From Streptomyces sp. Je 1-79 (GTDB lineage: Bacteria > Actinomycetota > Actinomycetes > Streptomycetales > Streptomycetaceae), in NCBI RefSeq assembly GCF_025195125.1, contig NZ_JAMGSL010000011.1, forward strand, positions 124,001 through 188,000: 64,000 bases of DNA, read 5' to 3'. The notes below the pieces were generated by a model. That model searched no databases. It saw only the letters and a program-made list of their open reading frames with translations, and had not been told where the DNA came from. Both the position numbers and the translations under genes were made by a program. Of the stretch, positions 1-64,000 are shown piece after piece. Position 1 is the stretch's first letter; every line of letters starts with the position of its first letter.

Positions 1-2
1 CG

Positions 3-485
3 ATCGACCGCTTCCTGACGGACTTCGCGGCCGACCTCCAGGCGGACACCGAGACCCGGGCGCGGGTGGAACGCCTGAAGGCGGACCTGCTGGCGCGCCC
101 GGAGATCCAGGACATCATCGCGTCGGCCTGGGCGTCGGTACGCGGCCTGATCATCGCGGCGGCGGAGGACGACAGCAGCCAGCTCCGCCTGCGGGCCCGG
201 GCGTCCCTGATCTCCCTGGGCGGCAGGCTGGTGACGGACAGCCGCCTGCAGGCGAAGGTCGAGGGGTGGGCGGAGGACGCGGCGGCCTATGTGGTGACGA
301 CGTACCGCACGGAGATCACGTCGCTGATCAGCGACACGGTGGCGAGCTGGGACGCGGACCAGACCTCGAAGAAGATCGAGGCGAACATCGGCCGGGACCT
401 CCAGTTCATCCGCATCAACGGCACGGTGGTGGGCGCGCTGGCGGGCCTGCTGATCTACACGGTGAGCCACGCGCTGGGGGGATGA
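3..485 (+). CDS. DUF445 family protein, C-terminal part
   Basis: The reading frame is already open at the left edge and ends at TGA 483-485, so the start lies outside the window. About 160 codons are visible. The sequence is mostly amphipathic helix, and the last ~25 residues form one hydrophobic segment (GTVVGALAGLLIYTVSHAL), as expected at the C-terminal membrane anchor of DUF445 (YjiN-like) proteins. Known members are membrane-associated proteins of unknown function. An internal GTG at 66 is in frame but there is no reason to start there. A GC-rich hairpin follows at 568-609. Confidence 0.7.
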   Translation: MDRFLTDFAADLQADTETRARVERLKADLLARPEIQDIIASAWASVRGLIIAAAEDDSSQLRLRARASLISLGGRLVTDSRLQAKVEGWAEDAAAYVVTTYRTEITSLISDTVASWDADQTSKKIEANIGRDLQFIRINGTVVGALAGLLIYTVSHALGG

Positions 486-567
486 GCGGGGGGGTTCCGC
501 GGTTCGGGGCGGTGCGCACGGGTGCGCCCCGCTGTGAGTGAGGGTCCGGGGCGCACCGGTGTGCCAC

Positions 568-609
568 GCGCTGGGCGGGTGAGGGGGTAGGGACCCGCCC
601 GCCCAGCGC
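568..609. terminator. GC-rich hairpin after the DUF445 gene
   Basis: A perfect 12-bp stem, GCGCTGGGCGGG (568-579) pairing with CCCGCCCAGCGC (598-609), surrounds a purine-rich loop. It lies between the plus-strand gene ending at 485 and the minus-strand gene ending at 694, so it could serve both convergent transcripts. There is no T-tract on either side. Confidence 0.5.
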
Positions 610-693
610 TCATGGGGAGGGCACCCACTAGTACGCGGGGGAGGGACGGGACGTTCAACGGCCCCGACATTTCCTCCGTCCCTTGTTCCGGAC

Positions 694-996
694 TCAGCCC
701 GTGTGACGGGTGGCGGCCCAGGAGGTCCCGGCCATGGCCCCGGCGACCCCGAAGACGGCGGGCCAGGCGCCGACCTTCTTGGCGAGCGGGTGGGACCCGG
801 CGAACGCGGCGACGTACGCGCCGGTGAGCGCGGCGGCGGTCCTGCCCCCGGCCACCTGCTGCCACTCCCGCGCGGCCAGCCCGCCGGCGGCGGCCAGCAC
901 GACCCCACCGAGCGGCCGCTTCTTGGTCCACCGAGCGACGGCATAACCACCGACGAGCCCGGCGGCGGCGATGACGGGGGAGGGGATGCGGGGCAT
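694..996 (-). CDS. Small alanine/glycine-rich membrane protein
   Basis: 100 codons starting at ATG 996 (MPRIPSPVIAAAGLVGGYAV). Three or more hydrophobic, small-residue-rich stretches suggest an integral membrane protein: residues ~7-22, ~30-42 and ~55-95. Basic residues (RWTKKR) sit between the first two. I do not recognise a named family; it looks like one of the many short conserved Streptomyces membrane proteins. A start-proximal AGGC/GAGAGG stretch (revcomp of gcctctctc at ~1004) could be the ribosome site. No operon partner is visible on this strand. Confidence 0.55.
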   Translation of the reverse strand: MPRIPSPVIAAAGLVGGYAVARWTKKRPLGGVVLAAAGGLAAREWQQVAGGRTAAALTGAYVAAFAGSHPLAKKVGAWPAVFGVAGAMAGTSWAATRHTG

Positions 997-1080
997 GGGA
1001 GGGCCTCTCTCAAGGGCGACGGTCTCGGCCTACGAGCCTAACTTCACCCCTCACACGCGACCCCGTCCCCGTCCCGGGCG

Positions 1081-1333
1081 CTCCGCCTGATCGGTCACGC
1101 CGAGGACACTCTCGCCTCGGGTTCAGAGCATCCCACCCCTGACTGGCTGGACTGGTTCAGCTCGGTACGCCTCCCTCTGTGCCGTGAGCTGAGCCCGCAA
1201 GGCGACAGACCGCCGCCGTGCTTCTGACAAGGGCGAGGCCGCCCTGGAAAGCATGACGCTGACCTTCGCCGAAGCCTCAGGGGTCGGCCGGCTCCGCTCC
1301 TCGGCGGGCCACAAGGTCACCTGGAGCTGGTGA
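1081..1333 (+). pseudogene. Possible decayed coding scraps
   Basis: Two short protein-like stretches lie in different frames without a start codon. Frame 1 (1081-1227) reads LRLIGHAEDTLASG, then EHPTPDWLDWFSSVRL, then a stop at 1225-1227; this resembles the TPR region of XRE-TPR regulators. Frame 2 (1229-1333) reads KGEAALESMTLTFAEA and ends KVTWSW, stop. Neither has a plausible start, and no intact gene fits the 320-bp gap (997-1316). I read it as debris at the edge of the variable island. The family guess for frame 1 is by eye only. Confidence 0.2.
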
Positions 1334-1520
1334 CGCCCACGACGAACGCACGCCATGCCCGTGCCCCGAAGGTGAGGACGGGACCGTCGAGATACTTCGA
1401 ATCCCTGACGAGCGCCGCATGGGCGGTACACGCGCACTCCACGCATTCTGTCGTGTTCCCACCGCTGTAGGACGACTTGAACCAGCCGTTGTCATGGGGT
1501 CCGGGCGGTGTGCCGAGCAC
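1317..1520 (-). CDS. DUF397 domain protein
   Basis: 67 residues starting at GTG 1520. The first half carries the DUF397 signature: W-x-KSSYSGG (residues ~13-20) followed by CVECA. The end (LTFGARAWRAFVVGV) is also typical of the family, which is usually 60-75 residues. It overlaps the upstream XRE gene by one base (TAGTG), with the ribosome site AGGAG inside that gene, so the two are translationally coupled. DUF397 proteins accompany XRE/DUF5753 regulators throughout Streptomyces, as in the whiJ-type cassettes, where the small protein is thought to act together with the regulator. The exact biochemical role is not settled. Confidence 0.85.
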   Translation of the reverse strand: MLGTPPGPHDNGWFKSSYSGGNTTECVECACTAHAALVRDSKYLDGPVLTFGARAWRAFVVGVTSSR

Positions 1521-2365
1521 TACAGCTCCTTGCAGATGCGCTGGATCAGGGACGAGGACGCTTCCATGTCCAACGCTTGTGCACGCAGGTACTCGAACGC
1601 AAGTCTGTACCGGTCCAGTTCCTCTTCCGTCTCCATGAAGAGGGATCCGGTATGCAGGTCGACGTAGACGACGTCGAGCGATGCTTCGGCACCTCCGAGG
1701 ATGACGAAGCTACCCAGTGCTGCGGCGTGGGCTCCCTTGGAGAAGGGGAGGACCTGGAGTGTGATCTGGTTGGCCTTATTCGCCTCAAGCAGCCGTCGGA
1801 GCTGAGCCTTCATGATCTCCCGGGAGCCGACGACCCGGCGGAGAACAGATTCGTCGAGGATGGCCCAGAGGTGGGGAGGCCTGGCTCTGGTCAGGACCTC
1901 TTGCCGCTTCATCCGGATGTCGACGAGCCGCTCGATCTCTTCGGTAGCCAGGCGTAGTTCGTTGGCTTGCTGCAGTGCCGTGCTGTAGTCCCGCGTCTGG
2001 AGTAGTCCAGGTACGTAGACGCATGAGAAGTGATCTTCACGGACCGCTTCGTCCTCCAGCGTGAGCAGGAGGTTCATGCTCTCCGGGATGGAGTCGGCAA
2101 ACGAGTTCCACCATCCCTGTTGTTTGGCGTCTTTGGCCAGCCCGACGACGGCCTCGCGCTCGACGTCGCTTGCGCCGTACTCGCGACACAAGGCATCCAC
2201 GATGGGCCACTTGACCGGGCCGGCCTGGGTCTCGTACCGGCTTACCGTGGCCTTCGATACGCCGACAAGTCGACCGGCCTCCTCCAAGGTCATGCCTGAG
2301 CGCGCGCGGAGCTTGCGCATGGTTGCGCCGAGCTGGCGTCGGCGGGTTGTCGTCCTCGATGACAA
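1520..2365 (-). CDS. XRE-family regulator with DUF5753 domain
   Basis: 281 residues. I choose TTG 2365 because AAGGAGG lies six bases upstream; an in-frame TTG at 2401 has no such site. The N-terminal helix-turn-helix covers residues ~12-62 (RRRQLGATMRKLRARSGMTL, then GVSKATVSRYE). The rest is the DUF5753 (Scr1-type) effector region, recognisable from DHFSCVYVPGLLQTRDY and the conserved R-M-x-RQE-x-L segment. Such regulators pair with DUF397 proteins and with a nearby RsbW-like ATPase in Streptomyces. Here the DUF397 gene is coupled downstream and the ATPase gene is divergent, giving the complete triad. A 10-bp palindrome at 2472-2481 between the divergent genes is a candidate operator. Confidence 0.88.
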   Translation of the reverse strand: MSSRTTTRRRQLGATMRKLRARSGMTLEEAGRLVGVSKATVSRYETQAGPVKWPIVDALCREYGASDVEREAVVGLAKDAKQQGWWNSFADSIPESMNLLLTLEDEAVREDHFSCVYVPGLLQTRDYSTALQQANELRLATEEIERLVDIRMKRQEVLTRARPPHLWAILDESVLRRVVGSREIMKAQLRRLLEANKANQITLQVLPFSKGAHAAALGSFVILGGAEASLDVVYVDLHTGSLFMETEEELDRYRLAFEYLRAQALDMEASSSLIQRICKEL

Positions 2366-2471
2366 GGCGGCCCTCCTTCCTCGCCCGACTCCGGGCGCCA
2401 ATCAGGCTATGTAGCAGAGCCGTTGAGGCCAGCGAATCCACCCGAACGAGTCTCGTGAGAAGTTACATGAG

Positions 2472-2481
2472 GAGAATTCTC
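2472..2481. promoter_or_regulatory. Palindrome in the XRE/ATPase divergent region
   Basis: GAGAATTCTC is a perfect 10-bp palindrome in the 204-bp gap (2366-2569) between the XRE regulator and the divergent ATP-binding gene. Its position fits an autoregulatory site for the XRE protein, but no family consensus is available to me for comparison. The rest of the gap shows no obvious gene. Confidence 0.3.
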
Positions 2482-2569
2482 GCTGCCATACTCGCAACCA
2501 CGAAGTCACGCAGCGTCGCCGTTCGGATGCGGTGGGCGCAGCGCTGTCGTGGACAGGGAGGGAGTCATC

Positions 2570-3202
2570 ATGGCGCTGGGGAACGATGGCGGATCGAAGC
2601 TTCGCTGCGTCCTGCCCTTCGAGGCGGTGCCGGGCGAACTGAAGTCGCTGCGGAGGGTGATCCGTTCGACGCTCGGCCAGTGGGGCGCGATGGACGCAGC
2701 CGACGAGATCGAGCTCATCGCGACTGAGCTGGCGACGAACGTCATCAAGCACGTGGGTGAAGGTGCTCCGGCGACACTTGTTCTTGAACCCCGGGGCAGT
2801 CGTCTCCGAGTGGAACTCCACGACGGGAGCCCGGTCCTCCCTCGCGGCGGCCGCCAGGCCGACTGCGACGAGGAGTGCGGTCGCGGTCTGCACCTGCTGG
2901 CTTCGATGTCCGCCGACTGGGGCGCCCTCCCTACCAGGTCGGGCAAGGTCGTGTGGTGCGAACTCTCGCTCGTGGCCGACGCGGTCTGCGCTCGGGCTCA
3001 ACGTGCGTTCACAGCCCTCGATGGCTACCGGGATCTGCTCGGCGTGCGCGTGTCGGGGTCCGCCCCCGGCTCTCGCGTGAACCAGGAGGCGGCCACCACG
3101 CTGATTGCAGACCTCCTGGTGTGGCTTGCCCTGCACGGCAGCGACCCCGATGAGGTGCTTATTCGTGCGCAGCAGCTCTATGAGGCGGGAGAAGCCGCGT
3201 GA
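2570..3202 (+). CDS. ATP-binding protein, RsbW-like GHKL fold
   Basis: 210 residues from ATG 2570; GGGAGG lies just upstream, which makes this better than the in-frame GTG at 2549. The GHKL ATPase signature is seen as ELIATELATNVIKHV (N-box, residues ~46-60) and GRGLHLLASMSADWG (G2 region, ~105-120). Anti-sigma-factor-like kinases of this type are short and cytoplasmic. The C-terminal ~80 residues (after ~135) lie beyond the usual ATPase domain and carry no motif I know. It is the third member of the XRE/DUF397/ATPase triad common in Streptomyces, where the ATPase is presumed to act in developmental or stress signalling. The 3-prime end overlaps the convergent HNH gene by 25 bases. Confidence 0.8.
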   Translation: MALGNDGGSKLRCVLPFEAVPGELKSLRRVIRSTLGQWGAMDAADEIELIATELATNVIKHVGEGAPATLVLEPRGSRLRVELHDGSPVLPRGGRQADCDEECGRGLHLLASMSADWGALPTRSGKVVWCELSLVADAVCARAQRAFTALDGYRDLLGVRVSGSAPGSRVNQEAATTLIADLLVWLALHGSDPDEVLIRAQQLYEAGEAA

Positions 3203-3936
3203 GCCCCGCCATGACGCATCTCCTCGCGGACGGCGGCAGGAGTGCGCCAGGCGGCGCCTGCGTAGCTTCGGTGGCACATGCGATGGCAGTTGGCGCAGAG
3301 AAGGGCGAGACCATCGAGCCGGGTCTCGCGCGGACCAGTCGCGTGGAGGGGGGTGATGTGGTGTACCTCGACGTAACCCACGCCAAGCGCTCCGTACGTC
3401 TCGCCGAAGTCGAAAGCGCAGACTTCGCAACGGATGGGCTTCCCCAGCTTCTGTACTTGCGTGATCTTCTGGTCGCGCAGAGTGCGGTCCCGCTCACGGT
3501 AGAGGGCAAGGCGCATCAGCAGGCGACCTTCGCGGGCGCCCTGGCCTCCGTCATCATCGATCTCCTCTGGCTGCACGGGGATGCGGTGAAGCTCACCGCT
3601 GGCGATTCCGTCGCGCAGGGCGCGAGCGGCGGCCAGCATCTCCGAGGGGTGTGCGAGGAAATCGGCGACGATCTCTTGGGTGGGGCGGCCCCCTTTGGTC
3701 ATCGGGCCGGCGTGGTCGGGATGCGCGGTGGCGATGTCGGTGGTCTTGCGGCTGACGCTGTTGGGGGACCGGAAGCGGTGATCCACGGCTGCACCGCCGT
3801 GCAGGGGGAGAGCGCGGAGCAAGTCAGACAGCTCCAGCACGCGCAGGTCGTTCTGACGCAGCTCGCGCCAGCCGTTCTCCATGACGAGCGCGCATGCGAG
3901 CAGCAGCTCGTCCTTCACCCACGAGATTTGCGCCAT
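3178..3936 (-). CDS. McrA-like HNH endonuclease
   Basis: 252 residues from ATG 3936. The C-terminal HNH finger is complete: C170-x2-C173, the HH pair 192-193 (YVEVHHITPLH), then C214-x2-C217H and H222. The N-terminal ~110 residues (ELLLACALVMENGW, ELSDLLRALPLH, FRSPNSVSRK) match the domain that precedes HNH in many restriction-type nucleases, including McrA relatives. Members typically cut modified DNA (type IV) or accompany restriction systems. It stands back to back with the methyltransferase (154-bp gap), so the pair may share a control region. Whether it targets modified DNA cannot be read from the sequence. It is probably part of the defence island, but could be an independent gene. Confidence 0.85.
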   Translation of the reverse strand: MAQISWVKDELLLACALVMENGWRELRQNDLRVLELSDLLRALPLHGGAAVDHRFRSPNSVSRKTTDIATAHPDHAGPMTKGGRPTQEIVADFLAHPSEMLAAARALRDGIASGELHRIPVQPEEIDDDGGQGAREGRLLMRLALYRERDRTLRDQKITQVQKLGKPIRCEVCAFDFGETYGALGVGYVEVHHITPLHATGPRETRLDGLALLCANCHRMCHRSYAGAAWRTPAAVREEMRHGGAHAASPAS

Positions 3937-4090
3937 GCGAGAGATCGTATAAGTGTTCGCCCTGTGTGTGGAGTGTCTGGGAAGGCCGGGGGATGGCGCA
4001 CACTAGGGAGGCGTTGTCAGTGGGGTCTGTCACTCTCTGTGATGACTGGTGGGCAAGGCGCCAGCGAGGTACGTGGTCGAAGGAGGGTGC
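3937..4090. promoter_or_regulatory. Divergent control region, HNH gene / methyltransferase
   Basis: 154 bp between the start codons of the HNH nuclease and the DNA methyltransferase, the only space available for both promoters. It is visibly richer in A/T than the genome core (for example gatcgtataagtgttc near 3945). No clear C-protein box or long palindrome is evident. Confidence 0.4.
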
Positions 4091-5281
4091 ATGACCAGCA
4101 CTGAGGCGGAGTTCACTTCAATCGAGATCTGTGCCGGAGCCGGTGGGCAGGCCATTGGGCTGCATGCGGCCGGGTTCAGGCACCTTGCGCTCGTGGAGAT
4201 CGACAAGCACGCGGCGGCAACGCTGCAGCGGAACGTTGACTCGCGGAAGGACTGGGTGTGGGAGAAGAGGAACTGCTTCCTCCTGCATAAGGACGTCAAC
4301 GACTTCGATCCGTGGGGAGACGTCCAGAAAGACGGGCGCCCGCTGGAGGCCGAGGAACTAGACCTCTTGGCCGGTGGTGTGCCGTGCCCGCCCTTCTCGC
4401 ATGCAGGCAAGCAGCTGGGTAAGGACGACGAGCGTGATCTCTTTCCGCGGATGCTTGATCTTGTCAAGGATCTGCGACCGCGGGCCGTCATGATCGAGAA
4501 CGTGCGCGGGATCATGGATCCGAAGTTCTCCGACTACCGCGACTACATCAAGGCCCGGCTTGAGGGGGGCACGTACCGCGGGGAGGACGGCTCCCTCGTC
4601 AAGGAGCCGGGGCTCAAGTACACGGTGTGCCACTGGGGCCTCCTGGAAGCCAGCGACTTTGGTGTTCCGCAGCTGCGGCCCCGGGCGATTCTCGTCGCCA
4701 TCCGCAACGACGTTCTCAAGGACGTGAAGTACGAGTGGCCGACACCGACGCATGAGGAGGCAGTGAGCGTCGTCGAGGCCCTGGGGAAGTCGATGCAGGA
4801 GCGGTACGAGGCGTTTTACGACGGGCCGCGTGATCGGGAAGCGCGCGAAGCCTTTGTGCAGTGGCACGGCACGGCCACAAAACGTCACGAGGAGCTGAAG
4901 GCCAAGGGCAGCGCCGGCATCGCTCCCACGCTTGTTGGCGGGTCGAAGAAGCACGGTGGGGCGGACCTTGGCCCGAGCAGGGCCAAGGCTGCCTGGAAGC
5001 AGCTGGGTGTCTCGGGCCTCGGTGTGGCCAACGACATCGAGACGTGCAGCAAGAAGGGGTCTGAGGAACGCGACCTCTTCGGCCCCCACGGCCCGATGTT
5101 GACCGTCGAGCAAGCAGCGATCATCCAGGGCTTCCCGAAGGACTGGATCTTCGACGGCGGGAAGACGGCGCAGTACCGGCAGGTCGGCAATGCCTTCCCG
5201 CCGCCGGTCGCCGAGGCTGTAGGCCGCTCGATCATCGACGTTCTAAGGGGCGCCCGCGAGAGGGACGCTAAGGGGGAGTGA
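4091..5281 (+). CDS. DNA (cytosine-5) methyltransferase
   Basis: 396 residues from ATG 4091, which follows AAGGAGG; an in-frame GTG at 4049 is weaker. All core C5-methyltransferase motifs are visible: motif I SIEICAGAGGQAIGL (10-24), motif IV GGVPCPPFSHAGKQLG with nucleophile Cys99, motif VI MIENVRG (134-140), motif VIII QLRPRAILVAIR, and motif X YRQVGNAFPPPVAEAVG near the end. The variable target-recognition part lies between VIII and X. It presumably protects the host against the NaeI-type enzyme encoded at 6787-7755; NaeI is known to cut GCCGGC, so methylation of that site is the natural prediction. The stop codon directly abuts the stop of the convergent vsr gene. Confidence 0.93.
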   Translation: MTSTEAEFTSIEICAGAGGQAIGLHAAGFRHLALVEIDKHAAATLQRNVDSRKDWVWEKRNCFLLHKDVNDFDPWGDVQKDGRPLEAEELDLLAGGVPCPPFSHAGKQLGKDDERDLFPRMLDLVKDLRPRAVMIENVRGIMDPKFSDYRDYIKARLEGGTYRGEDGSLVKEPGLKYTVCHWGLLEASDFGVPQLRPRAILVAIRNDVLKDVKYEWPTPTHEEAVSVVEALGKSMQERYEAFYDGPRDREAREAFVQWHGTATKRHEELKAKGSAGIAPTLVGGSKKHGGADLGPSRAKAAWKQLGVSGLGVANDIETCSKKGSEERDLFGPHGPMLTVEQAAIIQGFPKDWIFDGGKTAQYRQVGNAFPPPVAEAVGRSIIDVLRGARERDAKGE

Positions 5282-5749
5282 TTACGTCGTGCCCTTGCCG
5301 TTCGTAAGGGCACGACGCCGCTCGACTTCTGCTGCGATCCGTAGGGCGCAGTCTCCCGACGGCTCGTGCTCCCAGAACCGCAGCACGGTCCAGCCAGCCT
5401 CTTCGAGCCGTCTGTCGGTATCGCGGTCGCGGGCCATGTTCCGGGCGACCTTGTCAGACCAGTAGCCGGGGTTTGTCTTCGGCGGGACATAGTGTTCGGG
5501 GCAACCGTGCCAGTAGCAGCCGTCGATGAAGACGGCGAGTTTCACTGGCCGAAACACGATGTCGGCTGTTCGACGAAGGTCTGGCAGGGGCTTCGTCGCC
5601 ACGCGGTACCTCAGCCCCTGCGCGTGGAGAAGCCGTCTGACAAGCTGTTCTGGCTTGGTATCGCGGCTGCGGATGGCCTGCATGTTCCTGCGGCGCGCTG
5701 CAGAGGATGCCCAGGAGCCTTTAGGAGGAACCCACTCCACATCAGGCAT
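5282..5749 (-). CDS. vsr: Very short patch repair endonuclease Vsr
   Basis: 155 residues, the usual length. Vsr motifs in order: MQAIRSRDTKPE (23-34), the catalytic Asp63 in TADIVF, FIDGCYWHGCPEH (75-86, with His81), a segment NPGYWSDKVARNMARD (93-108) and LRFWEHE (123-129). Vsr nicks next to T:G mismatches produced by deamination of 5-methylcytosine, so its pairing with a C5 methyltransferase makes biological sense: it repairs mutations at the modified sites. It is transcribed toward the methyltransferase gene with zero bases between the two stop codons, and lies 17 bp downstream of the putative nuclease gene, probably as the last gene of that transcript. Confidence 0.93.
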   Translation of the reverse strand: MPDVEWVPPKGSWASSAARRRNMQAIRSRDTKPEQLVRRLLHAQGLRYRVATKPLPDLRRTADIVFRPVKLAVFIDGCYWHGCPEHYVPPKTNPGYWSDKVARNMARDRDTDRRLEEAGWTVLRFWEHEPSGDCALRIAAEVERRRALTNGKGTT

Positions 5750-5766
5750 TCTTTCATCCCTCGCCG

Positions 5767-6753
5767 CTAGAGAATGTCTCCGCTGTCTCTCAGGTCATTC
5801 ACCAGGGTATCCAGCCCGTTGATGGAAAGCCTGTGCGCGGTAGTCTTTCCCGCTTCCTTGAGTGCAGCGAGGTCTGGCCAGTGTTCTTGCGCGGAAGCAT
5901 CCGCGGGCAGTTCGTTCACCGTCATCCACGAGCCGACCCAGTCTGGGCACACGTGATAGGTCCGGTCCTCGATGCTCTCCCGCGTCACGCTTGCAGCCCT
6001 GGGAAACTCTGCAGTAGCCAAGGCGTACGGAACGTCTGGCCTGTAGCGGGTGAGAGGAACCATTTGGGCCGCCTCCGTTCCCCGGTCGGAACGCCAGGTC
6101 CATTTGGAGGAAAGCGCGGCGACGAGCCTCCCTCCCCCGTCGATGATGAGAATGTCGCTCTTCCTGTCGCTCACATCTCTGCGCATGTGCAGACCGCGGA
6201 TGTGGGTGAGGGGAACTTCGTGGCGGACATTCCATCCCTCAGGTAGGCTCCGCTGAAGAAAATGAATCAAGCAGTCACGGAAGCGCGCTCCCCTTGCATT
6301 CGGGGAAAGGACTGGCCTCTCAATGTCGATTCCCTTGTTGTTTACAGCACTGGTCCAGAGGCTCAGCAGAGCAATTTCGCCGGAGGTGCGTCGACGGTAG
6401 GGCTGCCCGGTGGGGCTGGCGGTGTCCGGTACCTGGTCGTCCAGCCTGCATGTGCGGACCGTCGGAGCCCAGTGAATCTGGCCCGAGGCGGATGACTGCC
6501 CAGACAGTCCCGAACCGTTGTTGTCGAACGCCGTAAAACCAGCGTCTGTGAGCCACGCCGGATTCCAGCCCAGGTTCAAGCGCGTTGCGGCTTCATCCAT
6601 CGACTCGCCCTTGAGGAGGGGAAGTCTCGCCGCTTCCGACAGAGCAGAAAAATTCGGCCAGCACAAGCCGAAGATGATGGCGCTCACGGCTTCCGCGTCG
6701 TCGGCGTACTGATCGATCAGTTTCTTATACTGAGGGTCTAGCGTCATGCTCAT
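5767..6753 (-). CDS. Putative restriction-associated nuclease (unrecognised)
   Basis: 328 residues from ATG 6753 (ATG 6747 is also possible; GGAAAG precedes both). I cannot assign a family. The second half has the layout of a PD-(D/E)XK nuclease: an acidic helix near residue 160 (GARFRDCLIHFLQ), then KSDILIIDGGG (Asp ~205) and a strand ending LSSKWTWRSDRGTE, where Ser replaces the usual Glu/Gln two residues before Lys. The first half (~130 residues) is different in character and could recognise DNA or a partner. It is sandwiched between vsr (17 bp) and the NaeI-type gene (33 bp) on the same strand. It may be a second cutting subunit or an accessory protein; both are inference. Confidence 0.55.
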   Translation of the reverse strand: MSMTLDPQYKKLIDQYADDAEAVSAIIFGLCWPNFSALSEAARLPLLKGESMDEAATRLNLGWNPAWLTDAGFTAFDNNGSGLSGQSSASGQIHWAPTVRTCRLDDQVPDTASPTGQPYRRRTSGEIALLSLWTSAVNNKGIDIERPVLSPNARGARFRDCLIHFLQRSLPEGWNVRHEVPLTHIRGLHMRRDVSDRKSDILIIDGGGRLVAALSSKWTWRSDRGTEAAQMVPLTRYRPDVPYALATAEFPRAASVTRESIEDRTYHVCPDWVGSWMTVNELPADASAQEHWPDLAALKEAGKTTAHRLSINGLDTLVNDLRDSGDIL

Positions 6754-6786
6754 CTTTCCGCGGGCGGGGCAGTAGAGATTTCAGTA

Positions 6787-7755
6787 TTATGTGATGGATT
6801 TGTGGGTGGGCAGCGAGGGTGCTGTCTCCACGGGGTCCTTGGCTGTCGCAACAGCCCAGTACTCGCCGTCCAGGAGGGCTACAGGCCGAGAACTTTGGCG
6901 CTCCCTGATCCTCGCGACTCGCACACTCACAAACTCGCCCTCCCTGGGCGGGTCAATGCCGAGGTGCGACGCGATCGCCCTGTGGCTCTCGTAGTCGCCA
7001 AGAATGACTATTCCTTCGCTGCGCAGGGCTGAGCGGGACCCACCGTTTCCGCGAACCCGCTTCATGTAGTCCTTCTGCTGGGCGACCGTGCGAACCACGT
7101 TCCTGCCGATAGGGCGTCTCTGTGCCCGCCGGAAGAGCTCGTTGAGCCGTGCCTGACCTGAGCTATGCGAAAAGACTGCCTCCCGGTCACTCGGCCGCAT
7201 ATGGAGCAGCGTGTTCTCCGGCAGCTCCGCATCACGCCAGAGCCATGCGATCTTGTCGCGGTAGTTGGCCTTCACTGTCAGCTTCAGGTCGCGGTTATTG
7301 CCTCGGTTCAGCCACTCGTCTTTGACTCGGAAAAGACCGGCACTCCACCGACTTTCCTCATCGTTCGCCCATACGAGTAGACAGAGGTGACCTCGGGCTT
7401 CTGGCGGAATCATCCACCCACCGAACTGCTGCGAATACTTGCAGTCCACTTCGATTCCGGCTATTTTATAGTCCATGTCGATTCCGTCATCAAACCGAAA
7501 CTCGCGCTGAAGTTTGATCTCGACCAGGGTGCCGGCGTGAGTCTTCTCCGTCTTATGAAGCGTGCTCCAGTCGTATCGTCCCGTTTCTTCACCGTTGAGC
7601 AGCTGGTCGATGGTGTCACGGAGGGTGCGGGCGAAACGCTGCTCGGCGCGGGGCAGCAGGCGAAGATGGGAATGTACTGCTGCTAGCTCCGGGTCCTCGC
7701 TCAGCGTGGCCTGGTTCGGGATGTTGATGGCGGCGGAGACATCCATGGGGAGCAC
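6787..7755 (-). CDS. NaeI-type restriction endonuclease (type IIE)
   Basis: 322 residues from GTG 7755 (AGGA eight bases upstream; ATG 7746 is the alternative). From memory of NaeI (317 aa), the two proteins align with a constant offset of nine. Glu79, Asp95, Asp104 and Lys106 (VDCK) fall where NaeI has its active-site Glu70, Asp86, Asp95 and Lys97, and Leu52 matches Leu43. Shared blocks include LHKTEKTHAGTLVEI (66-80) and later GQARLNELFRRAQ, TVAQQKDYMKRVRG and EGIVILG. NaeI cuts GCCGGC and needs a second effector site bound by its C-terminal CAP-like domain, which is present here. A 13-bp palindrome overlaps its ribosome-binding region. The hairpin at 7807-7840 separates it from the Z1 gene. 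Confidence 0.92.
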   Translation of the reverse strand: MLPMDVSAAINIPNQATLSEDPELAAVHSHLRLLPRAEQRFARTLRDTIDQLLNGEETGRYDWSTLHKTEKTHAGTLVEIKLQREFRFDDGIDMDYKIAGIEVDCKYSQQFGGWMIPPEARGHLCLLVWANDEESRWSAGLFRVKDEWLNRGNNRDLKLTVKANYRDKIAWLWRDAELPENTLLHMRPSDREAVFSHSSGQARLNELFRRAQRRPIGRNVVRTVAQQKDYMKRVRGNGGSRSALRSEGIVILGDYESHRAIASHLGIDPPREGEFVSVRVARIRERQSSRPVALLDGEYWAVATAKDPVETAPSLPTHKSIT

Positions 7756-7757
7756 GT

Positions 7758-7770
7758 GACAGGTCCTGTC
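7758..7770. promoter_or_regulatory. Palindrome just upstream of the NaeI-type gene
   Basis: GACAGGTCCTGTC is a perfect odd palindrome with T at the centre, beginning three bases upstream of the GTG start and covering the ribosome site. A bound repressor, or an RNA hairpin, here would delay nuclease synthesis, a common need in restriction-modification systems. No controller (C) protein gene is visible nearby. Confidence 0.35.
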
Positions 7771-7806
7771 TGTGAACTCAAACGCGGTGGCGGGACGTAG
7801 GGGTCC

Positions 7807-7840
7807 GGGGCGTCGCCTGTCGGCGGCATGGCGACGCCCC
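7807..7840 (-). terminator. Hairpin downstream of the Z1 helicase gene
   Basis: Perfect 11-bp stem GGGGCGTCGCC (7807-7817) / GGCGACGCCCC (7830-7840), eight bases after the Z1 gene stop (7848) in the direction of transcription. It should end the GHKL-Z1 transcript before the NaeI-type gene. No T-tract follows, as is common in Streptomyces. Confidence 0.6.
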
Positions 7841-7847
7841 GCATGCC

Positions 7848-10787
7848 TCAGCTGCCGGATCGCTTTGCCTGGTATCGCAGAAGACGACGGGAAGGGTTGT
7901 TCGCTGCCGTGGGTGGGATGACGGTGAAGGCGAGGATGACCCTCGCTGTGTCTGCAGCTCCTGCCCTGACGGCAGACTGCAGCTCGACGTCGTGGTCGGC
8001 CTCGACGACGGGGTAGAGCAGGACTACTCCGGTTCGTGCGCCGATCGCCACTTCGGCCGACTGGCTGTCGAATGTGCCCGCATGTGCGTTATCGATCAGT
8101 GTCTGAGCCCAACGTCGATGCTCCAGACCGGATATGCGGCCAAAGGACACCTTTCCGAGCTGCCGCTTTCGCCTGACCAGAGAACAAGGTGCTGAGCCCA
8201 GAACAGTGGCTTCCACGCGTCGGCTGAGTGTTGTCTGGGGCGAGACCAGGACCCAGTCATCGACCTTCGCCAAGCCTCCATCGAGCTGGGCCAGGTAGTT
8301 GAGGTGAGGGGTGAAGTGATTGTCTCCCTCCCACTCAAGCTGGCTGAGCACGCCGATCAGGCTCGAGTGCGGCACACGCGCGACCTTGGCCTGGAAGGTG
8401 CGAGTAAGTGGGCTGCCTTCGTCTGGTGGCAGGGTGAGTGTCTGCGGCTCGCTGCTGAAGATGTGGAGCAGGGGGCGCCAACGCTCAATGTTGCGCCTGA
8501 TGGCTTCGGGGCTGCGGGGGTAGGCGGCGGGCTCGATGGGCTTGCCAGGAGACCGGATCTCCACGAGTTCGGAGTTAAGCATCTTGTTCCGTGCGGAAGG
8601 TCTGACCAGCGCCAGGTGCTGGGAGACCAGAGGCAGTATCTGGGACGGAGTCAGCTGGGGCTCCCCGTCGATCAGCTCCGCGTATTGGGTGAGCTGGGAG
8701 CGGAAGGCTTCCTCGTCCTGGCAAATCGCTTCGAACGCCTCATACAGGTCGAGGGTCTTGTCCCTCCCAAACGGTTCTTCCCGGCCGATGTAGAGGCGCA
8801 CGAGGTCGCGGTAGCCCGATCGGAACCCGAACCACCGGCCCATCTGCATCAGGGTGTCAGCCTGCTGAGTCTTGCGGCGATAGTAGGTGGTCGTCAGTCC
8901 CTCCACCGTGAAGCCCCGGGAAAGCTTGGTTCCGCCGACAAGGATTTTCCAGACATGCGGGGTTCGGTCGAAGTCAAGGTCGGCCTGCTGGTAGTCCCGC
9001 TCCTTGTCGCCGTTCACGATGATCACCGGATTGCCGCCGGAGCTGATGAGCTGGCGCGCCCGGCTGATGTGGGGCAGGAGCTCCTGGTAGGACGTTGGGG
9101 CAAGGAGGTCATCCGCACGTGCCTGGGAGACTGGCAGGAAGTCAGAGCTGAAGAGGTCCGCGAGGCGCTGATGCGCCCCAGAGCTCCCGTACGACGAATG
9201 CCACATGGTGTTCAGCCGCAGTGCGAGGTCTGCGTGGTCGGCCATGCGGACAGACTCGTGCACGAGCATCGTGTGGTGGCGGTACTTGTTCTCTGCAGCA
9301 CCGTTCTCGATGCGGTAGAGCTTGAGAGCCCCAGCGAGCACGAAGGCGTCGATAGCCTCCAAGAGGCGATCACCCGTGTCCGCAGTAATGCCGCGGACAT
9401 GAGCCTTCTCCTGGGAGTCGGCGAGAGTTCGCTGGTCATAGGGAATGGTGGTGTCGAGGTCGTGGAAGTCCTGTACACCCATGTAGCCGACCGGGCGGGG
9501 AAGCGAGATCAGGAAGTCACGAGGGAAGATGTCTTCCGCGTCATCGGGATCGACGAAGACGTTGGCGAATGGAGTTGCCGTGTAGCCGACGTACTGCGCC
9601 CGGGGCATGAGCTTGAGGAGCTGAGAGATCAGCCCGTTGATTGCTGTTCGAGTGGCCTTCCCCTCGGGCTGCTTGCTTGCATCGATGGTATTGACTGACG
9701 CCTGGTCAGACTCGTCATCGATGATCAAGGCTGGGATCTCGCCGAGGATGGGACCGATCTTCTTGAGGTCGTTGACCAGTTTGAGGAGGACTGCCTTGTT
9801 CTTCTTGACCACCATGACGCGCGCCGCTGCGTGGTGGAGGTTCGCCGGGTCAAACAGGGGAAGCGTGCGATCCAGCTTCTCGATGTCGAGGGCGCGAATC
9901 CCCTGCATCAGACCCTTGTAGTCATCGTCACGCGTGGTGAGGCGTTCGATGTCGAAGGCGCCACAGGCGGATGGCCGGCCGCCGTGGGAAACGAACTTGT
10001 GGGGCCAGTCCTCGTCGTCCTGATAGTCAATGCCAACCAGGGCGTCGAGGTCCGTAGGATCGGCACCTCTGAGGATGTTGTCCTGACCTATCAGCTCCAT
10101 GTCGAGTCGGCGTTGCGTCTGGCTGCGCAACAGGTTCAATGTGCCGCCGAGCACGATGACGAGACGGTATCCAGCGTCGATGGCCTTGGCGATGACCCCG
10201 GTGAAGTTGGCGGTTTTGCCCGATTGAACGTAACCGACAACGAGCCCCCGCGCACCGTAGGCATCCGTGCTGGTGGGGTCCGAGAGGCGCTCCACCACGT
10301 TGTGGGATGCCTGGTCGAGGCTGGCGACAGCCGCGTCGCTCCAGCCCTTGTCCCGTAGTAGCCGCTCGTAGGCTGACCAGTAGAAGGCTCGCGCTGCTGC
10401 TTTCTCACGCGTGTACCAGGGCTGGAACTTCGTGCTGATGACGACGGGCCGCTGCCCGGTGTCCACAGGAACCGCCGCGTCGAGAACTTTGCACAGCTCG
10501 TGGCTGAAGCCGAGTCGTTCGTACGTATCGGAGCGTCGCTGCTCGGTGCTGGGCGGAGCGTCGGACCAGTCAGCGGCCTCTGCGCCGTCCCAGCCCGTCA
10601 AGGTACGGCTCCAGAGAGCTTTGAGGTCGGGGTTTCCGGACAACAAGGTGTCCTGGAAGAGGCCAAGGTGCGCGTCTGAGGGCTCTTCCTCCTCCGATAC
10701 GGCGAAGGCAACCCGCGCGAAGTTCTTCGGGCCTCGGCTCATCGCGCCAAGCACGTCGATGTGCAGGTTCAGCAGGTGCTCAGTCAT
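7848..10787 (-). CDS. Z1-domain superfamily II helicase-like protein
   Basis: 979 residues from ATG 10787. Motifs of the Z1 family are clear: a Walker A variant GYVQSGKTANF (185-195), a DEAD-like box IIDDESDQAS (355-364), the TATPF motif at 403-407, GGTKLSRGFTVEGL (618-631) and an arginine-finger region QMGRWFGFR (648-656). Residues 1-170 and ~700-979 are helical and have no known motif. Z1 proteins occur in restriction-type operons together with MORC/MutL-like GHKL ATPases and endonucleases, as described in the comparative study of Iyer, Abhiman and Aravind (2008). The GHKL gene lies ten bases upstream on the same strand, so the two form one operon. It probably translocates or remodels DNA for the nucleases. 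Confidence 0.9.
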   Translation of the reverse strand: MTEHLLNLHIDVLGAMSRGPKNFARVAFAVSEEEEPSDAHLGLFQDTLLSGNPDLKALWSRTLTGWDGAEAADWSDAPPSTEQRRSDTYERLGFSHELCKVLDAAVPVDTGQRPVVISTKFQPWYTREKAAARAFYWSAYERLLRDKGWSDAAVASLDQASHNVVERLSDPTSTDAYGARGLVVGYVQSGKTANFTGVIAKAIDAGYRLVIVLGGTLNLLRSQTQRRLDMELIGQDNILRGADPTDLDALVGIDYQDDEDWPHKFVSHGGRPSACGAFDIERLTTRDDDYKGLMQGIRALDIEKLDRTLPLFDPANLHHAAARVMVVKKNKAVLLKLVNDLKKIGPILGEIPALIIDDESDQASVNTIDASKQPEGKATRTAINGLISQLLKLMPRAQYVGYTATPFANVFVDPDDAEDIFPRDFLISLPRPVGYMGVQDFHDLDTTIPYDQRTLADSQEKAHVRGITADTGDRLLEAIDAFVLAGALKLYRIENGAAENKYRHHTMLVHESVRMADHADLALRLNTMWHSSYGSSGAHQRLADLFSSDFLPVSQARADDLLAPTSYQELLPHISRARQLISSGGNPVIIVNGDKERDYQQADLDFDRTPHVWKILVGGTKLSRGFTVEGLTTTYYRRKTQQADTLMQMGRWFGFRSGYRDLVRLYIGREEPFGRDKTLDLYEAFEAICQDEEAFRSQLTQYAELIDGEPQLTPSQILPLVSQHLALVRPSARNKMLNSELVEIRSPGKPIEPAAYPRSPEAIRRNIERWRPLLHIFSSEPQTLTLPPDEGSPLTRTFQAKVARVPHSSLIGVLSQLEWEGDNHFTPHLNYLAQLDGGLAKVDDWVLVSPQTTLSRRVEATVLGSAPCSLVRRKRQLGKVSFGRISGLEHRRWAQTLIDNAHAGTFDSQSAEVAIGARTGVVLLYPVVEADHDVELQSAVRAGAADTARVILAFTVIPPTAANNPSRRLLRYQAKRSGS

Positions 10788-10797
10788 GGGCTGTTCC

Positions 10798-12324
10798 TCA
10801 GCGCTCCAACTCGCAGCGGATGGCTGTCACGAGGACGCTGTTCCACAGCGCCATCTCGTCGTCCCGCTGGGCGCTTGACCTGCCCAGGCGGAAGTTCTTC
10901 TCCAACAGCAGGTAGAGCATTCCCTTGAGTACCGGCGCGTCGTTGGAGCCGGCCCGCCGGTCGCCGTTGAACGCCTGGCGGTACTCCTTGTTGAGGCGCA
11001 CCACGTGCTCATCACGATCGATGTCGAACATCACCTCCGGCGGCAGGTTCTCCCAGCGGAAGGTGACGGGGTCTTCGCCTTCTAGCTGCGGCAGCTCATC
11101 GCGAAGGGTCCGCTTCAGCTTCGGAGGCAGGCCCTTGCCGGGCGGAACAACGTCTTTGCGCTGGATCTCTGTCGAGCGGCGGGCTGCCTCGCGGTAGGTC
11201 GTCTCCGCGTCGGCGAGGTACGCAAGGAAGGTGTTCCCCGCGTCATCGGCGGCCTGCTCCAAGCCGCGTGCGAACGCAGGCGTGACATTGACGCCGTCCT
11301 TCTTGACGGTCAGGGAGAAGACGTCATTGGGCTGAGATGGCAGGTCGATGGCGATACGGGCGAGATTGTGGTGGGTCTCGCCAGTGCGTGTGCCGTTCCA
11401 GCCACCCGCCTGCACCAGCCGATCATGCCGATAGATATAGAACCCTTGGCGCTCGGCAAGGGGTCCGATGCCGCGGAACGCGACAAGCGGAGACTTGGGC
11501 GGCCAGATGTGAGCGGTCATGGGAACCTTCCCCACGCCCTCGATGGGGGCCGTGTAAACCCGCGGGAAGCTGGCGCGTCCTGGCACGCGGTAGCCGAAGG
11601 GGTCGATTGCTTCGATACCGCGGTGGTCGAGTTCGGCTCTGGTGCGAACGTCTTCCACGACGATGTCTATGTGGAAGTCCGGTCGGCTGAGGAACCTATG
11701 CAGGTACAGGCCGAGGTGGGTCTCCAGGCGCTCGATCGTCTCGTTGAGGTAGCGATCGGTCTGACCGGTGGTAACGGTGGAGAAGGGGCGCACGCCGTCC
11801 CAGCGGACGATCGTGCCATGCCAGCCGATGACACCGTCGTAGCGGTCGATCAGGTCCTGACAGTAACGGGCCTCGACGATGTCGCACGTGAAGTCCGACT
11901 GAGCCTGGGCAGTTACCCAGCGTCGGCCCGTTGACGGGCTGCGCTTGGTCCTGCTGATGACTGTCAGAGCATCGGCATGGGAGAGCGAAGCCGCCTTCAG
12001 GCCGGCGCCGAAGTGACCGAGTGCAGTCGTTGCGTACTCCTGGCGTCCGCCCACGGTCATGGCGATGTCGAGCGTTTCATCGTTCATACCGCGCCCGTCA
12101 TCGATGACGAGCAGGCTCACGAGCCTGTCGTCATCCCTGAGGAAGCTGACGACGACGTTGTGCGCGTCGGCATCGATGGCGTTGTCGACGAGGTCGGCGA
12201 TGGCCGCCTCGAAGCCGTACCCCTGGTGGGTCAGGGATTCCATATAGCGGGCGGCAGGGGGGAGACGCTTGCTGCCACTGGTAGGAACGTCGTACTGCCA
12301 GCCGGCGCCTGGCTCGTAGGGCAT
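10798..12324 (-). CDS. MORC/MutL-like GHKL ATPase (paraMORC type)
   Basis: 508 residues from ATG 12324, chosen because AGGAAG lies six bases upstream (GTG 12339 is weaker). The Bergerat ATP-binding fold is complete: N-box DLVDNAIDA (44-52), G1 DDGRGM (75-80) and G2 GHFGAGLKAAS (103-113). The middle (HGTIVRWDGV, then FSLTVKKDGVNV) fits the S5-like domain that follows in MutL and MORC proteins. There is no endonuclease motif of the MutL type. It is the first gene of the GHKL-Z1 operon. Family knowledge suggests ATP-driven clamp or loop formation on DNA in support of restriction; its exact role with a NaeI-type enzyme is unknown. Confidence 0.88.
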   Translation of the reverse strand: MPYEPGAGWQYDVPTSGSKRLPPAARYMESLTHQGYGFEAAIADLVDNAIDADAHNVVVSFLRDDDRLVSLLVIDDGRGMNDETLDIAMTVGGRQEYATTALGHFGAGLKAASLSHADALTVISRTKRSPSTGRRWVTAQAQSDFTCDIVEARYCQDLIDRYDGVIGWHGTIVRWDGVRPFSTVTTGQTDRYLNETIERLETHLGLYLHRFLSRPDFHIDIVVEDVRTRAELDHRGIEAIDPFGYRVPGRASFPRVYTAPIEGVGKVPMTAHIWPPKSPLVAFRGIGPLAERQGFYIYRHDRLVQAGGWNGTRTGETHHNLARIAIDLPSQPNDVFSLTVKKDGVNVTPAFARGLEQAADDAGNTFLAYLADAETTYREAARRSTEIQRKDVVPPGKGLPPKLKRTLRDELPQLEGEDPVTFRWENLPPEVMFDIDRDEHVVRLNKEYRQAFNGDRRAGSNDAPVLKGMLYLLLEKNFRLGRSSAQRDDEMALWNSVLVTAIRCELER

Positions 12325-12473
12325 CGGTCTTCCTCGCACACAGGGGACTGGACCTGCGTGGGGGGACGAGCGGCCAGTCGAACGTCAAAGGTCAACCGTG
12401 ACGGTACTGCACGGTGCCGACATTGGTGACAGGGCATCGGAAATGGCCAGATGTGCTTGTTCGTGGTCGGCCC

Positions 12474-13484
12474 TCAGGCCCCCGGGCCCCCGTGGCACTC
12501 CCCGTAAGTCCTCTTCGATCCGCACCAGCACTCCGCCCCCCTCGCCGGCGGCCACGATGCCGCTCGGCCTCGTGCCGCCAGGGTTGTGGCGTACTGGGGG
12601 AGGAGGTCCGCGTTTGCCGGGGAGGAGGATTCCGAGGCGGCGAAGGCCTCGTAGGAGGGGACCGTCGCCGGGACGATGCCCAGGTTGGGGGTGCCTGCCG
12701 TCGCCAGTTCGCGGAGGGAGGCTTCGATGTCCGTGAGGTGCGCGCGGTAGGTGGGGTACTCGGATTCGAGTTCCGGGTAGGCCGCCACGAGCTCGTCCAG
12801 TTCCGCCTCCGGCCAGTGGAGGACCGCCACCGGGAAGGGGCGGGAGAGGGCCGTGCGGTACGAGCCCAGTTCGCTGCGGAGGCGGGTGATCTCGGCCTGG
12901 AGTTCCGCCGGGTCCGAGGAGCCGAGCGACCACAGGCGCTTCGGGTCGTGCAGCTCGTCCAGCGGGACCTCCGCCGTGTGGAGGTCGTCCGCCAGGCTGT
13001 CCCAGTCGTCGTGCGGCAGCGCCAGCATGCGGCGGATCCGGTGGCGGGTGAGCAGCAGCGACTGCGTCGGGTGCGGGAGGTCCGCCGGGGCGGACTCCGG
13101 TGCCAGCAGGCGCGCCGCCTCCGTCGCCACCGTCTCCGCGAGCGTCAGCTCGTCGTGGGCCTCCAGCGTCTCCGCCATGGTCTCCCACGGCGCCGCGTCC
13201 GCCGGTGCCGACGCCCTGAGGCCCTCGATGATCGCCCGCGCCTCCGCCTCGTGGCCGTACTCCCAGAGGTTCGCCGCCTTGAGCGCCCTGATCAGGTGCG
13301 GGTCCTCGGAAGGGCCGGAGAGCAGGGAGTCGTACAGCGCCGTCGCCGCCGCGCGGTCGCCCGCCAGCTCCAGGTGGGCCGCCGCCCGGAGGGACAGGGC
13401 CTCCCGGTCCTCGGGATACAGGTCGGCGGTGCGCAGCAGGCGCTCGGCTTCGGTGGCGTGGGCGGCAGGCGTGTCGGGGCGCAT
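12474..13484 (-). CDS. TPR-like protein with C-terminal SEC-C motif
   Basis: 336 residues from ATG 13484 (GTG 13493 would add MFS). The N-terminal half is repeated helical hairpins typical of tetratricopeptide proteins (AERLLRTADLYPEDREAL, AHLELAGDRAAATALYD, AARAIIEG-type repeats). The last 20 residues hold a SEC-C zinc-binding motif, ECWCGSKRTYGECHG, as found at the end of SecA and many unrelated bacterial proteins. The function is unknown; it is a conserved type of protein in Streptomyces. It is divergent from the sortase gene with only ~55 bp between them, and marks the return to core-like high-GC sequence after the defence island. Confidence 0.75.
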   Translation of the reverse strand: MRPDTPAAHATEAERLLRTADLYPEDREALSLRAAAHLELAGDRAAATALYDSLLSGPSEDPHLIRALKAANLWEYGHEAEARAIIEGLRASAPADAAPWETMAETLEAHDELTLAETVATEAARLLAPESAPADLPHPTQSLLLTRHRIRRMLALPHDDWDSLADDLHTAEVPLDELHDPKRLWSLGSSDPAELQAEITRLRSELGSYRTALSRPFPVAVLHWPEAELDELVAAYPELESEYPTYRAHLTDIEASLRELATAGTPNLGIVPATVPSYEAFAASESSSPANADLLPQYATTLAARGRAASWPPARGAECWCGSKRTYGECHGGPGA

Positions 13485-13538
13485 GCTGAACACCGTACTG
13501 CTGTACGGCCCTGGAGAGTTGGCGCGTCAGCGCTTATC

Positions 13539-14318
13539 GTGCCCCGCGTGCGGGACAGGGTGCGGGGCAGGGTGCCGGTCGTCGTCCAGACGCGCGGGGT
13601 GCGGAGCACGCCCGCCCGTGTGCTGTGGGTGTGCGCCGAAGCCGTCGTCACCTGCGGGGTCGTCCTCCTGCTCCTCGTCGTCCACCAGCTCTGGTGGACC
13701 AACCAGCAGGCCCGGGCCCAGGCCGGCGAGCAGGTGCGCGTCCTGGAGCGGGAGTGGGCCGGATCACCACCCGTCGTTCCCGAGGTACCGGTCACGCCGA
13801 CGCAGCCCCCGGCCGAGGACGGGGCCGAGGCCGGGACGGAGACGCTCGCCCCGCCGCCTCCCGGCCGCGGCGAGCGCCCGCCCTCCTCCGCGTACGCGAT
13901 CATCCGCATCCCCCGCATCGGCCTCACCGCCCCCATCGCCCGCGGCATCGGCAAGCGGTCCGTCCTCGACCGCGGCTACGTCGGGCACTACCCGAACACC
14001 GCCGGACCCGGCCAGACCGGCAACTTCGCCCTCGCCGGGCACCGCAACACCCACGGCGAGCCCTTCCGGTACATCAACCGGCTGCGCACGGGCGACACCA
14101 TCCGTATCCGGACCAGGGACCGGGAGTACACCTACGTCGTCGACCAGGTACTGGCCCGGACCGCTCCCCGCGACACCGGCGTCATCCAGCCCGTACCCCG
14201 CTCGCTCGTCAAGCCCTCCTACGGCTACTCCGACCCCGGTTCCTACCTGACCCTGACGACGTGCACCCCGGAGTTCAGCTCCGCCTACCGGCTTATCGTC
14301 TGGGCCAAGCGTGTATAA
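13539..14318 (+). CDS. srtE: Class E sortase
   Basis: About 259 residues; the start is uncertain (GTG 13539, 13548, 13560 or 13572). One membrane segment follows a short basic N-terminus (VVTCGVVLLLLVVHQLWW), then a Pro-rich linker, then the sortase domain. The catalytic His is in NFALAGHRNTHG, the Cys in TLTTCTPEFS and the Arg in AYRLIVW. Class E enzymes of Streptomyces attach proteins with LAxTG sorting signals, such as long chaplins, to the cell wall. A matching signal (LALTG) occurs in the surface protein at 19544-20434. A small DUF6412 membrane protein and a YidC-like insertase follow on the same strand. Confidence 0.9.
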   Translation: MPRVRDRVRGRVPVVVQTRGVRSTPARVLWVCAEAVVTCGVVLLLLVVHQLWWTNQQARAQAGEQVRVLEREWAGSPPVVPEVPVTPTQPPAEDGAEAGTETLAPPPPGRGERPPSSAYAIIRIPRIGLTAPIARGIGKRSVLDRGYVGHYPNTAGPGQTGNFALAGHRNTHGEPFRYINRLRTGDTIRIRTRDREYTYVVDQVLARTAPRDTGVIQPVPRSLVKPSYGYSDPGSYLTLTTCTPEFSSAYRLIVWAKRV

Positions 14319-14357
14319 CGTCAGGAGACGAACGACGAGACGGAGAGAGGAGGCGTG

Positions 14358-14651
14358 ATGGTCAGGGAACTCGCCCTGCGCGTGCTCGCCCCCCTGTTCT
14401 TCCTCCTCGCCCTCGCCGATCTGCTCCTCTCCGACGGGTCGGGCGTCTCCGCCGCCGTCGCCCTCGCCGCGACCACCGTCGTCTGCGCCCTCATCGGCGC
14501 CCCCGCGGCCCCGTCCGTGCCTCCCACACGGGTACGGACCACCCTGCGCGACCGGGAACGGCGCACCGCCTTCCTGCCGCAGCGCGACCCCGACGCCTCC
14601 GGGCGCCGCAGGCCCCGGGCACCCGGACGGGCCCTCCCGACGGCCGCGTAG
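14358..14651 (+). CDS. Small membrane protein, DUF6412-like
   Basis: 97 residues from ATG 14358, well spaced from GGAGAGGAGG. Residues 1-25 and ~30-50 form two hydrophobic segments (LALRVLAPLFFLLALADLLL; VSAAVALAATTVVCALIGA). The rest is basic, Arg/Pro-rich and presumably cytoplasmic. I believe this matches the DUF6412 family, which commonly sits directly upstream of a YidC-like gene in Streptomyces, as here (102 bp away). It might assist membrane insertion or be a regulatory partner, but no function is established. Confidence 0.65.
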   Translation: MVRELALRVLAPLFFLLALADLLLSDGSGVSAAVALAATTVVCALIGAPAAPSVPPTRVRTTLRDRERRTAFLPQRDPDASGRRRPRAPGRALPTAA

Positions 14652-14752
14652 GGGTACCCGCACACCGAGTACCCGCACCCCCCAGTACCTGCGCGGATCC
14701 GTCATGCCGAGATCTTCCTCTTCCGGCACGACGAGACCCCTCGGAGGGCTCC

Positions 14753-15475
14753 ATGTCCGTTTTCGCCACCCTGGTCGAGCGCCTCGCCGACCTGCTCCAG
14801 CCGCTCTTCGCCACCACCGCGACCGCCGCCGCGATCGTCCTCTTCACGATGCTCGTCCGGCTCGCCATCCACCCCCTCTCGCGGGCCTCCGCCCGTGGCC
14901 AGAAGGCCCGCACCCGCATCGCTCCGCAACTCGCCGAGCTGCGTGCCAAGCACGCCAAGAATCCCGAGCGTCTCAAGAAGGAGGTCATGGAGCTGCACGC
15001 GAAGGAGAAGGTCTCGCCCTTCGCCGGCTGCCTCCCGAGCCTGCTCCAGGCGCCCGCGTTCCTCCTCATGTACCACCTGTTCGCCGGCGACCGCATGGCC
15101 GGACACACCCTCTTCGCCGCCCCGCTCGGCGACCACTGGGCCGACGCCCTCGCCCACGGCGGGGTCTTCGGCCCGGCCGGCCAGGTCTATCTCGTCCTCT
15201 TCGCGATCGTGGCCGCCGTCGCCGCGTTCAACTTCCGGCGTACGAAGCGGCAGCTCGCCGCGCAGCCGCTCACCACCGGACTGCCGGCGACGCCCGGCGC
15301 CGACACGATCAACAAGGTGATGCCGCTGCTCTCCTTCGCCACCCTGATCACGGTCGCCGTCGTCCCGCTCGCCGCCGCGCTCTACGTCGTCACCAGCACC
15401 ACCTGGACCGTCGTCGAGCGGGCCTTCCTCTTCCGGGACCCGCGCCCCATGGAGGCCCTGGCTACTCAGGCGTAA
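14753..15475 (+). CDS. yidC: YidC/Oxa1-family membrane protein insertase
   Basis: 240 residues from ATG 14753, preceded by GGAGGG. The family pattern is clear: TM segment ~18-38 (ATAAAIVLFTMLVRLAIHPL), a charged cytoplasmic hairpin (SRASARGQKARTR through KEVMELHAKEKVSPFAGCLP), then four further hydrophobic segments. The conserved positively charged residue in the groove is seen as Arg in TMLVRLAIHPL. YidC inserts membrane proteins alone or with SecYEG. At 240 residues it is a short paralogue without the long periplasmic domain of Gram-negative YidC, and probably not the main copy that lies near rnpA in Streptomyces. Confidence 0.9.
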   Translation: MSVFATLVERLADLLQPLFATTATAAAIVLFTMLVRLAIHPLSRASARGQKARTRIAPQLAELRAKHAKNPERLKKEVMELHAKEKVSPFAGCLPSLLQAPAFLLMYHLFAGDRMAGHTLFAAPLGDHWADALAHGGVFGPAGQVYLVLFAIVAAVAAFNFRRTKRQLAAQPLTTGLPATPGADTINKVMPLLSFATLITVAVVPLAAALYVVTSTTWTVVERAFLFRDPRPMEALATQA

Positions 15476-15623
15476 GGGTCCAGTCCGTGAACGGGGTCTT
15501 GCCGAGTGGTCGAAACTCTTGGAGGATCGACCAACCCTCCGATATCTCCGATGGCCGCACTCCATCGGCCGGGGCTCTGCAGGGCCCGCTCCCCGGGCCC
15601 ACCTCGACCACAGGGAGAAGACC
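15476..15623 (+). promoter_or_regulatory. Leader region of the FAH-family gene
   Basis: 148 bp without a gene between yidC and the hydrolase gene. It contains a 7-bp stem CCGATGG / CCATCGG (15548-15568). A piece near 15500 (GCCGAGTGGTCGAAA) resembles a tRNA D-arm but no cloverleaf can be folded. A promoter for the downstream gene is likely here. Confidence 0.3.
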
Positions 15624-16481
15624 ATGAAGCTGCTGCGAGTCGGTCCGGCGGGAGCCGAGCGTCCAGCCCTGCTCGACCAGGACGGGACGCTCCGCGACCT
15701 GTCGGCCCTGGTCGACGACGTCGACGGAAGCCTGCTGGCCGACACGTCCGCGCTCGACCGGATCCGGGCCGCCGTCGGGGCGGGCGTGCTGCCCGCGCTC
15801 GACGCGACCGGGCTGCGGATCGGCCCGCCGGTCGGCCGGATCGGCAAGGTCGTGTGCATCGGGCTGAACTACCACGGTCACGCGGCCGAGACCGGTGCGG
15901 CGACCCCGGCCGAGCCGGTCGTCTTCCTGAAGTCCGCCGACACGGTCGTCGGACCCGACGACACCGTGCTCGTACCGCGCCGCAGCACCAAGACGGACTG
16001 GGAGGTCGAGCTGGCGATCGTCATCGGCCGCACGGCCCGCTACCTGGACTCCGACGAGCAGGCCCTCGCGCACGTCGCCGGCTACGCCGTCGCCCACGAC
16101 GTCTCGGAGCGCGAGTTCCAGATCGAGCGCGGCGGCACCTGGGACAAGGGCAAGAACTGCGAGACCTTCAACCCGCTCGGCCCGTGGCTGGTCACCGCCG
16201 ACGAGGTGCCGGACCCGCAGGCGCTCCCGCTCAGGCTCTGGGTCAACGGCGAGCTCAAGCAGGACGGCAACACCTCGGACCAGATCTTCGGCGTCGCGGA
16301 GGTCGTACGGTACGTCAGCCAGTTCATGACCCTGTACCCCGGCGACATCATCAACACCGGCACCCCGGCGGGCGTCGCGATGGGGCAGCCCGAACCGAAG
16401 CCGTATCTGCGGGCGGGTGACGTGGTGGAGCTGGAGATCGAGGGCCTCGGGCGTCAGCGCCAGGAGCTCAAGGACGCGTAG
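15624..16481 (+). CDS. Fumarylacetoacetate hydrolase family protein
   Basis: 285 residues from ATG 15624 (AGGGAGAAG upstream). It has the short N-terminal domain followed by the FAH catalytic fold: GKVVCIGLNYHGHAAE (73-88), FLKSADTVVGPDDTV, then TDWEVELAIVIG with metal-binding acidic residues and YVSQFMTLYPGDIINTGTP near the end. Members hydrolyse or decarboxylate 2,4-dioxo acids in aromatic or sugar-acid catabolism, in the cytoplasm, with Mg or Mn. Neighbouring genes (Gfo/Idh oxidoreductase, ROK regulator) suggest sugar-related metabolism, but the true substrate is unknown. It is convergent with the UPF0303 gene, three bases apart. Confidence 0.88.
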   Translation: MKLLRVGPAGAERPALLDQDGTLRDLSALVDDVDGSLLADTSALDRIRAAVGAGVLPALDATGLRIGPPVGRIGKVVCIGLNYHGHAAETGAATPAEPVVFLKSADTVVGPDDTVLVPRRSTKTDWEVELAIVIGRTARYLDSDEQALAHVAGYAVAHDVSEREFQIERGGTWDKGKNCETFNPLGPWLVTADEVPDPQALPLRLWVNGELKQDGNTSDQIFGVAEVVRYVSQFMTLYPGDIINTGTPAGVAMGQPEPKPYLRAGDVVELEIEGLGRQRQELKDA

Positions 16482-16484
16482 CCC

Positions 16485-16952
16485 CTACCTCGTGAGGTCG
16501 TCGAGCAGCCGCCCCAGCGCCTCGACGACCATCGCGTGGTCCTCGGCCTGCGGCAGCCCCGACACCGTCACCGAGCCGATCACCCCCGCGCCCTCCACCG
16601 CGACCGGGAACGAACCGCCGTGGGCGGCGTACCGATCGGGGTCGAGGCGCGAGGACTGCTCGAACGTCGTCCCCTTGGCCCGGAACCGGGCGCCGACCAG
16701 GAACGAGCTCTCGCCGTACCGCTCGACGACCCGCCGCTTGCGGTCGATCCAGGCGTCGTTGTCCGCGCTCGAACCCGGCAGCGCGCAGTGGAAGAGCTGC
16801 TGCGCGCCGCGCCGGATGTCGACCGCCACCGGCGCGCCGCGCTCGCGCGCCAGCTCGACGAGGAGCGAGCCCAGGGCCCAGGCGTCCTCGTACGTGAACC
16901 GGGGCAGGACCAGGCGGGCCTCGTCGGCCTCCAGCGTGGCGATCTCGCTCAC
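16485..16952 (-). CDS. UPF0303 / HbpS-like (GlcG fold) protein
   Basis: 155 residues from GTG 16952, which overlaps the stop of the upstream oxidoreductase gene (GTGA), indicating translational coupling. It shows the family's central segments PVAVDIRRGAQQLFHCALPG (44-63), then DNDAWIDRKRRVVERYG and HGGSFPVAVEG, ending in GSVTVSGLPQAEDHAMVVEA. This heme-degrading-domain family (relatives of HbpS and GlcG) includes heme-binding proteins and accessory proteins of oxidoreductase operons. A role with the adjacent Gfo/Idh enzyme is likely from coupling, but not defined. Confidence 0.82.
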   Translation of the reverse strand: MSEIATLEADEARLVLPRFTYEDAWALGSLLVELARERGAPVAVDIRRGAQQLFHCALPGSSADNDAWIDRKRRVVERYGESSFLVGARFRAKGTTFEQSSRLDPDRYAAHGGSFPVAVEGAGVIGSVTVSGLPQAEDHAMVVEALGRLLDDLTR

Positions 16953-18043
16953 AGCGTCACCGTGATTCCCTCGCGGGCGGAACGCTTCGCCGCCTCCAGG
17001 ACGTCCAGGGCGGCCGCCGCCTCGTGGGCGGTGACCGGGTTCGTACCGTCGCCGCGGACGGCGGCGGCGACCGCGGCGTAGTACGCCGGGTACTCGCCCG
17101 GCAACGTCTCGACCGGGATGCCGCCGCCGGTCAGCGGGGACTCCCCGGCGCCGAGCCGGCCCCACAGCGACTCCGGCTCCACGCCCCACGGCTTGCCCGG
17201 CGCCGGCAGCAGGCCCTCGCGCAGGTCGGCCTCCTGGGGGTCGAGGCCGTACTTCACGAATCCGGCGCTCGACCCCAGGACGCGGAAGCGGGGGCCGAGC
17301 TGGGCGGTGGTGGCGCTCACGTACAGATGGGAGCGCACGCCGTTCGCGTGCGTGATCGCGATGAACGTGTCGTCGTCGGTCTCGGCGCCCGGGCGGCGGA
17401 CGTCGGACTCCGCGTAGACGCGCACGGCGGGGCCGAAGAGCACCAGGGCCTGGTCCACGACATGGCTGCCGAGGTCGAAGAGGAGACCGCCGATCTCCTC
17501 CGGGGCGCCGGACTCGCGCCAGCCGCCCTTGAGCTGCGGCCGCCAGCGCTCGAACCGGGACTCGAAGCGCTGGACGTGACCGAGCGAGCCGTCGGCGATG
17601 AGCCGGCGAAGGGTCAGGAAGTCGTTGTCCCAGCGGCGGTTCTGGAAGACCGACAGGAGCAGGCCCCGCTCCTCGGCGAGGGCGGCGAGCTCACGCGCCT
17701 CGGCGGCCGTACCCGCGACCGGCTTGTCCACGACGACGGGGAGACCCGCGGTGAGGGCGGCGGTGGCGATCGGGACGTGCGTCTTGTTGGGGGAGGCGAC
17801 GACGATCAGATCGAGCTCGTCCGCCCGCGCCCACAGCTCCTCGGGGGAGTCCGCCGTCCGTACGCCGGGGTGCGCGGCGAGGGCCTGCGCCTGGCGCTCC
17901 GGGTTGCCGGTCGTGACCGTGTCGAGGACGAGACCCTCGGTGGCGGCGATCAGCGGGGCGTGGAAGACGGAGCCCGCGAGGCCGTAGCCGACGAGTCCGA
18001 CGCGGAGGGGGGCGGTGTCGGTGCCAGTCAGGGAGCCAGTCAT
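16949..18043 (-). CDS. Gfo/Idh/MocA family oxidoreductase
   Basis: 364 residues from ATG 18043 (GTG 18052 is possible). The N-terminal Rossmann fold is seen as RVGLVGYGLAGSVFHAPLI (~10-28), followed by the substrate motif DKPVAGTAAEA with the catalytic-type Lys (E/D-K-P). The C-terminal alpha/beta domain contains GGLLFDLGSHVVDQAL. Members are NAD(P)-dependent dehydrogenases acting on sugars, inositols and related compounds. It is divergent from a ROK sugar regulator with a perfect inverted repeat between them, so repression by that ROK protein and induction by a sugar is likely. The downstream UPF0303 gene is coupled. Confidence 0.9.
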   Translation of the reverse strand: MTGSLTGTDTAPLRVGLVGYGLAGSVFHAPLIAATEGLVLDTVTTGNPERQAQALAAHPGVRTADSPEELWARADELDLIVVASPNKTHVPIATAALTAGLPVVVDKPVAGTAAEARELAALAEERGLLLSVFQNRRWDNDFLTLRRLIADGSLGHVQRFESRFERWRPQLKGGWRESGAPEEIGGLLFDLGSHVVDQALVLFGPAVRVYAESDVRRPGAETDDDTFIAITHANGVRSHLYVSATTAQLGPRFRVLGSSAGFVKYGLDPQEADLREGLLPAPGKPWGVEPESLWGRLGAGESPLTGGGIPVETLPGEYPAYYAAVAAAVRGDGTNPVTAHEAAAALDVLEAAKRSAREGITVTL

Positions 18044-18056
18044 GAATCCCACTTAA

Positions 18057-18069
18057 GCAACGCTGTTGC
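18057..18069. promoter_or_regulatory. ROK operator candidate
   Basis: GCAAC-GCT-GTTGC is a perfect 5-bp inverted repeat with a 3-bp spacer, placed centrally in the ~53-bp gap between the divergent oxidoreductase and ROK genes. Its position allows one repressor to control both. Confidence 0.55.
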
Positions 18070-18096
18070 CAAAGTGCAAGCGAGGGGGAGAATGGG

Positions 18097-19242
18097 GTGG
18101 TGAACAGGAGTGTCAGCGGTACGAGGAGCGCGAGGGGCGTCGCGGGAGTCAACCTGCCCGCCCTGCGGAGCCACAACGCGGCGCTGGTGCTCGACCTGCT
18201 GCGGACGGCCGGCGAGGCCGGGATCAGCCGGCTGGAGCTGGCGGAGCTGACCGGGTTGACCCCGCAGGCGGTCAGCAAGATCACCGCCCGGCTGCGGTCG
18301 GAAGGACTGGCGCGGGAGGCCGGCCGACGCGCCTCGACGGGCGGCAAGCCCCGCACGCTCCTGCGCCTGGTCCCCTCGGCGGCGTACGCGGTGGGCGTGC
18401 ACCTGGACCGCGACGAACTGACCGCCGTCCTGGTCGACCTGGCGGGGGCGCGGGTGGCGCTGCGGCGGACGCCGTTCGATCTCGGGGCGGGTACGGAGGC
18501 GGTACTGGACGCGGTCGCGGCGGAGGTGTCCGCCCTCGGCTCGTCGGCCGTACCGGGCGCGCCGCCGGACCAGGCCGTGACCCCGCTGCCGGACGGCGCC
18601 GAGGTCCCCGCCCCCGCCCTCCTCGGTGTCGGCCTCGCCATGCCCGGACCGCTCGACCACCTCACCGGTGTGCCCGGACGGGTCACCGGTCATCCGCAGT
18701 GGGAGGGGGTGCCCCTGCGCGGGCTCCTCGCGCAGCGGCTCGGGCTGCCCGTCGAGCTCGACAAGGACACCAACGCCGCCGCCCTCGGCCTCGCCCTCCG
18801 CGCCCCGGAGCCCGACTCGTTCGCCTACCTCCACCTCGGTACGGGGCTCGGCTCCGGTCTCGTCCTCGGCGGCGCGCTGCACCGCGGGGCGAGGACGGGG
18901 GCGGGGGAGTTCGGGCACCAGACCGTGCAGCTCGACGGACCGCTCTGCGGCTGTGGCGGCCGCGGCTGTCTGGAGGTCCTGTGCCTGGCGGCCGTGGCCG
19001 GCGGCGACCTGCCCGAGGCGGCGCGGATCCTGGGCACGGGCGCCGCGAACCTCGTACGGCTGCTCGACATCGACCGTGTCGTCCTCGGCGGCCGTGTCGT
19101 CCTGGCCGCGCCCGAGGAGTTCACGCACGGCACCCGTGAGGTGCTGGCAGGGCTCGGGCTGCCCGTCGAGGTCGCCGTGACCCCGTACACCGTCGCCGAG
19201 GGCGCCGCCCAGCTGGTCCTCGCGCCGGCTTTCGGGAAGTAG
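18097..19242 (+). CDS. ROK family transcriptional regulator
   Basis: 381 residues from GTG 18097 (GTG 18100 is the next option), with GGGGGAG upstream. The winged helix-turn-helix occupies residues ~20-75 (LRSHNAALVLDLLRTAGEAG, LTGLTPQAVSKITARL). The ROK sugar-kinase-like part follows: a nucleotide-binding segment DKDTNAAALG, then LGTGLGSGLVLGGALHRG, and the ROK zinc cluster CGCGGRGCLEVLC. Such proteins are repressors released by sugars or sugar phosphates. The nearby inverted repeat and divergent Gfo/Idh gene point to local control of that oxidoreductase. Confidence 0.9.
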   Translation: MVNRSVSGTRSARGVAGVNLPALRSHNAALVLDLLRTAGEAGISRLELAELTGLTPQAVSKITARLRSEGLAREAGRRASTGGKPRTLLRLVPSAAYAVGVHLDRDELTAVLVDLAGARVALRRTPFDLGAGTEAVLDAVAAEVSALGSSAVPGAPPDQAVTPLPDGAEVPAPALLGVGLAMPGPLDHLTGVPGRVTGHPQWEGVPLRGLLAQRLGLPVELDKDTNAAALGLALRAPEPDSFAYLHLGTGLGSGLVLGGALHRGARTGAGEFGHQTVQLDGPLCGCGGRGCLEVLCLAAVAGGDLPEAARILGTGAANLVRLLDIDRVVLGGRVVLAAPEEFTHGTREVLAGLGLPVEVAVTPYTVAEGAAQLVLAPAFGK

Positions 19243-19360
19243 CCCCGGGGGGTTTGGGGCGTGCCCCGCTTCGGGACGTAGCTCCGGCGGTGTGGGGCGT
19301 AGCCCCGGCTTTCGGGACGTAGCTCCGGCGGTTTGAGGCGTAGCCCGGCTTTCGGGAGGG
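19227..19360 (+). repeat. Four imperfect ~40-bp tandem repeats
   Basis: The block TTCGGGA recurs at 19231, 19270, 19311 and 19351 (spacings 39, 41 and 40). Between the blocks the unit reads roughly ACGTAGCTCCGGCGGT then TGGGGCGTAGCC. The first unit begins inside the 3-prime end of the ROK gene and supplies its last codons and stop. The rest of the gap to 19543 shows no gene. Confidence 0.7.
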
Positions 19361-19543
19361 CGTTTTGGTCGTCTCGTACTGGCTCTCGGGAGGCGGCGTT
19401 CCGATCATCCGAACATAGGCTGATCGGGCGGATCGCGCGGGCCGTCCGGGCGTACCTGCGGCGCCGCTCCCCGCCCCCGGCGTGTCGGCATGGCAGCGTC
19501 GCGGCCGTCCCGTACGCCCGCGAGCAGCAAAGGCACCCGTCCC

Positions 19544-20434
19544 ATGCGACTGCGCAACGCCCTCGCCCTCGGCGTGACCGCGGCGACGACCGGAACCGCC
19601 GTCCTCGCGCTCGCCGTCGCCCCCTCGGTGGCGGACCCCGGCCCCAGCCCCGGGCCCGGAACCGAGCGCCAGGACCAGCCGCCCACCTGCGGCAAGGCCA
19701 CGGACCCCGAATTCCCGATCGACACGCGGATCCACGGCGGCCCCCGCGCGTACGTTCCCGGCGACGGCTTCCGGACCTTCGCGGTCGATCTCACCAACAC
19801 CACCACCGAGGCCTGCGACAGCATCCACCCCGTCCTGGCCCTCGCCGACCGCGACCGGGTCCTCCGGCCCGCGCAGATCCGGCTGGACTTCTACGACTCC
19901 GCTGCCCGCCGCTGGCGCCCGGTCGCGTTCGAGGCGACCGAGGAGGACGAGAACGTCGGTGTGTTCACCGGCTTCTCCGGCTTCGCCGTCCCCGCGGGCC
20001 GCACGGTGACCGTCAGCGTCCGGCTTGCCTTCGTTGAGGGCACCGCCCCCAACGAGGTCGTGGCCAACGCGGCGATCGTGCAGCGACTGGGCGACGACGG
20101 CGACTGGGTCGGTGAGTCCGACGACTTCCGCCTGACCATCGCGCCCGAGGGCGCGGAGGCGACCAGCGAAGGGAACACGGAGGAGAACGGCGAGGGGAAC
20201 ACGGAGGAGAACGGCGAGGGGAACGCGGAGGGGACGGCGGGCCCCACCCCCAGGCCGACCACCACCCCGCCGCGCGCGGACAGCACCCTCCCGCCGACGC
20301 TCGCGACGCCCGAACTCGCCCTCACGGGCAAGGAGTTCGCCGCCGTTCTCGTGCCCGTGTCCGGCGCCCTGCTCCTCGCCGGCGCCGCCCTGAAGCTCGC
20401 ACAGATCCGCCGCCGACGCCGGACGGGCCGGTAG
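19544..20434 (+). CDS. Secreted surface protein with LAxTG-type sorting signal
   Basis: 296 residues from ATG 19544. A signal peptide covers residues ~1-32 (MRLRNALALGVTAATTGTAV, cleavage near SVA-D). The middle (~40-200) is a beta-rich extracellular domain without a family I know. It is followed by a Glu/Asn/Gly repeat (EGNTEENG, twice) and a Pro/Thr stretch. The C-terminus is a sortase signal: ELALTG, a hydrophobic segment (AAVLVPVSGALLLAGAALKL) and a basic tail (RRRRR). LALTG fits the LAxTG signal used by class E sortases, so it may be anchored by the enzyme at 13539-14318. Its role at the surface is unknown. Confidence 0.75.
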   Translation: MRLRNALALGVTAATTGTAVLALAVAPSVADPGPSPGPGTERQDQPPTCGKATDPEFPIDTRIHGGPRAYVPGDGFRTFAVDLTNTTTEACDSIHPVLALADRDRVLRPAQIRLDFYDSAARRWRPVAFEATEEDENVGVFTGFSGFAVPAGRTVTVSVRLAFVEGTAPNEVVANAAIVQRLGDDGDWVGESDDFRLTIAPEGAEATSEGNTEENGEGNTEENGEGNAEGTAGPTPRPTTTPPRADSTLPPTLATPELALTGKEFAAVLVPVSGALLLAGAALKLAQIRRRRRTGR

Positions 20435-20552
20435 GACGACGCGGACCCGGGCACGGGGCCCCGGGCCCGCGGGGCGCGAACGGCCCCGCCCGGAGCCGTC
20501 AGGCCACCCGCCGTACACCTTCGCGTTCATTCCCATCTGCGAGCATCCACCC

Positions 20553-21317
20553 GTGGACTACCCGAACGACCAGGCACCTGGCGCCCCCATCCGCTCCGGC
20601 ATCCCCGAGCACGGCCGCATCCCCAAGTACTACGCGGTGAAGGCGAAGGTCGCCTCGCTGATCGACGAGTTGGGTGAGGGCGGGCTGCTGCCCACCGAGC
20701 GGGACCTCGCCCTCCGGTACGAGGTCTCCCGCGAGACGGTCCGTCAGGCCCTGCGCGAGCTGCTCCTCGAAGGGCGGCTGCGCCGCCAGGGGCGCGGGAC
20801 CGTCGTCGCCGGGCCCAAGCTGGAGCAGCCGCTCTCGCTCGCCAGCTACACCGAAGGCGTACGGCGGCAGGGGCGCAGGCCCGGCCGTACCCTCATCTCG
20901 CTCGACCGCTTCCCGTGCCCCGACACCCTGGCGCCCGAGATCGGCGTCCGGCGCGGCGAGCCCGTCTGGCACATGGAGCGCGTGCTGCTCGCCGACGACG
21001 AGCGGGTCGGGCTGGAGAGCACGTACGTCTCCGTGGCCCGCGCACCGCGCCTGGACGGCGAGTTCGACCCCGACTCCTCCTTCTACCGCTACCTCAGCGA
21101 GAAGCTCGGCATCACCTTCGGCGACGCCGACGAGCGGATCGAGACCGTGCTGGCCACCCCTCGCGAGGCCCTGCTCATCGGTACTCCGCCCGCGCTCCCG
21201 ATGCTGCTGATCCACCGGATCTCCCGGGACACCTCCGGCCGCCCGCTGGAGCGCGTCCGCACGCTCTACCGCGGCGACCGCTTCAGCTTCACCGCGCACC
21301 TGGGGCGCCAGGGCTGA
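20553..21317 (+). CDS. GntR/HutC-family regulator (UTRA domain)
   Basis: 254 residues from GTG 20553. The GntR winged helix is at ~25-85 (PKYYAVKAKVASLI, LLPTERDLALRYEVSRETV, RRQGRGTVV). The UTRA ligand domain is at ~95-250 and ends with RVRTLYRGDRFSFTAHLGR, the usual HutC-subfamily finish. DasR and PhnF belong to this subfamily. It lies directly upstream of the phosphonate genes on the same strand, so it most likely senses a phosphonate or its breakdown product. Two similar sequences at 21372-21389 and 27304-27321 could be its operators. Confidence 0.88.
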   Translation: MDYPNDQAPGAPIRSGIPEHGRIPKYYAVKAKVASLIDELGEGGLLPTERDLALRYEVSRETVRQALRELLLEGRLRRQGRGTVVAGPKLEQPLSLASYTEGVRRQGRRPGRTLISLDRFPCPDTLAPEIGVRRGEPVWHMERVLLADDERVGLESTYVSVARAPRLDGEFDPDSSFYRYLSEKLGITFGDADERIETVLATPREALLIGTPPALPMLLIHRISRDTSGRPLERVRTLYRGDRFSFTAHLGRQG

Positions 21318-21371
21318 CCCGGCAGCCGGCCGCCGATCCCGGGGCGACGACCGCCATGGATAACAGAAACG

Positions 21372-21389
21372 TAACGGGTCTAGGCCAAC
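21372..21389. promoter_or_regulatory. Operator-like element, copy 1 (phosphonate locus)
   Basis: TAACGGGTCTAGGCCAAC lies in the 145-bp leader of the FAD oxidase gene. It matches 14 of 18 positions of the element at 27304-27321. Its core, GGGTCTAGGCCA, also matches 10 of 12 positions of the DasR-type sequence TGGTCTAGACCA, as expected of a HutC-subfamily site. Confidence 0.5.
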
Positions 21390-21462
21390 CTTGTCGCCCC
21401 GTTCACCGTCCCGTCGCCCTCCCGATCGCCCCGGGTCACCCGTCGCCAGGACCGTGAACGGC

Positions 21463-22599
21463 ATGAAGGTGATCGTCGTAGGAGCCGGCGTGGTGGGAAC
21501 CATGCACGCCTGGCACGCAGTGGAACGCGGCCACGAGGTCGTACACATCGAGCGGGAGGCCGAGGCGCGCGGCGCCTCGCTCCGCAACTTCGGCCAGATA
21601 TGGGTGAGCGGCCGCGCGGGCGGAGAGGAGCTGGACACCGCGCTGCGCGCCCGCGAACTCTGGGAGGGCATCGGCGCCCGCGTCCCCGGGCTCGGCTTCC
21701 GGGCCATCGGCTCGCTCACCCCCGTACGCAACGACCTCGAACTGGCCGTCGCCGAGGCCGCCCTCGCCCGGCCCGACGCGGCCGCCCGCGGCTACAAGCT
21801 GCTCACCGCCGACGAGGCGCGCCAGGTCAACCCCGCCCTGCGGGGCGCGTTCCAGGCCGCCCTGTGGTGCGAGCGCGACGCGGCCGTCGAGCCCCGTACG
21901 GCACAACTCGCCCTGCGAGAGGCCCTGCTGGCCTCGGGGAAGTACACCTTCCTGCCCAACCGCGAGGTGCGCGACGTCTCCGGCGCCGAAGGCGGGGCGT
22001 ACGCCTCGGTCCGCGACGACCGCGGCGAGGTCCACACCGGCGACGCGGTCGTCCTGTGCACCGGAGCCGCGCTCGGCGGCCTCGTCCGTGAGGTCGCCGG
22101 GGACATCCCGGTCCGCCGGGTCCGGCTGCAGATGATGCAGACCGACCCGCTCGGTGAGCCGCTGACCACCTCCGTCGCCGACGCCGACTCCTTCCGCTAC
22201 TACCCGGCGTACCGGTCCGACGCTCTGGACGCCCTCAACGCGGGCCAGGCGCAGGACCCGACCGCCGCCGCGCACAAGATGCAGCTCCTGATGGTGCAGC
22301 GCCTCGACGGCGGGCTGACCATCGGCGACACCCACGAGTACGAGCACCCCTTCGCCTTCGACACCCTCGAAGACCCCTACGAGCACCTCGTCCGCGTCGT
22401 CGAGTCCTTCCTCGGCCGCCCGCTGCCGAGGATCCGGCGCCGCTGGGCGGGCGTGTACGCGCAGTGCACCGACACCGGCCGGGTCGTGCACCGCCAGAAG
22501 GTCCGCGAAGGCGTGTGGCTGGTGACAGGACCCGGCGGACGCGGCATGACCTGCTCGCCCGCCATCGCCGAGACGACCGCGAACGAACTGGGCTGGTGA
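21463..22599 (+). CDS. FAD-dependent oxidoreductase of phosphonate clusters (TIGR03364-like)
   Basis: 378 residues from ATG 21463 (GTG 21454 is possible). The dinucleotide-binding motif is VIVVGAGVVGTMHAWHAVERG (4-24) with the usual acidic residue at VVHIERE. The end, RVVHRQKVREGVWLVTGPGG, fits the DAO fold of glycine/D-amino-acid oxidases. This family sits beside phosphonatase-like HAD genes. It is proposed to release phosphonoacetaldehyde or a similar aldehyde oxidatively from aminoalkylphosphonates, in place of the PhnW transaminase, which is absent here. The stop overlaps the next start (GTGA), so the genes are co-translated. Confidence 0.82.
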   Translation: MKVIVVGAGVVGTMHAWHAVERGHEVVHIEREAEARGASLRNFGQIWVSGRAGGEELDTALRARELWEGIGARVPGLGFRAIGSLTPVRNDLELAVAEAALARPDAAARGYKLLTADEARQVNPALRGAFQAALWCERDAAVEPRTAQLALREALLASGKYTFLPNREVRDVSGAEGGAYASVRDDRGEVHTGDAVVLCTGAALGGLVREVAGDIPVRRVRLQMMQTDPLGEPLTTSVADADSFRYYPAYRSDALDALNAGQAQDPTAAAHKMQLLMVQRLDGGLTIGDTHEYEHPFAFDTLEDPYEHLVRVVESFLGRPLPRIRRRWAGVYAQCTDTGRVVHRQKVREGVWLVTGPGGRGMTCSPAIAETTANELGW

Positions 22600-23297
22600 A
22601 CACCGTGACCGAGAACCTGAGGCACGACCTCGTCGTACTGGACATGGCAGGCACCACCGTCGCCGACGGAGGCCTCGTCGAGAGGGCGTTCGCCACCGCC
22701 GCCGAGCGTCTCGGCGAGGACGCGGCCACGATGATCGACTACGTCCGCGCCACCATGGGCGAGTCCAAGATCTCCGTCTTCCGCCACCTCTTCGGCGGCG
22801 ACGAGACCCGCGCCCGGCAGGCCAACGTGGCCTTCGAGGAGGCGTACGGAGAGCTGGTGGCCGGCGGCCTGATCGCACCGGTCCCCGGCGCGGCCGAGGC
22901 GATCGGCCGGCTGAAGGAGGAGGGCAGGACGGTCGTCCTGACCACCGGGTTCGCCCGCGTCACCCAGGACGCCATCCTCGACGCGCTCGGCTGGCGCGAC
23001 CTGGTCGAGCTGACCCTCTGCCCGGCGGACGCCGGCGGCCGGGGGCGCCCGTACCCGGACATGGTCCTCGGAGCCTTCCTCCGTACGGGAGTCGTCGACG
23101 ACGTCCGGCGGATCGCGGTCGCGGGCGACACCTCGTACGACATGCTCAGCGGGGTCCGCGCGGGGGCCGGGATCGTGGCGGGCGTGCTGACCGGGGCGCA
23201 CGGTGAGGCCGCGCTCAAGGAGCACGGCGCCACGCACGTCCTCGCTTCGGTCGCGGAGCTGCCGGGCGCGATGGCGCGGGCGGAGGCGTACCGGTGA
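22596..23297 (+). CDS. Phosphonatase-like HAD hydrolase
   Basis: 233 residues from GTG 22596. HAD motif I reads LVVLDMAGTT (residues ~10-20), close to the phosphonatase form DxAGTT; motif II is VLTTGF, and the final acidic motif is VAGDTSYDMLSG. The cap domain between motifs I and II is helical and of C1 type. The family (TIGR03351-like) is thought to cleave the C-P bond of phosphonoacetaldehyde-type substrates, yielding phosphate. Start and stop overlap with the upstream oxidase and downstream ABC ATPase genes by four bases each, so it is tightly coupled. Confidence 0.85.
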   Translation: MNTVTENLRHDLVVLDMAGTTVADGGLVERAFATAAERLGEDAATMIDYVRATMGESKISVFRHLFGGDETRARQANVAFEEAYGELVAGGLIAPVPGAAEAIGRLKEEGRTVVLTTGFARVTQDAILDALGWRDLVELTLCPADAGGRGRPYPDMVLGAFLRTGVVDDVRRIAVAGDTSYDMLSGVRAGAGIVAGVLTGAHGEAALKEHGATHVLASVAELPGAMARAEAYR

Positions 23298-23364
23298 CGG
23301 CGCCCGGCGCGGCCGCCACGAGCGGAGGCGGACCGGTGACGGCGCCCGGCGCAGCCGCCACGGG
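23281..23364 (+). repeat. 42-bp tandem duplication at a gene junction
   Basis: Copies 23281-23322 and 23323-23364 differ at three positions. Each contains an ACCGGTGACGGCGCCCGG block, so the GTG start of the ABC ATPase gene is present twice (23294 and 23336). The duplication adds exactly 14 codons. Confidence 0.85.
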
Positions 23365-24463
23365 CACCGCCGTCGGGGCCGCCGTGACCGGCACCGCCGT
23401 GACCGGCGCGCGGCGCAGTGGCATCCGCTTCGACTCCGTCTCCGTCGCGTACGGCAACCACACCGTCCTCGACTCCCTCGACCTGACCGTCGAACCCGGT
23501 GAGGTCATGGCCCTCCTCGGGCCCTCCGGCTCCGGCAAGACCACCGCCCTGCGCGCCGTCGCCGGGTTCGTGCGGCCGGTCTCCGGGCGGGTGTTCATCG
23601 GCGACCGCGACGTCACGGCCCTCCCGCCGCACCGGCGGGGGATCGGGATGGTCGTCCAGCAGTACGCCCTCTTCCCGCACATGCGGGTCGAGGACAACGT
23701 GGCCTTCGGTCTGAAGGCGCAGAAGGCGCCGAAGGCCGAGATCCCCGGCAGGGTCGCCGAGGCCCTGGAGATGACCGGGATGGCGGCCTACGCCAAGCGC
23801 TACCCGCGCGAGCTGTCCGGCGGACAGCAGCAGCGCGTGGCGATCGCACGGGCGCTCGCCATCCGGCCGAACGTCCTGCTCCTCGACGAGCCGCTGTCCG
23901 CGCTCGACGCGCAGCTGCGCTCCGGGATGCTCGCCGAACTGGCGCGGCTCCACCGCGAGCTGCCGGACGTCTCGATCCTGTACGTCACCCACGACCAGGT
24001 CGAGGCGCTGACCCTCGCCGACCGGATCGCCGTCATGGACAGGGCCCGGCTCCGGGACTGCGGCACGCCGCAGGACCTGTACCGCCGTCCGCGTACGGAG
24101 TTCACGGCGTCGTTCGTCGGCAACGCGAACCTGCTGCCGGTGACGGTCGGGACGGGCACGGTCTCCCTCGGCGGCGCCGAGCTGAAGGTCGCCACGGACG
24201 ACGTGGCCCCGGGCGCGGCGGCCACCCTCTGCGTACGCCCGCACCTGGTCGGCCTCGGCGAAGGCCCGAACGCGCTGCGGGGCCGGATCGCCGAGGTGCA
24301 GTGGCGGGGTTCGACTCACCGGCTGTACGTCGACGTCGAAGGGCACCGCATGAAGGCGGACGTACGCGAGCTGCGGGAGACGCCGGCGCTCGGCGACGAG
24401 GTCACGCTGCACTTCGCGCCGGAGGACGGGGTGCTGCTGGGCGCCGGGGTGACCGATGGGTGA
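23294..24463 (+). CDS. ABC transporter ATPase, aminoethylphosphonate type
   Basis: 389 residues from GTG 23294, overlapping the HAD stop; the duplicated GTG at 23336 is an equally good start. The first ~45 residues are low-complexity Ala/Gly/Thr, part of it created by the 42-bp duplication. The ATPase motifs are complete: Walker A GPSGSGKT, Q-loop QQYALFPHM, signature LSGGQQQRVAIARAL, Walker B LLLDEPLSALD and the H-loop VTHDQVEAL. A C-terminal TOBE domain follows, as in importers for phosphonates, spermidine and iron. The cluster context points to an aminoalkylphosphonate importer. The next gene overlaps its end by eight bases. Confidence 0.9.
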   Translation: MTAPGAAATSGGGPVTAPGAAATGTAVGAAVTGTAVTGARRSGIRFDSVSVAYGNHTVLDSLDLTVEPGEVMALLGPSGSGKTTALRAVAGFVRPVSGRVFIGDRDVTALPPHRRGIGMVVQQYALFPHMRVEDNVAFGLKAQKAPKAEIPGRVAEALEMTGMAAYAKRYPRELSGGQQQRVAIARALAIRPNVLLLDEPLSALDAQLRSGMLAELARLHRELPDVSILYVTHDQVEALTLADRIAVMDRARLRDCGTPQDLYRRPRTEFTASFVGNANLLPVTVGTGTVSLGGAELKVATDDVAPGAAATLCVRPHLVGLGEGPNALRGRIAEVQWRGSTHRLYVDVEGHRMKADVRELRETPALGDEVTLHFAPEDGVLLGAGVTDG

Positions 24464-25355
24464 CCCGAAGGGGCTGGTCATGACGGCTGAGCGCCCACCT
24501 GGCGTCGTCCCGGTCCGCCCCGCCCCCGCGGAGCGGACGCCCGTGACGCGCTCCCGGAAGGTGCCCGCCTGGGTCTGGGCCCTGCCCCCCGTCGCCGTGC
24601 TCGCTCTCGTCTTCCTCTACCCCCTCGCCCTCGTCGTCCAGGAGTCCCTCGCCCCCGGTGCCTACGCCGACGTCTTCGGCTCCCAGGCCTTCCGGGAGGC
24701 GCTCGTCACCACCGTGTGGCTGGCCGTGGGGTCCACCGCCGGGTGCCTGGTCCTCGGGTTCGTGCTCGCGCTCGTCATCGCGTTCGTGCCGTTCCCCGGC
24801 GGGAAGGCGGTGTCGAAGTTCATCGACGTCTTCCTCTCCTTCCCGTCCTTCCTCATCACGCTCGCCCTGCTCTTCCTCTACGGCACGGTCGGCATGGCCA
24901 ACGGCCTGTGGACGGACCTCACGGGCGCCGAGGCCGGGCCCTTCCAGTTCCTGACCACGCCCTGGGGTGTCCTCCTCGCCGAGATCACGTACTTCACGCC
25001 GTTCGTGATGCGCCCGCTCCTCGCCGCGTTCTCGCAGATGGAGACCGCCCAGCTGGAGGTCGCCTCCTCCCTCGGGGCGAGGCCGCTGCGCATCGTCCGG
25101 CAGGTGATCCTGCCCGAGGCGCTGCCCGCGCTCGCCGCCGGCGGAAGCCTCGTCCTGGTCATGTGCCTGAACGAGTTCGGGATCGTCCTCTTCACCGGCG
25201 CCAAGGGCGTCACGACCCTCCCGATGCTCGTCTACGGCAAGGCCATCCTCGAGTCCGACTACGCCGCCGCCTGTGTCGTCGCCGTCGTCAACGTCGCGAT
25301 CTCCGTGGGCCTCTACGGCCTCTACCGGGTGGTGAGCCGTCGTGCTGGTGCATAG
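24456..25355 (+). CDS. ABC transporter permease 1 (phosphonate importer)
   Basis: 299 residues from ATG 24456, or 291 from ATG 24480, which has AAGGGG at good distance. Six hydrophobic segments are visible, the first at ~38-58 (VWALPPVAVLALVFLYPLAL). The EAA loop that docks the ATPase reads QLEVASSLGARPLRIVRQVILPE (two-thirds along). It resembles the first permease of aminoethylphosphonate or iron/thiamine-type importers. It is followed by the second permease gene, overlapping by 14 bases. Confidence 0.88.
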   Translation: MGDPKGLVMTAERPPGVVPVRPAPAERTPVTRSRKVPAWVWALPPVAVLALVFLYPLALVVQESLAPGAYADVFGSQAFREALVTTVWLAVGSTAGCLVLGFVLALVIAFVPFPGGKAVSKFIDVFLSFPSFLITLALLFLYGTVGMANGLWTDLTGAEAGPFQFLTTPWGVLLAEITYFTPFVMRPLLAAFSQMETAQLEVASSLGARPLRIVRQVILPEALPALAAGGSLVLVMCLNEFGIVLFTGAKGVTTLPMLVYGKAILESDYAAACVVAVVNVAISVGLYGLYRVVSRRAGA

Positions 25356-26139
25356 CCGTACGGGCAGGTGGACGGTGTGGACCCTCTTCGCGGTCCTCTT
25401 CGTGCCGCTCTTCGCCCTCCCGCTCCTGGTGATCCTGGCCGCCTCGTTCTCCACGAACTGGTCCGGGGCCTTCCCCTCCGGGCCGACCGCGGAGCACTAC
25501 GCGGCCGCGGTCCGCGGCGAGTCCCTCCAGGCGCTGACCACCAGCCTCGTCACCGCCGTCACCGCGAGCCTGCTCGCGCTGACCGCCGGCACCTGGGCCG
25601 CGATCGCCGCCCACGCCCTGCGGAAGAACGGTCGTCGCGTGCTCGACGCGCTGTTCATGCTGCCGGTCGCCGTGCCCTCGGTCGTGGTCGGCCTGGCCGT
25701 CCTGGTCGCCTTCTCACAGCCGCCCGTGCTCCTGAACGGCACGCGCTGGATCGTGATCCTCGCGCACACCGTCCTTGTCACGGCGTTCGCCTACCAGTCG
25801 GTTTCGGCCGCCATCCTCCGTCTCGACCCGATGTACGAGCAGGCGGCGGCCAGCCTCGGCGCCCGCCCCGCGTACGTCCTGCTCCGGGTGAAGCTGCCGC
25901 TCCTGCTGCCGTCGCTCAACGCGGCCGCCGGGCTCTGCTTCGCCCTGTCCATGGGCGAGTTGAGCGCCACGATGATGCTCTACCCGCCGGACTGGCTGCC
26001 GCTGCCGGTGCTGATCTTCACCGCCACCGACCGCGGCTCCCTCTTCACCGGCTCTGCGCTCGCCGTGGTCCTCATGGCCACGACCCTGCTCGTCCTGCTC
26101 GCCGTCTCCCGTATCCGTACCAGAGCTTCCTACCGCTGA
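25342..26139 (+). CDS. ABC transporter permease 2 (phosphonate importer)
   Basis: 265 residues from GTG 25342, inside the end of the first permease gene. Six hydrophobic segments are seen, with the first at ~12-32 (VWTLFAVLFVPLFALPLLVI). The EAA loop is YEQAAASLGARPAYVLLRVKLP. Together with the first permease it forms the membrane channel of the importer. The substrate-binding protein gene begins 23 bp downstream. Confidence 0.88.
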   Translation: MLVHSRTGRWTVWTLFAVLFVPLFALPLLVILAASFSTNWSGAFPSGPTAEHYAAAVRGESLQALTTSLVTAVTASLLALTAGTWAAIAAHALRKNGRRVLDALFMLPVAVPSVVVGLAVLVAFSQPPVLLNGTRWIVILAHTVLVTAFAYQSVSAAILRLDPMYEQAAASLGARPAYVLLRVKLPLLLPSLNAAAGLCFALSMGELSATMMLYPPDWLPLPVLIFTATDRGSLFTGSALAVVLMATTLLVLLAVSRIRTRASYR

Positions 26140-26162
26140 ACCACCCAGGAGAGAACGACGTC

Positions 26163-27230
26163 ATGCGTACCTCGTCCAGAATCCTCAAGCCGATCGCCGC
26201 CCTCACCGGCAGCCTCGCCCTCGCCGCGACCCTCACCGCCTGCGGCGGCTCCTCCGCCGCCTCCGACGAGAAGGTCGTCACCGTCTACAGCGCCGACGGC
26301 CTCAAGGGCGAGAAGGGCGACGGCTGGTACGACAAGGTCTTCGCCGACTTCGAGAAGCAGACCGGCATCAAGGTCAAGTACGTCGAGGGCGGTTCCGGCG
26401 AGATGGTGCAGCGCGCCGTCCGCGAGAAGAACAACACCCAGGCCGACGTCATCGTGACCCTGCCGCCCTTCATCCAGCAGGCCGACTCCAAGGGGCTGCT
26501 CCAGGCGTACACCCCGAAGGGCTCCGAGCAGGTCGACGGCGGGAACAAGGCCGCCGACGGCAAGTGGACCTCCGTCGTCAACAACTACTTCGGCTTCGTC
26601 TACAACAAGCAGCGGCTGAAGGAGGCCCCCACGACCTGGGAGCAGCTCCTCGACGGGAAGTTCAAGAACAAGCTCCAGTACTCCACCCCCGGTGTCGCGG
26701 GCGACGGCACGGCCGTCGTCATCAAGGCGATGAACGACTTCGGCGGCCAGGAGCCGGCGATGGAGTACCTGAAGAAGCTCCAGGCCAACAACGTCGGCCC
26801 GTCCTCTTCCACCTCCAAGCTCGCCCCCAAGGTCGACAAGGGCGAGATCCTCGTCGCCAACGGCGACGTCCAGATGAACTTCGCCCAGTCCAAGTCCATG
26901 CCGAACCTCGGCATCTGGTTCCCGGCCAAGGACGGCGGCAGGCCCACCACCTTCGCCCTGCCGTACGCCGCCGGACTGGTGAACAAGGCGCCGCACACCG
27001 AGAACGGCAAGAAGCTGCTCGACTTCATGCTCGGCGAGCAGGCCCAGCGCGAGGTCAGTGCGATCGGCGGCGGCTTCCCGGCCCGCAAGGACATCAAGGC
27101 GACCGACGCCAACGCCATCGAGCTGGCCGAGCTGATCGAGGGCGTCGAGGTCTTCGAGCCCGACTGGGCCGACATCGACAAGAACCTGACCACGTACGTC
27201 GACGCGTGGAAGACGGCAACCGGCAGCTGA
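26163..27230 (+). CDS. ABC transporter substrate-binding lipoprotein (phosphonate)
   Basis: 355 residues from ATG 26163 with GGAGAG upstream. A lipoprotein signal ends in the lipobox LTAC (Cys ~27). The mature part is a type II periplasmic-binding fold (VVTVYSADGLKGEKG, ADVIVTLPPFIQQADSKGLL, YNKQRLKEAPTTWEQLLDG), of the family that includes aminoethylphosphonate- and iron-binding proteins. It should deliver an aminoalkylphosphonate to the two permeases. A weak 6-bp hairpin lies after the stop. Confidence 0.88.
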   Translation: MRTSSRILKPIAALTGSLALAATLTACGGSSAASDEKVVTVYSADGLKGEKGDGWYDKVFADFEKQTGIKVKYVEGGSGEMVQRAVREKNNTQADVIVTLPPFIQQADSKGLLQAYTPKGSEQVDGGNKAADGKWTSVVNNYFGFVYNKQRLKEAPTTWEQLLDGKFKNKLQYSTPGVAGDGTAVVIKAMNDFGGQEPAMEYLKKLQANNVGPSSSTSKLAPKVDKGEILVANGDVQMNFAQSKSMPNLGIWFPAKDGGRPTTFALPYAAGLVNKAPHTENGKKLLDFMLGEQAQREVSAIGGGFPARKDIKATDANAIELAELIEGVEVFEPDWADIDKNLTTYVDAWKTATGS

Positions 27231-27303
27231 CACCGGAAGCTCACCACGGGCTTCCAAGAGTTCACCGCACGGTCCTGGAATCCCTCCGCATGTAGCGGAA
27301 TGA

Positions 27304-27321
27304 TAACGGGTACGGACCAAC
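27304..27321. promoter_or_regulatory. Operator-like element, copy 2 (phosphonate locus)
   Basis: TAACGGGTACGGACCAAC in the 150-bp gap before the phosphodiesterase gene, matching 14 of 18 positions of the element upstream of the FAD oxidase gene, including both outer arms TAACGGGT and CCAAC. Both follow a GATAAC-like sequence. Confidence 0.45.
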
Positions 27322-27380
27322 GCCTCCGAGGAATCGGGGGCGTTGGCGCGTCCTCACCCCCTTCCACGGAGGATCCGAAG

Positions 27381-28928
27381 ATGCCGATCACTGGCATGTC
27401 CACCGGTATGTCCCGCCGCACCGTGCTCGCCGCGGCCGGTGCCACCGCGGCCCTCGCCGCCGCGGGTACGGCCGTCGCGCCCGCCGCCCACGCCGCCGCC
27501 CCCACGCTCCCGAACGGCACCAGCAAGGACAAGGTGCTCGTCGTCGGCATGGACGGGCTGCGTCACGACCGGATCGACGCCGCCGACGCCCCGACGCTCA
27601 AGTCGATGATGGCGAACGGCACGTACGGCCTGTCGCTGCTCTACGCCAACCCGATGGCCGCCACCTCCTCCGGCCCCGGCTGGTCGACCATCTCCACCGG
27701 AGTCTGGCCCGACAAGCACGGCGTGAAGGACAACACCTTCGCCGGCAAGAACTACGCCACCTACCCCGGCTTCCTCGCCCGGCTGCACCAGGTCCGGCCG
27801 GGCCTCTCGCTCTTCGCCGCCGTCGACTGGCCCGAGCTGGACACCCACGGCACGGTCACCCCCGGCGCCGACGCCAAGCTGGTGTACGACAACAACTACG
27901 CCGTGAACGACAAGGTCATCACGGACGCCACCGAGTCCATCCTCCGCAACCAGAACCCGGACGTCCTCTTCGTCTACTTCGGCGAGACCGACGAGATGGG
28001 CCACTCCTACGGCGCCGCCAGTCAGAAGTACCTCGACGCCATCGCCGTCCAGGACGGTTACCTCGGCCGCCTCCTCGCCGCCATCAAGGCCCGCCCCTCC
28101 TACGCCTCCGAGCGCTGGACGGTCATCGTCACCACCGACCACGGCCACACCGACGGCGGCGGACACGGCGGCTCCGCCATCGAGGAGCGCCGCACCTTCG
28201 TCCTCGCCCAGGGCCCCGGCATCGCCGCCGGCGCCCGGCCCATCGACACCCGGCTCGTCGACGTCGCCGCCACCGTCTTCCACCAGCTGGGCATCACCCC
28301 CGACCCGTCCTGGGGCCTGGACGGCAAGCCGGTCCAGCAGCGCTCCACCGACCCCTTCGACGCGCTGCACCCCTCCCTCACCGGCCGCGTCGACGAGACC
28401 GGCATCCCCGCAGGCGTCCTCGGCTTCACCCACACCGCGCCCGGCGGCTGGTCCGTCATCAACAACGCCATGGGGACCGGCGGCATGACCGAGTGGCGCG
28501 GCTGGGCCTTCGCCACCGACGAGTTCTGGTCCCGCACCCAGCGCGACCAGTCCCGCGAGCTCAACGTCCGCTCCCGGGGCGTCTTCGCCGTCGCCGACTC
28601 CGACGAGTGGGCGGACAAGTCCTTCTCCGGTACGTACGACTCGACCCTGGTCACCCCGGCGTACAGCGTCTCCGGCAAGACGCGGGCGACCCTCGACTTC
28701 ACCACCTTCTACCGCCAGGAGGGCAGCCAGACCGCCCAGGTCCTGGCCTCCTTCAACGGCGGTACGCCGACGGTCGTCAAGAGCTACACCTCCGACGTCG
28801 TCTCCCAGCCGCAGTCCCTCACCGTGAACGTCCCCGCCGGGGCGTCCAGTGTGAGCTTCCGCTTCCGCTACACCGGATCCAACAACTGGTACTGGGTGAT
28901 CGACGGGGTCAAGGTCACGGCTTCCTGA
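27381..28928 (+). CDS. Tat-exported alkaline-phosphatase-superfamily phosphodiesterase
   Basis: 515 residues from ATG 27381. A twin-arginine signal (SRRTVLAAAGATAALAAAG) ends near AHA-A at ~38. The catalytic domain has the metal and nucleophile sites of the nucleotide pyrophosphatase/phosphodiesterase group: VVGMDGLRHDR, SSGPGWSTISTGVWPDKHGV, FGETDEMGHSYG and TTDHGHTDGG. After residue ~360 a beta-rich C-terminal domain follows, possibly for carbohydrate or surface binding. Lying at the end of the phosphonate locus with a matching operator, it may release phosphate or phosphonate from extracellular esters such as phosphonolipids or glycans; this is inference. Confidence 0.85.
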   Translation: MPITGMSTGMSRRTVLAAAGATAALAAAGTAVAPAAHAAAPTLPNGTSKDKVLVVGMDGLRHDRIDAADAPTLKSMMANGTYGLSLLYANPMAATSSGPGWSTISTGVWPDKHGVKDNTFAGKNYATYPGFLARLHQVRPGLSLFAAVDWPELDTHGTVTPGADAKLVYDNNYAVNDKVITDATESILRNQNPDVLFVYFGETDEMGHSYGAASQKYLDAIAVQDGYLGRLLAAIKARPSYASERWTVIVTTDHGHTDGGGHGGSAIEERRTFVLAQGPGIAAGARPIDTRLVDVAATVFHQLGITPDPSWGLDGKPVQQRSTDPFDALHPSLTGRVDETGIPAGVLGFTHTAPGGWSVINNAMGTGGMTEWRGWAFATDEFWSRTQRDQSRELNVRSRGVFAVADSDEWADKSFSGTYDSTLVTPAYSVSGKTRATLDFTTFYRQEGSQTAQVLASFNGGTPTVVKSYTSDVVSQPQSLTVNVPAGASSVSFRFRYTGSNNWYWVIDGVKVTAS

Positions 28929-28932
28929 TTAG

Positions 28933-28972
28933 GCTGGGGGCGTCGCCACAGCGCTGTCGCGGCGCCCCCAGC
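28933..28972 (+). terminator. Terminator of the phosphonate locus
   Basis: Stem GCTGGGGGCGTCGC (28933-28946) pairs with GCGGCGCCCCCAGC (28959-28972), 13 of 14 positions, starting five bases after the phosphodiesterase stop. There is no T-tract. Confidence 0.7.
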
Positions 28973-29009
28973 ACACCGCACGATTTCTGTACGGCAGGAG
29001 TCCCCGCAC

Positions 29010-29789
29010 ATGGCAGAGCGCAAGCCGATCGAATCCTGGCTCACCGACATGGACGGAGTCCTCATCCACGAGGGTGTCCCGATCCCCGGCGCCGACGCGT
29101 TCATCAAGAAGCTGCGGGAGACCGGGAAGCCGTTCCTGGTTCTCACGAACAACTCGATCTACACCGCCCGCGACCTGCACGCCCGCCTGGCCCGCATGGG
29201 CCTGGAGGTGCCGGTGGAGAACATCTGGACCTCGGCGCTCGCCACCGCCAAGTTCCTCGACGACCAGCGCCCCGGCGGCACCGCGTACGTCATCGGCGAG
29301 GCCGGCCTGACCACGGCGCTGCACGACATCGGCTACGTCCTCACCGACCACGACCCCGACTACGTGGTCCTCGGCGAGACCCGGACGTACTCCTTCGAGG
29401 CCATGACCAAGGCCGTCCGGCTCATCAACGCCGGCGCCCGCTTCATCTGCACCAACCCCGACGAGACCGGCCCCTCCCTGGAGGGCCCGCTGCCGGCCAC
29501 CGGCTCCGTCGCCGCGCTGATCACCAAGGCCACCGGCAAGGAGCCGTACTTCGCGGGCAAGCCGAACCCGCTTATGATGCGCACCGGCCTGAACGCCATC
29601 GGCGCCCACTCCGAGACCAGCGCCATGATCGGCGACCGGATGGACACCGACATCCTGGCCGGTCTGGAGGCGGGCATGCAGACCTTCCTGGTCCTCACCG
29701 GTCTGACGACGCAGACGGAGGTGGACCGTTACCCGTTCCGCCCCTCCAAGATCGTCAAGTCGATCGCCGACATCGTGGACCGCGTCTAG
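29010..29789 (+). CDS. HAD-IIA family (NagD-like) phosphatase
   Basis: 259 residues from ATG 29010. HAD motif I is WLTDMDGVL (10-18), motif II FLVLTNNS (42-49), and the end holds MIGDRMDTDILAGLEAGM. The C2-type cap sits between motifs II and III (VIGEAGL, ICTNPDETGPSLEGP, GKPNPLMM). The subgroup includes NagD (UMP and sugar-phosphate phosphatase) and 4-nitrophenylphosphatase-like enzymes. It has its own leader after a terminator, so it is a separate transcript, and the physiological substrate cannot be read from the sequence. Confidence 0.9.
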   Translation: MAERKPIESWLTDMDGVLIHEGVPIPGADAFIKKLRETGKPFLVLTNNSIYTARDLHARLARMGLEVPVENIWTSALATAKFLDDQRPGGTAYVIGEAGLTTALHDIGYVLTDHDPDYVVLGETRTYSFEAMTKAVRLINAGARFICTNPDETGPSLEGPLPATGSVAALITKATGKEPYFAGKPNPLMMRTGLNAIGAHSETSAMIGDRMDTDILAGLEAGMQTFLVLTGLTTQTEVDRYPFRPSKIVKSIADIVDRV

Positions 29790-29875
29790 AAATCCCCAGG
29801 TCGGACGCCCAGCCGGCCCCCTGCGGATGCGAGAGCAGCCGAAACGGGTGACCCTGCCAGTATCAGGAGGTCACG

Positions 29876-30529
29876 ATGCGTTCAGGTCCCATTGCTCTCC
29901 GTGCCGCAGGGGCGGCCGCCATCCTGGTGCTGGCGCCCACGGCCGGTACCGCCTTCGCCGGGGACGGCGTCAGGGCCACGGTCACCCCGTCCACGGCCCG
30001 GCCCGGCGCCGATGTCGACGTCCGCGTCCAGGGCTGCAAGGGCACGACCGGCGCAGCCACGTCCCGGGCGTTCGTCGCCGACGCCGAGCTCACCGGCCGG
30101 GGCGGGGGCGACCGGGTCCTCTTCGGGGACACCACGGTCAGGTCGGGGCTGAAGAGCGGTACGTACAAGGTCAGCGTGGTCTGCGACGGCCGCGAGCACC
30201 GTGACGCCGGCGTGTTCCACGTCGAGAAGCACAAGCCCGAGCCCACGCACGAGCCGACCCACCGGCCCACGCACGAGCCGACCCATCGGCCTACGCACGA
30301 GCCGACCCACCGGCCCACGCATCACCCGAGCCCGTACGCCCCGGTCCGGGCCGGTGGCGGCGGCGCGGCCCGGGCGGTCCCGGCCGAACCCGTCGCGCCG
30401 GGCGTCGCCCAGACCACCAGCGAGAACGGCCTCGGCACCCCGTACACCCTGGTCGGCCTGGGGATGGCCGCGATCGCCGCGGTGGCCGTCGCCTTCCGCA
30501 GCGCACGCCGTCGCGGGGCGGGCGACTGA
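29876..30529 (+). CDS. Secreted membrane-anchored protein with Pro-Thr-His repeats
   Basis: 217 residues from ATG 29876 (AGGAGG upstream). A signal peptide covers ~1-28 (ALRAAGAAAILVLAPTAG, then AFA). A small beta-rich domain with two cysteines (CKGTTG, VVCDGRE) follows at ~30-118. Next comes a tract of PTHEPTHR units (about 120-150) rich in His. The C-terminus is one hydrophobic segment (LVGLGMAAIAAVAVAFRSA) and a basic tail, but no LPxTG/LAxTG motif is present. Its stop is one base from the start of the class F sortase gene, so it may be a client or partner of that enzyme. The His-rich tract could bind metal. Confidence 0.75.
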   Translation: MRSGPIALRAAGAAAILVLAPTAGTAFAGDGVRATVTPSTARPGADVDVRVQGCKGTTGAATSRAFVADAELTGRGGGDRVLFGDTTVRSGLKSGTYKVSVVCDGREHRDAGVFHVEKHKPEPTHEPTHRPTHEPTHRPTHEPTHRPTHHPSPYAPVRAGGGGAARAVPAEPVAPGVAQTTSENGLGTPYTLVGLGMAAIAAVAVAFRSARRRGAGD

Positions 30530-30530
30530 G

Positions 30531-31190
30531 GTGTCCGCCGGCCCCGGCAACGGGCGGATGCTGACCGGTGTGGCCTGGGCGGTCCTCCTCTCGGGGCTCT
30601 GGCTCTGGGGCCGCGGGATCACCGACGGACCCGGCGGCGCCTCCGCCCCCGCCACCGGCGACATAGCCGCGGTCGGCCGCCCTGCCGGTGCGTCCCTGCC
30701 CCCGGCTCACCCGCCCCTGCGTCCCGCCGAGCCCCGCCGGGTCGAGATCCCGTCGCTCGGGATCGCCGCGCCGGTCGTCGGGCGCGGCCTGGACCGTACG
30801 GGGGCGGTGGACCCGCCGCCGTACGAGATGCCCGAGTCGGTCGGCTGGTTCCGCCCCGGTACGCGGCCGGGCGCGGAGGGCGCGGCCCTCTTCGTCGGCC
30901 ATGTCGACACGGAGACCCGGCCGGCCGTCTTCTACGGCCTGAGCGCCGCACGCCCCGGCGCCGTCGTCAAGGTGACCCGCGCGGACGGCTCGATCGCGGA
31001 GTTCACCGTCGACGACGTGCGGGTCTTCCCCCGGGAGGGCTTCGACGCGCGGAAGGTGTACGGGCAGCGCGAGGCCGGTCGGGCCGAGCTGCGCCTGATC
31101 ACCTGCGGCGGGACCTTCGACCGCGAATCCGGTACGTACACGGCGAACGTGGTGGTCTCCGCGTACCTCACCGGGGCGAGCCGGGCGTGA
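30531..31190 (+). CDS. Class F sortase
   Basis: 219 residues from GTG 30531. One membrane segment near residue 15 (VAWAVLLSGLWLWG) precedes a linker and the sortase domain. The His is in LFVGHVDTETRP, the Cys in LRLITCGGTFD and the Arg shortly after, in RESGTYTANVVV. It belongs to the short actinobacterial group usually called class F, whose substrates are little known. The upstream gene for a Pro-Thr-His surface protein is separated by a single base, suggesting one operon. Confidence 0.88.
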   Translation: MSAGPGNGRMLTGVAWAVLLSGLWLWGRGITDGPGGASAPATGDIAAVGRPAGASLPPAHPPLRPAEPRRVEIPSLGIAAPVVGRGLDRTGAVDPPPYEMPESVGWFRPGTRPGAEGAALFVGHVDTETRPAVFYGLSAARPGAVVKVTRADGSIAEFTVDDVRVFPREGFDARKVYGQREAGRAELRLITCGGTFDRESGTYTANVVVSAYLTGASRA

Positions 31191-31513
31191 CCGCGGGGGC
31201 GTGAGGGTCCGCGCCCGGTCACCCGGGCCCGGCCGGCGGGCACCTGATTCATCGGGTCCGCCTGGCGGACCACGCGCCCGGCGGCCGGGCCGGTCCTCGA
31301 CCGCGGGCGCACGGGCTGCGGGAGGAGCCCGGCGCTGCCGCGGGAGGTTCGGGTTCCGCAACTGTAGAACGGGCGTCCGGCCCGGGCCCAGATTTCCCCG
31401 CGACACGATGAGATCGACCGGATTCCGTACGGTCGGGTGGACGGTCCCGTGGACGGGCGGTTCAACCCGGCGTCCGAGGCGAGTCGTCGGGACGGTGTCG
31501 GGGCGGGAAACGG
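31191..31513. other. Gene-free stretch after the class F sortase
   Basis: About 320 bp of GC-rich sequence with no convincing gene on either strand. I see no repeat or clear promoter. It lies between the plus-strand sortase and the minus-strand tRNA terminator. Confidence 0.5.
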
Positions 31514-31548
31514 TCGAGGCCCCCTCACCGATGGTGAGGGGGCCTCGA
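31514..31548 (-). terminator. Terminator of tRNA-Lys copy 1
   Basis: A perfect 16-bp stem with a 3-base loop: TCGAGGCCCCCTCACC (31514-31529), loop GAT, GGTGAGGGGGCCTCGA (31533-31548), directly downstream of the tRNA in its reading direction. Confidence 0.85.
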
Positions 31549-31555
31549 CTCTGCG

Positions 31556-31629
31556 TGCGCCGCCAGGGACTCGAACCCCGGACCCGCTGATTAAGAGTCA
31601 GCTGCTCTAACCAACTGAGCTAGCGGCGC
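31556..31629 (-). tRNA. tRNA-Lys (anticodon CTT), copy 1
   Basis: 74 bases folding as a standard cloverleaf. The acceptor stem GCGCCGC pairs with GCGGCGC plus discriminator A. The D-arm is GCTCAGTTGGTTAGAGC, the anticodon stem-loop CTGACTCTTAATCAG carries CTT, and the T-loop contains GGTTCGAGTCC. No CCA is encoded. Copies 2 and 3 have the same sequence. Confidence 0.96.
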
Positions 31630-31813
31630 CTGCTGACCTGCGTAACTCTACCCGACGTTCGAGGGTGCTCCGGACCATTACCGGTCCCTATCGGCCTGTC
31701 GGATGGTCGTATCAGGCCTTCGATCCGTCAAAATGCGATATGTCCAGACAGTTGAGACACTGACGCCCGTGCACAAGGGTCAAAAGATCTTGACGAGTGT
31801 GGAGGGGAATCGC

Positions 31814-33187
31814 ATGAGCGTGCCGGTCTTCGAGGAGTTCGAGCCCGCGGCCGACTGCGGCTGCGCGGGCTGCGCCCAGCGGCGGCGCGATCTCGCCCTT
31901 GGCCTGCCCGTACGGGCGGGCGGTCACCCGGCGGCGCACGGAGCGCGCCGCGCGCTGGTGCTGGTGACCGCGGCGGGAGTGGTCCTCGGCGGCGGGGGAG
32001 CGGGTGCGTTCGCCCGGCAGCCGGACCCGGTGACGCCCGTCACACCGGCGGGCACGGCGACCGGGGCCGAGGGGGCGGGTGCCTCGCGGGCCGCCGCCGG
32101 ACCGAGCCCCGACACCCCTCAGGGCGGCGCGGGACCGCTGCACGGAGCACCGGGCCCCGGCCCGCAGCCGTCCCCCGACGCCGCCCCGACGATCAGTCAG
32201 ATCACCGGCCAGTCCCTGCGGAAGACCACCCGCGCCGAGATCGTCAACCGCGCCAAGCGGTGGGTGAACGCCCAGGTCCCGTACTCGATGGAGCGGTACT
32301 GGTCCGACGGCTACCGCCAGGACTGCTCGGGCTACATCTCGATGGTGTGGAACCTGCGCGGCAACGAGTGGACCGGCAGCCTGGACCGCTTCGCCGAGCG
32401 GATCGACCGCACACAGCTCCAGGCCGGCGACATCCTGCTCTTCCACAACCCGGCGAACCCGACGACGGGCTCGCACGTCACGCTCTTCGGCGGCTGGACG
32501 GACTACACGCACACGTCGTACATCGCGTACGAGCAGACCAAGCCGCGCACGCGCCGGCAGGCGACGCCGCTGGCGTACTGGGTCGACTCCGACCGCTACG
32601 TCGCCTACCGCTACAAGGGCGTGGTCAGCGGCGGCACCGGTGGCGGCTCGGCGGCGGCGACGGTGTACCCGGGCTCGGCGATGTTCGGCCCCGGCGCGAA
32701 CAACGCGCACGTCACCCGGCTCGGGCAGCTGCTCATCCGGAACGGCGGCAAGAAGCACTACGGCCAGGGCCCGGGGCCGCGCTGGGGCGAGGCGGACCGG
32801 CAGGCGACGGCGGCGTTCCAGCGGGCGCAGGGCTGGAAGGGCAAAAAGGCGGACGGGATGCCCGGGCCGCACACCTGGCGCGTGCTGGTGACCGGCAAGG
32901 GGCGGAGCATCGGCGGTTCGAGTGGTTCGGGGGGCCCGAGCGCGAATGTGCCGGGGTTCCCCGGGCGTGGCTACTTCCGTCCGGGCCAATCCAGCGCATA
33001 TGTGGAGAAGCTGGGCAAACAGCTGGTGAAGCGGGGCTACGGCAAGCACTACCTGTCGGGTCCCGGTCCGCGCTGGAGCGAGGCGGACCGTCGCAATGTC
33101 GAGGCGTTCCAGCGGGCACAGGGATGGCGCGGCGGCGCGGCCGACGGCTACCCGGGCCCGGAGACCTGGCGGCGCTTGTTCCGATGA
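31814..33187 (+). CDS. NlpC/P60-like protein with two peptidoglycan-binding domains
   Basis: 457 residues from ATG 31814 (GGAGGGG upstream). The N-terminus is cytoplasmic and starts with a Cys cluster, CGCAGC (~15-20). A membrane segment follows at ~47-68, then a Pro/Gly linker. The NlpC/P60-type domain lies at ~130-265 with DCSGYISMVWN (Cys nucleophile) and SHVTLFGGW (His). Two homologous peptidoglycan-binding repeats follow, each ending GPGPRW, EADR, AFQRAQGW and PGP-TWR. It is probably a membrane-anchored cell wall hydrolase. The Cys cluster on the inner side is unusual and could bind metal or act as a redox switch. Confidence 0.85.
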   Translation: MSVPVFEEFEPAADCGCAGCAQRRRDLALGLPVRAGGHPAAHGARRALVLVTAAGVVLGGGGAGAFARQPDPVTPVTPAGTATGAEGAGASRAAAGPSPDTPQGGAGPLHGAPGPGPQPSPDAAPTISQITGQSLRKTTRAEIVNRAKRWVNAQVPYSMERYWSDGYRQDCSGYISMVWNLRGNEWTGSLDRFAERIDRTQLQAGDILLFHNPANPTTGSHVTLFGGWTDYTHTSYIAYEQTKPRTRRQATPLAYWVDSDRYVAYRYKGVVSGGTGGGSAAATVYPGSAMFGPGANNAHVTRLGQLLIRNGGKKHYGQGPGPRWGEADRQATAAFQRAQGWKGKKADGMPGPHTWRVLVTGKGRSIGGSSGSGGPSANVPGFPGRGYFRPGQSSAYVEKLGKQLVKRGYGKHYLSGPGPRWSEADRRNVEAFQRAQGWRGGAADGYPGPETWRRLFR

Positions 33188-33211
33188 CCCCGAGAGCATG
33201 AGGTGGACCCC

Positions 33212-35557
33212 ATGACCGCAACGACGCCAACGCCCGACTCGGGCGCGGCGGCAAGCCGCGACGCGGCCCGCACGGCCCGGCGCCTGACGGCGGAGCCGCG
33301 CGGCCCGAGACCGTCGCTCCGCCCACCGGAGCCCGCCGAGGAGGGCGGCTCCGACCGGCCCGACGGGACGCAGGCCGTCCAGCGCCCGGCGGACCAGACC
33401 GGTGCGGCCGACGCGAACGCGGTGGCGGTGGCCTCGGAGGCCGGTCCGGCGACGGGACAGGCCCCGACCGGCGCGAACGCGCTGGCCCCGGGCGGTTCCG
33501 AGGCGCGTGCGGGCGCCCCCTCAGGTGCGCCGGGCGCCTGCGGGGCCTCGGAGCCCCTGCCCGCCCCGGATGCCCCCGGGGCAAAGGCTCCTGAGGGCAC
33601 GACAGCCCGCCCGGAGGCGCCGATGCCCCCCACCGGCGCGGATGCCGGCCCCCGTACGCCGGGATCCCCCGGTGAGACGGCCGCCACGGCGCCGGGTGCG
33701 ACGAGCGGTTCGGCGACGGACCCCCGCCCGCCGGGAGCGGCGGCCCACCCGGCCGGCACTCCCACCGGCGCGGATGCCGGCCCTCGTACGCCGAGTGCCC
33801 TCGGCGCCGCCTCCGCCCCGGTGAGCGTCACGGACGCGGCAGCCCGCCCGTCCGGTGCCCCAGCCGGTCCGCATGCCGGACCGCGTACGCCGGGATCCCC
33901 CGGCGGGACAGCCGCCACGGCGCCGGGTGTGACGAGCGGTTCGGCGACCGGCCCCCGTACGCCGGAAGCCCACGGGGCGACGGCGTCGCGCGTCGCGGGC
34001 GCTGTGGAGACGGGCCCCGGTACGCCCGGCGGGGCACCCCGCCCGGCGGCGGGCAAGGGCCCGGGTCCGCTCCCCGCCTCGCCGGAGTCCGACCCCCGTA
34101 CCCCGGGGGCCACCGGCCCGGTTGCCGCGAGTGACGCGGCGCGGTCCCGTACGCCGCAAGCCTCGGCCGCCACCGCACCGAGCGCCCATGGCGGCTCGGC
34201 GACCGCCCCCCGTACGCCGCAAGCCTCCGCCGCCCCCGCACCGACCGCCGCGAACGGCGAGCCCGGTCCCTCGCGCGCCGCGGAGGCGGCGACGCCCAAG
34301 GGGCCGGAGGCCGGATCCCGTGCAGCGGGCGGTCGCCCCAAGCACGCCCCCGACCTGCACCGGATCGTCCGTGGCGAGGTCGGGGTCGTCGCCGTGCCCG
34401 TCGTCGCCGAGGCGCCCGTGCTCGCCCGGCCCGTCGGACGGCGGAAGAACGTGATCGGGGCCGAGACGACCGGGTCGATCCCCGTGCACCTGCTCTTCCG
34501 GGACCAGCCCGACGCCGACGCCGACTCCCGCGCGGACGACGACGGCGGCCCCGCCACCGTCGCCATGCCCGCACCCGTCGCACCCGCCCCGCCCAAGGCC
34601 GTCATCCCCGCCCCCACCCGCCCCGAGCCTTCCCGGCCCGCGCCCACCGCCGACCCGAAGCTCGTCGAGCGGGACGGGGCCGTGCTGCCCGGGTGGACCG
34701 GGGTCGTCGCAGGGGCGCTCGCGCTCACCGGGTGCGCTGCCATGGTGTGGTGGGTCGGGGCCGTCCCCGACCCGTTCACGCGCATGCTCCGGCTGCCCCC
34801 GCGTCCGTACAACGGCATCCACCTCGGTCAGTGGGCCCTCCTCACCCTCGGCGTCCTGCTCACCCTCTTCTCCCTCGGCGGTCTCGGCCGCGGTCGCGTC
34901 GGCTACGCCTGGGTCCTCACCCTCTTCGGCGACTACCGCGGCAGCGTCCGCCGCACCGGTCTCGTCTGGATGAGCCCGCTCCTCCTGCGCCGCCGCGTCG
35001 ACATCCGCCTCCGTCACTGGCGCAGCGAGCCGCTCTCCGCGGTCGACGCCAAGGGCACCGCGCTCAACGTCGTCGTCCTCGTCGTCTGGCGGATCCGCGA
35101 CACCGTCCGCGCCGCCCTCGGCGTCGACGGCCACGAGGACTACCTGCGCGAGCAGGTCGAGGCGGCCATGGCCCGGGTCCTGTCCCAGCTCCCGGCCGAC
35201 GCCTTCCACGAGGACGCCCCGACCCTGCGCGACGCGGAGGCCGTCGGCGAGGCCCTGACCCGGATGCTCTCGGCGGAGTGCGCCCCGGTGGGGATCGACG
35301 TGTTCTCGGCGCAGCCGACCCGTATCGAGTACGCACCCGAGCTCGCGGCGGCGATGCAGCGGCGCCGGATCGCCGCGATCGACGCCAAGCACCGCGACAG
35401 CGTGCTGACCTCCGTGGTGGACGCCGTGGACGACGTGGTCCACCGGCTGACCACGCGTGGTCTCGTCGAGTTGGACGACTACGAGCGCAAGGCGCTGGTC
35501 AAGGACCTGACGGTGGCGTTCTACACCGGCCGTACCGGGCCGGTGGAAGGCGCGTGA
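33212..35557 (+). CDS. SPFH/Band-7 domain protein with long low-complexity N-terminus
   Basis: 781 residues from ATG 33212. The first ~390 residues are Ala/Pro/Gly/Thr-rich and built from loose repeats with recurring blocks DAGPRTPGSPG and TAATAPG-TSGSAT. Two membrane segments lie at ~495-520 and ~540-560 (VVAGALALTGCAAMVWWVGA; WALLTLGVLLTLFSLGGLG). The C-terminal SPFH domain begins with GYAWVLTLFGDYRGSVRRTG and contains LSAVDAKGTALNVVVLVVWRI and LREQVEAAMARVLSQLPAD. SPFH proteins scaffold membrane microdomains. It follows the wall hydrolase by 25 bp and may be co-transcribed. Confidence 0.82.
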   Translation: MTATTPTPDSGAAASRDAARTARRLTAEPRGPRPSLRPPEPAEEGGSDRPDGTQAVQRPADQTGAADANAVAVASEAGPATGQAPTGANALAPGGSEARAGAPSGAPGACGASEPLPAPDAPGAKAPEGTTARPEAPMPPTGADAGPRTPGSPGETAATAPGATSGSATDPRPPGAAAHPAGTPTGADAGPRTPSALGAASAPVSVTDAAARPSGAPAGPHAGPRTPGSPGGTAATAPGVTSGSATGPRTPEAHGATASRVAGAVETGPGTPGGAPRPAAGKGPGPLPASPESDPRTPGATGPVAASDAARSRTPQASAATAPSAHGGSATAPRTPQASAAPAPTAANGEPGPSRAAEAATPKGPEAGSRAAGGRPKHAPDLHRIVRGEVGVVAVPVVAEAPVLARPVGRRKNVIGAETTGSIPVHLLFRDQPDADADSRADDDGGPATVAMPAPVAPAPPKAVIPAPTRPEPSRPAPTADPKLVERDGAVLPGWTGVVAGALALTGCAAMVWWVGAVPDPFTRMLRLPPRPYNGIHLGQWALLTLGVLLTLFSLGGLGRGRVGYAWVLTLFGDYRGSVRRTGLVWMSPLLLRRRVDIRLRHWRSEPLSAVDAKGTALNVVVLVVWRIRDTVRAALGVDGHEDYLREQVEAAMARVLSQLPADAFHEDAPTLRDAEAVGEALTRMLSAECAPVGIDVFSAQPTRIEYAPELAAAMQRRRIAAIDAKHRDSVLTSVVDAVDDVVHRLTTRGLVELDDYERKALVKDLTVAFYTGRTGPVEGA

Positions 35558-35595
35558 CTGGTATGGACATGCTCAACTTCCGTCAATACCTTGGT

Positions 35596-35611
35596 ACTTG
35601 GTCTAGACCGG
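35596..35611. promoter_or_regulatory. DasR-type operator upstream of the AA10 gene
   Basis: ACTTGGTCTAGACCGG closely matches the DasR-responsive consensus (core TGGTCTAGACCA, 11 of 12). It lies 135 bp before the start codon. DasR represses chitin and N-acetylglucosamine genes and is released by glucosamine-6-phosphate. A short CACCCGCAC repeat lies between the site and the gene. Confidence 0.8.
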
Positions 35612-35745
35612 AATAGGCACTACCGCACAAGCGAACCACCCGCGTGACAGCACCACGCTCGACCGCACCACCCGCACCACCCGCACCACCCGCACGCGTG
35701 CAGCACGGCTCATCGAACTCCCCCACGTTCACCAGGAGCGACAGC

Positions 35746-36336
35746 ATGCGCAAAAAGATAGGCGTGGCGGCGGTGGCGCTCGGCGTCGCCGGCGCCTCCC
35801 TCTTCGCCACCAGCAGCGCCAGCAGCCATGGCTACACCGACTCCCCGATCAGTCGTCAGAAGCTCTGCGCCAACGGCACCGTGACCAACTGCGGCAACAT
35901 CCAGTGGGAGCCGCAGTCGGTCGAGGGCCGTAAGGGCTTCCCGGGCGCCGGACCCGCCGACGGCACGATCTGTGCCGGCGGCAACTCCCAGTTCGCCCAG
36001 CTCGACGACCCCCGGGGCGGCGCCTGGCCCACCACGCGGCTCACCGCGGGCCAGAGCCACACCTTCCGCTGGCAGTTCACCGCCCGGCACAGCACCACCG
36101 ACTTCAAGTACTACATCACCAAGAACGGCTGGAACGGCAGCCAGAAGCTCACCAGGGCCTCGCTCGATCCCCAGCCGTTCCTCACCGTCCCGTACAACAA
36201 CGCACAGCCGCCGGCCACGCTCTCGCACTCCGGGACCATCCCGGCGGGCAAGACCGGACGGCATCTCATCCTGGCGGTCTGGACGGTCGCGGACACCGCG
36301 AACGCGTTCTACGCCTGCTCGGATGTTCAGTTCTGA
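35746..36336 (+). CDS. AA10 lytic polysaccharide monooxygenase (chitin-active)
   Basis: 196 residues from ATG 35746 (AGGAG upstream). The signal peptide ends at SSASS and leaves His as the mature N-terminus (HGYTDSPISRQ), which is required for the copper histidine brace. The second brace His lies in FTARHSTTDFKYYITK. The rest (CGNIQWEPQSVEG, HLILAVWTVADTANAFYACSDVQF) is a single AA10 domain without a binding module. These enzymes oxidatively cut crystalline chitin. A DasR-type operator upstream and the chitinase gene at 45.5 kb suggest common control by chitin breakdown products. Confidence 0.93.
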   Translation: MRKKIGVAAVALGVAGASLFATSSASSHGYTDSPISRQKLCANGTVTNCGNIQWEPQSVEGRKGFPGAGPADGTICAGGNSQFAQLDDPRGGAWPTTRLTAGQSHTFRWQFTARHSTTDFKYYITKNGWNGSQKLTRASLDPQPFLTVPYNNAQPPATLSHSGTIPAGKTGRHLILAVWTVADTANAFYACSDVQF

Positions 36337-36361
36337 CGTAGCGTCAGTTACCGTCCGGTGT

Positions 36362-38056
36362 ATGACCGAACCCACCGTGGCGGAGCTCGTGCGCCGGCAA
36401 TGGGGCGACCACAGGGTCGGGCTGAGGACGGGGGACACCGTCCTCACCCATCACCAGATCGCCTCCGGAGCCGCCGCCCGGGCGGCGCTGCTCGTCGATC
36501 TGCTGCCCCGGGGTGCCGAGCCGCACCTCGGGGTGCTCCTCGACAACACGCCGGAGTTCCCGCTCTGGCTGAGCGCGGCGGCCCTCGCCGGGGCCGCCGT
36601 CGCCGGCATCAACCCCACCCGGCGCGGCGCCGAGCTGGCCCGCGACATCGTCCACACCGACTGCCGCGTCCTGGTCACCCAGCGCGCGTACCTTCCCCTG
36701 CTCGACGGGCTGCCCCTGCCCGGCGTACGCGTCCTGGTGACCGACACCGACGCCTACCGGGACCTCCTGACCCCCTTCGAGGGCGCGAAGCCGGGCGAGG
36801 CCACGGCCCGTCCGGTGCGCCCCGAGAGCCGGATGCTGCTCTACTTCACCTCCGGCTCGACGGGCGCCCCCAAGGCGGCGATCTGCAGCCAGGGCCGGCT
36901 CGCGGCCGCCGGACGCTCGCTCGTCCACCACTTCGGCGTACGGCCCGAGGACGTCCACTACATCTGCATGCCGATGTTCCACGGCAACGCCGTCATCGCG
37001 GACTGGGCCCCGGCGCTCGCCGCCGGCGCGGGCGTGGCGCTGCGGGACCGGTTCTCGGCCTCCCGGTTCCTTCCGGACGTCCAGGAGTTCGGCGCGACCT
37101 ACTTCACCTACGTCGGCCGGGCCGTCCAGTACCTGCTGGCCACCCCGCCGCGACCGGACGACCGCGAGCACCGGCTGCGGCTGGGCTTCGGCACGGAGGC
37201 GGGGGCGGTGGACGCGGCCCGCTTCGAGGCACGGTTCGGGGCCCGGCTCGTGGAGGGCTACGGCTCCTCGGAGGGCGGCGCGGCGATCCAGCGGACCCCG
37301 GACACCCCGACCGGAGCCATCGGGCGGGCGGCGCCGGGGGACGACCTCGCCGTGGTGGACCCGGAGACCGGCGAGGAGTGCGAGGCCGCCCTCCTCGCGC
37401 CCGGCGGCCGGCTCCTCAACGCCTCCGCGGCCATCGGCGAACTCGTCAACCGCGGCCGGAACCCCTTCGAGGGCTACTGGCGCAACCCCGAGGCGGACGC
37501 CGCCCGGCTACGCGGAGGCTGGTACTGGACGGGTGACCTCTTCTACCGCGACGCCGAGGGCTTCCTGTACTTCGCGGGCAGGGACGACGACCGGCTGCGG
37601 GTCGACAGCGAGAACCTCGCGGCCGCGGTGATCGAGCAGATCCTGTCCCGCTGGGAGCGCGCGGCGGGCGTCGCCGTCTACGCGATACCCGACCCGGTCG
37701 CCGGCGACCAGGTGATGACGGCGATCGCCCTGCGCGCGCACGACCCGGGGGACGGCTCCGGGGACCGCCCCTTCGACCCGGGCGCGTTCGAGGAGTTCCT
37801 CGCCGCCCAGCCGGACCTGGGTACGAAGATGCCCCCGCGGTTCGTACGCATCGTCCCGAGGCTTCCGCTGACCGCCACGAACAAGATCCATCGCGTGTCC
37901 CTCCGCCGGGAGTCCTTCCTCTGCGAGGACCCGGTCTGGTGGCGCCCGCAGCCGGGGAGCCCCTACGAGCCCCTGACCCCGGAGGCCCTCACCGGGATCC
38001 GCGCCGCGTACGCCGCCCACGGCCGCTCACCCCGAGGCCCCGGCCTCCCCGGGTAG
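36362..38056 (+). CDS. Acyl-CoA synthetase (AMP-binding, FadD-like)
   Basis: 564 residues from ATG 36362. The adenylate-forming motifs are clear: LLYFTSGSTGAPKAAICS (~158-175), the GYGSSEGG region (A5), and WYWTGDLFYRDAEGFLYFAGRDDDRLR (A7-A8). The catalytic Lys near the end lies in TATNKIHRVSL. It resembles FadD17-type long- or medium-chain acyl-CoA ligases of actinobacteria. No partner gene for fatty acid metabolism is adjacent, so the true acid substrate is open. It begins 25 bp after the AA10 gene and may be read from the same transcript. Confidence 0.86.
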   Translation: MTEPTVAELVRRQWGDHRVGLRTGDTVLTHHQIASGAAARAALLVDLLPRGAEPHLGVLLDNTPEFPLWLSAAALAGAAVAGINPTRRGAELARDIVHTDCRVLVTQRAYLPLLDGLPLPGVRVLVTDTDAYRDLLTPFEGAKPGEATARPVRPESRMLLYFTSGSTGAPKAAICSQGRLAAAGRSLVHHFGVRPEDVHYICMPMFHGNAVIADWAPALAAGAGVALRDRFSASRFLPDVQEFGATYFTYVGRAVQYLLATPPRPDDREHRLRLGFGTEAGAVDAARFEARFGARLVEGYGSSEGGAAIQRTPDTPTGAIGRAAPGDDLAVVDPETGEECEAALLAPGGRLLNASAAIGELVNRGRNPFEGYWRNPEADAARLRGGWYWTGDLFYRDAEGFLYFAGRDDDRLRVDSENLAAAVIEQILSRWERAAGVAVYAIPDPVAGDQVMTAIALRAHDPGDGSGDRPFDPGAFEEFLAAQPDLGTKMPPRFVRIVPRLPLTATNKIHRVSLRRESFLCEDPVWWRPQPGSPYEPLTPEALTGIRAAYAAHGRSPRGPGLPG

Positions 38057-38127
38057 GGCCGGCCATACCCCCGTACACCCACCAGACCGATGGCCCCGCC
38101 CGGCGGCCGCCCCCTACGGTGAACCCC

Positions 38128-39429
38128 ATGTCGCCCCGAACTCCCTGGCAGGCCCTCACCCGGGCCCGGTATCCGCGGACCGTCTGGCCCTGGCGGTCCG
38201 CCGGCTATCTGGCGACCGGGGTGGTCACCGGAGCGGCCGCGCTGGGCGTCCTGCTGCTGCTCGCCCTCTTCTCCCTCGTCCTCGTCGGCCTCCCGCTGCT
38301 CCTCCTCGCCGGGGTCGCCCTCGGCTCCGTCGAACGCCGCCGCCTCCGGCTCGTCGACCTCGACCCCGCCACCGATCCGCACCGTCTCCCCGACGCCCCC
38401 GGCCTGCCGGCCTGGCTCCGCGTCCGCCTCCGGGAGCAGGCCACCTGGCGGGAGTTCGCGTACGCCGTCCTGCACGCCACCGTCCTGTGGCCGCTCGACC
38501 TGATCGTCCTCGCCGTGGGCCTCGGTCTGCCCGCCGCCCTGATGAGCGCGCCCCTCCAGCTCGCCGTCGACGGCCGGGAGGCCAAGGTCGTCAAGGCGTA
38601 CCTGGTCACCTCCTATCCGCAGGCGTTCGCCGCCGCCCTGCTCGGGGCCGTCCTCCTCGTCGCCCTGCTCTATCCGCTGGCCGCGCTCGCGGGGGCCCGC
38701 GCCGCCCTGAGCCGCGCCCTGCTCGCACCCCGTGAGGCCGAGCTGCGCCGGCGGATCGGCGAGGTCACCGCCTCCCGGGCCCGGCTCGTCGACGCCTTCG
38801 AGGCCGAGCGGCGGCGGATCGAGCGCGATCTCCACGACGGAGCCCAACAGCGTCTGGTCGCCCTCACCATGACCCTCGGGATCGCTCGGCTCGACGCCCC
38901 GCCGGGGCCGCTCGCCGACCAGCTCACCCGGGCCCACCAGGAGGCCGGGCGGGTCCTGACCGAGCTGCGGGAACTCATCCACGGCATCCACCCGCAGGTG
39001 CTCGCCGACTACGGCCTCGGCGCGGCCCTCGCGGACGCCGCCGACCGCTCCGCCGTCCCCGTCGACACCGACATCGACCTGCCCCGGCTGCCCGCCGCCG
39101 TGGAGAGCGCCGGCTACTTCGCCGTCTGCGAGGCGCTGGCCAACATCGGCAGGCACAGCGGCGCCACCAGGGCCCGGATCACCGCCCGGTACGCGAACCG
39201 GCGGCTGTGCGTCGGCATCGAGGACGACGGGCGGGGCGGTGCGGACGCCCGGGCCGGGAGCGGACTCACCGGACTCGCCGACCGGCTCGCCGTCCTCGAT
39301 GGCACACTGACGATCATGAGCCCGCCGGGCGGGCCGACCGTCCTACGAGTGGAGATCCCGTGCCGAGCGCTGTCCGAGCTCTCCGAGTCGTCCTCGCCGA
39401 GGACGGCGTCCTCCTCCGTGAGGGGCTGA
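38128..39429 (+). CDS. Sensor histidine kinase, NarL/DesK type
   Basis: 433 residues from ATG 38128. Four membrane segments occupy ~25-75 and ~115-190 (TGVVTGAAALGVLLLLALFS, ALLGAVLLVALLYPLAALAG). The HisKA_3 phosphoacceptor is ERDLHDGAQQRLVALTMTL with His236. The ATPase part has EALANIGRHSGATRA (N-box) and IEDDGRGG, AGSGLTGLADR (G boxes). No extracellular sensor domain is present, so it may sense the membrane itself. The last 23 codons overlap the start of the response regulator gene in another frame. Confidence 0.9.
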   Translation: MSPRTPWQALTRARYPRTVWPWRSAGYLATGVVTGAAALGVLLLLALFSLVLVGLPLLLLAGVALGSVERRRLRLVDLDPATDPHRLPDAPGLPAWLRVRLREQATWREFAYAVLHATVLWPLDLIVLAVGLGLPAALMSAPLQLAVDGREAKVVKAYLVTSYPQAFAAALLGAVLLVALLYPLAALAGARAALSRALLAPREAELRRRIGEVTASRARLVDAFEAERRRIERDLHDGAQQRLVALTMTLGIARLDAPPGPLADQLTRAHQEAGRVLTELRELIHGIHPQVLADYGLGAALADAADRSAVPVDTDIDLPRLPAAVESAGYFAVCEALANIGRHSGATRARITARYANRRLCVGIEDDGRGGADARAGSGLTGLADRLAVLDGTLTIMSPPGGPTVLRVEIPCRALSELSESSSPRTASSSVRG

Positions 39430-40022
39430 TCGGTCTCCTCGCCCGCTTCGGCCACGAGGTCGTCGCCGCCGTCGGCGACGCGGACGGACTGCGCACGGCC
39501 GTCACCGAGCACGACCCGGACGTCGTCGTCACCGACGTCCGGATGCCGCCCGGATTCCAGGACGAGGGGCTGCGCGCCGCCGTCGCCCTGCGGGCCGAGC
39601 GGCCGGGGCTGCCCGTCCTCGTCCTGAGCCAGTACGTACAGCGGACCTACGCCGCCGATCTCCTGGACTCGGGCGACGGCACCGGGGTCGGCTATCTCCT
39701 CAAGGACCGGGTCGGCCAGGTCGAGGAGTTCCTGGACGCGCTCAGCCGGGTCGCCGACGGGGGCACGGTCGTGGACCCCGAGGTCGTCCGGCAGCTGCTG
39801 CGCCGCCGCCGCGATCCGCTGGAGGCGCTGACCCCGCGCGAGCGGGAGGTCCTCGGTCTTGTCGCCGAGGGGCACTCGAACGGGGAGATCGCCCGCCGGC
39901 TCTTCGTCACGGAGGCGGCGGTCGGGAAGCACATCGGCAACATCCTGGGGAAGCTGGATCTGCCGCCCGCGGAGGAGACCCACCGCCGGGTCCTCGCGGT
40001 CCTCACCTACCTCAGGGCGTGA
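39360..40022 (+). CDS. LuxR-type response regulator
   Basis: 220 residues from GTG 39360, with GGAG at five to six bases. The receiver domain has the acidic pair in VVLAEDGVLLREG, the phosphoacceptor Asp59 in VVVTDVRMP and the conserved Lys in GYLLKDRVG. The LuxR helix-turn-helix is LTPREREVLGLVAEGHSNGE, then EAAVGKHIGNI. It is the partner of the kinase whose 3-prime end it overlaps by 70 bases, so the two are translationally linked. Confidence 0.9.
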   Translation: MPSAVRALRVVLAEDGVLLREGLIGLLARFGHEVVAAVGDADGLRTAVTEHDPDVVVTDVRMPPGFQDEGLRAAVALRAERPGLPVLVLSQYVQRTYAADLLDSGDGTGVGYLLKDRVGQVEEFLDALSRVADGGTVVDPEVVRQLLRRRRDPLEALTPREREVLGLVAEGHSNGEIARRLFVTEAAVGKHIGNILGKLDLPPAEETHRRVLAVLTYLRA

Positions 40023-40050
40023 CCGGCGGACGCCACGAAGGGGGAGCACG

Positions 40051-40082
40051 AAGAAGCCCCCCGCTTCCGCGAGGGGCTTCTT
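40051..40082 (-). terminator. Terminator of tRNA-Lys copy 2
   Basis: AAGAAGCCCC / GGGGCTTCTT stem around a CCGCTTCCGCGA loop that can itself pair (CGC/GCG). It is nearly identical to the terminator behind copy 3 and may also end the convergent response regulator transcript. Confidence 0.8.
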
Positions 40083-40089
40083 CCGTCTG

Positions 40090-40163
40090 TGCGCCGCCAG
40101 GGACTCGAACCCCGGACCCGCTGATTAAGAGTCAGCTGCTCTAACCAACTGAGCTAGCGGCGC
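40090..40163 (-). tRNA. tRNA-Lys (anticodon CTT), copy 2
   Basis: 74 bases, identical to the copy at 31556-31629 and with the same flanks (CTGT before the 3-prime end and TGCTGA before the 5-prime end, as written on the plus strand). The anticodon is CTT, and no CCA is encoded. Confidence 0.96.
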
Positions 40164-40237
40164 CTGCTGACAGAGAAAATACTACCTGGTCCTCGGGAGT
40201 GGTTCCGACCACCACTCCGAGGACCGGGTCACGGGTC

Positions 40238-40996
40238 TCAGATCGCCAGCGAGAGCACCACCGGCGCGGCCCTGCGGTTCAGCGTGTCGGCCGCCGAGCG
40301 CAGCCGGTGGGCGTGCTCGATCGGCAGTGAGAGCGCCAGGCAGCCCACGGCCGCCCCGGCCGTCAGCGGCACCGCCGCGCAGACCGTGCCCACCGCGTAC
40401 TCCTGGAGGTCGAGCACCGGGACGGTCGGCGGCTGGCTGTCCAGCTTGGAGAAGAGCACCTTCTCGTTGGTGATCGTCCGGGACGTCAGCCGGGCGATCT
40501 TGTGACGCGAGAGGTGGTCCCGGCGGCCGTTCTGGTCCAGCTGCGTCAGCAGGCACTTGCCGACCGCGCTGGCGTGGGCGGCCGAGCGGAAGTCCACCCA
40601 CTCGTTGACCGCGGGCGTGCGGGGGCCTGCGGCGAACTGGGTGATCTTCACCTCGCCGTCGATGTACCGGCTGATGTACACCGCCGCCCCGACGGAGTCG
40701 CGCAGCTCGGTCAGCGTCTCCTGGAGCTTGCCCTCCAGGGCCTCGCGACGGGTCAGGCCGGAACCGAGCAGGACCAGGGAGTCTCCGATCACATAGGCGC
40801 CGTCGGCGACCTGCTCGACGTACCCCTCGCGGCGGAGCATCAGCAGCAGGGACGACAGATGGGCGACGGGCAGACCGGTCTCACGAGCGATCTGGACGTC
40901 CGTCACCCCGCCACCGTGCCGTGAGACCGTCTCAAGGACGCGCAGGGCGTATTGCACCGAGTGGAACGGCGCGGTGGGCTCGGGCTTCAGCGCCAC
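40238..40996 (-). CDS. IclR family transcriptional regulator
   Basis: 252 residues from GTG 40996 (possible AGGGGGAAA site upstream). The winged helix lies at ~12-75 (SVQYALRVLETVSRHGGGV, TGLPVAHLSSLLLMLRREGY). The effector domain follows with SAAHASAVGKCLLTQL (the IclR signature region), EYAVGTVCAAVPL and GCLALSLPIEHAHRL. It lies just downstream of the ehu importer genes on the same strand, with 51 bp between, so it may control them, though it could be independent. Confidence 0.88.
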   Translation of the reverse strand: MALKPEPTAPFHSVQYALRVLETVSRHGGGVTDVQIARETGLPVAHLSSLLLMLRREGYVEQVADGAYVIGDSLVLLGSGLTRREALEGKLQETLTELRDSVGAAVYISRYIDGEVKITQFAAGPRTPAVNEWVDFRSAAHASAVGKCLLTQLDQNGRRDHLSRHKIARLTSRTITNEKVLFSKLDSQPPTVPVLDLQEYAVGTVCAAVPLTAGAAVGCLALSLPIEHAHRLRSAADTLNRRAAPVVLSLAI

Positions 40997-41046
40997 GGTT
41001 TCCCCCTACCAGGTTGTGACCGCAAGCTTCCGTACCACGATAGCCG

Positions 41047-41907
41047 TCAAGCTCCCTTTTCGGGGCGGCTGTTGGCGAGAATGATGCGGCGCCCCAGCGT
41101 CATACGCTGGGGCGCACCACCCTGGCATATGCCACGGTCAAAGAACCTTAAGAGAGTCTGAGGCCAGAGCACCGCGCCGAGAAACTCACGGGTACGCGCG
41201 TGCTCCGGAGCGGAGAAGATTTTTTCCGGAGAACCGGACTCGATCACCCGTCCCGCGTCGAACATCAGGACCTCGTCGGAGATGTCGCGGGCGAAATTCA
41301 TCTCGTGCGTCACACAGATCATGGTGATGTCCGTCGTTGCGGCGATCTCCCTGAGCAGGTCCAGGACGCCGGCCACGAGCTCCGGGTCGAGCGCGGAGGT
41401 CACCTCGTCGAGCAGGAGCACCTTCGGCTCCATCGCGAGCGCCCGCGCGATCGCGACCCGCTGCTGCTGCCCACCGGACAACTGGGCGGGCCTGGCCTCG
41501 TACTTGTCGGCCAGACCGACCATGTCGAGCAGCTCGCGCCCGCGCGCCTCGGCCTCCTCCCGGCTCTTCCCCAGGGTCCGCACCGGCGCCTCCGTGATGT
41601 TGCGCAGCACGGACATGTGGGGGAAGAGGTTGAAGTGCTGGAAGACCATCCCGATCTTCCGCCGCACCTCCCGCCGGTGCTTCTCGTCGGCCGGGTACAG
41701 CTTCCCGCCGTTGACCCGGATGGTCCCCGCGTCGGGCTTCTCCAAGGTCATCAGCAGCCGGAGGATGGTCGTCTTACCGGAACCGGAAGGTCCGATCAGG
41801 GTGACGTGCTTGCCCGGACGGACCGAGAAGCTGAGATCGTCGAGGACGGTCTGGTCGCCGAAGCGCTTGGTGACGTTCTCGAATCGGATGAGCTCTTCAG
41901 TGGGCAA
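41047..41907 (-). CDS. ehuA: Amino acid/ectoine ABC transporter ATPase EhuA
   Basis: 286 residues from TTG 41907, with GGAG six bases upstream and the start inside the end of ehuD. All ATPase motifs are present: GPSGSGKT, QHFNLFPHM, LSGGQQQRVAIARAL, LLLDEVTSALDPE and CVTHEMNFA. The family normally stops near EFLGAVL. Here codon 248 is TGG and the frame continues for 39 codons that use rare codons (CCT, ACT, TTA, AGG, TTT, ATA) and read through a perfect hairpin. I suspect the original stop was TGA at codon 248. It should energise the import of ectoine or hydroxyectoine. Confidence 0.85.
   Translation of the reverse strand: MPTEELIRFENVTKRFGDQTVLDDLSFSVRPGKHVTLIGPSGSGKTTILRLLMTLEKPDAGTIRVNGGKLYPADEKHRREVRRKIGMVFQHFNLFPHMSVLRNITEAPVRTLGKSREEAEARGRELLDMVGLADKYEARPAQLSGGQQQRVAIARALAMEPKVLLLDEVTSALDPELVAGVLDLLREIAATTDITMICVTHEMNFARDISDEVLMFDAGRVIESGSPEKIFSAPEHARTREFLGAVLWPQTLLRFFDRGICQGGAPQRMTLGRRIILANSRPEKGA
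41089..41115. terminator. Hairpin inside the 3-prime end of ehuA
   Basis: GCGCCCCAGCG (41089-41099), loop TCATA, CGCTGGGGCGC (41105-41115), a perfect 11-bp stem. It lies ~50 bp after the presumed original stop of ehuA, where the transcript would be expected to end. No T-tract follows. Confidence 0.6.
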
Positions 41908-42547
41908 GGCGGCGCTCCAGGGTGCGGACGAGGAGGGAGGCGGGGTACGCGATCAGGACGAAGGCCACACCGACCACCGTGAGCGGCTCGGTGTACTGGA
42001 AGGTGGCCGCCGATTCCAGCCGGGACTGCTGGAGGAGTTCCAGCACACCTATTCCGGCCAGGATCGGGGTGTCCTTGAGCATCGCGATGACGTAGTTGCC
42101 GAGCGCGGGCGTGATCCGGCGCAGGGCCTGCGGCAGGATCACCGTCAGCCAGGTCCGGTGGCGCGGCAGGCTGAGCGCCTTCGCCGCCTCCCACTGCCCG
42201 GCCGGTACGGCGTCGATACCTGCCCGGTAGACCTGCGCGGTGTACGTCGAGTAGTGCAGCCCGATCGCCAGCGTGCCGGTGGCCAGGGCGGAGAGCTTCA
42301 CGCCCCACTCCGGCAGTACGAAGAAGAGGAAGAAGAGCTGCACGAGCAGGGGGGTCGTGCGGATGAACTCGGTGACGGCGTGCACCGGCCAGCGCACGAG
42401 CCTGCTGGGGGCCCGGAAGCCCAGCGCCCAGACCAGGCCGAGCGTGAACGAGATCAGCGAGCCGAGCGCCAGCACCTGGAGGGTGACGAGCACGCCGTCC
42501 CAGAAGCGCGGAAGGAAGTCCGCCACCGCGGACCAGTCCCAGTTCAC
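41897..42547 (-). CDS. ehuD: Ectoine-type ABC permease EhuD
   Basis: 216 residues from GTG 42547, overlapping the ehuC stop by four bases. Five hydrophobic segments are present, with the polar amino acid permease signature FIRTTPLLVQLFFLFFVLPE and the EAA loop QWEAAKALSLPRHRTWLTVILPQ. With EhuC it forms the membrane channel. The name rests on gene order (binding protein, two permeases, ATPase) and on resemblance to EhuD; import of another amino acid cannot be excluded. Confidence 0.82.
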   Translation of the reverse strand: MNWDWSAVADFLPRFWDGVLVTLQVLALGSLISFTLGLVWALGFRAPSRLVRWPVHAVTEFIRTTPLLVQLFFLFFVLPEWGVKLSALATGTLAIGLHYSTYTAQVYRAGIDAVPAGQWEAAKALSLPRHRTWLTVILPQALRRITPALGNYVIAMLKDTPILAGIGVLELLQQSRLESAATFQYTEPLTVVGVAFVLIAYPASLLVRTLERRLAH

Positions 42548-43203
42548 TTGGCCACCACCCCCAGATTCGCCTTGGTGCGCCGTTCCAGCGCCTTCATCGA
42601 GCGGGTGATCACCAGCGCGATGACGAAGTACACGACCAGGGTCACGGTGTAGATCCCGCCGCTCTCCTGGGTCGCCAGCCGCACCAGATAGGCGGCGAAG
42701 GACACGTCCCCGACGCCGAGCAGCGAGACCAGGGCGGTGCCCTTGAGCAGTTCGACCAGCAGGTTGCAGAAGGACGGGATCATCTCGGGCGCGGCCTGCG
42801 GGAGCAGGACGAGCCGCAGCCGCTGCCAGGGGGTGAAGCTGAGCGCGACCCCCGCCTCGCGCTGCGCCTTCGGTACGGCGTTCAGGGCGCCCCGCACGAT
42901 CTCGGCGCCGTACGCCCCGTAGGAGAGGCCGAGCGCGAGGATCGCCGCCCACATCGGGACGAGCTGCCAGCCGGCCAGCGGCGGCAGCACGAAGAACAGC
43001 CAGAACATGAGGATCAGCGCGGACGTGCCGCGGAAGACCTCGGTGTAGAGCCCGGCCAGGAAGCGGACTGCGGGGGAGCGGTGGGTGCGGGCGGTGCCGA
43101 CGGTGAAGGCGACCAGCGCGGCGAGCGCGGCGGAGGCGACCAGGAGCTGGAGGGTGATCCAGATGCCGGGCAGGACCCAGTTCTGCCAGAGTCCGGCGGT
43201 CAT
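42544..43203 (-). CDS. ehuC: Ectoine-type ABC permease EhuC
   Basis: 219 residues from ATG 43203, sharing ATGA with the ehuB stop. The HisM-type signature is EVFRGTSALILMFWLFFVLP, and the EAA loop is QREAGVALSFTPWQRLRLVLLPQ. Hydrophobic segments begin at residue ~12 (GIWITLQLLVASAALAALVA). It is coupled on both sides, so ehuB, ehuC, ehuD and ehuA form a single operon. Confidence 0.82.
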   Translation of the reverse strand: MTAGLWQNWVLPGIWITLQLLVASAALAALVAFTVGTARTHRSPAVRFLAGLYTEVFRGTSALILMFWLFFVLPPLAGWQLVPMWAAILALGLSYGAYGAEIVRGALNAVPKAQREAGVALSFTPWQRLRLVLLPQAAPEMIPSFCNLLVELLKGTALVSLLGVGDVSFAAYLVRLATQESGGIYTVTLVVYFVIALVITRSMKALERRTKANLGVVAK

Positions 43204-44075
43204 CGGCACAGCTCCTCGGCGGTCAGCGTGGTCATCTCGGCCTCCGTGAAGCCGAAGCGCCGCAGGATCCGGAAGAGTTCGCCGCTCTTCTTCATGCGGT
43301 GCAGCTCGGTGTTGAAGGCGTCCCGCAGGGCGGTGTCGGTGGGACGGAAGGCGAAGCCTCCGCCGTCGACCTTCCGCTTTCCGTCGACGACGGCGGCGAA
43401 GGGCGCGGTGGCCTCGGCCCTGGTGGACTTGCGGACCACCGCCCGGGCGGTCAGGGCGGTGCCGGCGAAGACGTCGACGCGGCCGGACTCCACCGCGTTC
43501 AGGCCGGCGACCTGGTCCTGGAGGATCACGATGTCCTTCTCCGGGTATCCGGCTGCGACGGCGTAGGCGATCTCGGCGTAACCGCTGCCGGTCGCGAACC
43601 GCGCCTTGGCACGCACCACGTCCTCGTACGAGCGGAGGTTCTTCGGGTTGCCCTTGCGCACGATGAAGGAGTCGAGCATCTGGTACTCGGGGTCGGCGAA
43701 GAGCACCTGCGCGCAGCGTTCCTTGTTGATGTACATCCCGGCCGAGACGACGTCGAACTGCTGCGAACCGAGGCCGGGGATGAGCGAGGCGAAGTCGGTG
43801 GCCACGGGCTGGACGTCCCGGACACCGAGCCGCCCGAAGATCACCCGGGCGAGCTCGGGAGCCTCGCCGGTGAAGGCGCCCTGCTCGTCGACGTAGCCGT
43901 ACGGAACCTCGCCCGCGATGCCGAGGCGGACGGTGCCCTGGGATCTGAGCCGGCCGAGGGTGTCGCCCGAGGCGACACGGGCGCAGCCGGCCGCGCCGAC
44001 CGTCGCCGTACCGGCAGCGGCCGCGGTGCCCCACAGCACCGTCCGCCGCCGTATGTGGTTCGTTGTTCGAGGCAT
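43200..44075 (-). CDS. ehuB: Ectoine-type substrate-binding lipoprotein EhuB
   Basis: 291 residues from ATG 44075 (ATG 44108 would add 11). The N-terminus is a Tat lipoprotein signal, RRRTVLWGTAAAAGTATVG followed by AAGC. The mature part is an SBP type 3 domain: VRLGIAGEVPYGYVDEQGAF, APELARVIFGRLGV, FDVVSAGMYINKERC, RFATGSGYAEI and GRVDVFAGTALTARAVV. It resembles EhuB, the ectoine and hydroxyectoine receptor. Ectoines serve Streptomyces as osmoprotectants or carbon sources. It heads the importer operon, 109 bp from the divergent LLM gene. Confidence 0.82.
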   Translation of the reverse strand: MPRTTNHIRRRTVLWGTAAAAGTATVGAAGCARVASGDTLGRLRSQGTVRLGIAGEVPYGYVDEQGAFTGEAPELARVIFGRLGVRDVQPVATDFASLIPGLGSQQFDVVSAGMYINKERCAQVLFADPEYQMLDSFIVRKGNPKNLRSYEDVVRAKARFATGSGYAEIAYAVAAGYPEKDIVILQDQVAGLNAVESGRVDVFAGTALTARAVVRKSTRAEATAPFAAVVDGKRKVDGGGFAFRPTDTALRDAFNTELHRMKKSGELFRILRRFGFTEAEMTTLTAEELCR

Positions 44076-44184
44076 GGGCGCGCGGCTACCCGAAGCTGAA
44101 CCGGTCATTCCTGCGGAATAAGCGGAGACAGCCTCCTGTTCTCACCTCCGTACGTACGTCTATGGGCAGAAGGGTCGTCACACG

Positions 44185-45264
44185 GTGAGCGACGCGATTC
44201 GGGGCACGGCACACGGGGACTCGCCCGTACCGCTGTCCGTACTGGACCTGGTGACCGTCGGCAGCGGGCGGACCGCGGGCCAGGCGCTGGCCACCAGCGT
44301 CGAGATCAGCAAGCTCGCCGAACGGCGCGGCTACCACCGCCACTGGGTCGCCGAGCACCACTCCATGCCCGGCGTCGCCTCCTCCTCGCCGGCCGTGATT
44401 CTGGCCCATCTCGCCGCCCACACCCGGCGCATCCGGCTCGGCTCGGGCGGTGTCATGCTGCCCAACCACGCCCCGCTGGTGATCGCCGAGCAGTTCGGCA
44501 CGCTGGAGGCCCTCGCCCCCGGCCGCGTCGACCTCGGCCTCGGCCGCGCACCCGGCACGGACGGGGCCACGGCCGCCGCGCTGCGCCGGACCCGGACGCT
44601 GAACGAGGGCGCGGAGGACTTTCCGCAGCAGCTCGCCGAGTTGACCCGCTTCCTGGACGACGACTTCCCCGACGGGCACCCGTACGCCCGGATCCACGCC
44701 GTGCCCGGCCCGGTGCAGGGGCCCTCCGGGCGCCCGCCGGTCTGGCTGCTCGGCTCCTCCGGCTTCAGCGCGCGCCTCGCCGGGACGCTCGGCCTGCCGT
44801 TCGCCTTCGCCCACCACTTCTCGGCACAGAACACGATCCCCGCGCTCGACCTCTACCGGGACTCCTTCCGTCCCTCACAGGTGCTCGACGCGCCGTACGC
44901 GCTCATCGGCGTCGCCGCGCTCGCCCACGAGGCCCCGAAGGAGGCCCGCCGTCAGGTCATGACGGGCGCGCTGTCGATGCTGCGGCTGCGCACGGGCCGG
45001 CCCGGTCTCGTCCCGACGCCCGAGGAGGCGGAGGCGTACCCCTTCAGCCCGACGGAACGGGACTTCGTGGACAGCTGGCTCGCGAACATCGTCCACGGCA
45101 CCCCGGACGAGGTCCGGACAGGTCTGGACGATCTGCGCAAGCGGACCGGCGCCGACGAGCTGATGATCACGGCCAACGCGCACGGCGGCGATGTCCGCCT
45201 GCGCAGCTACGAGTTGATCGCGGACGCCTACGGCATGCCGGACGACGGCGTTCCGGCAGAGTAA
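44185..45264 (+). CDS. LLM class flavin-dependent oxidoreductase
   Basis: 359 residues from GTG 44185. It has the luciferase-like TIM-barrel segments: PLSVLDLVTVGSG at the start, ERRGYHRHWVAEHHSMPGVAS (~49-69), RIRLGSGGVMLPNHAPLVIAEQFG and GRVDLGLGRAPGTDG. Members of this alkanal-monooxygenase-like subgroup use reduced FMN, or occasionally F420, in the cytoplasm. The substrate is unknown. It is divergent from the ehu operon and is followed by a terminator with a T-tract. Confidence 0.9.
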   Translation: MSDAIRGTAHGDSPVPLSVLDLVTVGSGRTAGQALATSVEISKLAERRGYHRHWVAEHHSMPGVASSSPAVILAHLAAHTRRIRLGSGGVMLPNHAPLVIAEQFGTLEALAPGRVDLGLGRAPGTDGATAAALRRTRTLNEGAEDFPQQLAELTRFLDDDFPDGHPYARIHAVPGPVQGPSGRPPVWLLGSSGFSARLAGTLGLPFAFAHHFSAQNTIPALDLYRDSFRPSQVLDAPYALIGVAALAHEAPKEARRQVMTGALSMLRLRTGRPGLVPTPEEAEAYPFSPTERDFVDSWLANIVHGTPDEVRTGLDDLRKRTGADELMITANAHGGDVRLRSYELIADAYGMPDDGVPAE

Positions 45265-45333
45265 AACCTGGCTGTCGAGGGCCGGTTGGTTCGGACCGGA
45301 ACACCCGGCTCCGACACCCCTAATAGAACCTTA

Positions 45334-45371
45334 AACCGCTCGTCACCTGTGGTGGCGGGCGGTTCGTTTTT
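45334..45371 (+). terminator. Rho-independent terminator after the LLM gene
   Basis: AACCGCTCGTCACC pairs with GGTGGCGGGCGGTT (two mismatches) around TGT, followed by CGTTTTT. It is the one hairpin here with a clear T-tract. Confidence 0.85.
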
Positions 45372-45407
45372 GTGCTGCACCTCTCTGACAAGGGCTTTCT
45401 CCTGTCA

Positions 45408-45440
45408 ATTGGTCTAGTCCTCAATCTGGTTCAGACCATT
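45408..45440. promoter_or_regulatory. Paired DasR-type / chitinase direct repeats
   Basis: TGGTCTAGTCCT (45410-45421) and TGGTTCAGACCA (45427-45438) are spaced 17 bp apart, 70-100 bp before the chitinase start. They match both the DasR core TGGTCTAGACCA and the 12-bp direct repeats known from Streptomyces chitinase promoters. Confidence 0.82.
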
Positions 45441-45509
45441 GACCTGCTGTTCGTCCAGGGGCTATCACTTCAGCAACTCCCGTCTCGCGTCACCCCTCGG
45501 AGGCCGAAC

Positions 45510-47225
<1,716 letters not shown>

Positions 47226-47250
47226 CTCCCCGCTGAGCACCACATGACCA

Positions 47251-47284
47251 CTGCCCCCGCCCGGATGTCCCCCGGCCGGGGGCA
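47251..47284. terminator. Bidirectional terminator, chitinase / c-di-GMP gene
   Basis: CTGCCCCCGCCCGG and CCGGCCGGGGGCAG pair at 13 of 14 positions. The hairpin lies between the convergent chitinase gene (ends 47225) and the PAS-GGDEF-EAL gene (ends 47312). Confidence 0.75.
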
Positions 47285-47311
47285 GTTCCATGCCGGTGGA
47301 CGCGGGAGGGC

Positions 47312-49225
47312 TCAGACCGCGAGCGGTGAGGTCCCGATCAGTTCCGCGATGCGGTCAGGGGCCACCGCGCGGGAGTAGAGCCAGCCCTGCCCCGTGTCAC
47401 AGCCGATGCGCCGCAGCCGGGTCGCCTGCCCCGAGGTCTCCACGCACTCGGCGGTGACCGTCAGACCCAGCCGGTGGGCCAGCTGGACCAGGGCCTCCAC
47501 GATCAGCTCGTCCGCCGGGTTGGCGTGCGCCTCGTCCTGGAAGCCGCGGACGAACGATCCGTCGAGTTTCAGGACGGAGACCGGGAGCCGGCTCAGATAG
47601 GCCAGGTTCGAGTAGCCGGTGCCGAAGTCGTCGATGGCGATCCGCACACCCATGTCGCTGAGCGCCTGGAGCGCCTGGAGCGGGCGGCCCGCCGAGCCCA
47701 TCACCGCGGACTCGGTCAGCTCCAGCTGGAGCAGATGCGGAGCGAGGCCGGTGTCCGTCAGGATGCCCGCCACGTCCGCCACCAGGTCGGAGTCCCAGAC
47801 CTGCCGGACGGCCACGTTGACGCTCACGAACAGCGGCCGCTCGCGCGGGTGGTCCTTCTGCCACTGCCGGGCCTGGGTGCACGCCGTGCGCAGCACCCAC
47901 CGCCCCAGCTCGACGATCGAGCCGTCCTCCTCGGCGATCCCGACGAACCGATTCGGCGCGAGCGTGCCGAACTGCGGGTGGTTCCAGCGCACCAGCGCCT
48001 CGACCCCGTGCACCGCGCCGTCCGCGAGCCCGACCAGCGGCTGGTACTCCAGCGCGAACTCCCCGCGCTCCACGGCCGGGCGGAGGGTGGAGGAGAGCGC
48101 CTGCCGTGTCATCCGGTGGGCGTTGCGCTCGGGGTCGAAGAGGGTCCAGCGGGCCTTGCCGTCGGCCTTCGCCCAGTACAGCGTGGTGTCGGCGGCCTGC
48201 ATCAGTCCCGTCGCGGTCGTCCCGCGGGCGCCCCGCTCCACCACCCCGATCGAGGCGGAGACGGAGAGCCGCTGCCCGGCCAGGTCGAAGGGCCGCTGGA
48301 GCGCGCAGAGGACGGACTGTGCCAGATCCGCGAGCTGTTCGGTGCCCGTGGAGTCCTCGACGAGGATGGCGAACTCGTCCCCGCCGAGCCGCGCGACCAG
48401 ATGCCCGCCGCTCCTGGTGTATCCGTCGTTGTCCGCACACTCCGTCAGACGGGCGGCCACGGCGGCGAGAAGACGGTCTCCCACCCGGTGCCCGAGGGTG
48501 TCGTTGACCGCCTTGAACCCGTCGAGGTCGAGGTAGCAGAGACCGATCCGCCCTGTTCCGCCATCCCCGTAGGACTCGTACGACTCGTACGACTGGTGGG
48601 TGCGGTGGGACTCGTACGAGGGGTGCGTCGGGTGCGGTGATCCGAACTCCGACGTCTCCTCGTCCTGGGAGGCCGCGGCCTCCAGCGCGGCCGAGAGCCG
48701 CTCGAAGAACAGGGTGCGGTTGGGCAGCCGGGTGACCGGGTCGTGCATCTGGAGGTGGCGCAGGCGGGCCTGCAGCTCGCGCCGGTCGCTGATGTCCGCG
48801 ACGGAGAGCAGGACACGGGGGCTGTCGGGTACGGGGGAGACGGTGACCTCGGCCCACAGCGAGCGCCCGTCGGGGTGCTTGAGCCGGCGCGTGCAGCGGA
48901 AGCGGGAGCGGCGGCCGCCCAGCACCTCGCGATACGCGTGCCAGGTGCGGCCGTCGGAGGCGAGGTCGACGAGGTCGGCGGCGGCCTGCTCGCGGAGCGC
49001 GCCGGCCTCGGTGCCGAAGAGCGAGCCGAGGGCGTCGTTCGCGGAGACGACGAGCCCGTCCTGGTCGACGACGGCCATGGCGAGCTGCGCGGCGCGGAAG
49101 GCGGCGCGGTAGTCGCGGATCTCTGCGTCGACCGGAAGCTCGTGATGACGCTCCGTGATCGGAGGCGCGGGCTCCCGTGCGGGCGAGAGCTGGCTGTGCA
49201 CCGGTTCTTCGGGGGTTCCGCTCAC
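47312..49225 (-). CDS. Cytoplasmic PAS-GGDEF-EAL c-di-GMP protein
   Basis: 637 residues from GTG 49225, which has GGGAG upstream (a longer frame begins at 49300). A PAS domain spans ~35-150 (AFRAAQLAMAVVDQDGLVVS, then PAC-like SVADISDRREL). The GGDEF domain follows with LGGDEFAILVED intact, and then an EAL domain with GVEALVRWNHP and IAIDDFGTGYSNLAYL. Both domains look catalytically complete, so it may make and break cyclic di-GMP, which controls Streptomyces development through BldD. An odd insert of Ser/Tyr/Glu/His repeats (YESYESYG) lies inside the GGDEF domain at ~205-235. The layout resembles CdgA/RmdA-type proteins. Confidence 0.9.
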   Translation of the reverse strand: MSGTPEEPVHSQLSPAREPAPPITERHHELPVDAEIRDYRAAFRAAQLAMAVVDQDGLVVSANDALGSLFGTEAGALREQAAADLVDLASDGRTWHAYREVLGGRRSRFRCTRRLKHPDGRSLWAEVTVSPVPDSPRVLLSVADISDRRELQARLRHLQMHDPVTRLPNRTLFFERLSAALEAAASQDEETSEFGSPHPTHPSYESHRTHQSYESYESYGDGGTGRIGLCYLDLDGFKAVNDTLGHRVGDRLLAAVAARLTECADNDGYTRSGGHLVARLGGDEFAILVEDSTGTEQLADLAQSVLCALQRPFDLAGQRLSVSASIGVVERGARGTTATGLMQAADTTLYWAKADGKARWTLFDPERNAHRMTRQALSSTLRPAVERGEFALEYQPLVGLADGAVHGVEALVRWNHPQFGTLAPNRFVGIAEEDGSIVELGRWVLRTACTQARQWQKDHPRERPLFVSVNVAVRQVWDSDLVADVAGILTDTGLAPHLLQLELTESAVMGSAGRPLQALQALSDMGVRIAIDDFGTGYSNLAYLSRLPVSVLKLDGSFVRGFQDEAHANPADELIVEALVQLAHRLGLTVTAECVETSGQATRLRRIGCDTGQGWLYSRAVAPDRIAELIGTSPLAV

Positions 49226-49580
49226 CGCTCGCTCCCGTAGTGCAGTTGGGCCGTACAAACGTGGTCGGGATGGGTCGGCCAAGGAAAGTGTGCCGATCAT
49301 AGAGGCTGGGCCCGGGGCCGTTCCAGCTTCATGGGCGCCCTCCGGCCCGGCGGAGGCCGTGAGCCTCTCCCCGACAGGGCCCGGCCGATCGTTTCTGCGC
49401 GGGTCTGACGCGGGACGTCGGGGGCCTGACCGATTGTGACGTTCCGTGAGTCATTGACGGCTCGTGTCGCGTCGACCTCGTGTCGCCCGCTCACCCGACT
49501 GGGGCAGCGGAAAAGTGCGAAACACCCCAAACCGTCACAAGGTGGGTGAGGAGTCCCGCATTCGGCAGCCGGAGGTCCAC
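49226..49580. other. Gene-free divergent region, c-di-GMP gene / M6 protease
   Basis: About 355 bp holding the promoters of both genes. TGACGTTCCGTGA (49437-49449) matches most positions of the BldD box TNACNC(A/T)GNGTNA, differing at two fixed positions. No gene is visible on either strand, and no other repeat stands out. Confidence 0.4.
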
Positions 49581-50834
49581 GTGAGGGGTCAGCAGCCACC
49601 CGGGGGAGTGGACCGCGCGAGGCTGCGTGCCTCCGCAGCGGCCTTCACCTCCCTCGTGGCACTCGCCGCGACCGGGCTCGTGGCGGGCCCCGCCGTGGGC
49701 GCCCCCTCGGGCGGGCCGTGCGCCCTGCCCCGTACCGCCGCGCACCACTCCCTCGGCCTGGACACCTGGAACCGCGCCTATCCCCAGCCCGTGCGCTCGC
49801 TCGACGCGGTCATGATCTTTCTGGCGTTCCCCGACTCCACCCCGCTGACCACCCCCGCCGAGCTCGCCGCCGACCACTTCCCCGGCACGAGCGACTTCTT
49901 CCGGAGCGCCTCGTACGGGCGGTTCGCGCTGCGTCCACACACCGGGACGGAGTGGACGACGATGCCGCAGGACTCGACGGCCTACGCCATACGGCGTGAC
50001 TGGGACGCGGCGAAGCGGACGGCGTATCTGCGCGACGCGGTCGCGGCGGCCGACAAGAAGGTCGACTTCTCGCGGTTCGACGTCGTCTATCTGGTCGCGG
50101 ACCCCGACGCCCCGGGTGTCGACTCCGACGCCACCAAGGTCGTCAACCTGGAGCATCCGATCAGGGTGGACGGCAAGGAGATCAAGCGGGTCGTCACCGT
50201 CTTCGAGCGGCATCCGCCGGACCGGAACGTGCTGGCACACGAGACCGGGCACGTCTTCGACCTGCCGGACCTCTATCACCGGCCCATGGACGGCAAGGGC
50301 GACTGGGACACCCATGTGGGGGACTGGGACGTCATGGGCAGCCAGTTCGGTCTCGCACCGGAGCCGTTCGGCTGGCACAAGTGGAAGCTGGGCTGGCTGG
50401 AGCGGAGCCAGGTGACCTGCGTCCAGGGTCCGGGCGCCCGGCTCTTCAGCCTGGAGCCGCTGGCGGCGCAGCCGGTGGCGGGCGGCACGGTCGGCAACCG
50501 CCTCGCGGTCGTACGGACGGGTCCCGGCACGGTGCTCGCGATCGAGGCGCGCGGTTCGACCGGCAACGACCGGGACACCTGTACGGAGGGCGTGCTGATC
50601 TACCGCGTACGGAACGAGGCGGCGTCCGGGGAGGGCCCGATCGAGGTCGTGGACACCCACCCGCGGACCGAGGCCTGCTGGGACCGCTCGGTGTATCCGC
50701 CACTGGCGGACGCGCCGCTGCGCGTGGGCGAGACGTTCACGGTGCCGGAGGACGGCACGCGTGTGGAGGTGGCCGACCGGACCCCGGCGGGGGCGTGGAC
50801 GGTGAAGGTGACGGTGCCGGAACCATCGCTGTGA
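49581..50834 (+). CDS. Secreted M6-type metalloprotease
   Basis: 417 residues from GTG 49581, directly after GGAGG. The signal peptide is ~1-41 (AAAFTSLVALAATGLVAGPA, cleavage near VGA-P). The zinc motif HETGHVFDLPDLYH (HExGH plus a later His) fits the M6 family, whose members include immune inhibitor A. A conserved downstream segment GDWDVMGSQFGL provides the Met-turn. The C-terminal third is beta-rich. It is probably an extracellular protease. A tRNA-Lys terminator lies convergent behind it. Confidence 0.88.
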   Translation: MRGQQPPGGVDRARLRASAAAFTSLVALAATGLVAGPAVGAPSGGPCALPRTAAHHSLGLDTWNRAYPQPVRSLDAVMIFLAFPDSTPLTTPAELAADHFPGTSDFFRSASYGRFALRPHTGTEWTTMPQDSTAYAIRRDWDAAKRTAYLRDAVAAADKKVDFSRFDVVYLVADPDAPGVDSDATKVVNLEHPIRVDGKEIKRVVTVFERHPPDRNVLAHETGHVFDLPDLYHRPMDGKGDWDTHVGDWDVMGSQFGLAPEPFGWHKWKLGWLERSQVTCVQGPGARLFSLEPLAAQPVAGGTVGNRLAVVRTGPGTVLAIEARGSTGNDRDTCTEGVLIYRVRNEAASGEGPIEVVDTHPRTEACWDRSVYPPLADAPLRVGETFTVPEDGTRVEVADRTPAGAWTVKVTVPEPSL

Positions 50835-50880
50835 CGGGCGCGCGGCGGCCGGGCCGCCGACGCCGCCGACCTGCCGCAAC

Positions 50881-50913
50881 GAGAAAGCCCCTCGCTTCCG
50901 CGAGGGGCTTCTC
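50881..50913 (-). terminator. Terminator of tRNA-Lys copy 3
   Basis: GAGAAAGCCCCTCGC and GCGAGGGGCTTCTC with a TTCC loop; one bulged A. It shares CGCTTCCGCGAGGGGCTTCT with the terminator of copy 2. Confidence 0.82.
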
Positions 50914-50919
50914 CGTCTG

Positions 50920-50993
50920 TGCGCCGCCAGGGACTCGAACCCCGGACCCGCTGATTAAGAGTCAGCTGCTCTAACCAACTGAGCTAGCGGCGC
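50920..50993 (-). tRNA. tRNA-Lys (anticodon CTT), copy 3
   Basis: 74 bases identical to copies 1 and 2. Its 5-prime end overlaps the last ten bases of the prim-pol-like gene on the same strand; that gene's stop codon TAG lies within the tRNA (GCGCCGCTAG). It must therefore be processed from, or transcribed inside, the upstream transcript. Confidence 0.96.
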
Positions 50994-51655
50994 CTGCTGA
51001 CGTCGTAGACCTTAGCATCCTGATCGGCGGGAGGAAAAATCGAAATCCGCACGTCGGCGGCGGAGGCGGTACGGGCCGCCCGGACGCACGCCCAGAGCAT
51101 GACCTCGGGGCCCGGCAGCCAGGGATGGCGGGTGTCGGGGGCGACCACCCAGCGGGGCCCGGTGGCCTGGAGGGGCGTGAGCGGGGGGATCGTGATGGCG
51201 TCGCCGGTCCCGTGACAGAGCGGCGGCGGAACGGCTTCGCCCCACTCCTCCCAGTGCAGCAGGGCGGGTAACCGCTGGGCGGTGCCGGGCGCGGCGAAGA
51301 GCAGCATCCGGCCCCGGTGGACGGCGACGGGCCCGGAGCCCGGGCCCTCCGCCCAGAGCCGGTCGAGCATCCGGCGGCCGAAGATCGTGTCCACGTTCAC
51401 GACGTCGAAGGCGGTCCCGCAGGGGAGGACGGCGGGGGCGGCGGGCCGGGACTCCCAGAGCGCGAGCGTGGAGCGCGGATACGAGGCGGCGGAGGCGAGC
51501 CAGTCGGCGCCGGCGGCGGTGACGTGCGCGGAGTGGTGGCGGCGGTCGTCCGCGTCCCGGAGGAACCGGAAGATGTCGTGCCGGTCGGCCCGCCGCTCGT
51601 CGGCGTCGCTCTGGGCGGGGCTCAGGGGTGTCTCGTCTCGCAGCCATGCGGTCAT
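50984..51655 (-). CDS. Prim-pol-like (bifunctional primase/polymerase) domain protein
   Basis: 223 residues from ATG 51655. The layout CGTAFDVVNVDTIFGRRML, then PVAVHRGRMLLFAAPGTAQRLP and RWVVAPDTRHPWLPGP, is typical of short Streptomyces proteins annotated as bifunctional DNA primase/polymerase domain proteins. The usual metal-binding DxD of true prim-pol enzymes is not intact here (FDVVNVD), so catalytic activity is doubtful. The stop codon lies in the tRNA-Lys gene. Possible roles in DNA metabolism are speculative. Confidence 0.65.
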   Translation of the reverse strand: MTAWLRDETPLSPAQSDADERRADRHDIFRFLRDADDRRHHSAHVTAAGADWLASAASYPRSTLALWESRPAAPAVLPCGTAFDVVNVDTIFGRRMLDRLWAEGPGSGPVAVHRGRMLLFAAPGTAQRLPALLHWEEWGEAVPPPLCHGTGDAITIPPLTPLQATGPRWVVAPDTRHPWLPGPEVMLWACVRAARTASAADVRISIFPPADQDAKVYDVSRRR

Positions 51656-51854
51656 GACGTCAGGTCTACCGTCTGTGACGAAACAGATTCCGTGTGTTGC
51701 CGGAAACCCGGACAAGGGTGGTGCGAGGGGAGTATCTTTCGCACCGGCATATGCCAGGGGGTGGTGGCGGGGGCGCGTGGCGGGGGCGTGTGGCGACTCC
51801 GCGTCGGGCGCGCCTTCGAGCCGGGCGTCCGTCAGGGCCGGTCGTCCGTCCGGG

Positions 51855-52211
51855 CTAGTCGTCCGTCGGGGTGCCGGCCGTACGGAGGAGGTCGTGGCCG
51901 AAGTCGATCATGCGGCGCGCGTAGTCCTCCGTCCACTCCGCCCGCTCGGCGACGTCCGCCGCGGTCAGGCGGTCGAAGCGCCGCGGGTCGGCGAGCTGGG
52001 CCGCCGCCATCGCCTGGAACTCGATCGCCCGGTCCGTCGCCGCGCGGAACGCGAGCGTCAGCTCGGTCGCGCGCGCCAGCAGTTCACGCGGGTCCTCGAT
52101 GGACTCCAGGTCGAAGAAGTGCTCCGGGTCGGCGGTCGCCTCGGCGGGCTCGAAGACCAGCGGTGCGGGCCGGAGCCGCCGTTGTCCGTTCCGCTCCGCG
52201 GATTCCGCCAT
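51855..52211 (-). CDS. Conserved hypothetical protein
   Basis: 118 residues from ATG 52211, with AGGAGAAGG upstream. It is mostly helical and acidic (PEHFFDLESIEDPRELLARA, DVAERAEWTEDYARRMIDFG) without signal or membrane segment. I do not recognise a family. It stands 85 bp downstream of the TetR gene, on the same strand. The 139-bp gap on its other side (51716-51854) shows no gene. Confidence 0.6.
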   Translation of the reverse strand: MAESAERNGQRRLRPAPLVFEPAEATADPEHFFDLESIEDPRELLARATELTLAFRAATDRAIEFQAMAAAQLADPRRFDRLTAADVAERAEWTEDYARRMIDFGHDLLRTAGTPTDD

Positions 52212-52296
52212 CGTCCTTCTCCTCCTCGCACACACGCGGCCCGGACACCCGGGCCGCTTCCATTGTCCCGCCTCGCGCAAGAGGGCGGGTCCGCGG

Positions 52297-52911
52297 TCAG
52301 TCGCCCAGGCCGCGGAGGTAGACCCCGAGTCCGCCGAAGAACTCCCGTTCGGGGTCGACACCGGCCGCGTCTCGGGCGGCCTGCGCCATGTACGGGAAGC
52401 GGTCCTGGGGCAGTTCGGCGATGGCGGTCGTGCCCGGGCCCGCGAGGGACCCCAGGTGTTCGAGCTGTATCGCCCCGACGACGTAGCCGATCAGGCCGCG
52501 CAGCGCGACGACCCGCCGGTCGCCCTCGATCCCGGCCTCGGCCAGGAGCCCGAGCACCGACTCCGACCAGCGCAGCAGCCCCGGCAGCCGGTGCCGGTGG
52601 GTGAGTGTCAGCGGGACGGCGGCCGGGTGTGCGCCGACGCTGTCGCGCAGCCGCCGGACCATGACCTCGATCCGCTCCCGCCAGGGCGTGTCGGCGTCGG
52701 GCGGAGTCGGGTCGACGGAGCTCAGGACGCGCTCGACGACGAGCCCCTCCAGCTCGTCGCGGTCGGCGACGTACCGGTAGAGCCCCATGGTGCTCATGCC
52801 CAGTTCCTTGGCGACGGTCCGCATCGACAGGCCGGCGAGCCCGTCGCGGTCGATGACGGCGAGCGCGGCGACGGCCAGGTGTTCCTGGGTGAGGGAGCGA
52901 GGGCGGGGCAT
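52297..52911 (-). CDS. TetR family regulator
   Basis: 204 residues from ATG 52911. The N-terminal helix-turn-helix is LTQEHLAVAALAVIDRDGLA, LSMRTVAKELGMSTMGLYRYV (to ~50). The ligand domain is of the TetR-C type seen in actinobacterial regulators with a conserved segment LTHRHRLPGLLRWSE. It is divergent from the peroxiredoxin-like gene; the 68-bp gap holds two repeated operator-like sequences over a strong promoter, so it most likely represses that gene and itself. Confidence 0.9.
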   Translation of the reverse strand: MPRPRSLTQEHLAVAALAVIDRDGLAGLSMRTVAKELGMSTMGLYRYVADRDELEGLVVERVLSSVDPTPPDADTPWRERIEVMVRRLRDSVGAHPAAVPLTLTHRHRLPGLLRWSESVLGLLAEAGIEGDRRVVALRGLIGYVVGAIQLEHLGSLAGPGTTAIAELPQDRFPYMAQAARDAAGVDPEREFFGGLGVYLRGLGD

Positions 52912-52914
52912 GGG

Positions 52915-52942
52915 TTGACAGCGTACGGCATACGCCTACGCT
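52915..52942 (+). promoter_or_regulatory. Promoter with TetR operator repeats
   Basis: TTGACA (52915-52920) and TACGCT (52937-52942), 16 bp apart, face the peroxiredoxin-like gene. The spacer contains GCGTA-CGGCA-TACGC, an inverted repeat. A related copy, GTACGCCGTACGCCTACG (52953-52970), follows downstream of the -10 box and repeats most of GTACGGCATACGCCTACG. Confidence 0.65.
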
Positions 52943-52979
52943 GATAGGAGTACGCCGTACGCCTACGTGGAGGTCTTCC

Positions 52980-53567
52980 ATGCTCATGCCCGGCGCCACC
53001 ACTCCCGCCGCCGCCCGCGCGCTCGAACCGGTCCTCGGCCCCCCGGTCTCCGTGCCGGACCCCGAGCGTCTCGTCCATCTGCAGTTCCGCCGCTTCGCCG
53101 GCTGCCCGGTCTGCCACCTCCACCTGCGGTCGGTGGTCCGCCGGCACGCGGAGATCGAGGCGGCCGGAATCCGCGAGGTCGTGGTCTTCCACTCGCCCCC
53201 CGCGGAGCTCCACCCGCACCTGGACGGCCTGCCGTTCCCGGTCGTCGCCGACCCCGACAAGCGGCTCTACGCGGCCTTCGGCGTCGAGTCCTCGCCCCGG
53301 TCGCTGCTCTCCCCGCGGGCCTGGGGACCGATCGCCCGGGCCGTGCTCCTCGGCACCTGGGAGCTGCTGCGCGGACGGGCACGCCCGCCGGTGCGCCGAC
53401 CGCGGGGCGGACGGCTCGGCCTGCCCGCGGACTTCCTGATCACCCCGGACGGCCGCGTCGCCGCCGTGAAGTACGGCGAACACGCCGACGACCAGTGGCC
53501 GGTCGACGAACTCCTCACCCTCGCGGCCGCGGCCCGGGAGGCCCGGCCCGCCGCCACGAAGGCCTGA
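52980..53567 (+). CDS. AhpC/TSA-like peroxiredoxin family protein
   Basis: 195 residues from ATG 52980 (GGAGG upstream). The active-site region reads FRRFAGCPVCHLHL (a CPxC pair in place of the classical TxxC), followed by VVVFHSPPAELHPHL and FPVVADPDKRLYAAFGVE, typical of the AhpC/TSA fold. The C-terminus, LPADFLITPDGRVAAVKYGEHADDQW, also fits. A hydrophobic/Arg-rich insert lies at ~110-140. It should reduce peroxides or act as a thiol oxidoreductase, induced when the divergent TetR protein is released. Confidence 0.86.
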   Translation: MLMPGATTPAAARALEPVLGPPVSVPDPERLVHLQFRRFAGCPVCHLHLRSVVRRHAEIEAAGIREVVVFHSPPAELHPHLDGLPFPVVADPDKRLYAAFGVESSPRSLLSPRAWGPIARAVLLGTWELLRGRARPPVRRPRGGRLGLPADFLITPDGRVAAVKYGEHADDQWPVDELLTLAAAAREARPAATKA

Positions 53568-53570
53568 CTC

Positions 53571-54938
53571 TCAGGGCCGCCAGGCCACGCGGTGCTCCGC
53601 CAGGTGGGAGAGGACCGCGTGGTTGGCCTCCCAGCCGTCCGGGAACTTGACCGTGACCCCCAGCTGCACCGGCTCCGTCGAGGGGTGGTCGTCCAGGAGA
53701 TCGGCGACCCCCGCGCGGCAGACCACGATGCAGGCGTGGCGGTGGCGGGAGGCCAGCACGCACAGGCGGCCCGTCTCCAGGTGGAAGGCCGTGGCGTCCG
53801 GGCGGCCCGACAGGGGGTGGAGGACGACCGTCACGTCGTACTCCCGGCCCTGCAGGCGGTTCGCCGTGTCCACGGTCACGCCCGAGACGCCCAGCTCCGC
53901 CAGCGCCGCCCGGACCGCCGCCGCCTGGTCGCGGTGCGCGGTGCCGACCGCGATCCGGTCGGGCGTCAGCGGGACCCGGTCGGGCGGCGGGGCCTGGGCG
54001 GAGCCGAGAGCCGGGGGGAGCTCCGAGACGGTCACGCCGCCCCGGTCCAGGAGCCGGCGCACCACCAGCGCCACCGCCCCCACCGCCTCGGGATCCGTGC
54101 GCGGGGTGTGCCGGGCGGGGAGCTCCAGCAGGCCCCAGCCCGACTCCGCCGCCTCGTCCAGGACCCGGTCGGGACCCGATCCGTCCGACGCCACCCCGAA
54201 CGCGAGCCGCCGCTCGCCGGGGCCCGTACCGCTGCGGAACCGGGTGTACGGGTAGAACGCGTCGGAGACCAGCGGAGCCGCCGACGCCGGCAGCCGCCAG
54301 GACACCGGCAGCCGGTGCTGCGGCAGCTCCGGGTTGTGCGCGAGCAGCGTCGAGACGGCGCTCGCCGACGGGTCGTACGACAGCCCCGCCCACTGCTCCG
54401 CGCCGACCACCGAGAACGGGTCCAACTGCCCCGGGTCGCCCACGAACAGCGCCCGCTCGAAGAGCCCCGCCACCGCGAGCAGCGCGTCCGAGCGCATCTG
54501 GTACGCCTCGTCCACGATGGCGTGCGCCCACGGCTCGACGTTCTTCACGTGCGCCCACTTCGCCGCCGTCGAGATGACCACGTCCAGGCCCGCGAGATCC
54601 CCCGCCTTCGACGACTTCCGTACGTTCTCCAGGTCGTCGAGCGCCTTGTCGTACGGATCGCTGTCGTTGGAGTGCAGCCGCCCCACCGGCAGGTCCGGCT
54701 GCTTCTTCGCGAGCCGCAGCACCAGGTCGTCCACCTGCGCGTTCGTCTGCGCGACCACCATCAACGGCCGTCCGGCCTCCGCCAGTTCGAGGGCCGCGCG
54801 GACCACGAGCGTCGACTTGCCCGCGCCCGGCGGGGAGTCCACGACGACGCCCCGGGCGTCCCCGTGCAGGGTGTCGGCCAGGATGCCCGCCGTGGCCCGC
54901 GCGGCCTCCGCGGACGGGTCGAATCCATCGGGGCTCAC
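53571..54938 (-). CDS. SF1 helicase, Upf1/Dna2-like
   Basis: 455 residues from GTG 54938, overlapping the upstream gene by four bases. SF1B motifs: Walker A SPPGAGKST (35-43), motif Ia QTNAQVDDL (64-72), motif II VDEAYQM (142-148), motif III VGDPGQLDPF (166-175), motif IV region LPVSWRLP, motif V DTANRLQGREYD (357-368) and motif VI RLCVLASRHRHA (391-402). It is short because it lacks inserted accessory domains. Together with the Fe-S RecB-like nuclease at 56542-57837 it supplies the two activities of a Dna2-type enzyme as separate proteins. DNA repair or defence are both possible roles. Confidence 0.88.
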   Translation of the reverse strand: MSPDGFDPSAEAARATAGILADTLHGDARGVVVDSPPGAGKSTLVVRAALELAEAGRPLMVVAQTNAQVDDLVLRLAKKQPDLPVGRLHSNDSDPYDKALDDLENVRKSSKAGDLAGLDVVISTAAKWAHVKNVEPWAHAIVDEAYQMRSDALLAVAGLFERALFVGDPGQLDPFSVVGAEQWAGLSYDPSASAVSTLLAHNPELPQHRLPVSWRLPASAAPLVSDAFYPYTRFRSGTGPGERRLAFGVASDGSGPDRVLDEAAESGWGLLELPARHTPRTDPEAVGAVALVVRRLLDRGGVTVSELPPALGSAQAPPPDRVPLTPDRIAVGTAHRDQAAAVRAALAELGVSGVTVDTANRLQGREYDVTVVLHPLSGRPDATAFHLETGRLCVLASRHRHACIVVCRAGVADLLDDHPSTEPVQLGVTVKFPDGWEANHAVLSHLAEHRVAWRP

Positions 54939-56551
54939 AGCAGGTCCTCCGGCGTCGCGGCGTCGGGCAGTTCGGCGACGTCGGAGCGCGGCGGCCCGCC
55001 GTGCGTCCAGGGCGTCTCCTCCGGGTCGGGAAGCTTCGCGCCCACCCGCTGGTCGTGCTCGAAGAGCGTCCAGGCGATCCGCTCGCCCTTCTCCGGGACC
55101 GATCCCTCCGCGGGCTCCTTGGACCGGCCCATCCGGTCGGTGACCCGCAGCACGAGCGAGCCGTCCTCCTCGTACCGTACGAACTCCACGGTCTGCGGCT
55201 TTCCTTCGAGCGACCGGTACGCCCTGACGCCCGCGCCCAGGTGCGGGCGGTCGTCCGTGCGGACCGTGAGCAGCGGGCGCGGCGACGGGCGCTTCGACTC
55301 CGACCAGGCCATGGTCACGTCCACCACCTCCGCGACGAACGCCTCGCCCGAGAGCCGCCGCCCCGCCATCACCAGCGGATCGTCCAGGGCCTCCTGCGCC
55401 TCCAACTGGCCCTGCGCCGACTCGCGCGCGGCCAGCTTCTGCGCCGCCGAGACCGCGTCGTCGCGGCGGGGCTGCGGCGGCTCACCGGCGGTGACCCGGT
55501 CGCGGTGGCCGGTGAACGACCAGCGGTCGCGGGTCCAGCGGTCCGCCACCCGGGCCCCCTCGGGAAGCTCCCGCAGCAGGTCGAGGGCGCGCCACACCGC
55601 GTGCCAGGTCGGCGTGAGCTGCGAGAGGATCAGCCGGCGGATCTCCCCCTCGGCGCGGTGCAGTTCGCCCAGCCGCTCGTCGGCCGTCTCGCCGTCCTCG
55701 GCCGAGGCCAGCGCCTGCCGGGCCCGGTCGAAACGCTCGATGGCGGGCGCCAGCAGCCGGTTGTCGAAGGCCGGGTCGGTCGCGGGACCGGCCGGTGGGC
55801 AGAGCAACTGCCCGTCGCGGTCCCGCCCGAGCTCGGCCCGCTGCGCCGCCTCCGCCCCCGACTCTCCCCCTCGCTCCGCCGGGGGGACCCCCGCGCCGTC
55901 GGGGTCGACCCAGGCGAGCAGCGCACCGAGATGCTGGTCCTCCAGGGAGGACTGGCCCGTCGCCCAGTGGCGGTTCAGCAGATCCGTCGCCGTGAGCAGC
56001 AGCGAGGAACCCGGCACACGGGCCCGCTCGCCGAAGTGCGTCAGCCACCGGCCGAGCAGCGGCACGCGCGGCGGCGCGGGGAACGGCGTCTCCGGGTCCT
56101 GCTCGGCCGTCCGCCGGAACCGCATCGACCGCCCCAGGAGCCGTACGTACTCGACGCCCGCCCGGCTCGGCACGATCAGCTGCGGCGCGTCGGAGCACAG
56201 CTCGACCTCGACCTTGACCTTCTTCCCGGTCTCGGGGTCGGTCTCGTTCCGCTCCGCCGCCTCGACGAGGTCGGTGAACGAGTCGATGTACGGCAGGACT
56301 TCCTCGGCCAGGTCGGCGAGGAAGGCGAACCGCAGGTCCCGGTCGCGCGGCTGCGCGACCACCAGGAGCCGCGGCTCCTCGCGGTCGGTGCCGACCAGCG
56401 CGCCGAGCGGCGCACCCGCCTCACCGGCCGTGGTCAGCGGTACGAGGACGAGCGGCCGCTCCGCGACGTGCCGGTGGCGGACCGTGGCCAGCGGCTGGGC
56501 CCGCCCGGACTCGACGGCCTCCAGGCGGGCGAGGGTGGCGATCAGAGACAT
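54935..56551 (-). CDS. Unknown partner protein of nuclease-helicase operon
   Basis: 538 residues from ATG 56551. I recognise no domain. The N-terminal ~130 residues look alpha/beta (RPLVLVPLTTAGEAGAPLGA, RLLVVAQPRDRDLRFAF). The middle is helical with runs of charged residues, and the C-terminal part is beta-rich (VTMAWSESKRPSPRPLLTVR, VEFVRYEEDGSLVLRVTD). No Walker, nuclease or membrane motif stands out. It overlaps the nuclease gene by ten bases and the helicase gene by four, so all three are made together and likely form a complex. Confidence 0.8.
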   Translation of the reverse strand: MSLIATLARLEAVESGRAQPLATVRHRHVAERPLVLVPLTTAGEAGAPLGALVGTDREEPRLLVVAQPRDRDLRFAFLADLAEEVLPYIDSFTDLVEAAERNETDPETGKKVKVEVELCSDAPQLIVPSRAGVEYVRLLGRSMRFRRTAEQDPETPFPAPPRVPLLGRWLTHFGERARVPGSSLLLTATDLLNRHWATGQSSLEDQHLGALLAWVDPDGAGVPPAERGGESGAEAAQRAELGRDRDGQLLCPPAGPATDPAFDNRLLAPAIERFDRARQALASAEDGETADERLGELHRAEGEIRRLILSQLTPTWHAVWRALDLLRELPEGARVADRWTRDRWSFTGHRDRVTAGEPPQPRRDDAVSAAQKLAARESAQGQLEAQEALDDPLVMAGRRLSGEAFVAEVVDVTMAWSESKRPSPRPLLTVRTDDRPHLGAGVRAYRSLEGKPQTVEFVRYEEDGSLVLRVTDRMGRSKEPAEGSVPEKGERIAWTLFEHDQRVGAKLPDPEETPWTHGGPPRSDVAELPDAATPEDLL

Positions 56552-57837
56552 GAGCCGCCTCCCCGGCTCGCCGCGATCGCCTCGCCGCGCAGCGCGTGCG
56601 CCCGGCGCAGCGCCTCGACCGTCGGGTCGTCCGGGTCGCCCTCCTCGCCGCGGGCCGCCGCCAGGACCGCCTCGACCGTGGTCAGCCCGCCCAACTCGCC
56701 CCGTACGGAACGGCCCAGCGTCTCCACCACGCCCGCCTGCCGGGCCCGCTCCCGGCAGTGGAAGGCCAGCTCGCAGGCGGACAGGCACTCCGGCGCGTAC
56801 GCGTGCGGAACGGACTCCACCGCGGCCGTCAGCTCCTCCGCGGAGCAGGCCTCCACGTCGAAGGTGACGCCCTCCGGCAGCGCGGCCGCGATGTCCTCGA
56901 TCCGGGTGAGCCGGGTCAGCTGCCGGCGGGTCACCGACAGCTGCTTGCGCACGTCGACGACCGAGGCCGTCGGCAGGTTGGAGAAGTCCTTCGGGCAGAC
57001 GAGGAGCACGCTGTGCGCCACCTCGGCGCCCTCGGTCAGCGCCGCGACCCGCTCCAGGGCCAGCACGTACACCGCCGACTGGCGGGCGGCGGCGCCCACC
57101 TTGGAGGCGTCCGCGGAACCGTCGATCATCGGGAAGGACTTGATCTCCACGACCGTCCACCGGCCGTCGGGGTGCACCACCACGGCGTCCGGCTCCAGAT
57201 ACGCGGGGGAGCCCGCCACCTCCAGGGCCAGCATCGGGTGGTCGAGCAGCGCCCAGCGCCCGGCGGCGGTCGCCTCGCGCAGCGCGAGCGAGGTGCGGGC
57301 GGCGCGACCCTCGGGGCCGGCCGCCGCCAGGTCGGGAACCTGGACCGACCCGGGCTCCTCGATGCCGAGCAGCCGCAGCAGCTCGCGCCCGCCGTCGGCC
57401 TTGACCTTCGCCTCGAAGGCGTTGCCCCGCATGAACGCGAACTGCGACTGCCCGAAGGCGGCGGGCGATCCGAGCTTCGCCGCGAGCGCCGTCTTGTCCA
57501 CCCCGGCGCCGTCGAGCAGCGCGCGCCGTCTGCAGCCCGGGTTGGCGGCGAGCGCCGCCAGCGCCCGCGCGTCCAGTGGGTGCGGGACCACGGCGGGGCC
57601 GCGCAGCTCGGCGAGTTTCTCCCACACTCTCGGCTTCACCGGAGCGGGGGAGACCCCGTGCCGTCGTGTCGTCTGCGGAGGGAGAGGAGCTCCGCTGTCC
57701 AGGGATGCGCTCACCCGCGGAAGTCTCCCATCCGCCACTGACATTCGGTTGCGGTTCCCGCTCGGCGGCGCTCCCGGCCGTGCCGCGGACCGGGTGACCG
57801 GCGGTCCCGCGTCGCCCGGGCGACGCTGCGAATTCAT
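56542..57837 (-). CDS. Fe-S RecB-family nuclease (Cas4/AddB/Dna2-like)
   Basis: 431 residues from ATG 57837 (ATG 57744 is possible; the first ~60 residues are low-complexity). RecB-type nuclease motifs: GNAFE (138-142), Asp217 in LEPDAVVV, Glu231-Ile-Lys233 and QSAVY (253-257). Four cysteines are placed as in Cas4, AddB and Dna2 Fe-S nucleases: Cys101 (NPGCRRRALL) ahead of the domain and Cys351, Cys355 and Cys361 behind it (PECLSACELAFHCRE). It heads the operon with the unknown protein and the SF1 helicase. Its activity should be on single-stranded DNA ends, from family knowledge. Confidence 0.88.
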   Translation of the reverse strand: MNSQRRPGDAGPPVTRSAARPGAPPSGNRNRMSVADGRLPRVSASLDSGAPLPPQTTRRHGVSPAPVKPRVWEKLAELRGPAVVPHPLDARALAALAANPGCRRRALLDGAGVDKTALAAKLGSPAAFGQSQFAFMRGNAFEAKVKADGGRELLRLLGIEEPGSVQVPDLAAAGPEGRAARTSLALREATAAGRWALLDHPMLALEVAGSPAYLEPDAVVVHPDGRWTVVEIKSFPMIDGSADASKVGAAARQSAVYVLALERVAALTEGAEVAHSVLLVCPKDFSNLPTASVVDVRKQLSVTRRQLTRLTRIEDIAAALPEGVTFDVEACSAEELTAAVESVPHAYAPECLSACELAFHCRERARQAGVVETLGRSVRGELGGLTTVEAVLAAARGEEGDPDDPTVEALRRAHALRGEAIAASRGGGSCL

Positions 57838-57887
57838 GTGCGGGATGATGGTGGTGCACCCGATACGTGAACCCCTGGAGGGCCTTC

Positions 57888-58484
57888 ATGGCACCCCCGC
57901 GCATGCTGCTCGCCCGGCACGGCCAGACCGAATGGTCGCTGAGCGGCCGGCACACCGGCAGGACGGACATCCCCCTGCTCGACGAGGGCCGGCGCGGCGC
58001 CAAGCTGCTCGGCGAGCGGCTGCACCGGTCGCCGTGGAACGGCCTGCCGGACGTGGAGGTCCGCACCAGCCCGCTGGTACGCGCGCGTGAGACCTGCGAG
58101 ATCGCCGGCTTCGGCGAGCGGGCGCAGGACTGGGACGCGTTGATGGAGTGGGACTACGGGGCGTACGAAGGGCTGACCCCGCCCGAGATCCAGGCGATCC
58201 AGCCCGGCTGGCTCCTGTGGCGCGACGGCGTGCCGGAGGGGGAGACCCTGGCGCAGGTCACGGCGCGGGCGGACGAGGTCGTGGAGTGGGCGCGGTCCGC
58301 GGACCGCGACGTGCTGGTCTTCGCGCACGGCCACATCCTGCGCTCGCTCGCGGCGCGCTGGCTGGGCGAGCCCGTCTCCTTCGGTGCCCGCATCGGCCTC
58401 GACCCGACGAGCCTGTCGGTGCTGGGCTGGATGTACGGCAAGCCCGCCCTCGCACGCTGGAACGACACGGGGCACCTGGAGTAG
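57888..58484 (+). CDS. Histidine phosphatase family protein
   Basis: 198 residues from ATG 57888 (GGAGG seven bases upstream). The RHG motif is [11 protein letters not shown] (residues ~7-17) with the catalytic His; the second His is in [14 protein letters not shown] and the acid in [11 protein letters not shown]. It is of the single-domain phosphoglycerate-mutase-like type, which includes many small-molecule phosphatases. It is divergent from the nuclease operon with 50 bp between and has no other obvious partner. The 149-bp gap behind it shows no gene. Confidence 0.9.
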
Positions 58485-58633
58485 CACCGCACTGTCGGCG
58501 GCGCCACGGAACCTGGGCGGTCCGGCGGCCGGGTTCCGGGGCCGGGCGGACCGGGCGTTCCGGTGGCAGCCGGGGTTGTCGTACCGGCTGACGGAGCCGT
58601 GTTCCCGTGGCCGGGGCCCCGGGGCCGGGCGGT

Positions 58634-59920
58634 TCAGCGGACGTTCGCCAGGACCCGGCCCGTCTCCGTCAGGATGCGGCGGATACGGGAGGACTGGACG
58701 TCGCCCAGCGAGTCCACCACGCGCCGCGCCTCCGCCGCCGCCTCGTCCGGGCGGCCCGCGTGGGCCAGGTCGCTCGCCAGCTGGGCCCGGTAGAGGGCGA
58801 GGTTGCGGGCGAAGTGGGGGTTCTGGAGGACGGTCGCGCGATGGGCGTGGCGGGCCGCGCGGCCCCAGTCGCCCAGCTCCGACCAGCACCCGGCCTCCAG
58901 CGCCTCCAGCTCCGGCTCCCCGAAGAAGGACATCCACTCCGGGTCCCCCTCGCCCTGTCCGCGGGCGAATTCGGTGTGCGCGCGGCCGAGGGCCTGCTCG
59001 CAGGCGGCCCGGTCACCGAGTCCGGCCCAGGCACCCGCCTCCCGCAGGGAGAGGAGGGAGAGCAGCCGGGCGGAGGAGAGCGGCTGTGCCGCCCGCAGCC
59101 CCGCCTGGGCGGCGCGGACCGCCTCCCGGTACCGTCCCGCGTCCCTGGCCAGGAACGACGTGTTGCAGAAGGCGTGTGCCTCCAGGGCGGGATCGCCCGC
59201 CACGCGCGCGGTGGCGAGGGCCTCCGCGTAGTGGGAGCGGGCGTCGTCGAACCGGCCGGAGTCGTGGGCCAGCCAGCCGACGGAGATCGCGAGCTCCCCG
59301 GCGCCGGCGTGCAGCCGGTCCTCGGTGGAGCGGCGGGCCGTCGTGCCCGCGTCGAGCAGGGCGTACGCGGCCCGCAGGGGCTGAGCGGCCGCCTTGTACA
59401 GGCCGTCGGCGCCGTGCCGGTCGTCGAGGAGCCGGATCTGCCGTACGGCTTCCTCGACGGCGCGGACCTCGGTCTCGCCGATCCTGTGGGCCCCGCGAGG
59501 GGCGGGGATCGCGACGGCCGTGCCGCCGAGTCCCAGCGAGGCGGCCGCCAGGGTGGCGGTACCGCTCGTCATGAATGCGCGACGCAGCACGTCGCTCTCC
59601 TCATCGTTCCGGGTCGTGATGGCGGGCGGGGGCGCCCCGGCCGAGACGAGGGGCCGTCGGCCGCGTACCGCCTCTCGCGCCGAGAAGCCCAGGTCCGCCA
59701 GGGAGAGACCGGGGAACATGTGCAGGAACACCCGCTCGTACGCGTAGTTGGGGCAGCGGATCTCGCCCGCCTCCACGCGCCCGATGTAGCGGGCGTCGCA
59801 CGCGACCCGCTCGCCGATCTCCCGCGCCGCCCGCCGGACCGCCGCGGCGAACTCCGCCGGCGAGTGCTGCCCGCGGAGCCGGCGGAAGGCGAGATTGGGA
59901 ACTGCCCCTGACACCGCCAT
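58634..59920 (-). CDS. XRE-TPR transcriptional regulator
   Basis: 428 residues from ATG 59920, with AGGAGAGGG upstream. The N-terminal HTH-like part covers ~1-75 (FAAAVRRAAREIGERVACDA, RYIGRVEAGEIRCPN). At ~115-145 sits a twin-arginine-like hydrophobic stretch (LRRAFMTSGTATLAAASLGL), which is common in this regulator type although it is not at the N-terminus. The remainder is tetratricopeptide repeats (~150-428), e.g. AHAFCNTSFLARDAGRYREA. Such proteins are common in Streptomyces and may sense small peptides or metabolites. It is divergent from a conserved small gene at 60146, likely its target. Confidence 0.8.
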   Translation of the reverse strand: MAVSGAVPNLAFRRLRGQHSPAEFAAAVRRAAREIGERVACDARYIGRVEAGEIRCPNYAYERVFLHMFPGLSLADLGFSAREAVRGRRPLVSAGAPPPAITTRNDEESDVLRRAFMTSGTATLAAASLGLGGTAVAIPAPRGAHRIGETEVRAVEEAVRQIRLLDDRHGADGLYKAAAQPLRAAYALLDAGTTARRSTEDRLHAGAGELAISVGWLAHDSGRFDDARSHYAEALATARVAGDPALEAHAFCNTSFLARDAGRYREAVRAAQAGLRAAQPLSSARLLSLLSLREAGAWAGLGDRAACEQALGRAHTEFARGQGEGDPEWMSFFGEPELEALEAGCWSELGDWGRAARHAHRATVLQNPHFARNLALYRAQLASDLAHAGRPDEAAAEARRVVDSLGDVQSSRIRRILTETGRVLANVR

Positions 59921-60145
59921 GGCCGAGCCCTCTCCTGTGCTGCCGGTGTTCCGGCGGGGCAAAACGTACCTGCTGTGTCCGGTCGCACACGCTGAGTTTT
60001 GCCATAAATCGGATATCTCGCTCGCGATCTGCCATGAACTGCCATCCTTTGCGGCGGCGTGCCGCCGTAGCCGTTGACGTGGACGGGCGTTGAACCATGC
60101 GGAGAGACGGAACGTGTCTTCTCAGGAGCGAGGAGGGGTCCCTTG

Positions 60146-60580
60146 TTGGAGATCGGATCGCAGTCGACCGCGCTGCACGCACCCACCCCGGACGCCAGTG
60201 CCCCGCACGCCGAGCCCTGTGACCTGGTGACCGTGCCGGTCCGCCAGGGTCTGGAGGCCGTGGACATCCTCCGCCGCGGCGGGACCCCCGTCGTCGGCCC
60301 CGTCCTGCACGACGGCGCCTGCGACACCCTCGGCTTCCTCGTGCCGCCGGGCACGGCGGCGGCCTGGGACATGCCGGGCAGCGCCTGTACGCAGACCTCG
60401 GGGCGCGGCCTGCGCATCCCCGAGCTGCCGGCACTCCCCGAGCCGGCCGGTGACGGGCCCCGCCCGGTCGGCTGGCTCCTGCCGCCCGGGGGCGCCGGCG
60501 AGGTCACCGACCCGGCGGTGCTGCGCGAGGCCCTCGGCCAGGCCGCGCGCCTGATCGAAGCGGCCGACGGCTGCCGCTAG
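60146..60580 (+). CDS. Conserved actinobacterial protein, unknown function
   Basis: 144 residues from TTG 60146, eight bases after GGAGGGG. No signal or membrane segment. The sequence CDLVTVPVRQGLEAVDILRR, then GPVLHDGACDTLGFLVPPGT and WDMPGSACTQTSGRGL resembles a small globular domain found beside XRE-TPR regulator genes in Streptomyces; it recalls the prim-pol-like short proteins but I cannot confirm that. It is divergent from the regulator at 58634-59920, with 225 bp between, richer in A/T around 60000-60050, which probably contain both promoters. Confidence 0.65.
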   Translation: MEIGSQSTALHAPTPDASAPHAEPCDLVTVPVRQGLEAVDILRRGGTPVVGPVLHDGACDTLGFLVPPGTAAAWDMPGSACTQTSGRGLRIPELPALPEPAGDGPRPVGWLLPPGGAGEVTDPAVLREALGQAARLIEAADGCR

Positions 60581-60682
60581 GCCCTGTAGGCGTGGAGGGC
60601 AGCCGCCCGCGGTGTCCTGCCGCCGAGGCCGCTTCCCGGCCCCGGGGGCTCGTCGGGCGGGCACGCCCGGCGAACGCCGATA

Positions 60683-61558
60683 ATGGGGCACGTGGCAAGG
60701 AACAGACAGCGCGAAAGGACGGCAGCAGCCGTCGCCGTCGTCGAGACCGTCGACGGCGGACTCGCGGAGCTCATACCCGACCGGGAGCGGCCCCGCGGCT
60801 GGACGCTGCTGATCGACGGCGCCCCGCAGTCACACGTCGATCTCGACGACCCGGCCCATCTCTCCTTCGAGTACCAGCGACGCCTCGGCCACATCGCCGA
60901 CCTCGCCGCCCCGCCGAACCGGCCCCTCCAGGCCGTCCACCTCGGCGGCGGAGCCTTCACCCTCGCCCGCTACATCGCCGCCACCCGGCCCCGCTCCACC
61001 CAGCAGATCGTGGAGCTCGACGGGCCGCTGGTCCAGCTCGTCCGCCGTGAGCTGCCCCTCGACGCGACCGCGCGCATCCGGGTCCGTTCCACCGACGCCC
61101 GAGCCGGGCTCAACAAGGTGCAGGACGGCTGGGCCGACCTGATCATCGCCGATGTGTTCAGCGGGGCCCGCACCCCCGCGCATCTCACCAGCACCGAGTT
61201 CCTCGCCGAGGTGCGCCGCGTCCTGAAGCCCGGCGGCTTCTACGCCGCGAACCTCGCCGACGGGCCGCCGCTGACCCATCTGCGCGGTCAGATCGCGACC
61301 GCCGCCACCGTCTTCCCCGAGCTGGCGCTGGCCGCCGACCCGACCGTGCTGCGCGGCCGCCGCTTCGGCAACGCCGTGCTCCTCGCCTCCGACCGCGAGC
61401 TGCCCGTCGGCGAGCTGACCCGCCGGGTGGCGACCGACCCGCACCCCGGCCGCGTCGAACACGGCCGGGCGCTCGCCGACTTCGCCGGCGGGGCGACCCC
61501 GGTCACCGACGCCAGCGCCAAGCCCTCGCCCGTACCGCCCGCCGCCGTGTTCCGCTGA
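60683..61558 (+). CDS. Spermidine-synthase-like methyltransferase fold protein
   Basis: 291 residues from ATG 60683 (GTG 60692 is possible). The Rossmann-type motif is AVHLGGGAFTLARYIA (~78-93) with acidic motif IVELDGPLVQLV and DLIIADVFSG at the site of the synthase signature. The N-terminus includes LLIDGAPQSHVDLDDPAHL and SFEYQRRLGHI, as in the polyamine synthase family. Known family members transfer aminopropyl groups; many actinobacterial ones are annotated only as fused or spermidine-synthase-like and their substrate is unknown. Confidence 0.86.
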   Translation: MGHVARNRQRERTAAAVAVVETVDGGLAELIPDRERPRGWTLLIDGAPQSHVDLDDPAHLSFEYQRRLGHIADLAAPPNRPLQAVHLGGGAFTLARYIAATRPRSTQQIVELDGPLVQLVRRELPLDATARIRVRSTDARAGLNKVQDGWADLIIADVFSGARTPAHLTSTEFLAEVRRVLKPGGFYAANLADGPPLTHLRGQIATAATVFPELALAADPTVLRGRRFGNAVLLASDRELPVGELTRRVATDPHPGRVEHGRALADFAGGATPVTDASAKPSPVPPAAVFR

Positions 61559-61579
61559 CGCGCCGCACGGCGGACTGTC

Positions 61580-62143
61580 TCAGCGATCCTCGATCTCCAC
61601 CCGGGGCGCGGTGTCGTGCCACACGCAGAAGACCGACAGCTCGCGGCCGTCCTTGGTGAAGGTGACCCGGATCCAGGTGGGTTGCTTCCACACCTGCATC
61701 TGCCAGCCCGAGGCCGGCGTCGCCGAGACCAGCTCCGCCGAGGTCTCGCCGAGGTCGAAGACGACCAGGCCGCCGTCCACGGCATAGCTCTTCACGTTTC
61801 CACCGCCCTGCGGCGACTTCGAGGCGGGCGGCTTCGGGCTGCTGGGCGTGCGCGAGGGGGTCGAGGTGGCCGACGACGTCGGCGTACCGCCCGTGCCGGG
61901 CGCGGCCGACGGTGTGACGGAGGCGGAGGGCTTCGGCCGCTGGGTGGACGAGACAGGCGAGTCACCCGCCTCACCGGCCGGTCCGTCGCTGCTGGTCCCG
62001 GCAGGGATCGGCAGCGCGCGCGGCGGGTCGTAGACCGTGCCCGCCAGCACCGTGTGCACACCCCACCACGAGAGAGTGACCGCCGCGCCCGTGGCGAGCG
62101 ACCACGCCATGGCGTGAACAAGTCCTCTACGCATCCGGGCCAT
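61580..62143 (-). CDS. Secreted protein with Ser/Pro linker
   Basis: 187 residues from ATG 62143 (ATG 62134 is an alternative). A basic start and one hydrophobic segment (AMAWSLATGAAVTLSWWGVH) suggest a signal or anchor. Residues ~50-115 are a Ser/Thr/Pro/Gly-rich linker, and the last ~65 form a compact beta-rich domain (YAVDGGLVVFDLGETSAELV, GWQMQVWKQPTWIRVTF). I do not recognise a family. It is convergent with the spermidine-synthase-like gene, 21 bp away, and divergent from the response regulator. Confidence 0.7.
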   Translation of the reverse strand: MARMRRGLVHAMAWSLATGAAVTLSWWGVHTVLAGTVYDPPRALPIPAGTSSDGPAGEAGDSPVSSTQRPKPSASVTPSAAPGTGGTPTSSATSTPSRTPSSPKPPASKSPQGGGNVKSYAVDGGLVVFDLGETSAELVSATPASGWQMQVWKQPTWIRVTFTKDGRELSVFCVWHDTAPRVEIEDR

Positions 62144-62221
62144 ACTGCACCACAGGAGCCCCCGGGGTCCCACAGGGTGGACCTTCCCTCGGCCTCACCC
62201 GCATGGCGTACGGTGCGGGCC

Positions 62222-62923
62222 ATGGCAAGTGTGCTCGTGGTCGAGGACGACCAGTTCGTGCGCTCCGCCCTCATTCGGCATCTGACCGAGGCCTCCCACA
62301 CCGTACGGAGCGTCGGCACGGCCCTGGAGGCGTTGCGCGAGGTCGCCCATTTCCGTTTCGACGTGGTCATCCTGGACCTCGGACTGCCCGATCTGGACGG
62401 GTCCGAGGCGCTGAAGATGCTGCGCGGCATCACCGACGTGCCGGTGATCATCGCGACCGCGCGGGACGACGAGGCGGAGATCGTCCGGCTCCTCAACGAC
62501 GGCGCGGACGACTACCTGACCAAGCCCTTCTCCGTGGAGCACCTCTCGGCCCGGATGGCCGCCGTGCTCCGGCGCTCCCGCGCCGCTGCCGGGGAGGCCC
62601 CGCCCTCGCGGGTCATCCAGGTCGGCGGTCTGTCCATCGACCCGCTGCGCCGGCAGGCGGAGCTCGACGGGGCCCGGCTCGACCTGACCCGCAGGGAGTT
62701 CGACCTGCTGGCCTTCCTCGCCGGGCGGCCGGGCGTCGTCGTCCCGCGCAAGGAGCTGCTCGCCGAGGTCTGGCAGCAGTCCTACGGGGACGATCAGACC
62801 ATCGACGTCCATTTGTCATGGCTGCGGCGGAAGTTGGGCGAAACGGCCGCCCGCCCCCGCTACCTCCACACCCTGCGCGGGGTGGGCGTGAAGCTGGAAC
62901 CGCCGCGGGAGAACCAGCCGTGA
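62222..62923 (+). CDS. OmpR-type response regulator
   Basis: 233 residues from ATG 62222. The receiver domain has Asp9-Asp10 (VVEDDQF), phosphoacceptor Asp52 (VVILDLGLPDLDG) and Lys in DYLTKPF. The winged helix at ~135-228 shows LDLTRREFDLLAFLAGRPGV, then LAEVWQQSYGDDQTIDVHLS and RYLHTLRGVGVKL. Its stop overlaps the kinase start by four bases (GTGA), so the pair is translationally coupled. The target genes are not evident from the window. Confidence 0.92.
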   Translation: MASVLVVEDDQFVRSALIRHLTEASHTVRSVGTALEALREVAHFRFDVVILDLGLPDLDGSEALKMLRGITDVPVIIATARDDEAEIVRLLNDGADDYLTKPFSVEHLSARMAAVLRRSRAAAGEAPPSRVIQVGGLSIDPLRRQAELDGARLDLTRREFDLLAFLAGRPGVVVPRKELLAEVWQQSYGDDQTIDVHLSWLRRKLGETAARPRYLHTLRGVGVKLEPPRENQP

Positions 62924-64000
62924 GATGGGCACTCGTCAAGGTGTCGCTGGCCGTCACCGCCATGGTCGTCGTCGCCTTCGCCGTCCCGCTCGGCCTCGTC
63001 GTCAAGGAGATGGCGCGCGACCGGGCCTTCTCCAACGCCGAACGCCGCGCCGCCGGGCTCGCCCCGGTCCTCGCCATCACCACCGACCGCGACGAGCTCG
63101 ACCGGGCCGTGGCCACCACCGAGGACGGGGCCGCCGGGCGGATGGCCGTCCATGTCCCGGCCGCCGACGAGCCGGGCGCCACGGCTCTGGAGATCGGCAC
63201 CCGCAGGGCCGAGGAGAAGGACCTGCGGACCACCCGGGAACTGGGACGGGCCACGATCGCCGAGGTCGAGGGCGGCTCCGTGCTGCTCCAGCCCACGGCG
63301 CTCTCCTCCGGGCAGGTCGCCGTCGTCGAACTCTTCGTCCCCGAGGGCGAGGTCACCAACGGCGTCGCCACCGCCTGGCTGGTCCTGGCCGGCGTCGGCA
63401 TCGCCCTGATCGTCGGCTCCGTCGCCGTCGCCGACCGCCTCGGCGTCCGGATGGTCCAGCCCGCGCAGCGCCTCGCGGGCGCCGCGCACGACCTGGGAGA
63501 GGGCCGGCTCGGCGCCCGCGTCCCCGAGGAGGGGCCGCCGGAGCTCAAGTCGGCCGCCATCGCCTTCAACTCCATGGCCGACCAGGTCGTCCAGCTCCTC
63601 GCCAACGAGCGCGAACTGGCCGCCGACCTCTCCCACCGGCTGCGGACCCCGCTGACCGTGCTCCGGCTCAACGCCGCCTCGCTCGGCTCCGGGCCGGCCG
63701 CCGACCAGACCCGCGCCGCCGTCGAGCAGCTGGAGCGCGAGGTCGACACGATCATCCGCACGGCGCGGGAGGCCAAGCCCCAGACGCAGGGCCCCGGCCC
63801 GGGCGCCGGCTGCGACGCCTCCGAGGTCGTCCGGGAGCGGATGGACTTCTGGTCCGCGCTCGCCGAGGACGAGGGCCGCAAGGTGCGCGTCGCGGGCATC
63901 GAGCGACCCGTACGCATCCCGGTCGCCCGGCCCGAACTCGTCGCCGCGCTCGACGCGCTGCTCGGCAACGTCTTCCGCCACACCCCGGAGGGGACGGCGT
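62920..64000 (+). CDS. Sensor histidine kinase, C-terminus outside the window
   Basis: At least 360 residues from GTG 62920; the frame is still open at the right edge. A membrane segment at ~8-28 and another at ~147-168 enclose an extracellular sensor of ~115 residues with no family I know. A HAMP region follows (MVQPAQRLAGAAHDLGEGRL), then HisKA with SHRLRTPLTVLRL (His239). The ATPase begins with the N-box LVAALDALLGNVFRHTPEG and is cut off. It is the partner of the OmpR-type regulator encoded just upstream. Confidence 0.9.
   Translation, partial: MRWALVKVSLAVTAMVVVAFAVPLGLVVKEMARDRAFSNAERRAAGLAPVLAITTDRDELDRAVATTEDGAAGRMAVHVPAADEPGATALEIGTRRAEEKDLRTTRELGRATIAEVEGGSVLLQPTALSSGQVAVVELFVPEGEVTNGVATAWLVLAGVGIALIVGSVAVADRLGVRMVQPAQRLAGAAHDLGEGRLGARVPEEGPPELKSAAIAFNSMADQVVQLLANERELAADLSHRLRTPLTVLRLNAASLGSGPAADQTRAAVEQLEREVDTIIRTAREAKPQTQGPGPGAGCDASEVVRERMDFWSALAEDEGRKVRVAGIERPVRIPVARPELVAALDALLGNVFRHTPEGTA

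What the first reader, a model, noticed from the sequence alone, without database searches (positions are those of the whole stretch)
53571..57837. Three-gene operon: Fe-S RecB-like nuclease, unknown protein, Upf1/Dna2-like helicase
A Cas4/AddB-type nuclease with four well-placed cysteines and an SF1B helicase are encoded as separate, translationally coupled proteins with a 538-residue protein of unknown fold between them. In eukaryotes, Dna2 joins the same two activities in one chain. The operon may be a split Dna2-like DNA-end processing or anti-phage system not described to my knowledge.
Basis: partly seen in the sequence, partly recalled or inferred. Interest (0 to 1): 0.7.

Follow-up and report, generated by a model that had tools for sequence, protein, structure and literature searches.

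The report
Split Dna2-like DNA-end nuclease-helicase operon
Streptomyces bacteria carry a three-gene set that looks like the eukaryotic DNA-end cutter Dna2 split into separate proteins, placed behind a DNA-damage-type promoter, while some sister copies sit beside anti-plasmid and anti-phage systems together with the DNA-end sensor SbcCD.

Summary
Three overlapping minus-strand genes encode a Cas4/AddB-type nuclease with four invariant cysteines, a protein without family hit, and a Dna2/Upf1-like helicase that begins 35 residues before its Walker A motif. The triad is not scattered: in 396 genomes of the phylum the nuclease and helicase profiles find the same 16, all with the middle gene; 178 of 181 genomes of the window's genus (Streptomyces by its named relatives) have it. 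AlphaFold of the middle protein (pLDDT 89) gives a tentative RNase H-like domain, long helices and a beta-barrel, the piece that lies between nuclease and helicase in Dna2.

Two findings go further. (1) 50 of 51 core Streptomyces operons tested carry a RecA-NDp/PafBC-type DNA-damage promoter, in 46 with an in-frame GTG exactly 7 nt downstream; recA and polA of this genome show the same spacing. (2) Accessory copies carry a fourth gene ("gene 0") and often lie beside SbcCD, Wadjet types I-III or pPIWI-RE (23 of 63 loci with gene 0, 0 of 42 without); 18 of 18 tested lack the promoter. Best reading: a split DNA-end-processing complex, used in defence islands and in the Streptomyces damage response. 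No activity is shown.

The parts
57722..57744 (-). RecA-NDp/PafBC-type promoter motif ATGTCAGTG-N9-AGACT
   Evidence: At most 1 mismatch to the relaxed pattern in 23 of 23 and 29 of 30 core Streptomyces operons, 50 of 51 distinct; upstream of mid and hel 0 of 18 and 0 of 17; not significant in the window alone
56542..57714 (-). Fe-S RecB/Cas4-type nuclease gene, 390 aa from the likely leaderless GTG (open frame runs from ATG 57837, 431 aa)
54935..56551 (-). middle protein, 538 aa: tentative RNase H-like domain (about 31-220), long helices (about 260-400), beta-barrel (about 396-498), conserved PWTHGGPP tail
53571..54938 (-). SF1B Upf1/Dna2-like helicase, 455 aa (GTG start), Walker A at residues 36-43, no room for an N-terminal 1B domain in this chain

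Best explanation
The operon encodes a three-subunit DNA-end-processing enzyme, built like Dna2 (and like the single-chain TM0106-type nuclease-helicases) but split into nuclease, bridge and motor. Proposed working: the SF1B motor translocates on single-stranded DNA; the bridge protein supplies the beta-barrel/stalk that the motor chain lacks and holds the nuclease; the Fe-S nuclease cuts the threaded strand, so that broken ends are resected or degraded. In accessory copies the end is probably opened by the neighbouring SbcCD (Mre11-Rad50), and the module destroys DNA cut by Wadjet or pPIWI-RE. The Streptomyces chromosomal copy (this window) has no gene 0 and no SbcCD linkage and stands under a DNA-damage-type promoter, as a repair or resection factor. 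Shown: gene order, co-occurrence, motif integrity, nuclease and helicase family, promoter-motif conservation, neighbourhoods. Inferred: complex formation, polarity, substrate, resection, damage induction, direction of the domestication.
For: Nuclease fold is Cas4/AddB/EXO5/Dna2 with complete active site and cysteines in 82 of 86. Helicase: Dna2 is the best PDB hit; profile match to the helicase half of TM0106-type fusions P 1.5e-27. The middle-protein barrel matches Setx/Sen1 1B at Z 8.5 and 7.9 and the pre-helicase segment of TM0106 fusions (P 6.5e-4, the best of its four comparisons). In Dna2 a barrel on a two-helix stalk lies between nuclease and helicase (PMC4716839, passages). Co-occurrence: nuclease and helicase profiles find the same 16 of 396 genomes; the middle gene in 15 of them by a 5-row model and in the 16th by reading the locus. 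Where the helicase is not adjacent it is elsewhere in the genome, 16 of 16 tested. SbcD/SbcC near 16 of 105 loci, in three clades. Promoter motif: 50 of 51 distinct core operons; it is enriched in this genome (285 against 51 reversed) and precedes recA, polA, dinB and others.
Against: No activity or interaction data. The N-terminal half of the middle protein has no sequence-profile support for RNase H (P 0.53); Foldseek's best E-value for the whole model is 3.3e-3, to an unrelated chain; DnaQ-type catalytic acids are not recognisable. The barrel match is tied within 1 Z with unrelated beta-barrels. Nuclease-to-TM0106 profile similarity is weak (P 0.004). SbcCD, Wadjet, Ppr or type IV genes were not found near 82 of 105 loci. 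Upf1-like motors also act on RNA. The window's motif alone is not beyond chance, and a paper reports that an initial search suggested the mycobacterial PafBC motif is not conserved in S. venezuelae (PMC9380542, passages).
Confidence: 0.6

Rival explanations
1. The window copy is itself an immune system: a DNA-degrading complex that is induced by the damage a phage or plasmid causes and destroys invading DNA ends, as its sister copies are assumed to do.
For: Sister copies lie with Wadjet I, II, III, pPIWI-RE and a type IV restriction enzyme. The triad is rare outside this genus: 4 further of 236 genera in the phylum sample.
Against: 178 of 181 genomes of the genus keep it, and several neighbour families recur in 15 or more core Streptomyces loci. 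No convincing defence gene among eight neighbours tested (one marginal hit, E 9.7e-6). RecA-NDp-type promoter shared with recA and polA.
Confidence: 0.2
2. The complex acts on RNA-DNA hybrids: a Senataxin-like motor with a tentative RNase H-like bridge resolves R-loops or transcription-replication conflicts, and the nuclease cuts the displaced strand.
For: The motor is Upf1/Dna2-like; the bridge has a tentative RNase H fold; pPIWI-RE, proposed to sense DNA-RNA hybrids (PMC3702460, passages), is a neighbour in 5 loci.
Against: Canonical RNase H/DnaQ acids are not recognisable in the bridge; the partner nuclease belongs to a DNA-end family; the SbcCD linkage points to DNA ends.
Confidence: 0.12
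3. The module serves the ends of linear replicons: telomere processing or transfer of linear chromosomes and plasmids.
For: Some accessory copies lie 24 kb from both ends of a chromosome-sized contig (G637, G707) or 4.7 kb from one end (G674).
Against: Other accessory copies lie far inside (G689 about 0.5 Mb, G604 and G748 more than 1 Mb from an end). The core copy has a damage-type promoter, and genera outside Streptomyces keep the triad.
Confidence: 0.08

Closest known systems
Eukaryotic Dna2
   Same: Fe-S RecB-type nuclease, a barrel/stalk piece, then an SF1B Upf1-like motor, in that order; best PDB match of the helicase.
   Different: Three separate chains instead of one; an extra tentative RNase H-like domain in the bridge; an OB domain was not sought.
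TM0106-type (TIGR03491) RecB nuclease - RNase_H_2 - SF1 helicase single-chain proteins of bacteria
   Same: Same module order; 13 proteins of 1091-1209 aa compared.
   Different: Single chain; RNase_H_2 with its D-x-E motif. The own genome has no TIGR03491 match over the cut-off, and the window's nuclease and middle protein match neither TIGR03491 nor PF13482.
AddAB / AdnAB / RecBCD
   Same: Fe-S (AddB) or RecB-type nuclease coupled to a motor for DNA ends; AddB and AdnA nuclease folds align.
   Different: Their motors are UvrD-like SF1A (recalled); here a single SF1B Upf1-like motor and a bridge protein.
Archaeal HerA-NurA-Mre11-Rad50 gene set
   Same: A motor and a nuclease working with Mre11-Rad50 in making 3' single strands (start of the abstract of PMC8910471 in the listing); here SbcD-SbcC sits beside a nuclease-motor module in some loci.
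   Different: Unrelated motor (HerA) and nuclease (NurA) (recalled); SbcCD was found near 16 of 105 loci only.
Wadjet and pPIWI-RE systems
   Same: Genomic neighbours of accessory copies.
   Different: The triad is not a listed component: nuclease and middle protein have no PADLOC hit, the helicase only generic helicase hits.

Membership tests
Dna2 | Fe-S cluster RecB-type nuclease | tested here: met
   Fold and four cysteines; the cluster itself is not shown
Dna2 | SF1B Upf1-like helicase core | tested here: met
   Dna2 best PDB hit, E 1.5e-13; motifs I-VI largely invariant in 68 sequences
Dna2 | Beta-barrel and stalk between nuclease and helicase | tested here: inconclusive
   Setx/Sen1 1B barrel Z 8.5/7.9 but tied within 1 Z with other barrels; in the right place in the operon
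Dna2 | Nuclease and helicase in one chain | tested here: not met
   Separate genes in the window and in the fetched named loci
TM0106 / TIGR03491 | Score over the curated cut-off | tested here: not met
   Own genome best 15.5 bits against 97.45, at another locus; NCBIfam gives no hit for nuclease or middle protein
TM0106 / TIGR03491 | RNase_H_2 (PF13482) domain after the nuclease | tested here: not met
   No Pfam hit of that family in the middle protein; profile comparison P 0.53
AddAB/AdnAB/RecBCD | UvrD-type SF1A motor (recalled) | tested here: not met
   Window motor hits AAA_11/AAA_30/AAA_12 best; no UvrD model among its 16 families
Known defence systems in PADLOC 2.0 | Match to a system's nuclease or core models | tested here: not met
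   Nuclease and middle protein 0 families; helicase only generic helicase similarity
RecA-NDp/PafBC regulon | Promoter motif in the right place, conserved | tested here: met
   50 of 51 distinct core operons with at most 1 mismatch to a relaxed pattern; 46 with an in-frame GTG 7 nt downstream; published consensus recalled, not from a call
RecA-NDp/PafBC regulon | Induction by DNA damage through PafBC | not testable with these tools
   Needs expression data

The most novel reading that the evidence does not exclude
Gene 0, split nuclease, bridge and motor, with SbcCD, form a general plug-in DNA-destruction module that pairs with several unrelated immune systems (Wadjet I, II and III, pPIWI-RE). 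Streptomyces captured it into its DNA-damage response, giving a bacterial counterpart of the Mre11-Rad50 plus Dna2 resection machinery.
Probability: 0.4. Interest if true: 0.85.

Novelty: new variant of a known kind. Interest (0 to 1): 0.72.

Why it matters
If true, Streptomyces (antibiotic producers with linear chromosomes) have a nearly universal, apparently uncharacterised DNA-end-processing enzyme under damage control, and bacteria link Mre11-Rad50 with a Dna2-like enzyme as eukaryotes do. The same module beside three Wadjet types and pPIWI-RE would suggest that immune systems which only cut DNA recruit a common shredder. The promoter gives a direct first test: is the operon induced by mitomycin C?

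Tried and rejected
One search covered the wrong strand and told nothing. Searches of the PDB by sequence missed the nuclease and the middle protein (one search's two hits are designed proteins aligned over 31 residues, rejected). Phage records gave no match to the middle protein. Plasmid records gave three; one is an 11.85-Mb record labelled a plasmid. The UVR and rabenosyn hits of gene 0 are chance-level; gene 0 stays unexplained. NCBIfam's PLuB_AAA (47.2 bits, cut-off 999) and IGHMBP2 hits of the helicase were taken as generic helicase similarity.

The idea that the middle protein's first domain is an active DnaQ exonuclease was rejected for lack of conserved acids on the first strand; E44 is invariant in 88 of 88 but not in a D-x-E motif. 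Mutual exclusion of triad and TM0106 was considered: TM0106-type proteins over the cut-off occur in 3 of the 16 triad genomes (G245, G357, G440) and in none of the other 13, so there is no strict exclusion. Accessory copies do not share the promoter: 0 of 18 with at most 1 mismatch. Outside Streptomyces 0 of 60 first genes have it at that threshold. A weaker look-alike (3-4 mismatches) exactly 7 nt before gene 0 in six Actinomadura loci may only be a leaderless -10 box.

Limits of the counts. Four loci without a local helicase (L076, L083, L089, L091) were not checked elsewhere in their genomes. L124 could not be tested for the promoter (its contig begins inside the middle gene). L023 has 2 mismatches; L010, L043, L096 and L107 lack the start codon 7 nt on. 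L107 is titled Streptosporangium and L120 'Actinobacteria bacterium', but both fall in the core Streptomyces clade. The defence queries Jet2, Jet3, Ppr and type IV enzyme were taken from loci of the same set after PADLOC had named them, so 23 of 63 is descriptive. Related loci are not independent, and L171/L172 are two copies in one genome.

Novelty searches covered an open-licence library only and were seen as listings. Passages were seen of six papers: Dna2 structure, pPIWI-RE, SMC immunity, LexA in S. venezuelae, pupylation review, SCO6735.

Full report
WHAT IS THERE. Three minus-strand genes overlap by 10 and 4 nt: a nuclease (stop ends at 56542), a 538-residue protein (56551-54935) and a 455-residue helicase (54938-53571). 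Pfam finds AAA_11 and AAA_12 in the helicase, only a sub-threshold PDDEXK_1 in the nuclease and nothing credible in the middle protein. NCBIfam and PADLOC find nothing for the first two proteins.

NUCLEASE. A predicted structure (mean pLDDT 91.8) has RecB-type nucleases at the top: RecE, Cas4 types, AdnA, EXO5 and MGME1 by Foldseek. In the second look Cas4 has Z 10.6 (rmsd 4.6, 198 aligned), a DinG chain is third (9.7), and AddB, EXO5 and Dna2 follow at Z 7 to 9. All four cysteines are invariant in 86 of 86 homologues, and cysteines plus D, E, K and Q are complete in 82 of 86; the exceptions are L039, L053, L072 and L113.

HELICASE. Against the PDB the profile's best hit is Dna2 (1.5e-13), then SMUBP-2 and Upf1. 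Motif letters are largely invariant in 68 sequences. Walker A begins at residue 36, so there is no room for the N-terminal stalk and barrel that Upf1-type motors carry.

MIDDLE PROTEIN. The model has mean pLDDT 89.3 and pTM 0.87. Foldseek alone gives nothing below 1e-3. The second look ranks the 3'-5' exonuclease region of family B DNA polymerases first (Z 9.3, rmsd 4.4, 195 aligned, spread over residues 30-396). For residues 396-498 it gives the 1B barrel of Senataxin and Sen1 (Z 8.5 and 7.9), tied within 1 Z with unrelated barrels. I treat the first domain as a tentative RNase H-like fold without recognisable catalytic acids, and the barrel as a probable 1B domain. The Dna2 paper describes a barrel on a two-helix stalk between nuclease and helicase (PMC4716839, passages).

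A SINGLE-CHAIN COUSIN. TM0106-type proteins carry in one chain a RecB-type nuclease, RNase_H_2, a segment of about 260 residues and an SF1 helicase (13 proteins). Profile comparisons of six triad profiles with four TM0106 segments are best where order predicts: helicase P 1.5e-27, barrel 6.5e-4, nuclease 0.004. The RNase H pair fails (0.53), and the other off-diagonal values are 0.069 or more. In one distant genome (G440) a TM0106-like protein without helicase is the fourth gene of the triad operon. In another (G357) a TM0106 match lies about 7.5 kb away on the same contig, on the other strand.

CO-OCCURRENCE. The middle gene is found in 186 of 197 genomes of the order; by subtraction of the other genera listed this is 178 of 181 in the window's genus. 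In 396 genomes of the phylum the nuclease and helicase profiles find the same 16 genomes, the helicase at E 1e-20 or better. A five-row model of the middle gene finds 15 of these, and the 16th was read between the two partners. Twelve of the 16 loci without a local helicase, three with a gap and one further genome were tested: 16 of 16 genomes have a helicase relative of high score, one split over contig ends.

ACCESSORY COPIES. A divergent copy with an extra gene (gene 0, 240-361 aa, no known domain) is found on Streptomyces plasmids between SbcCD and Wadjet. Gene 0 occurs in 15 of 189 genomes of the genus; the window genome lacks it (best E 0.285). Fourteen loci from 13 of these genomes were fetched; those of the other two had been fetched before. 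PADLOC names JetA2, JetB2 and JetA3 (Wadjet II and III) and PprPIWI, PprDinG, PprRE and PprPDDEXK beside the copies. With one query set over 105 loci, 23 of 63 with gene 0 have at least one of SbcCD, Wadjet, Ppr or a type IV enzyme nearby, and 0 of 42 without gene 0. SbcCD is near 16, Wadjet near 8 (one weak, L077), Ppr near 5; two have only a type IV match at about 40% identity. In a tree of 107 middle proteins the SbcCD-linked copies form three clades (5, 8 and 3), two of them basal when rooted on L038/L125, and the Ppr-linked copies form one clade. Gene 0 is missing from the whole core Streptomyces clade (24, window included) and from a 17-member Micromonospora-type clade. The three deepest supports are 0.81, 0.95 and 0.71; several inner ones are below 0.45, so the direction of change is tentative.

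PROMOTER. Upstream of the window nuclease lies ATGTCAGTG-N9-AGACT (57744-57722), and 7 nt on a GTG (57714) in frame. The RecA-NDp consensus TTGTCRGTG-N8-TANNNT is recalled. With the relaxed pattern TTGTCRGTG-N9-ANNNT, 23 of 23 core operons match with at most one mismatch, and 20 of 23 have an in-frame GTG exactly 7 nt downstream. The 30 loci give 29 of 30 and 28 of 30; two are shared, so 50 of 51 and 46 of 51 in all. Controls: upstream of the middle gene 0 of 18, of the helicase 0 of 17, other genera 0 of 60, accessory copies 0 of 18. The genome holds 285 such sites against 51 for the reversed pattern. Exact sites precede recA, a DEAD helicase (Lhr-like by eye), dinB, polA, a second family-A polymerase and an alkyltransferase-like gene at 7 nt, and UDG, a macrodomain protein and others at other distances. 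Thirty of 38 exact sites were read and ten genes checked by Pfam; several of the 30 sit before doubtful frames. The macrodomain gene agrees with a published RecA-NDp promoter (SCO6735, PMC5087735, passages). Against: in the window alone the site is not beyond chance, and an S. venezuelae study says an initial search suggested the mycobacterial PafBC motif is not conserved there (PMC9380542, passages).

READING. Architecture, co-occurrence and neighbours point to a split Dna2-like DNA-end-processing complex. Some sister copies appear as partners of immune systems and SbcCD; the Streptomyces core copy appears as part of the DNA-damage response. It is not filed as Dna2 or TM0106, because the single chain and the family scores were tested and not met. 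No paper on the triad appeared in the searches; the library holds open-licence papers only, so absence from print is not shown.

Noticed in passing
L171/L172 (G637), L174 (G707), L164 (G674): Accessory copies lie about 24 kb from both ends of two chromosome-sized contigs and 4.7 kb from one end of another, a possible link with chromosome ends.
   Followed up: partly
L037/L126-L127 (G393) and other loci of the Micromonospora clade: The helicase has moved away from nuclease and middle gene (about 36 kb in G393; 1.0-2.4 kb downstream in L062, L064, L068), yet it was found in 16 of 16 genomes tested.
   Followed up: partly
G581, G582, G586 (genomes of L078, L079, L094): The helicase match falls in two pieces that meet near residue 53, just after Walker A, with no stop between: perhaps an in-frame insertion.
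   Followed up: no
window 4014-4036 and the gene downstream: An exact relaxed RecA-NDp motif 12 nt before a C5 DNA methylase frame: a DNA methyltransferase perhaps under damage control.
   Followed up: no
window 50987-51715 (-): A small protein with a Prim-Pol domain (PF09250, E 4.9e-7), about 2 kb from the operon.
   Followed up: no
gene 0, e.g. L033:9971-10816: A 240-361 aa protein with an N-terminal charged, coiled-coil-like stretch (by eye) and a conserved LRRDEERSFRS...RPYYLC block, no family hit; missing in core Streptomyces and in a Micromonospora-type clade.
   Followed up: partly
L125:5062-6753 (-): TM0106-like RecB plus RNase_H_2 protein without helicase, as fourth gene of a divergent triad operon.
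   Followed up: partly
L039, L053, L072, L113 nucleases: Four of 86 nucleases lack two active-site residues each but keep all four cysteines.
   Followed up: no
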